Shown here: in pieces, positions 1 to 18,183 of the stretch | How positions within the stretch are numbered: the first letter of the stretch is position 1 | How the letters are laid out: every line of letters begins with the position of its first letter | NCBI GenBank assembly: GCA_947365485.1 | Contig: CANAXK010000010.1 | Location: forward strand, 1-18,183 | DNA from: an uncultured bacterium | GTDB lineage: Bacteria > Cyanobacteriota > Vampirovibrionia > Gastranaerophilales > Gastranaerophilaceae | DNA: 18,183 nucleotides | Reading direction: 5' to 3' | Notes under the pieces: generated by a model | Told to the model about the DNA's origin: nothing | The model's input: only the letters and a program-made list of their open reading frames with translations | The model's database searches: none | Position numbers and translations under genes: made by a program

Positions 1-30
1 ACACTGGTGTTTACCTCATACTATATACTC

Positions 31-59
31 ATAATATCAAACTTCCTGTACTGTGTCAA
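31..59 (-). promoter_or_regulatory. Strong sigma-70 promoter reading off the left edge
   Basis: On the minus strand there is a perfect -35 hexamer TTGACA (54-59), a 17-bp spacer and a -10 hexamer TATTAT (31-36). The predicted transcription start is near position 24. A GAGG ribosome-binding-like sequence follows within the next 15 bases, so the promoter probably serves a minus-strand gene starting just outside the window. Seen directly; activity is inferred. Confidence 0.6.
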
Positions 60-66
60 TAATATT

Positions 67-86
67 TTAAGACAAATTAAGACAAA
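67..86. repeat. Perfect 10-bp tandem direct repeat upstream of the edge promoter
   Basis: TTAAGACAAA occurs twice in immediate succession (67-76 and 77-86). Relative to the minus-strand promoter at 31-59 it lies at about -43 to -62, where activators with head-to-tail half-sites (for example OmpR/PhoB-type response regulators) usually bind. The repeat is seen; the regulatory role is inferred. Confidence 0.45.
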
Positions 87-134
87 AATAAAGATTTCCT
101 ACACAAAATTTATATAATTTCTCTATACCTCTAG

Positions 135-584
135 CTATGCAACAATCTCAAACCGGTCTGAACGGCTTCTTATAAGCGAAACAGCTGCCTGCGAATTAAG
201 GAAATTCAACGCCCCCATGAAGCTCTGTCTGTTATTAAGTGCTGCACGCGCTTCCATCATATTGTTCTGCACGGTTGACTGCACAATATTTTCCTGAATC
301 GCCTTATTCTGCTCCCGCACCTGTATAGAAGCAGATTTCTCCTTCTGCGGGAACCCAATCTCTTCTTGCGCTTTTAAAGCAGGTTTTTCAGCGGTTTCAG
401 CTTTAGCCGCGGCAGCAGAAAAAGGATTGCCTTTGCTCACAAAAGACTCTCTTGCAAGGTCCATGACATCGGCATGAACATCGTCTGTAAGGCTCTTTGC
501 GCGTTCTCGCGCGCGTTTGAATATCATCTCCTTTAGAGCATCAGCTTCATTTTTATTAACAATTGAGTCAAATTTGTAGTTCAT
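135..584 (-). CDS. Hypothetical protein, 149 aa
   Basis: I do not recognise this protein. It has no signal peptide and no membrane segment. The N-terminal 50 residues are charged and helical-looking, with a run of Arg/Lys/Glu around residues 22-30. Residues 50-80 are Ala/Lys/Glu-rich and low in complexity. The C-terminal 50 residues (Asn/Gln/Ala-rich, ending in a basic Arg-Ser-Arg-Ser stretch) look helical again. An AGAGGA ribosome-binding site lies about 5 bases before the ATG, supporting this start and a real gene. It is transcribed away from the gene-free stretch at 600-1127 and towards the left edge. The composition suggests a soluble, partly disordered protein; no function can be assigned. 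Confidence 0.7.
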   Translation of the reverse strand: MNYKFDSIVNKNEADALKEMIFKRARERAKSLTDDVHADVMDLARESFVSKGNPFSAAAAKAETAEKPALKAQEEIGFPQKEKSASIQVREQNKAIQENIVQSTVQNNMMEARAALNNRQSFMGALNFLNSQAAVSLIRSRSDRFEIVA

Positions 585-807
585 GAATCGTCCTCTTATA
601 TATTTAAAAACCTGAATGTTAAGAAAATTGACAAATTTATATATAATTCGTATATAATCGTTACATAAATTTACATTGTATATTTTTTGCCTCTTAGCTT
701 ACTCCTGCGGGTTTTAAGCGGTGGTTATAGAGAGGTTGGGGGTTAAGGGAATCGTTAAGATTAGCGGGTATTATTTGTAATTTTGGTTTTTTTGGTGTAC
801 AATGAAA

Positions 808-837
808 TTGCTATTTATATTTCGGCTAGTGTAAAAT
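808..837 (+). promoter_or_regulatory. Possible plus-strand promoter before the structured RNA region
   Basis: TTGCTA (808-813), an 18-bp spacer and TAAAAT (832-837) form a reasonable sigma-70 promoter with a start near 844. It would transcribe the hairpin-forming region at 871-1076 in the plus direction. A competing minus-strand promoter (TTGTCA at 1129-1134, TATTAA at 1106-1111, 17-bp spacer) is about as good, so the direction is unresolved. Confidence 0.3.
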
Positions 838-870
838 CTTAACAGGAAGGATAACCCGACCTGTTTTCTT

Positions 871-1076
871 TTGTCAGGGGGTAAATACATTTGGCTTGTA
901 GTTGTGTCTACTGGCTTGGAAGTCGGGCGAAAAACGCACGTAGAAGATTGGTTGGCAGACAATTGTGGGATTACTAGTTGAAATATTAACTACAGGTCTG
1001 CCTCAACCGACGAACTCCCGGCTTAAAACCAACCCAGCCGCTTAGCTGCCTAGCTGCCCACTACCCCCTCGGGCAA
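871..1076. ncRNA. Candidate structured non-coding RNA, 6S-RNA-like long hairpin
   Basis: The 543-bp gap between two genes holds no convincing ORF but folds as one long interrupted hairpin. Outer stem: AGGGGGTA (876-883) with TACCCCCT (1062-1069), extended by TTG/CAA (871-873/1074-1076). Middle stem: AAGTCGGG (920-927) with CCCGGCTT (1017-1024), one G-U pair, extended by TTGG/CCAA and GGC/GCC. Inner stem: GGTTGGCAGAC (950-960) with 996-1008, two bases bulged. Apex: TAGTTGA (975-981) with TTAACTA (986-992). An asymmetric bubble (928-949 opposite 1009-1016) separates middle and inner stems. The size and the closing stem-bubble-terminal stem layout match 6S RNA, the regulator of RNA polymerase, but I see no diagnostic sequence. 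The fold is nearly the same on either strand, so orientation is open. Confidence 0.5.
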
Positions 1077-1079
1077 TTT

Positions 1080-1120
1080 CTTTTGCAGTAGAAACAAATA
1101 TAATTTTAATACTGCAAAAG
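1080..1120 (+). promoter_or_regulatory. Inverted repeat bracketing the sigma-gene -10 element
   Basis: CTTTTGCAGTA (1080-1090) and TACTGCAAAAG (1110-1120) are perfect 11-bp inverted arms separated by 19 bp. A consensus -10 hexamer TATAAT (1099-1104) lies between them; no good -35 is visible. The right arm runs into the ribosome-binding site AAAGAGG (1117-1123). The layout suggests an operator controlling the sigma/anti-sigma operon, perhaps by autoregulation. The repeat is certain; its role is inferred. Confidence 0.5.
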
Positions 1121-1127
1121 AGGTCAC

Positions 1128-1697
1128 ATGACAAAAACCAGATACAAAAAAAGGGATATTAACACATTGATTATTTTTGCTCAGCAAGGCGACATGAAAG
1201 CGCTTGAGGAGCTTATACGCCGTGTACAGAAAAATATCTTCACAATGTTCAGCTATCTCACAAACAAAAGGCAGGATGTTGCCGATCTCACGCAGGAAGC
1301 GCTACTTAAAATGGCAAAGGGGATTGAAAAGCTCAAAGACCCGAAAAAATTCAAGCCATGGCTCAACCAGATTGTCACAAACCTTTTTTACGACTACATA
1401 AAAAAGCATGGCAAGGAAAAACAAATCGAGCCTGACGAAAACAAGCTACTTGAAATCAAGGACAAAATCGGCTGCGAGCCAGGTGAAAAGTGTCTGTTTT
1501 CCGAGATGGAAAAGCTCATAAAAGCTGCGCTTCTCAGTCTTCCTGAAAACCTTCGAATCGTCATCATACTTAGAGAGTACGAAGGCTTGAGCTACGAAGA
1601 CATTTCCAGAATCACAAACACAACCTTAGGGACTGTAAAATCACGCATATCACGTGCGAGGCTCAAGTTACAGGAAGAGTTAAGAGAATTTATTTAG
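1128..1697 (+). CDS. ECF-type RNA polymerase sigma-70 family factor
   Basis: At 189 aa this is the usual length for an extracytoplasmic-function sigma factor, which directs RNA polymerase to a dedicated promoter set. Region 2 spans about residues 24-95, with the DLTQEAL core-binding segment and a WLNQIVTNLFYDYIKK stretch typical of region 2.3-2.4. A variable linker follows, and region 4 spans about residues 130-185 with the helix-turn-helix LSYEDISRITNTTLGTVKSR (154-173), which reads the -35 element. The ribosome-binding site AAAGAGG precedes the ATG. The next gene, 18 bp downstream, encodes a zinc-finger anti-sigma factor, the classical operon partner. No regions 1.1 or 3 are seen, so it is an alternative rather than a housekeeping factor. 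Which signal it answers to cannot be read from the sequence. Confidence 0.9.
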   Translation: MTKTRYKKRDINTLIIFAQQGDMKALEELIRRVQKNIFTMFSYLTNKRQDVADLTQEALLKMAKGIEKLKDPKKFKPWLNQIVTNLFYDYIKKHGKEKQIEPDENKLLEIKDKIGCEPGEKCLFSEMEKLIKAALLSLPENLRIVIILREYEGLSYEDISRITNTTLGTVKSRISRARLKLQEELREFI

Positions 1698-1715
1698 GGA
1701 TAAAAAGGAGGACAG

Positions 1716-2270
1716 ATGGAGATAACTTGTGCACAAATGGACGTACTAATATCTTTTTATATAGAAAACGACCTTAGCAAAGCGCTTAAGAGCAAGGTCG
1801 AAGAGCATCTCAAGAAATGTTCGGCATGCCGTGCAAAATACGAAATCATAAAATCCATGCTCGAAGATTTGAGAACCTCGCTTGACGACGGGGAGGTTGA
1901 AGACGAGGCTCTGGCAGCAAAGCCCAATGTTATTTCGCAGCAGTACAGGGTTTTCCGTAACAATCTTTCTGCATACATTGATAACGAGCTTCCGGCAGAC
2001 GAAAGCATCAAGATAAAAAAATTTACAATCAACAACAAAAGTGCGCGCAAGGAGCTTGAAGACACTTATAACATTAGAAAGCTAATGAGCGACTCGTTTA
2101 ACAAAACAACAAGCGACGCAAAGCATGACTTTTCACGCAACGTGCTCAAGCAGCTTACACCAAATGAAGACTACGGCCTGAACTTCCATCCGGCGCTGAA
2201 AGTTGCAGCAGCCTTTGTTATGACTGTTCTGACACTTTCTGCGATTATTATTTTCTCGTTGACCTTATAG
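1716..2270 (+). CDS. Membrane-anchored zinc-finger anti-sigma factor
   Basis: The N terminus is a ZAS/zf-HC2-type anti-sigma domain with His31-x3-Cys35-x2-Cys38 and Cys5 as a possible fourth zinc ligand. Such domains hold an ECF sigma factor inactive at the membrane. Residues 84-115 repeat the pattern of residues 12-43 without gaps (LSAYIDNEL against ISFYIENDL), but all three ligands of the repeat are replaced (Phe103, Asn107, Ala110). One transmembrane segment lies at about residues 163-182, leaving almost nothing on the far side. There is therefore no periplasmic sensor domain, and a signal would have to come through another protein or act inside the cell. A strong AAGGAGG site precedes the start. 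It is co-transcribed with the sigma gene. Its last 23 bp overlap the convergent YqeG-like gene. Confidence 0.85.
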   Translation: MEITCAQMDVLISFYIENDLSKALKSKVEEHLKKCSACRAKYEIIKSMLEDLRTSLDDGEVEDEALAAKPNVISQQYRVFRNNLSAYIDNELPADESIKIKKFTINNKSARKELEDTYNIRKLMSDSFNKTTSDAKHDFSRNVLKQLTPNEDYGLNFHPALKVAAAFVMTVLTLSAIIIFSLTL

Positions 2271-2733
2271 TACTGCGCTCCAGAGCCCTCACAAATCTGG
2301 TCGGCAGGTTTTCAGACGGGTTGATAGAGCCAACAAGAATGGTTTTGCACCCGAGTAGTTTGCCTGCAAGAATATCCGTAAGTGGTCTATCTCCAACCAT
2401 GACCGCGCAGGAAGGTTCAATCCCGACTGATTCAAGATAAGATTTCATGACATTCGGGTTTGGCTTATCAGCACGTCCCATGACTCTGCAAGGCGCGATT
2501 TTGGCAACGTTTTGGATGTATTCATCGCTCTTGTTGTTAGAAATGATTGCAACCTCAAAATCCTTAAGAAAAGTGTTGAACCACTCCACTGTTTCAGGCA
2601 GGAATGTGGCTGATTTTGAGACCATGACTGTGCTGTCCAAATCGAACATGACGCATTTTATGCCCTGCTCTTTGAGCTTCGCAAAATCGATTTCGTATAT
2701 GTTATTCAAGTTATAATCCGGTTTAAGAAACAT
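2248..2733 (-). CDS. YqeG-family HAD-superfamily (IIIA) phosphatase
   Basis: This 161-aa HAD hydrolase shows all four catalytic motifs: DLDST (nucleophile Asp31, acid/base Asp33), Ser65 in IISNN, Lys90 in ADKPNPNV, and GDRPLTD (Asp115, Asp120) for magnesium. Length and motif spacing match the YqeG family, small phosphatases widespread in Firmicutes and Cyanobacteria whose physiological substrate is unsettled; in plants a relative acts on phosphatidylglycerophosphate. No signal peptide is seen, so it is cytosolic. A GGGAGA ribosome-binding site lies about 10 bases before the ATG, within a short sequence resembling the DUF559 flanking repeats. The 3' end overlaps the anti-sigma gene by 23 bp, tail to tail. 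The U32 peptidase gene lies about 100 bp upstream on the same strand. Confidence 0.85.
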   Translation of the reverse strand: MFLKPDYNLNNIYEIDFAKLKEQGIKCVMFDLDSTVMVSKSATFLPETVEWFNTFLKDFEVAIISNNKSDEYIQNVAKIAPCRVMGRADKPNPNVMKSYLESVGIEPSCAVMVGDRPLTDILAGKLLGCKTILVGSINPSENLPTRFVRALERSTIRSTRK

Positions 2734-2746
2734 TTTTAACCATTCT

Positions 2747-2761
2747 CCCCTTGCCCTCTCC
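2747..2761. repeat. Possible degenerate half of the DUF559-flanking repeat
   Basis: CCCCTTGCCCTCTCC matches CCCCTCACCCTCTCC of the right inverted repeat at 13584-13598 in 13 of 15 positions. The partner arm that forms a hairpin in the full repeat is absent. On the minus strand it contributes the purine-rich ribosome-binding site of the YqeG-like gene. A chance similarity between purine-rich tracts is quite possible. Confidence 0.2.
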
Positions 2762-2836
2762 TTTTTACCCGTCTTTCAAGTTTTATGCAATTCACCAAAC
2801 TTTAAGTCCAGTCACTGGAGAAGAAATTATGTCCAT

Positions 2837-4105
2837 TTAATCTCCGCAGCTGCACTTTTGAACTTCATTCACCCCGCCTTTTATCCCGACAGTCCTTGCA
2901 AGCGCGTAATCACACTCTTGAGGCGCTCTGGTAAGCTTGACCAGAAGCTCGTCGTTGGTGTTTGCAAGCTCCAATTCTTCACCCTTGAGGTTTTTAATCT
3001 CTGTTACCTGCGTGATGAATTTTTCTGACGGCGAAATCACTTCTATGTCTTCGTTCTTGTTGAACTTGTTTTTGGTCTTAATCTTGTAATAATCGCCTTC
3101 CCTGCCCCAAAATTCGCAGAGAAAATCTGCGCCGGCAAGCCCTTTAGAAATATCATAGCTGTATCCATCCTGCGGGTAGCCGTCTCCAAGGTAGAATCCT
3201 GTTGTGTAACCGCGGTTTCCAACCTTTAGAAGCTCTTCAAAGTAAGGATGCATGTCAGCCTGCGGATTTCTCATTACAGTGTCGATTGCCTCTCTGTAAG
3301 CCTTTGCTACTGCTGATACGTAATACAGGCTTTTTGTCCTGCCTTCGACTTTAAATGAGTCGATTCCGGCTTCAATCATTTCTTTCAGGTGCTTAACAAG
3401 GCAAAGGTCTTTTGTTGAAAGAATGTGCGTGCCTTTATCGTCCTGAACTATTTCCTGATACTGCCCCGGGCGTGTTTCTTCAAGAAGCTTGTAGCTCCAG
3501 CGACAAGGCTGGGAGCAGTTTCCAGAGTTTGCTTTCCTCTCCCCGTTTGTCATGTAGTCACTAAGCAGGCACCTGCCGGAAAATGAAACGCATTGCGCGC
3601 CATGGATAAAGCATTCCAGCTCCATATCCGGCACTTTTTGTTTGATTTCTGCAACATCTTTTATCGGAAGCTCGCGGGCAAGGATTGCGCGGGTTGCGCC
3701 CATATCCTGCCAGAAGCGCACAGCTTCGTAGTTAAGGATATTTGCCTGCGTGCTCACATGGATTTCGGTTTTTGGCATGTATTTTTGCGCGAGGCGCATA
3801 ATCCCAACATCGCTTATAATAAGGGCGTCGGGATTTGAGTCAACAATTTTGTCCATTGCTGATTCCAAGAGTTTTATATCGTTATTAAAAGCAAAGATAT
3901 TAAGTGTTAAATAAGCCTTTGCACCCATTTCGCGCGCGGTATCGATTGCGAATTTGAGGTTATCGAGCGTAATCAATTCGCCTTTTCTCATTGCTCTGAG
4001 GCTGAAATCAACCACGCCAAGATAAACAGCGTCAGCGCCGTATTTGACTGCGTATTTTAACTTTTCCACATTGCCAGCTGGCATTAACAATTCTGGTTTA
4101 ATCAT
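2837..4105 (-). CDS. Peptidase family U32 protein (possible RNA hydroxylation factor)
   Basis: At 422 aa the length and sequence match the U32 peptidase family. The N terminus carries the typical PELLMPAGNVEKLKYAVKYG start of a TIM-barrel-like fold. The family signature is at residues 164-182 (ECFIHGAQCVSFSGRCLLS), followed by Cys197 and Cys201, consistent with four conserved cysteines (172, 179, 197, 201) that may bind an iron-sulfur cluster. Some characterised U32 proteins (RlhA, TrhP) are needed for hydroxycytidine or hydroxyuridine formation in RNA; others are called collagenases on weaker evidence. The C-terminal part (about 330-415) looks like the beta-barrel extension common in this group. 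The start lies 12 bp after the DUF4127 stop with no clear Shine-Dalgarno sequence, so translation may depend on the upstream gene. The subgroup is not resolved. Confidence 0.85.
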   Translation of the reverse strand: MIKPELLMPAGNVEKLKYAVKYGADAVYLGVVDFSLRAMRKGELITLDNLKFAIDTAREMGAKAYLTLNIFAFNNDIKLLESAMDKIVDSNPDALIISDVGIMRLAQKYMPKTEIHVSTQANILNYEAVRFWQDMGATRAILARELPIKDVAEIKQKVPDMELECFIHGAQCVSFSGRCLLSDYMTNGERKANSGNCSQPCRWSYKLLEETRPGQYQEIVQDDKGTHILSTKDLCLVKHLKEMIEAGIDSFKVEGRTKSLYYVSAVAKAYREAIDTVMRNPQADMHPYFEELLKVGNRGYTTGFYLGDGYPQDGYSYDISKGLAGADFLCEFWGREGDYYKIKTKNKFNKNEDIEVISPSEKFITQVTEIKNLKGEELELANTNDELLVKLTRAPQECDYALARTVGIKGGVNEVQKCSCGD

Positions 4106-4117
4106 AGAAAAATTCTA

Positions 4118-5404
4118 TCATAAATTAACTTCAACCTCAAATTTTCTATCCCAGGGATAAATATAGCCGGGGGTTGATGTCAAAAACATAGAAATCTTGT
4201 CTTCAAAAGGCGCCATCAACTCTTTAATATCACATGGTTTGTCAATCATCCCGCGCACATTCGCCTGATATGCCCAGTCATCCAAAAACCTAATTGCCTG
4301 CAGTCTTTTAAAAGCAACGTCATTGTATTTTTTTGCCTGCCATTTAACTTTAACCCCTGCAAGCAAGCTTCCAACCGTGTTCGCGCTAGTGTTCCAGCCA
4401 GAATAGCCGTAAAAGTTAGCCAAATCTAATTTTTTTAAGAGTTGTGCCACAAAAGCGTTATCAGCCCCGTTTGCAAACCTTACATCCGCTACAGCGTAAG
4501 GTTTTTCAGGCGGAATAAATGTTTTATCGTAAGGTTTTGTTGGCCAGCCCATAACAAGCTCGCCCTGTTTTTCAATGAAATTATTAACCACAAGGACAAT
4601 ATCAGCTTCTTCTTTTGTCTGCACCTGAATAAATCCGCCAAGTTCAAGCTGACCCTGAACGGATTTTTCGATTGAAACATCCTCGTAGTTTGAAACGCAG
4701 GCCTTGTAATCAGGCTCCGTGTATTCAACAAACACTTTTATCTCTTTTTCTATTGCGCGCGCAAGAAGGGTCAGAGGAATCTCATCCGCGCCGGTTTTGG
4801 TTTTCCCGCCCATTCGTTCAAGTTCGAGTGCTTCATCAACATTGAACCCTTTTGTTGCGCAGTCATCTTTTGAAAATATAAGGGTATTCAAGCCCCAATC
4901 CAGATAGGTTTTATTTATCTCAAAATTTCGTCTGCGAGTTGCAAGGTAGTCCTCAAGGATTTCCGGAGGGATTCCCTCGTTCACGCCGGAGAATGAGTAT
5001 GCAAAAATCTTCTTTCCCCAATCTCTCCAGTACTCTTTTTCCTCTTCGTTATAATTATTATTAGAAATCCGCATTATGCTTGAAAACGCATAAACCTTTT
5101 TGCCTTCTAAAATAGGCTTCAGGCGCTCAATGCGTGTTTTTATCTCTTCATAGGTATCTTTAGACCTTCTGGAAGGAATCAGGCCGCCGTATGCAAGTGT
5201 ATCAAGAGAAAGAATCATAGAATCGATTTCCGGCAGGTTTTCAAGCCATTTAAAGAGCGGCTCTGTATCAGCCGTTTTTGTCAAATCTCCAAGAAATTCT
5301 CTTGGCGGGAGATAGAGTTCTATGTCTTCATCCATTGCAGCTATGTCTTTTGCAAGGCTATAGCACACCGGTCGATTATCAATTGGTATAAAAGCAGTCT
5401 TCAT
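4118..5404 (-). CDS. DUF4127 family protein
   Basis: This 428-aa protein begins with FIPIDNRPVCYSLAKDIA and continues with LSLDTLAYGGLIPSRRS, the conserved opening of DUF4127, a family of unknown function. It is somewhat shorter than the roughly 500 residues I expect for the family. Later recognisable blocks are SIMRISNNNYNEEE and YSGWNTSANTVGSLLA (about residue 340). No signal peptide or membrane segment is visible. Asp, Asn and His/Arg-rich conserved blocks suggest an enzyme, but the reaction is unknown. The gene ends in tandem stops (TGA TAG), and the U32 peptidase gene starts 12 bp later, so the two are probably one transcript. No convincing ribosome-binding site precedes the ATG; a TAAAAT hexamer lies 6 bases before it. 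Confidence 0.75.
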   Translation of the reverse strand: MKTAFIPIDNRPVCYSLAKDIAAMDEDIELYLPPREFLGDLTKTADTEPLFKWLENLPEIDSMILSLDTLAYGGLIPSRRSKDTYEEIKTRIERLKPILEGKKVYAFSSIMRISNNNYNEEEKEYWRDWGKKIFAYSFSGVNEGIPPEILEDYLATRRRNFEINKTYLDWGLNTLIFSKDDCATKGFNVDEALELERMGGKTKTGADEIPLTLLARAIEKEIKVFVEYTEPDYKACVSNYEDVSIEKSVQGQLELGGFIQVQTKEEADIVLVVNNFIEKQGELVMGWPTKPYDKTFIPPEKPYAVADVRFANGADNAFVAQLLKKLDLANFYGYSGWNTSANTVGSLLAGVKVKWQAKKYNDVAFKRLQAIRFLDDWAYQANVRGMIDKPCDIKELMAPFEDKISMFLTSTPGYIYPWDRKFEVEVNL

Positions 5405-5452
5405 AAATTTATTTTAACATACTTTCCAAGTTTTATGAAAATAATAATACCC

Positions 5453-5482
5453 AAAAATGTTTCCGACTTCCGAAACATTTTT
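5453..5482. promoter_or_regulatory. 11-bp-arm inverted repeat between divergent genes
   Basis: AAAAATGTTTC (5453-5463) and GAAACATTTTT (5472-5482) are perfect inverted arms around an 8-bp centre. The site lies between the divergent DUF4127 gene (start 5404) and the XRE gene (start 5511). No gene ends here, so a terminator role is unlikely and an operator, perhaps for the adjacent XRE protein, is the better inference. Confidence 0.45.
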
Positions 5483-5510
5483 ATTTATAGAACCACTATT
5501 ATGAAATTAT

Positions 5511-5786
5511 ATGAAGAAAAACAAAGACGACGAAATACTATTAAATGCTATTGGCAAAATCATCAGACGTGAGCGCATGAAAAGAGCTGGCAAGTTTACG
5601 ATTTTTTGTTACGAAAATGATGTAGCGAAAACAAGCATGTATATGCTTGAACATGCAAGAAACAAAGCTTTCATCACAACTCTTTTTAGAATCACAAGGC
5701 TGCTTGGCATGTCTTTTGAAGAATTTGGGCGTGAGCTTGACAAACTGGTTCCAAAGGATTTATACAAAGACCTGGAAGAAATGTAA
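5511..5786 (+). CDS. Small XRE-like helix-turn-helix protein, 91 aa
   Basis: A single DNA-binding-type domain fills almost the whole protein. Residues 12-70 follow the XRE layout: IGKIIRRERMKR as helix 1, a divergent turn region (FCYENDVAKTSMYMLEHARN) as recognition helices, then TTLFRITRLLGMSFEEFG, the usual C-terminal helices. The match is weaker than for the other three XRE proteins here because the usual Gln-Leu-Ala triad is replaced. No Shine-Dalgarno sequence precedes the ATG; a TATTAT hexamer at 5497-5502 would start transcription 0-2 bases before the start codon, so a leaderless mRNA is possible. A perfect inverted repeat at 5453-5482 lies just upstream. Probably a transcriptional regulator, possibly self-regulating. 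Confidence 0.65.
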   Translation: MKKNKDDEILLNAIGKIIRRERMKRAGKFTIFCYENDVAKTSMYMLEHARNKAFITTLFRITRLLGMSFEEFGRELDKLVPKDLYKDLEEM

Positions 5787-5812
5787 AAAAATAGGAGCTA
5801 AACTCCCATTTT
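5784..5812 (-). terminator. Intrinsic terminator for the AMIN-domain gene
   Basis: On the minus strand AATGGGAG pairs with CTCCTATT (8 bp, one G-U) around a 5-base loop and is followed by seven T. It lies just after the stop of the 5823-6890 gene. The T run overlaps the stop codon of the opposing XRE gene. On the plus strand the same hairpin, with one mismatch, is followed by a pyrimidine-rich tract and may also work weakly. Confidence 0.6.
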
Positions 5813-5822
5813 CTCTCTCTTC

Positions 5823-6890
5823 TTATTTAATACTATTTTTGTTCAAACTTGCTTTCAAGCCCTGTGCCAAATCGTGGCGTCCACTTTTTTCGTAAATCGC
5901 AGTCATTGATTCCAAAAATTTTAGGTTATCAATGTTCGGGTTTGACTGGTTTACAGGAGCAGTGTTAACAGGAGTTGTATTTTTTCTTACTGCCTGCTGT
6001 ACAGCTGTTTGCGCTGCCGGTCTTTGCGGCTGTGGCATTGGCTGGCTTAGAGTCTGCACATTCTGGCTTGCAGAAGGGTTAACATAATTTCTTAGTCTTG
6101 GATTGTGAAACTGCGGAGTCTCTGTCTCATAAGGATTTCTGTTTTCTCTCTGATAAGCATTCAAGCCGTAGTTAACAGTAGTAAACGGTTTTTCAACATT
6201 AACATAAGAACTTCCGATTTGCTGCGGCCCTCTGTACATTTCAATTTCACGTTCGTTGAGACTCTGGCTCAAACCAATTTTCATATCCGGTTCTTTGCGC
6301 TTGAATAATCTGATTACTGCAAACACAAGCAATCCAACAAGCCCAAAAGAAAACGCTTTGTTAACTGTATCAGACACAGTGTCTTCATCAACAGAATCTC
6401 TCAAGCCTTCAACAGCTGAAGAGTTTTTGAGCTTTTTGAACAATTCTGAAGTTTTTTCCTGTGCCATATCTTCTTTGTAGATAGGAGCGTAGCTGTCAAC
6501 AGGGTTGCTCAACTTAACGCTCTGACCTTGAGGTTTTACAGGTACTGCCGGTGCTAGAGCGTCAAAAGATACGCTTGCTCCTGCTGCGTTTTCTGCCTGA
6601 AAGAAAATGCTGACCCCGTTTCCTGCCGGCTCTACCATTACGGTATCGACGTTAGAAACGTTGTTATAAATTGTGTTCAGAGTCTTGGATGCTCTGATAT
6701 CTTTCAAGTCCAAAGTTATTTTGTTAGGCGCCTGAACGCTCTTTTTCACATCAACAGCCTTGTCTGATACAAGAACTATATTATATGTATCCTTAACCGG
6801 TACGATTTCAATAGATTGCAAAACATTTTCGTCTGCCATAACAGACAACATTGATAAAAACATACCTAAAAACAACAATACGCGTTTCAT
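5823..6890 (-). CDS. AMIN-domain membrane protein, 355 aa
   Basis: A signal peptide (residues 1-19, ending VMA-DE) is followed by an AMIN-like domain at about 23-112: IEIVPVKDTYNIVLVSDK, then ITLDLKDI and VDTVMVEPAGNGVSIFF, the beta-rich pattern found in type IV pilus secretins (PilQ) and cell-wall amidases, where it targets the periplasm or peptidoglycan. A linker and one transmembrane helix (about 179-195, then Arg/Lys-rich) follow. A long Gln/Pro/Asn-rich region (205-320) and a short helical end (NLKFLESMTAIYEKSGR) are probably cytosolic. There is no secretin or amidase domain, so this is an AMIN module on a membrane anchor, possibly a scaffold for envelope machinery. The ribosome-binding site GGGAGAGAG sits partly inside the closing stem of a leader hairpin at 6906-6955. 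Confidence 0.65.
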   Translation of the reverse strand: MKRVLLFLGMFLSMLSVMADENVLQSIEIVPVKDTYNIVLVSDKAVDVKKSVQAPNKITLDLKDIRASKTLNTIYNNVSNVDTVMVEPAGNGVSIFFQAENAAGASVSFDALAPAVPVKPQGQSVKLSNPVDSYAPIYKEDMAQEKTSELFKKLKNSSAVEGLRDSVDEDTVSDTVNKAFSFGLVGLLVFAVIRLFKRKEPDMKIGLSQSLNEREIEMYRGPQQIGSSYVNVEKPFTTVNYGLNAYQRENRNPYETETPQFHNPRLRNYVNPSASQNVQTLSQPMPQPQRPAAQTAVQQAVRKNTTPVNTAPVNQSNPNIDNLKFLESMTAIYEKSGRHDLAQGLKASLNKNSIK

Positions 6891-6905
6891 AAATATACTC
6901 TCTCT

Positions 6906-6955
6906 CCCTTGATAACAGTGTACATGATTGGCATGCCCGTGCCATCAATCAAGGG
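6906..6955 (-). promoter_or_regulatory. Structured 5' leader of the AMIN-domain gene
   Basis: Read on the minus strand, CCCTTGAT pairs perfectly with ATCAAGGG (8 bp), enclosing a second stem TGATGGCA/TGCCAATCA (8 bp with one bulged A) capped by the loop CGGGCA, with an 11-base single-stranded joiner. The 3' strand of the outer stem supplies the GGG of the GGGAGAG ribosome-binding site, 15 bases before the ATG. It could control translation by sequestration. I do not recognise it as a known riboswitch class. Confidence 0.45.
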
Positions 6956-6980
6956 GTTAAAATTTGGGATAGATGATATT

Positions 6981-6992
6981 GACCATATGGTC
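6981..6992. promoter_or_regulatory. Perfect 12-bp palindrome GACCATATGGTC
   Basis: The palindrome lies between the end of the XRE gene (7007) and the leader of the AMIN gene (both minus strand). Its position upstream of the AMIN transcript suits a binding site for a dimeric regulator such as an XRE protein. No clear promoter hexamers could be fixed around it. Confidence 0.35.
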
Positions 6993-7006
6993 TAGAGAAA
7001 ATATTT

Positions 7007-7234
7007 TTAAAGCGAAAAATCAAACAGCTCGCATACATCAACGTCCAAAGCATTTGCAATTCTGACCATTGTATTAATCGTCACATTAGCCTCACCACGC
7101 TCAATCTGCCCGATGTAATTAAAATTCATATCTACAATTTCAGCAAGCTTAATCTGAGAAACTTTTTTTGATTTCCTGACATATGCAAGCTTCGCGCCAA
7201 AGCGTTTAGCTACATTTTCATTTTTCATATCCAT
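7007..7234 (-). CDS. Small XRE-family transcriptional regulator
   Basis: A 75-aa protein consisting of one XRE/Cro helix-turn-helix domain: FGAKLAYVRKSKKVSQIKLA (helix 1 and start of helix 2), then the recognition segment and IGQIERGEANVTINTMVRIA, ending in ALDVDVCELFDFSL, the canonical C-terminal helix. I chose the internal ATG at 7234 (MDMKNENVAKRFG) over the one at 7264. The longer form adds ten atypical residues, and a -10 hexamer TATAAT (7241-7246) with a 17-bp-spaced TAGATA puts the transcription start exactly on the 7234 ATG. The mRNA would then be leaderless. It probably binds DNA as a dimer and may regulate the downstream AMIN gene, which lies 116 bp away on the same strand. Confidence 0.85.
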   Translation of the reverse strand: MDMKNENVAKRFGAKLAYVRKSKKVSQIKLAEIVDMNFNYIGQIERGEANVTINTMVRIANALDVDVCELFDFSL

Positions 7235-7240
7235 AATATA

Positions 7241-7269
7241 ATTATATACTTTGCACTCACCCATATCTA
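7241..7269 (-). promoter_or_regulatory. Promoter of the XRE gene, leaderless arrangement
   Basis: On the minus strand TAGATA (7264-7269), a 17-bp spacer and a perfect TATAAT (7241-7246). The expected start is at 7234, the A of the ATG. No Shine-Dalgarno sequence is present. Confidence 0.5.
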
Positions 7270-7501
7270 ATAGTTGTCAACAATAAAATCATAGCTATTA
7301 ACTGTTAATTTTTGTAAAATTTTATTCCTATTCTATTGTATAAAAATTTAACATCAGATATACTGAAAAAGAAGAAAGAGAGGTACATAGACCTACACAA
7401 CAATGATGCATTGCACTCTAATAGAATGCTATTGCTGTAAACAGGTTATGGAAGACTTGTGCATAGTAACAGTAATTTAGACTAGACGAGCAAACTACTT
7501 T

Positions 7502-7532
7502 GACTGATTGTATGAAGCAATCAGTTTTTTTT
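7502..7532 (+). terminator. Strong plus-strand intrinsic terminator with no known upstream gene
   Basis: ACTGATTG (7503-7510) pairs perfectly with CAATCAGT (7518-7525) around a 7-base loop and is followed by an uninterrupted T tract to 7532. On the minus strand the hairpin is followed by CAAAG, not by T, so it works only for plus-strand transcription. It overlaps the 3' end of the convergent iron-sulfur gene. The region 7265-7500 before it has no convincing gene; possible promoter hexamers are TTGTCA (7274-7279) and TATTAA (7296-7301). Confidence 0.65.
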
Positions 7533-8588
7533 CGCATATTTGCCAAGAAAATCAGCAAAATCACACACACGGTATTTGCCCAAAGAATAGAGATTGAGCG
7601 CGATTTCACAGCCAAGACAGGAGGTCAGGACAGTCTTTGTCCCGCTTGATTGGATGTCATTGCGTTTGTTTTTGAATATTTTAGACATAATCTTGTATTC
7701 AGAAACCTTTGAGATTCCATTCAGGCCGCAACATTTGTCAAAGCCGTTCATTTTAATGTATTCAAGATTTTTTGTGTTGTTCAAAACCCATTCAATGTCC
7801 TCGAAATTGTTGATGTTGCAGGGTTTGTGGAATGTGACTTTTCTTGGTTTGTCAAGCTCGGGCTGCAGATTGTTTTCTCTTATGTATTCAAAAATATTCC
7901 TGACCTTGATTTCTTTTAAGAATCCGTCATCAGACCACTTTGAGTAGTCCCTAAGCGTTTTTTCGCAGCTTGCGCAGGTTGTTACAATCTCGCTTATGCC
8001 TGTTTGTTTAAGTTTTTCAACAAAGTTTTTCAGGTATTTATTGAAGCTTTCAAAATCCCCGCGCATAAGAAACGGGATTCCGCAGCATTCAAACTCCGGA
8101 GTCACGACTTCTATCCCGCAGGAGTTGAGGATAGAAACAACAGAGCTGTTTCCTTTGAGTTCAGCGCCGCACCCGCCAAAATACACTACTTTTTTATCGA
8201 ATTTTTTGCTCTTTATATTTTTTGAAAACACGCCGGCGAGTTTTACACCCAGACCAAACACAAAAGTCCGAAGCAAGAATGAAACAAATTTTTCTTTAGG
8301 ATGAAGCTTAAAATAGGCGCTTTTTGCCTTAACAATAATATCCACAACATCAATCCCGCTCGGGCAAAATCTTGTGCAGGCGCCGCATTTGAGGCACAAA
8401 TCCAGATACCGGTTGATTTTGGAAGACATTTTCAAATCGCCCTTAATGAGCCCTCTCAGCATAATAAATTGCCCGCGTGAGACTGTGCAGTCGTTTCCTG
8501 TCACCTGATAGACAGGGCAGACAGACTGGCAGAGCCCGCATTTCGAGCACGAGTGAATTTTGTCTTTGCATTCAACCAACTGTTCCAT
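7521..8588 (-). CDS. GlcF/HdrD-like iron-sulfur oxidoreductase subunit
   Basis: Two N-terminal [4Fe-4S] ferredoxin motifs are complete: Cys14-x2-Cys17-x2-Cys20-x3-Cys24-Pro and Cys65-x2-Cys68-x2-Cys71-x3-Cys75-Pro. Two CCG domains follow: Cys140, Cys168-Cys169-Gly with Cys205/Cys208, and Cys257, Cys286-Cys287-Gly with Cys324/Cys327. This is the architecture of GlcF (glycolate oxidase iron-sulfur subunit), of related lactate and glycerol-3-phosphate oxidoreductase subunits and of the heterodisulfide reductase family. It passes electrons between a flavoprotein and the quinone pool or another carrier. At 355 aa it is a little shorter than GlcF. No FAD-binding GlcD-like partner is encoded nearby, so its partner must lie elsewhere. 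It is divergent from the kpsF gene (60-bp gap) and has no clear Shine-Dalgarno sequence. Confidence 0.85.
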   Translation of the reverse strand: MEQLVECKDKIHSCSKCGLCQSVCPVYQVTGNDCTVSRGQFIMLRGLIKGDLKMSSKINRYLDLCLKCGACTRFCPSGIDVVDIIVKAKSAYFKLHPKEKFVSFLLRTFVFGLGVKLAGVFSKNIKSKKFDKKVVYFGGCGAELKGNSSVVSILNSCGIEVVTPEFECCGIPFLMRGDFESFNKYLKNFVEKLKQTGISEIVTTCASCEKTLRDYSKWSDDGFLKEIKVRNIFEYIRENNLQPELDKPRKVTFHKPCNINNFEDIEWVLNNTKNLEYIKMNGFDKCCGLNGISKVSEYKIMSKIFKNKRNDIQSSGTKTVLTSCLGCEIALNLYSLGKYRVCDFADFLGKYAKKN

Positions 8589-8648
8589 AATAACTATATT
8601 AAGGCAAATAATTTTTGTAGTAAAATATAATCATAAGGAGTATGGAAT

Positions 8649-9632
8649 ATGACTGCAACCGCTCAACAATCACAAATGGATTTAGACAGGGCTTCGGCAA
8701 TAAGAACTATTGAGTCCGAAATTACTGCGCTCAAGGCTCTAAGAGATTCGCTTAAGCTCGAATCGCTTACAAAGGCGCTCGATTTTATGCAGAACGCAAA
8801 AGGGAGAATCATAATCTCCGGGATGGGCAAATCCGGTCATATTGGCAAGAAAATCGCGGCATCGCTCGCTTCCACCGGCACGCCTTCGTTTTTCGTGCAC
8901 CCTGCAGAGGCCAGTCACGGGGATTTAGGTATGATAACCGAGGATGACATTGTGGTTGCAATCTCAAACAGCGGCGAGTCAAAGGAATTAATCGACATTT
9001 TGAGTTATTGCAAGCGTTTTGGTATCAAGCTTATTGCAATAACCAAGAATCCAGAGAGTTCGCTCGGGAGAGCGTCAGACATTGTGCTTGAGCTTCCGAA
9101 CAACGGAGAAGCTTGTCCTCTTGGTTTAGCTCCAACTAGTTCTACAACCGCAACCCTTGTGCTCGGGGACATTCTGACAGTCGGGCTTATTGAGCGCAAA
9201 GGCTTCTCAAAATCCGATTTCAACGACAGGCATCCGGGCGGGAAGCTTGGTTCTATTCTTAAGCGGGTTTCTGACTTGATGCACACAGGTCAGGACATGC
9301 CGATTCTGGACGAGAACTCCAACATGCAGGCTGTTTTATTAGAAATGACATCAAAGCGTCTCGGCTGTGTCGGGTTCATCAACCAGTCAGGTGAGCTTAC
9401 CGGTATTCTGACAGACGGGGATTTGAGAAGGTGTCTTTCTGCCAAAATACTTGAAGAGAAAGCGATTGATTTGATGACTCGCAAACCAAAGACAATCACG
9501 CCGCATGCCATGAGTGCAGAGGCGCTTAAGATAATGCACGACAAGAAGATTACCAACCTTTTTGTGCTTGAGAACAAAAAGCCGGTTGGTGTTATCCACA
9601 TCCATGATTTGCTCAACAACGGGATTGCGTAA
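8649..9632 (+). CDS. kpsF: Arabinose-5-phosphate isomerase (KpsF/GutQ family)
   Basis: This 327-aa protein has the full architecture of the enzyme that interconverts ribulose 5-phosphate and arabinose 5-phosphate, the first step towards Kdo for lipopolysaccharide or capsule. A SIS sugar-isomerase domain (about 45-180) carries GMGKSGHIGKKIA (58-70), HPAEASHGDLG (84-94), the phosphate-binding AISNSGES and APTSSTTATLVLGD. The conserved HPGGKLG is at 195-201. Two CBS domains follow (about 207-265 and 272-327), matching KpsF, KdsD and GutQ length and order. An AAGGAG ribosome-binding site lies about 9 bases before the ATG. The other Kdo genes are not in this window, so choosing among kpsF, kdsD and gutQ is a naming decision; the family call is firm. 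Confidence 0.92.
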   Translation: MTATAQQSQMDLDRASAIRTIESEITALKALRDSLKLESLTKALDFMQNAKGRIIISGMGKSGHIGKKIAASLASTGTPSFFVHPAEASHGDLGMITEDDIVVAISNSGESKELIDILSYCKRFGIKLIAITKNPESSLGRASDIVLELPNNGEACPLGLAPTSSTTATLVLGDILTVGLIERKGFSKSDFNDRHPGGKLGSILKRVSDLMHTGQDMPILDENSNMQAVLLEMTSKRLGCVGFINQSGELTGILTDGDLRRCLSAKILEEKAIDLMTRKPKTITPHAMSAEALKIMHDKKITNLFVLENKKPVGVIHIHDLLNNGIA

Positions 9633-9704
9633 TTGTAAAAAATTGTTACTTTTACGCTTGTGGAAACGTGAAAAAGAGTTAAACTAATAATATAAGGTTT
9701 AATT

Positions 9705-10073
9705 ATGAGTTCAATTTCATCCATTGATACATCCGTTTACTCCGGCTTGATAGAAAGTATGCAGGCGACTTCGGGCAGAAATGCACCGGAAGCAGCCAAG
9801 ACGCCTACTTATTCAAGTTCGGATGTTGATAATTCCAAAGTTGATTTGAGTAATTACTACTCAAATATCCGTCCGGAAGACCTGCTTGCTCAGGCCGGTG
9901 AAAACGTTACCAAATCCGCGCAGGATTTGGACAACGCAATGGTCTCTGCGCTTGAAAACGGCATGGGTATAAACGATGTTTGCAACATTAAAATGGCACA
10001 GGCAGCTTACAAGGCAAATTGTGCTGTGTTCAAGGCTGCAAACGAAATGTCGACTTTTGAGTTGTCGATTTAA
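9705..10073 (+). CDS. Small protein with flagellar-rod-like C terminus
   Basis: Most of this 122-aa protein is unfamiliar. Residues 1-50 are Ser/Thr/Ala-rich and probably disordered; residues 57-90 look helical. The C-terminal 29 residues (94-122), with AQAAYKANCAVFKAANEM, resemble the C-terminal helix of flagellar axial proteins such as FlgB, FlgC and FliE, which read roughly Ala-x-Arg-x-Tyr-x-Ala-Asn, then Val-x-x-x-Ala-x-x-x-Met near the end. In those proteins this helix packs in the rod core. The similarity is by eye and short. No other flagellar gene is present, so it may be an orphan axial-like protein or a chance match. A TAAGG site precedes the ATG. Its last 4 bp overlap the convergent zinc-ribbon gene. 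Confidence 0.6.
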   Translation: MSSISSIDTSVYSGLIESMQATSGRNAPEAAKTPTYSSSDVDNSKVDLSNYYSNIRPEDLLAQAGENVTKSAQDLDNAMVSALENGMGINDVCNIKMAQAAYKANCAVFKAANEMSTFELSI

Positions 10074-10684
10074 CCGATAATCTGGGCTGCTTCGTAATAA
10101 AAACGCAGAATAAATAATATAATCAAAAGAAGCAGAATCAACATTATGGCTTGAGGTGATTTCCAATCAAAGTACTCATGCCTGTTTTGCACCCTTGCTG
10201 TGTATGTATCCACAAAGTGCACAAGATAAAGAATATTGAATAAAATTATGTAAGCAGGGTTAGTTTCAACATCAACACCGTATGTTCTATAGGTGTATTT
10301 TTGGATAATCCTCAGCACTCTGTAAGTCAAGGCTATATACAGCGCAATCTGGACAATCGAAAACACGAGGAGCCAGACCGGATTTTTGTAGAAGAAAAAC
10401 AGGTAAAACCCGCCGTTAACCGCAAGAAGAGTCACAAGCCAGTTTAGTTTCAAGCAGTCTTTTGGTTTAGACACGAGGTTATTAATCGCATTTGCGTTAA
10501 TAAAAAACCAGATAGTTGAGAAAAAACCGAAAGTCAAAACATCAATCGCGATGAATGGGCCGAGTTCTTTGAACTTGATTCCCGGAAGCTCCGGCTCTTT
10601 GAACAAAGCGCCGCATTCTTCGCACTTCAAAGCATCTTTTGGAATAATATTCCCGCAAAACGGACAATTAACAGATTCTGACAT
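10070..10684 (-). CDS. Zinc-ribbon multi-pass membrane protein
   Basis: The 204-aa protein opens with a compact zinc ribbon (Cys7-x2-Cys10 and Cys21-x2-Cys24, CPFC...CEEC), a common module at the cytosolic face of small membrane proteins. Hydrophobic helices follow at about 44-66, 84-102, 105-126 and 178-197; the first reads IDVLTFGFFSTIWFFINANAI, reminiscent of the DUF4234-type membrane domain. A Tyr/Arg-rich loop (126-175) contains TYRTYGVDVETNPAYIILFN. Function unknown. The AGAGGGG ribosome-binding site is clear. The gene starts 32 bp after the endonuclease III stop on the same strand, so the two could be co-transcribed, and it overlaps the convergent small gene by 4 bp. Confidence 0.7.
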   Translation of the reverse strand: MSESVNCPFCGNIIPKDALKCEECGALFKEPELPGIKFKELGPFIAIDVLTFGFFSTIWFFINANAINNLVSKPKDCLKLNWLVTLLAVNGGFYLFFFYKNPVWLLVFSIVQIALYIALTYRVLRIIQKYTYRTYGVDVETNPAYIILFNILYLVHFVDTYTARVQNRHEYFDWKSPQAIMLILLLLIILFILRFYYEAAQIIG

Positions 10685-10716
10685 TACACCCCTCTTTTCA
10701 AATCTATCTTATCATA

Positions 10717-11340
10717 CTATATAATCTTAGCGCAATACTCTGCAATTGGACACCTGTCGCACATTGGTTTGATTGGCTTGCAGATATTTTGGCCGTGCGT
10801 TACAAGAAGTGTGTTAATATCAATCCAGTGCTTGAGCGGAAGTTTTTCTCTTAAAGCAAACTCTGTTTCCTCCGGATTTTTTGTCTTGATATACCCAAGC
10901 CGGTTAAAAATCCTGTGCACATGCACATCTACGCAGATTGCCGGTTTATTGAACCCCAGAGAAAGCACGAGGTTCGCAGTTTTTCTGCCAACGCCTTTGA
11001 ATTTAACCAAATCTTCTATCTCATCCGGACAGACTCCTCCGAGTTCTTCGTCAATCTGTCTTGAGAGTTCAATAATCTGCCTTGCTTTGTTTTCATAGAA
11101 CCCGACCGGATAAATCGCCTTGGCGAGGTCTTCGGCCATTACATTTTTCATCTCGTGCGGGGTTTTGGCAAGTTCAAGCATCCTGAGCGTTGCCGGATAA
11201 GTCGTTCTGTCGTTTGTCCTCAGGCTCAAGATACACGCAATCAGGACAAGATAAGGGTCTTTGAACCCGTCCATCAGGTGTACAAAATCGCTTTTTGGCT
11301 GTTTTGCGTCTTTGAGTTTTTGGACAATTTCGTCTATCAT
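10717..11340 (-). CDS. nth: Endonuclease III (DNA glycosylase/AP lyase)
   Basis: This bifunctional base-excision repair enzyme removes oxidised pyrimidines and cleaves the abasic site. The helix-hairpin-helix is at 113-125 (KFKGVGRKTANLV), with catalytic Lys120 and, in CVDVHVHRI, catalytic Asp138, the same numbering as the E. coli enzyme. The [4Fe-4S] cluster motif Cys187-x6-Cys194-x2-Cys197-x5-Cys203 is intact at the C terminus. I start at the ATG at 11340 rather than 11397. That gives 207 aa, close to the usual 211, has an AAGGG site 8 bases upstream and restores the Lys120/Asp138 numbering; the longer form adds 19 atypical residues. The zinc-ribbon gene follows 32 bp downstream. Confidence 0.93.
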   Translation of the reverse strand: MIDEIVQKLKDAKQPKSDFVHLMDGFKDPYLVLIACILSLRTNDRTTYPATLRMLELAKTPHEMKNVMAEDLAKAIYPVGFYENKARQIIELSRQIDEELGGVCPDEIEDLVKFKGVGRKTANLVLSLGFNKPAICVDVHVHRIFNRLGYIKTKNPEETEFALREKLPLKHWIDINTLLVTHGQNICKPIKPMCDRCPIAEYCAKII

Positions 11341-11414
11341 AATGAAACCCTTGTAATTTACATCCTCAATCATACACTTCTTAGCGCATTTTATCAATCA
11401 CAGATTCCATGCCC

Positions 11415-11443
11415 TATACATTTACCCCTGTTTATCCTATACT
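11415..11443 (+). promoter_or_regulatory. Probable argS promoter
   Basis: TATACA (11415-11420), a 17-bp spacer and TATACT (11438-11443) lie upstream of argS. The predicted start is near 11450, which leaves a leader of about 29 bases containing the GAGGA ribosome-binding site. Confidence 0.45.
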
Positions 11444-11478
11444 TGAATCAAACAAAAAAAGATTAAGCGAGGATAAAG

Positions 11479-13188
11479 ATGTTAAAAGATTTTTTTCTAA
11501 AAGAAGTTGAAAACGGAATAAACAAAGCAATCGAAGCTGGCAAGCTCGGGCAGATGAGCGAATACAATTCAGGTTCCTTGATTATAGAAAAACCAAAGAA
11601 CGCTGATTTTGGCGACTTTGCGGTGAATGTTTCTTCACTTGCGCGCTCTGCAAAAATTGCACCGCCTATGATTGCAAACGCGATTGTTGAAAATCTATCT
11701 TGCCAAAACTACACAGTGTCAGTTGTTGGCGGGTTTATCAACTTCAAGATAGAAAATTCGCTTCTTGCAGACGCTGTTGCAGAAATTCTCAAAAAGAAAG
11801 AGAATTACGGTAGACCAGAAGGGGTTAAGACCGAAAAAATCCTGCTTGAATATGTTTCTGCTAACCCGACAGGGCCTTTCCACATCGGGCACGGGCGTTG
11901 GGCTGCGATGGGAAGCGCGCTTGCAAATCTTTTGAAATTCTACGGGCACGAAGTGTATCAGGAATTTTACATCAACGACGCGGGTTCGCAAATCCAGAAG
12001 CTTGGAAATTCTTTAAAAATTAGAATCAAGCAGGAATTGGGCGAGGATATTGATTTTCCGACTGATGAAGTTGAAAGAAAGAATTACTATCCCGGCGATT
12101 ATCTGATTCCGGTTGCAAAAAAATTCCTGTCAGAACACGAGCCTACAGAGGATGTAAAAGTGCTTTCTGATTACGCAAAAAAAGAGATGGAAGCTTGTCA
12201 GAAGGCTTTACTAGAAGATTTCAGGGTGCATTTTGACAAATTCTATTCAGAGCTTGATTTGCATAATTCCGGTAAGGTTGAGGAAAGCTACAAAGAGCTG
12301 ATGTCAAAAGGAATGCTATACGAAAAAGAGGGAGCAATGTGGTTCAAGTCTTCCGAATTTGGTGATGACCAGGACAGGGTTATCAAGAAGGCTGACGGGT
12401 CAAACACTTATCTTACCGCAGATATCGCTTACCACATAGACAAGTTAAGACGCGGTTACGACCGTTTAATCAACATCTGGGGTGCAGACCACCACGGCTA
12501 TGTTGCGCGTGTTAAGGCTTCAATCGAGGCACTGGGGTATGACCCTGACAAATTGGAAGTGCTTCTCGGGCAGCTTGTAAACCTTGTTATAAACGGCGAA
12601 GAGGTTCGTATGGGCAAACGTAAGAACATGGTAACGCTTGACGATTTGATTGAAGAGGTTGGAATCGATGCAACTCGTTACTGGATGGAGATGCGGAACA
12701 TTGACATGACGCTTGATTTTGACATAGAGCTTGCAAAGCGTTCAACAGACGAAAATCCGGTGTTCTACGTTCAGTATGCTTATGCGAGGGTTTGTTCAAT
12801 TTTGAGAAACGCGATTTCTGAAAAGCTCAATCCTGAAACAGGCGAGAAGTCTGCTGCGCCGATGAGTGAGGCAGAGTTGGCTGAGTTAGTGAATAATTTT
12901 GACAAGGATATGATTCTTAGAACTGCTGAGAGTGCAAAATCTTTGATTCTAAAGTTAGAGGAGTTCAAGTCCGTAATTGTGCTTTCTGCGCAGAACAGGA
13001 CTGTTTACACGATTTGTCGTTATGTTCAGGAGCTTGCGGCTGAATTTCATTCGTTCTACAATTCAAACCGCGTTATTTGCGATGACAAGGAGTTGATGAA
13101 ATCAAGGCTTGCATTGATGGTTGCGATTAAGACGACTTTGAAGAATGCGCTTGATATTTTGGCTGTGTCTGCGCCTGAAAAGATGTAG
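11479..13188 (+). CDS. argS: Arginyl-tRNA synthetase
   Basis: This 569-aa class I aminoacyl-tRNA synthetase charges tRNA-Arg. The N-terminal Arg-tRNA-synthetase domain (about 1-95, with NADFGDFAVN and FINF) leads into the Rossmann fold with VSANPTGPFHIGHGRWAAMG (HIGH at 135-138). The adenylate-site segments LTADIAYHIDKL and NIWGADHHGYVARVKA follow. The position of the KMSKS loop is taken by VRMGKRKNMVTLDDLI, as is normal for ArgRS. The C-terminal anticodon-binding DALR domain starts near VQYAYARVCSIL and runs to the end. The length is normal, and a GAGGA site precedes the ATG. The DUF559 inverted-repeat unit begins 4 bp after the stop codon, so the gene is intact but has a repetitive hairpin directly at its 3' end. 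Confidence 0.96.
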   Translation: MLKDFFLKEVENGINKAIEAGKLGQMSEYNSGSLIIEKPKNADFGDFAVNVSSLARSAKIAPPMIANAIVENLSCQNYTVSVVGGFINFKIENSLLADAVAEILKKKENYGRPEGVKTEKILLEYVSANPTGPFHIGHGRWAAMGSALANLLKFYGHEVYQEFYINDAGSQIQKLGNSLKIRIKQELGEDIDFPTDEVERKNYYPGDYLIPVAKKFLSEHEPTEDVKVLSDYAKKEMEACQKALLEDFRVHFDKFYSELDLHNSGKVEESYKELMSKGMLYEKEGAMWFKSSEFGDDQDRVIKKADGSNTYLTADIAYHIDKLRRGYDRLINIWGADHHGYVARVKASIEALGYDPDKLEVLLGQLVNLVINGEEVRMGKRKNMVTLDDLIEEVGIDATRYWMEMRNIDMTLDFDIELAKRSTDENPVFYVQYAYARVCSILRNAISEKLNPETGEKSAAPMSEAELAELVNNFDKDMILRTAESAKSLILKLEEFKSVIVLSAQNRTVYTICRYVQELAAEFHSFYNSNRVICDDKELMKSRLALMVAIKTTLKNALDILAVSAPEKM

Positions 13189-13192
13189 TTTA

Positions 13193-13236
13193 GCGTATTC
13201 CCTCTCCTTAGGGAGAGGGCTAGGGTGAGGGGTCAA
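13193..13236 (+). repeat. Left inverted repeat of the DUF559 unit (44 bp)
   Basis: It starts GCGTATTC, contains a perfect hairpin CCCTCTCC/GGAGAGGG around TTAG, and ends TGAGGGGTCAA. Apart from one 6-bp insertion (CTAGGG, 13220-13225) it is identical to the reverse complement of 13580-13617. The GAGGGG near its inner end lies 6 bases before the DUF559 ATG and serves as ribosome-binding site. Confidence 0.9.
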
Positions 13237-13237
13237 C

Positions 13238-13576
13238 ATGGCAAAAAATACAGATTTAGCAAGAACACTACGCAAAAATTCAACACCCCAAGAGCGAATA
13301 CTTTGGAAAATTCTTAGAAATTCCAACATTAATAACCTAAAATTCAAACGACAGCATCCAATCGGGCCTTATATTGTAGTTTTTATATGCAAAGAAAAAA
13401 TGCTAATAATCGAACTGGATGGCGGACAACATAACGAACCCGACAACATTGATAAAGATGCCGAAAGAACAAAATATCTTGAAACTCGTGGATTTAGAGT
13501 TTTACGATTTTGGAATTGTGATATTGATAAAAATATTGCAGGTGTTTACGAAACGATATTAAAATCACTTGAATAA
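13238..13576 (+). CDS. DUF559 (Vsr/PD-(D/E)XK-like) protein with altered active site
   Basis: The 112-aa protein matches DUF559 over its whole length: LARTLRKNSTPQERILWKIL, FKRQHPIGPYIV, LIIELDGGQH, and YLETRGFRVLRFWNCDI near the end. The family is thought to have a nuclease fold related to the Vsr mismatch endonuclease. The family motif after GPYIV is normally Asp-Phe, the Asp being the likely metal ligand; here codon 48 is GTT (Val) where GAT would give Asp, a single-base difference. Glu59, Asp61, Gln64 and His65 remain. The reading frame is intact, so the protein may be catalytically dead yet expressed, or only recently inactivated. The left repeat supplies the ribosome-binding site. The natural role of the family is unknown. 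Confidence 0.88.
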   Translation: MAKNTDLARTLRKNSTPQERILWKILRNSNINNLKFKRQHPIGPYIVVFICKEKMLIIELDGGQHNEPDNIDKDAERTKYLETRGFRVLRFWNCDIDKNIAGVYETILKSLE

Positions 13577-13579
13577 AGA

Positions 13580-13617
13580 TTGACCCCTCACCCTCTCCCT
13601 AAGGAGAGGGAATACGC
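13580..13617 (-). repeat. Right inverted repeat of the DUF559 unit (38 bp)
   Basis: The reverse complement of 13193-13236 lacking its 6-bp CTAGGG insertion; all 38 positions otherwise match. It contains the same CCCTCTCC/GGAGAGGG hairpin. The hairpin may also end transcription weakly, although no T run follows. Confidence 0.9.
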
Positions 13618-13623
13618 GCTTAA

Positions 13624-13649
13624 CAATAGTGCTTATATGCTAGTGGTGC
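13624..13649 (+). repeat. 26-bp element upstream of the first XRE gene (copy 1)
   Basis: It begins CAAT, contains GTGCTT (13629-13634) and ends TAGTGGTGC (13641-13649). It aligns without gaps to 14105-14130, 22 of 26 bases identical. TAGTGGTGC starts 38 bp before the XRE start codon. It is probably a shared regulatory site covering the -35 region. Confidence 0.6.
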
Positions 13650-13665
13650 CACAAAAGCACATGGC

Positions 13666-13680
13666 ATAACATATTGTTAT
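13666..13680. promoter_or_regulatory. Palindromic operator-like site over the XRE start codon
   Basis: ATAACA-TAT-TGTTAT is a perfect 15-bp inverted repeat that overlaps the first two bases of the ATG at 13679 and the possible -10 CATAAC (13665-13670). The position suits autorepression by the encoded XRE protein. No Shine-Dalgarno sequence is present. Confidence 0.5.
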
Positions 13681-13900
13681 GGATTTTGAAAGAGAGACAT
13701 ACATAAATCTTGGTAAAAATATTCGAAAGTATCGTCTTGCCAAAGGCTTGTCACAAGAAAAACTTTCAGAACTTCTTGATGCAAATTCAAAATTCGTCGG
13801 TCATGTAGAACGTGTTGAACGTTTTATCAGCCTAAAAAAACTCATACTATTATCAAATATATTGGAAGTACCCTTGTTTAAATTATTTGATTTTAGATAA
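13679..13900 (+). CDS. Small XRE-family regulator (paralogue 1), 73 aa
   Basis: A minimal XRE/Cro DNA-binding protein with no other domain: LGKNIRKYRLAKGLSQEKLS forms helices 1-2, DANSKFVGHVERVERFIS the recognition helix and turn, and KKLILLSNILEVPLFKLFDF the closing helices. It is clearly related to the protein encoded at 14159 (IRKYR/VRKYR, LSQEKLSELL/LTQEQLSDRL, GHVERVER/GHIERCER). No Shine-Dalgarno sequence is visible. The only in-frame upstream ATG (13661) is followed at once by TAA, which fixes this start. The 15-bp palindrome at 13666-13680 and the 26-bp shared element suggest auto- or cross-regulation. The next gene is convergent, 3 bp away. Confidence 0.88.
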   Translation: MDFERETYINLGKNIRKYRLAKGLSQEKLSELLDANSKFVGHVERVERFISLKKLILLSNILEVPLFKLFDFR

Positions 13901-13903
13901 AAA

Positions 13904-14095
13904 TTACATATCAGCAGTGATATCTAAAAAATTATCAATAATTTTATCCAGTTTTTCTCTTATTATCTCCAAATTATTTCCAACATCAGGAATATCAATT
14001 GGTATACTTTCATTTTGAGCAGCTACCTGTAACACAACAATACAGCTTCTAATTTCTTGTAACTGTAAGACAAATTCTGCATACATATTTTCCAT
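13904..14095 (-). CDS. Small helical hypothetical protein, 63 aa
   Basis: I do not recognise this protein. It starts MENMYAEFVLQLQEIRSCIV and has two amphipathic, probably helical stretches (about 4-26 and 40-58) with a Pro-Ile-Asp-Ile-Pro break between them, so a helical hairpin or dimer is likely. It is acidic, with no signal peptide. I chose the ATG at 14095 because GGGGGA lies 4 bases upstream. The longer frame from 14149 would add a Thr-rich stretch and run across the regulatory region of the divergent XRE gene. It sits between two paralogous XRE genes, convergent with one and divergent from the other, so a partner or modulator role is conceivable but unsupported. Confidence 0.6.
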   Translation of the reverse strand: MENMYAEFVLQLQEIRSCIVVLQVAAQNESIPIDIPDVGNNLEIIREKLDKIIDNFLDITADM

Positions 14096-14104
14096 ATATT
14101 CCCC

Positions 14105-14130
14105 CAATGGTGCTTCTGTGGTAGTGGTGC
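14105..14130 (+). repeat. 26-bp element upstream of the second XRE gene (copy 2)
   Basis: It aligns gaplessly to 13624-13649 with four mismatches. TAGTGGTGC (14122-14130) starts 37 bp before the XRE ATG. In this copy TGGTGCTT is itself repeated 17 bp apart (14108-14115 and 14125-14132). A CATAAT hexamer at 14147-14152 would start transcription at the ATG. Confidence 0.6.
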
Positions 14131-14158
14131 TTATTAAGTATACAAACATAATTAAACT

Positions 14159-14407
14159 ATGTCAAGCTTTGATAAATATTTTCAGAAAAATATTGCTAAA
14201 CAAGTCCGGAAATACCGGACTATGAACCGCTTGACGCAAGAACAATTGTCAGACAGGCTTCGCTTAAATCTCAAATACATAGGACATATTGAACGCTGTG
14301 AGAGAAGAATGAGCCACAAGGCTATTATTACATTTCTAAAAGTCCTTCAAATTCAACCTTCTGAATTTTTTTCGTTTGAAGAACCTTTCGACTGGAATAA
14401 CAACTAA
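14159..14407 (+). CDS. Small XRE-family regulator (paralogue 2), 82 aa
   Basis: A single XRE helix-turn-helix domain: IAKQVRKYRTMNRLTQEQLS, then LRLNLKYIGHIERCERRMSH (recognition helix and the IGHIERCER turn), then ITFLKVLQIQPSEFFSF. It is a paralogue of the protein at 13679, with a slightly longer acidic C-terminal tail ending in WNNN. No Shine-Dalgarno sequence precedes the ATG; CATAAT at 14147-14152 lies 6 bases before it, which fits a leaderless transcript. The upstream 26-bp element is shared with the paralogue. The last 4 bp overlap the convergent solute-binding protein gene. Confidence 0.88.
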   Translation: MSSFDKYFQKNIAKQVRKYRTMNRLTQEQLSDRLRLNLKYIGHIERCERRMSHKAIITFLKVLQIQPSEFFSFEEPFDWNNN

Positions 14408-15615
14408 TCCTCAAACCCCGCCAAACTCTTCGCGAGCTTGTCCAAAACATTCTCTACAGAATCTTTGTTCAACAGCGCAGACTGCACGGCCGTGTTTACA
14501 AGCGTGTTGATTTCTTTCTGACTGCGGCGCTGCCTCAATTGCGGCGTAATCTTATTAATCTGCTTTGCGCTGATTGAGCGCGCCTTGGCTTCAAGCGAAG
14601 AATAATCGTTATAAAAACTGTCGCTCAAGGCATTCGAATTTGTGGCAATAACGTTCGTCATCTTTGCAAGCTCAAGCTGGTTTTGCTCGTTTGTGAGGTA
14701 CAGACAAAAATCAAGCGCTTCTTTCTTGTGCTTCGCTCTTGACGGGATAACAAAATTCATTACAGAAAAATCGTTCTGACCCACAGGGCCTTTAATCTGC
14801 TCCGTGACATCGGTCTGTGCATAAATAGAAGGCGCGTTTTCTTTTATCATAGTGAGAAAATTTGCTCCGCCCTGAAAGAAAACAATCTTACCTGCCATGT
14901 ACTGTTCAAGAGCTTCACGATGAGTGAAGGTTATGCTCTCAGGCGGTATCAGGTCTTTTTGATAAAGTATTTTAAACATCTCAAAAACCGGTTTTGCCTG
15001 TAAAAAGTCCTCCGGCTCAGAAATTCCGTACTTGTTCAGAATTTTTATCATTGTGTCGTTTTCCGTTATCGTAGGCAGGTACGCGTAAGCGCCAGTATTT
15101 GTTTTTACCTTTTCAGAGATTGCACCGAGTTCTTTGTAAGTTTTCGGGAGTCTCAAAATACCGGATTGGGAGAACAAGTCTTTGTTATAAATCGTAATCG
15201 CGCTTGTTGCATACCAAGGAATTGAATAGAGTTTATCATTGTATTTTAGCGCCTTAATGATTTCCGGATTAAACTCAGAGACCGCTGTTTCCGGAATCTC
15301 TTCCAGCGTGCCTTTCTGGGCAAGCAGTGCTGAAAAATCGGGATTAAGGTTTATCAAATCCGGCGGGTTATCAGTCATAACCGCTGCGAGGGTGCGTTTT
15401 TCGCCTTCGGAAAACGGGACATCAACCCATTTTATATGGGTATTCGGGTGTTCTTTTTCGTAGGTGCGAATGACTTTGTACATATAGTCAGAAAAATCGC
15501 CCATTTGCAAAGTCCAGAAGGTGATTTCTTTTTGCTCTGCATCTTCATGGATTGAGCAGGCTGTGAGCCCAAGAGTCGCAAATATTACGAAAAAAAACAG
15601 CAGAAACTTTTTCAT
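14404..15615 (-). CDS. Family 1 extracellular solute-binding lipoprotein
   Basis: A lipoprotein signal peptide ends in the lipobox LTAC (Cys20), so the 403-aa protein is anchored at a membrane surface. The body follows the sugar-binding (UgpB/MalE-like) family: ITFWTLQMGD, YEKEHPNTHIKWVDVPF, then NPPDLINLNPDF, LYSIPWYATSAITIYNKDLF (hinge region) and AGKIVFFQGGANFL. Such proteins capture a sugar, oligosaccharide or glycerol phosphate and hand it to an ABC permease. No permease or ATPase gene is near, so it uses a distant transporter or acts as a sensor. The ATG overlaps the stop of the preceding small gene as ATGA, which indicates translational coupling. Confidence 0.88.
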   Translation of the reverse strand: MKKFLLFFFVIFATLGLTACSIHEDAEQKEITFWTLQMGDFSDYMYKVIRTYEKEHPNTHIKWVDVPFSEGEKRTLAAVMTDNPPDLINLNPDFSALLAQKGTLEEIPETAVSEFNPEIIKALKYNDKLYSIPWYATSAITIYNKDLFSQSGILRLPKTYKELGAISEKVKTNTGAYAYLPTITENDTMIKILNKYGISEPEDFLQAKPVFEMFKILYQKDLIPPESITFTHREALEQYMAGKIVFFQGGANFLTMIKENAPSIYAQTDVTEQIKGPVGQNDFSVMNFVIPSRAKHKKEALDFCLYLTNEQNQLELAKMTNVIATNSNALSDSFYNDYSSLEAKARSISAKQINKITPQLRQRRSQKEINTLVNTAVQSALLNKDSVENVLDKLAKSLAGFED

Positions 15616-15995
15616 GATTTCATTTCCAGATTCAAATTCAAATCAATATACTTAAACGTGTTTATCAAAATCCCAGGCGGAAAATTGTAAACATTGTTGC
15701 ACGGTGTGATTTTCAGAATCGAATTTGCGCTGTCAACCCCCGCAACTGTTGCAAGGTACTTGTTCCGGTTTGCCGTAAAAATAATATACCCGTTTGAGGT
15801 CTGGACTTCTTCTATCTGGAACCTGTTTGCAGAAAGCGAAGCAAGAGTGAGGCTGTAAAGCTTGTCTTTATTAACCCCGAAGAATTTTGAACAATTCTCA
15901 AACATTATATTCTGCGGCGCAGTTATTGGCGGTGTTTCGTTTGCAAAAACAAATGAACACATCAAAAAAGCTGCTATCAGTAAAATTCTTTTCAT
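15612..15995 (-). CDS. Small exported hypothetical protein
   Basis: The 127-aa protein has a clear signal peptide (MKRILLIAAFLMCSFVFA-NE) and a mature part of about 109 residues with two cysteines (in FENCSKFF and ITPCNNVY) that could form a disulfide in the periplasm. The central IEEVQTSNGYIIFTANRNKYLATVAGV looks like paired beta strands. I do not recognise a family. I start at 15995 rather than 16025 because AGGAG lies 6-7 bases before this ATG and the signal peptide then begins properly. It is the first gene of a two-gene operon; its stop overlaps the start of the solute-binding lipoprotein gene, so the two products probably act together in the envelope. Confidence 0.75.
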   Translation of the reverse strand: MKRILLIAAFLMCSFVFANETPPITAPQNIMFENCSKFFGVNKDKLYSLTLASLSANRFQIEEVQTSNGYIIFTANRNKYLATVAGVDSANSILKITPCNNVYNFPPGILINTFKYIDLNLNLEMKS

Positions 15996-16015
15996 AAAAT
16001 CTCCTATGCATTTTG

Positions 16016-16021
16016 ATTTTA
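16016..16021 (-). promoter_or_regulatory. Possible -10 of the small exported protein operon
   Basis: A TAAAAT hexamer on the minus strand would start transcription near 16009, giving a leader of about 14 bases that contains the AGGAG site. No good -35 is visible. Confidence 0.25.
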
Positions 16022-16077
16022 GCACATTTCTAAACGCTTTAACTCATTTATTAATAGTATTAATTCCGGACAAAATG

Positions 16078-16086
16078 TGGTATAAT
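16078..16086 (+). promoter_or_regulatory. Extended -10 promoter of the helicase gene
   Basis: TGG followed by TATAAT (16081-16086) forms an extended -10 element, which can work without a strong -35. Predicted start near 16093, about 50 bases before the ATG of the helicase gene. Confidence 0.45.
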
Positions 16087-16145
16087 TACCCCAAAGGGAA
16101 GTTATAAAAAATATTTATAAATTTTAAACAACAAACGGAGAGTAC

Positions 16146-18183
16146 ATGTTACAAGAAGCAACACGGGCGATTAATTCCGCATTCAACAACAGTTTTATAA
16201 AAAAATTGAGCCAGTATCTTCACGACTGCGTGAGAGAAGAAGTCAAAAGCTCGACTTTCAGAAACCTGAAAGCCGATAAAGACAACAAATGGATTTTTCT
16301 GGACGAAGAAGACACCCTCTTCACACAGGGGCTGGAATACTTGAGATTAGAAGGCTCTGACCCGAAACTCACTGAACTTATGATTCAGTCTGAAACAAGC
16401 CAGAAAGATAAATACCTGATTTACGGCTACCTGTTTCTGGTCGGCAAAACCAAAAGCGGCAAGAAAAACGAATTTTTGACCCCGCTTCTTTATGCACCTT
16501 GCAAACTCGAAAGAAACGGTGTGAATATCAATTGCATGTTGACTGATGAATTTCTCTCACTCAACACCGGCGCACTTACTGCGCTCATGAAAAAAAGCGA
16601 CGACGAGGACGAAACAGAACAGCTGCTTGAAGGCCTGCTTGATGTTGTGCCGTCCGTTCCAATTACGCAGGAAAAAATGGATATCTTTTTAACCACCCTG
16701 AAATCCATTGTTCCTGATATTGATGTGTCCCTGAATCCGGCATTAAAAGTGGATGAAGACAACATCACAAAAGATTTTTACAACGAAAAAGTCAACGCTG
16801 AAAACGTCGACGAAATCATCGAGGAAGAAGAAAGCGCTAAAAAATCAACAATCAAACTCGACAAGATAAGCCTCACAAAACAGTGCGCAATAATCTTAAC
16901 AAAGCGCCCTTCTGTAACAGCAGGTGTTTTGCACGAGTTAACCCAGATTGCTGAGAAACCAAGCGGAATCTACAGAGAGACCGTACTCAATCTGATTAAC
17001 GAAGAGTACACGCAGTCAAAACCGACCGACACACAGCAGAAGACGCTTGCAGACTTCTTTCCTGTAACACCTTTGTCGCTTTCAGACGCACAACTGAATG
17101 TTGTTAAAAATGTTGAAAATGCAAAACTCGTATCGGTTTTCGGGCCTCCTGGAACTGGGAAATCACAGACAATTGTTAACCTTTGCGCGCACCTGATTGC
17201 AAACGGCAAAACTGTTCTGGTTGCATCCCGCATGGACAAAGCTGTTGACGTTGTTGCAGAACGACTAAACGAGCTCGGCGCTCCGTTTTTGGCATTAAGA
17301 GCAGGTCGTTTGAACTACCAGAAAGAATTGAGCATGCAGCTTCAAGACCTTCTTGCAAACAAGGTTGACCTTGACGAGGGTGCCGAAAACTCAATACTCT
17401 GCGATGTTTCAGACATGGAAAACCTTTTGAAAGCGATATCTGATTTAGAAAAAAAATCAGAAAAAATCATTAAGCTGGAACAAGAATGGACGCAGATTCA
17501 GGGTCAAATCAAGCTCGAAGAGCACACACATTCCAAACCGCAGTTCATAAAACATGTTTTGAAAGAGGACGAAATCAACACGGTTGAAAACTCAATAAAG
17601 TCACTTAGTGAGAACCTTGAAAAAAGCGGGTTCTTTACAGGGCTCAAAAACATGTCTGCCATCGGGAACCTGAAAAAAGTGCTTAGAGTCAACAATTTTG
17701 ATGTGAATAACGAGAACCTGGGCTTGCTTCAGGTTGAGCTTGAATTTGCAAAACTCATATGCAAGGCAAGAAAAATCGAGACCGAAATCCAGACAACAGG
17801 CAATATTCATGTGCTCTCCGAACAAATCAGAAATATGAAACGACAGCAAAAACGTCTGGCAATCGATATTCTGAAATGCAAGCGTAGAGATGCGTTAAAA
17901 AGCTTGATGCAAGACCCGATTAAGCGCCAGAGACTTTTTGTTCATTCAAAATCACTGGTTGAGCGAAAGAAAAACCTCCAAAACAGACTTCTTGAAACAG
18001 AAGACTTTAAACCACTTCTTGAAGCGTTCCCTTGCTGGTGCGTAACAACTTATGCTGTATCAGGCTCGCTACCTATGAAACCGGGATTGTTTGATGTTGT
18101 AATCATCGACGAGGCTTCCCAGTGCGACATTGCAAGCTGCTTCCCTATCCTTTACAGGGCTAAGAAGGCAGTTGTGGTTGGTG
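16146..18183 (+). CDS. Large superfamily 1 helicase/AAA-type ATPase, 3' end outside window
   Basis: The frame is open from the ATG at 16146 (GGAG 5 bases upstream) to the window edge, 679 codons. Walker A is GPPGTGKSQT (residues 333-342), and after a long insertion the Walker B motif is VVIIDEASQ (Asp655-Glu656). The DEASQ form is characteristic of the Upf1/DNA2/NAM7-like branch of superfamily 1 helicases. Residues 400-620 are strongly charged and probably coiled coil, as in many long members that insert helices between motifs Ia and II. The first 330 residues are a separate, unrecognised N-terminal region with an acidic stretch near 225-240. Motifs III-VI must lie beyond the window. Proteins of this build act in RNA or DNA metabolism, and some belong to defence systems; the sequence here does not decide. 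Confidence 0.85.
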   Translation, partial: MLQEATRAINSAFNNSFIKKLSQYLHDCVREEVKSSTFRNLKADKDNKWIFLDEEDTLFTQGLEYLRLEGSDPKLTELMIQSETSQKDKYLIYGYLFLVGKTKSGKKNEFLTPLLYAPCKLERNGVNINCMLTDEFLSLNTGALTALMKKSDDEDETEQLLEGLLDVVPSVPITQEKMDIFLTTLKSIVPDIDVSLNPALKVDEDNITKDFYNEKVNAENVDEIIEEEESAKKSTIKLDKISLTKQCAIILTKRPSVTAGVLHELTQIAEKPSGIYRETVLNLINEEYTQSKPTDTQQKTLADFFPVTPLSLSDAQLNVVKNVENAKLVSVFGPPGTGKSQTIVNLCAHLIANGKTVLVASRMDKAVDVVAERLNELGAPFLALRAGRLNYQKELSMQLQDLLANKVDLDEGAENSILCDVSDMENLLKAISDLEKKSEKIIKLEQEWTQIQGQIKLEEHTHSKPQFIKHVLKEDEINTVENSIKSLSENLEKSGFFTGLKNMSAIGNLKKVLRVNNFDVNNENLGLLQVELEFAKLICKARKIETEIQTTGNIHVLSEQIRNMKRQQKRLAIDILKCKRRDALKSLMQDPIKRQRLFVHSKSLVERKKNLQNRLLETEDFKPLLEAFPCWCVTTYAVSGSLPMKPGLFDVVIIDEASQCDIASCFPILYRAKKAVVVG

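Follow-up and report, generated by a model that had tools for sequence, protein, structure and literature searches.

A Vsr-fold nuclease gene between inverted palindromic repeats as a probable minimal mobile element

For many short palindromic repeats, no driving enzyme is known. In the DNA analysed here, a stretch of 18,183 nucleotides from contig CANAXK010000010.1 that we call the window, a DUF559 gene lies directly behind argS and is enclosed by two inverted palindromic repeats. The locus raises the question whether a nuclease and a palindrome can spread together as one unit, in the logic of RAYT/REP pairs and with no transposase, as an earlier note on this DNA had proposed.

The 425-bp unit and its repeats in the same genome

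The unit covers positions 13193..13617 (425 bp). Two copies of a repeat, 44 bp on the left and, inverted, 38 bp on the right, enclose a DUF559 gene of 112 codons, with a single base between the left copy and the gene and three bases between the gene and the right copy. Its features and the adjoining gene are as follows.

11479..13188, + strand: argS, a host gene (Pfam) and context outside the element; its stop ends at 13188, 4 bp from the unit
13193..13236, + strand: left repeat, 44 bp, with an outer GCGTATT, a C/T-armed hairpin and the G-rich tail CTAGGGTGAGGGGTCAA (direct reading, inverted-repeat search)
13200..13219, + strand: hairpin of the left repeat, CCCTCTCC-TTAG-GGAGAGGG, of the YTAR-loop form
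13227..13232, + strand: GAGGGG, a putative ribosome-binding site judged from the sequence, within the left repeat and 5 nt upstream of the ATG
13238..13576, + strand: DUF559 gene, 112 aa, a Vsr-fold PD-(D/E)XK-type nuclease with Val at residue 48, elsewhere a conserved Asp
13580..13617, - strand: right repeat, 38 bp, inverted and lacking 6 bp of the tail (direct reading, repeat search)
13591..13610, - strand: hairpin of the right repeat (folding, pattern search)

Direct reading confirmed to the base the description of a 44/38-bp inverted pair with a 6-bp indel and 8-bp hairpins. The two repeats are identical once the six bases CTAGGG are removed from the left copy, and each contains an 8-bp stem with a 4-nt loop, where the arms are C/T-rich and G/A-rich. 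In both repeats the G-rich tail TGAGGGGTCAA points toward the DUF559 gene. The inner edges were also found where they had been placed, 1 base before the ATG and 3 bases (AGA) after the stop codon, and so was the start of the unit 4 bp past argS. Single-strand DNA folding gave z values of -2.8 for the left and -3.9 for the right repeat. When up to three mismatches were allowed, the hairpin pattern occurred in the window at the two flanking sites only and in 0 of 200 shuffles, and the repeat pair was at the top of the window's list of inverted repeats (at least 20 nt, within 1.5 kb). These results exclude a pairing by chance. By direct reading there is no GTAG at the window repeats, and Rfam at gathering scores gave no match within the window. 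The window also contains four short helix-turn-helix-like genes at 5511-5786, 7007-7264, 13682-13897 and 14159-14407; HTH_3 (Pfam) was found on two of them, once above the cut-off and once just under it, and the other two were assigned by look.

The gene belongs to DUF559 (PF04480, E 2e-38 with Pfam), a family whose Pfam entry still gives its function as unknown. Profile and fold match Vsr and the homing endonuclease I-Bth0305I, and the DUF559 protein has the Vsr-like fold by which EDxHD/Vsr-type nucleases are recognised. In a 31-row alignment with window numbering, E59, D61 and H65 are kept, and D48 and D74 are nearly always present; we take these five to be the catalytic residues of the active site. 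The window copy has a valine at position 48 where the family has an aspartate. From this substitution in the sequence, the copy may be dead and is probably past its active life, and the loss of a conserved acidic residue argues for decay rather than domestication. We know of no transposase or strand-transfer chemistry for the Vsr-type fold. Another DUF559 protein, VsrA of Caulobacter (CCNA_02930), acts within the cell, and in the absence of the ScmA methyltransferase it triggers an SOS response (PMC12907096).

The genome that carries the window is a MAG of 1.63 Mb in 227 contigs and is 84% complete. With the left end of the unit as query, 38 repeat matches at E<=1e-3 were obtained in it, mostly about 25-45 bp long, so that the expected further copies of the repeat do exist. 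Two of the 38 are the flanks of the window gene. Half of the 36 others were read: 16 of these 18 lie outside any ORF of at least 120 codons, and in 11 of the 18 a stop codon is found within 12 bp of the repeat (by reading of distances), as at argS. The YTAR-loop hairpin has 15 copies in this genome. A search of 57 other genomes of the genus gave 7, 4, 2, 1 and 1 copies in five of them and none in the other 52. The expansion is specific to this lineage.

The second DUF559 gene of the genome (C6) follows rarA and has an inverted pair of its own with the same plan. This pair differs in sequence (CCCTTCTCCCC-TGTG-TGGGAGAAGG, with a tail that ends in GATGAGGGG). Since two genes with two different repeat pairs are present in one genome, a chance placement in one repeat family is unlikely.

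DUF559 genes and C/T-armed hairpins in other bacteria

The association was analysed in two sets of DUF559 genes. For the family set, 146 genomes of the same bacterial family were searched with the PF04480 profile, and 92 of the 100 listed rows with at least 80 bits were examined, leaving out the seven weakest and the separate second domain of the L024 ORF. The named set comprised the best 80 of at least 576 relatives, mostly on contigs of Alpha-, Beta- and Gammaproteobacteria. For each gene, the 300 bp upstream of the domain were compared with the 300 bp downstream of it, the best inverted repeat across them was scored, and 16 was used as the threshold, one of several computed. One locus with a short flank (L031) was dropped from the family set for this test, and two from the named set (L159 with a short flank, L164 with an N-run).

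In the family set, 76 of 91 DUF559 genes reached a score of at least 16, compared to 2 of 401 same-size shifted intervals at the same loci. On the named contigs this was the case for 54 of 78 genes and for 6 of 744 controls, where one of the 54 (L136, score 16.0) is merely a run of C. Fifteen of the 91 family genes and 24 of the 78 named genes stayed under the threshold. A threshold of 20 gave 60/91 against 1/401 in the family and 52/79 against 2/744 in the named set, the latter with the N-run row kept. DUF559 genes elsewhere are therefore flanked by inverted repeats far beyond controls, as had been anticipated. When the flanks of different genes were cross-paired, 87 of 600 combinations still scored at least 16, indicating a common consensus among the repeats. 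The matches outside the Proteobacteria include two Chloroflexi SAR202 MAGs (L145, L176), two Desulfobacterota MAGs (L141, L147) and a Rokubacteriota MAG (L157).

The hairpins in the 300-bp flanks were then grouped by arm and tag, with class definitions that were set after seeing the sequences. A C/T-arm hairpin was present at 74 of 92 family and 68 of 79 named DUF559 genes, and at 0 of 115 and 3 of 149 shifted positions, respectively. The GTAG class was found at 3/92 and 0/79 of the genes and the CGTC class at 3 and 3. A strict regular expression with an exact CCCTC detected 23 of 92 family and 9 of 80 named loci (shifted 3/174 and 0/153); these counts are low because the stems vary. Eight loci from a plasmid collection were inspected by eye (E. 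coli, Azospirillum, Deinococcus, Sinorhizobium, N. gonorrhoeae, Synechocystis, Picosynechococcus and Sphingomonas). C-rich hairpin repeats were seen near all eight, and in four of them (Azospirillum, Deinococcus, Sinorhizobium and Sphingomonas) inverted pairs exceeded the threshold. Together with the hairpin classes, these loci bear out an impression in the earlier note that GGGAGAGGG-type repeats accompany DUF559 genes.

At the level of whole genomes, the pattern CCCTCYCC-N0-6-GGRGAGGG occurred in 42 of 51 genomes with a strong DUF559 match (at least 80 bits) versus 22 of 95 without one (628 versus 171 hairpins; Fisher p 4e-12 over the 146 genomes, with kinship ignored). Nine of the 51 have no hairpin of this pattern. 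The reversed pattern was absent from all 146 family genomes. Of the genomes behind the named loci, 28 of 30 contained the hairpin and 0 of 30 the reversed control. The highest count, 182 hairpins, was obtained in an Azospirillum genome, where the places listed are often paired roughly 90-120 bp apart. Protein similarity and repeat similarity were correlated, with a rho of 0.24 for 1,839 pairs with unrelated flanks from 62 family elements with a clear arm; this value was reached in 0 of 500 permutations.

Seven genomes without a strong DUF559 match (G046, G092, G083, G028, G022, G001 and G111) contain 5-44 C/T hairpins each. G046, which is 99% complete, has 44 and G092 has 28; G083 is 57% and G028 84% complete. 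The hairpins in these genomes may reflect partners that have decayed or are missing, or a different enzyme.

In E. coli the DUF559 gene is ycjD, in the order sapF-ycjD-fabI (L347, L350). A 1,127-base query over ycjD reached at least 80% coverage in 3361 of 5426 genomes and had a median of 4 matching places per genome; the match listed for NZ_CM128586 is just the repeat. Repeats of the DUF559 type (GGGTGAGGGG-type) are found at ycjD on the downstream side only. Two ycjD-less strains were rejected as a simple empty site; efflux genes follow sapF in them.

Unoccupied sites, moved copies and insertions within genes

The region downstream of argS had been named earlier as a place where sister strains might show an empty site. 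The argS gene was matched in 38 genomes, and 12 loci were fetched, including the own one. The unit was missing after argS in all 11 sister species read, which agrees with the expectation, but a clean two-flank empty site had to be rejected, as the DNA directly downstream differs in 11 of 11. C/T-type repeats lie about 300 bp past argS in G170, with no DUF559 gene. The second unit was found after rarA in none of the 19 relatives read, three of them with less than 500 bp readable. In G165 the same two rarA-side neighbours are about 20 bp apart with neither repeat nor DUF559, compared to about 790 bp in the own genome. An insertion shared by all sisters was thus not observed, the G165 locus being unoccupied.

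By eye, C/T-type repeats without DUF559 were seen within the first 330 bp after rarA at L440, L442 and L445 (G152, G179 and G154). Beyond these repeats, the neighbours differ from those in the window genome. With those of G170, they indicate that repeats can occupy such sites without the gene. The region downstream of rarA therefore accepts repeats by itself and is a possible hot spot. At the insertions, no target duplication was found.

Closely related copies were also found at unrelated places. One contig of G040 carries L087 and L090, with 92% identity across 318 bp and unrelated flanks. Unrelated flanks also surround L023, L025 and L041 from three genomes, which are 84-87% identical. Plasmids or phages are unlikely as the main route, with relatives in 45 of 72,556 plasmid-collection and 2 of 50,697 phage records. 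Several of the plasmid records are chromosome-sized, for example NZ_CP141089, a 4.9-Mb E. coli 'plasmid', and the plasmid count is therefore an overestimate. In IMG/VR (2.9 million contigs), 111 of 284 stretches with the pattern encode a relative, and most among the 80 listed are weak.

In a manual count, 33 of the 92 family copies were in frame with at least 80 residues of another ORF. The hosts are ispE (8, one with the domain before ispE), priA (7), an HydE-like radical SAM gene (6, at the C-terminus), an M14 peptidase (5), UvrD-type helicases (4) and prmA (3). Host identity was confirmed by family models for one representative each and by reading for the other members. In PriA and UvrD the host model matched before and after the insert, and PrmA gave two matched stretches. 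The repeats of the in-frame copies are translated as linkers. No intein family was among the listed matches of representative in-frame proteins, seven of which were compared with NCBIfam (E<=1e-5, best 25) and six with Pfam (E<=1e-5).

In ispE, the gap between two conserved motifs measures 174-366 residues in the eight occupied genes. In G116, G187 and G068, of the same genus as four of the occupied ones, it is 24-25 residues. The gap in G203 is 35 residues and retains the end of the right repeat, and we read this sequence as the scar of an in-frame loss. Fifty genes were read in all, and the remaining 38, three of which were judged by eye, have short gaps (23-51 residues). A tree of the 92 domains, which rests on few columns and has rough support, places the priA and the hydE copies in one group each, across several genera, and requires two changes for ispE, two for prmA, four for the M14 peptidase and four for uvrD. 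Some host genes were therefore probably entered more than once. A GIY-YIG domain is fused in frame upstream of ispE at L229 and L243 (G122 and G219), where the linker AIAGQARND resembles a translated palindrome.

A proposed mechanism, its alternatives and known systems

We consider it likely that the 425-bp unit is a minimal REPtron-like mobile element with a Vsr-fold nuclease and that the solitary repeats are its non-autonomous products. The association, the specificity with respect to RAYT, the dispersal and the correlation between protein and repeat lead to this reading, as do the lineage-specific presence, the unoccupied loci, the near-identical genes elsewhere and the loss scar in ispE. 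The proposal that nuclease and palindrome spread as a unit by a RAYT/REP logic with no transposase is supported, and none of the results refutes it. The pairing of DUF559 and palindromes in distant bacteria suggests an undescribed minimal mobile element without a classical transposase, and we infer that DUF559 itself drives the spread of the repeats. The nuclease would recognise its cognate hairpin and tail, probably in single-stranded or cruciform DNA at replication, and would nick or cut the recognised repeat. Host break repair or template switching could then copy the repeat, or the whole repeat-gene-repeat, to new sites, which would often be just past stop codons and sometimes in frame within genes. 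Solitary repeats would relate to the DUF559 unit as REPs do to the RAYT gene.

If this is correct, mobile DNA can spread by means of a nuclease in the absence of any known transposase, and entire nuclease units can reside in frame within housekeeping enzymes. DUF559 and the C/T-hairpin repeats would both gain a function if the family supplies a dedicated nuclease for this class. Since E. coli carries ycjD, the idea is testable there. No paper that ties DUF559 to such repeats was found in the open-access literature, and subscription journals may hold an earlier description. Neither CCCTC nor GAGGG appears in the accessible parts of PMC3733652 or PMC12306157.

An unlikely but not negligible alternative is that the nuclease cuts gene-less repeats and that repair via the 40-bp repeat arms inserts the gene, while some other process disperses the repeats. 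DUF559 is akin to I-Bth0305I in profile and fold, the gene usually lies between two repeats, and many solitary repeats could serve as targets; the gene-less repeats seen by eye after rarA in G152, G179 and G154 would fit as well, although their further neighbours differ from those in the window's genome. However, the two-flank unoccupied loci (rarA in G165, ispE in G116, G187 and G068) are repeat-free and have conserved neighbours, which disfavours homing into repeats. Homing alone also does not predict that repeat abundance tracks the presence of DUF559.

It is quite improbable that a RAYT or another transposase moves the repeats in trans with DUF559 as a passenger. The REP-type architecture would allow it, a Y1 transposase is also present in 29 of the 51 DUF559 genomes, and end repeats with a GGGGWSAS motif are described for some tyrosine transposases in the part of PMC3733652 available to us. 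Y1_Tnp was the one transposase family tested here. PF01797 (Y1_Tnp) had no match in the window's genome, which is 84% complete. At 30 RAYT loci of the same bacterial family, fetched among those listed, GTAG hairpins were found 21 times and C/T and CGTC hairpins at 0/30 each. Their flanks had inverted repeats with a score of at least 16 in 15 of 30 cases, as published REPtrons predict (PMC2817692, accessible part), and the loci thus serve as a positive control for the method. The link between hairpin and DUF559 persists in RAYT-free genomes (17/22 versus 14/75) and is seen in RAYT-bearing ones (25/29 versus 8/20). With DUF559 held fixed, the effect of RAYT was not significant (p 0.07 and 0.47, kinship ignored). 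These results make RAYT unlikely as the mover of the C/T repeats, and the same gene family as a passenger across distant bacteria would be odd.

Least probable is that DUF559 is a resident Vsr-like repair nuclease with hairpins around it that act as terminators, attenuators or mRNA stabilisers: the activity of Caulobacter VsrA in the cell and the hairpins near stop codons would agree with this, but the lineage-specific presence, the copies at unrelated sites, the matching inverted pairs on both sides, the in-frame insertions in unrelated genes and the missing acidic residue of the window copy do not.

The favoured reading of a mobile DUF559 unit can be compared with several known systems. The unit resembles RAYT/REP in that one gene lies between two inverted palindromic repeats, solitary and paired copies are dispersed, and protein and repeat co-vary; for RAYTs, flanking REPs, dispersal and co-variation are described in the accessible parts of PMC2817692 and PMC3733652. 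It shares with REPtrons the flanking inverted palindromes (in the window and in 76/91 relatives) and a dispersed cognate repeat (38 matches). The enzyme, however, is of the Vsr-fold PD-(D/E)XK type, whereas RAYT is an HUH/Y1 transposase, and the palindrome of the DUF559 unit combines C/T arms with a G-rich tail and carries no GTAG tag. We conclude that the DUF559 unit works like RAYT/REP yet is not a member, since it has neither the Y1 domain nor the GTAG tag. With I-Bth0305I/EDxHD and Vsr it has the fold in common, but no intron, intein or long fixed target was seen for DUF559, and unlike in those systems the gene is flanked by dispersed palindromes and has many unrelated insertion sites.

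MITEs are short inverted-repeat DNAs that are dispersed without a transposase of their own. The short dispersed inverted repeats of the DUF559 unit are similar, but the unit encodes a nuclease, and its repeats are internally palindromic, dispersed singly and were found with no target duplication.

CGTC REPs and Rickettsia palindromic elements are short palindromes that also occur inside genes, many of them for replication or repair, as reported in the consulted portion of PMC3733652, and the intragenic DUF559 insertions recall these in-gene REPs. The same portion of that paper describes CGTC repeats as apparently lacking a dedicated transposase; in contrast, the DUF559 nuclease gene travels within the inserted unit. 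The GGGGTGAG tail would fit the GGGGWSAS motif as given there for tyrosine transposases, and a link between the two systems is possible. CGTC palindromes (GTCATTGCGAG..., GTCATCCTGAACTTGTTTCAGGATC...) were also observed to flank small GIY-YIG genes, at 18 of 20 secondary copies versus 1 of 30 top-hit loci. The 20 secondary loci (L411-L430; for example L414, L417, L424 and L426), from the same family, were hand-picked after the ispE fusions had been seen, and 9 of 20 had inverted pairs with a score of at least 16. No paper that combines GIY-YIG with 'repetitive extragenic palindromic' was found in the open-access literature. GIY-YIG genes may be the missing partner of the CGTC REPs. Tentatively, and with somewhat more doubt than confidence, we propose that bacterial REP-type palindromes are the convergent outcome of at least three unrelated nucleases, each of which would lie between palindromes of a class that it propagates: HUH transposases (RAYT) with GTAG, Vsr-fold DUF559 nucleases with C/T-armed and GIY-YIG nucleases with CGTC palindromes. 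The DUF559 units would then form a categorically new class of mobile DNA that moves by nuclease cutting and host repair with no transposase, can insert in frame into essential genes and can leave scars there that keep the frame.
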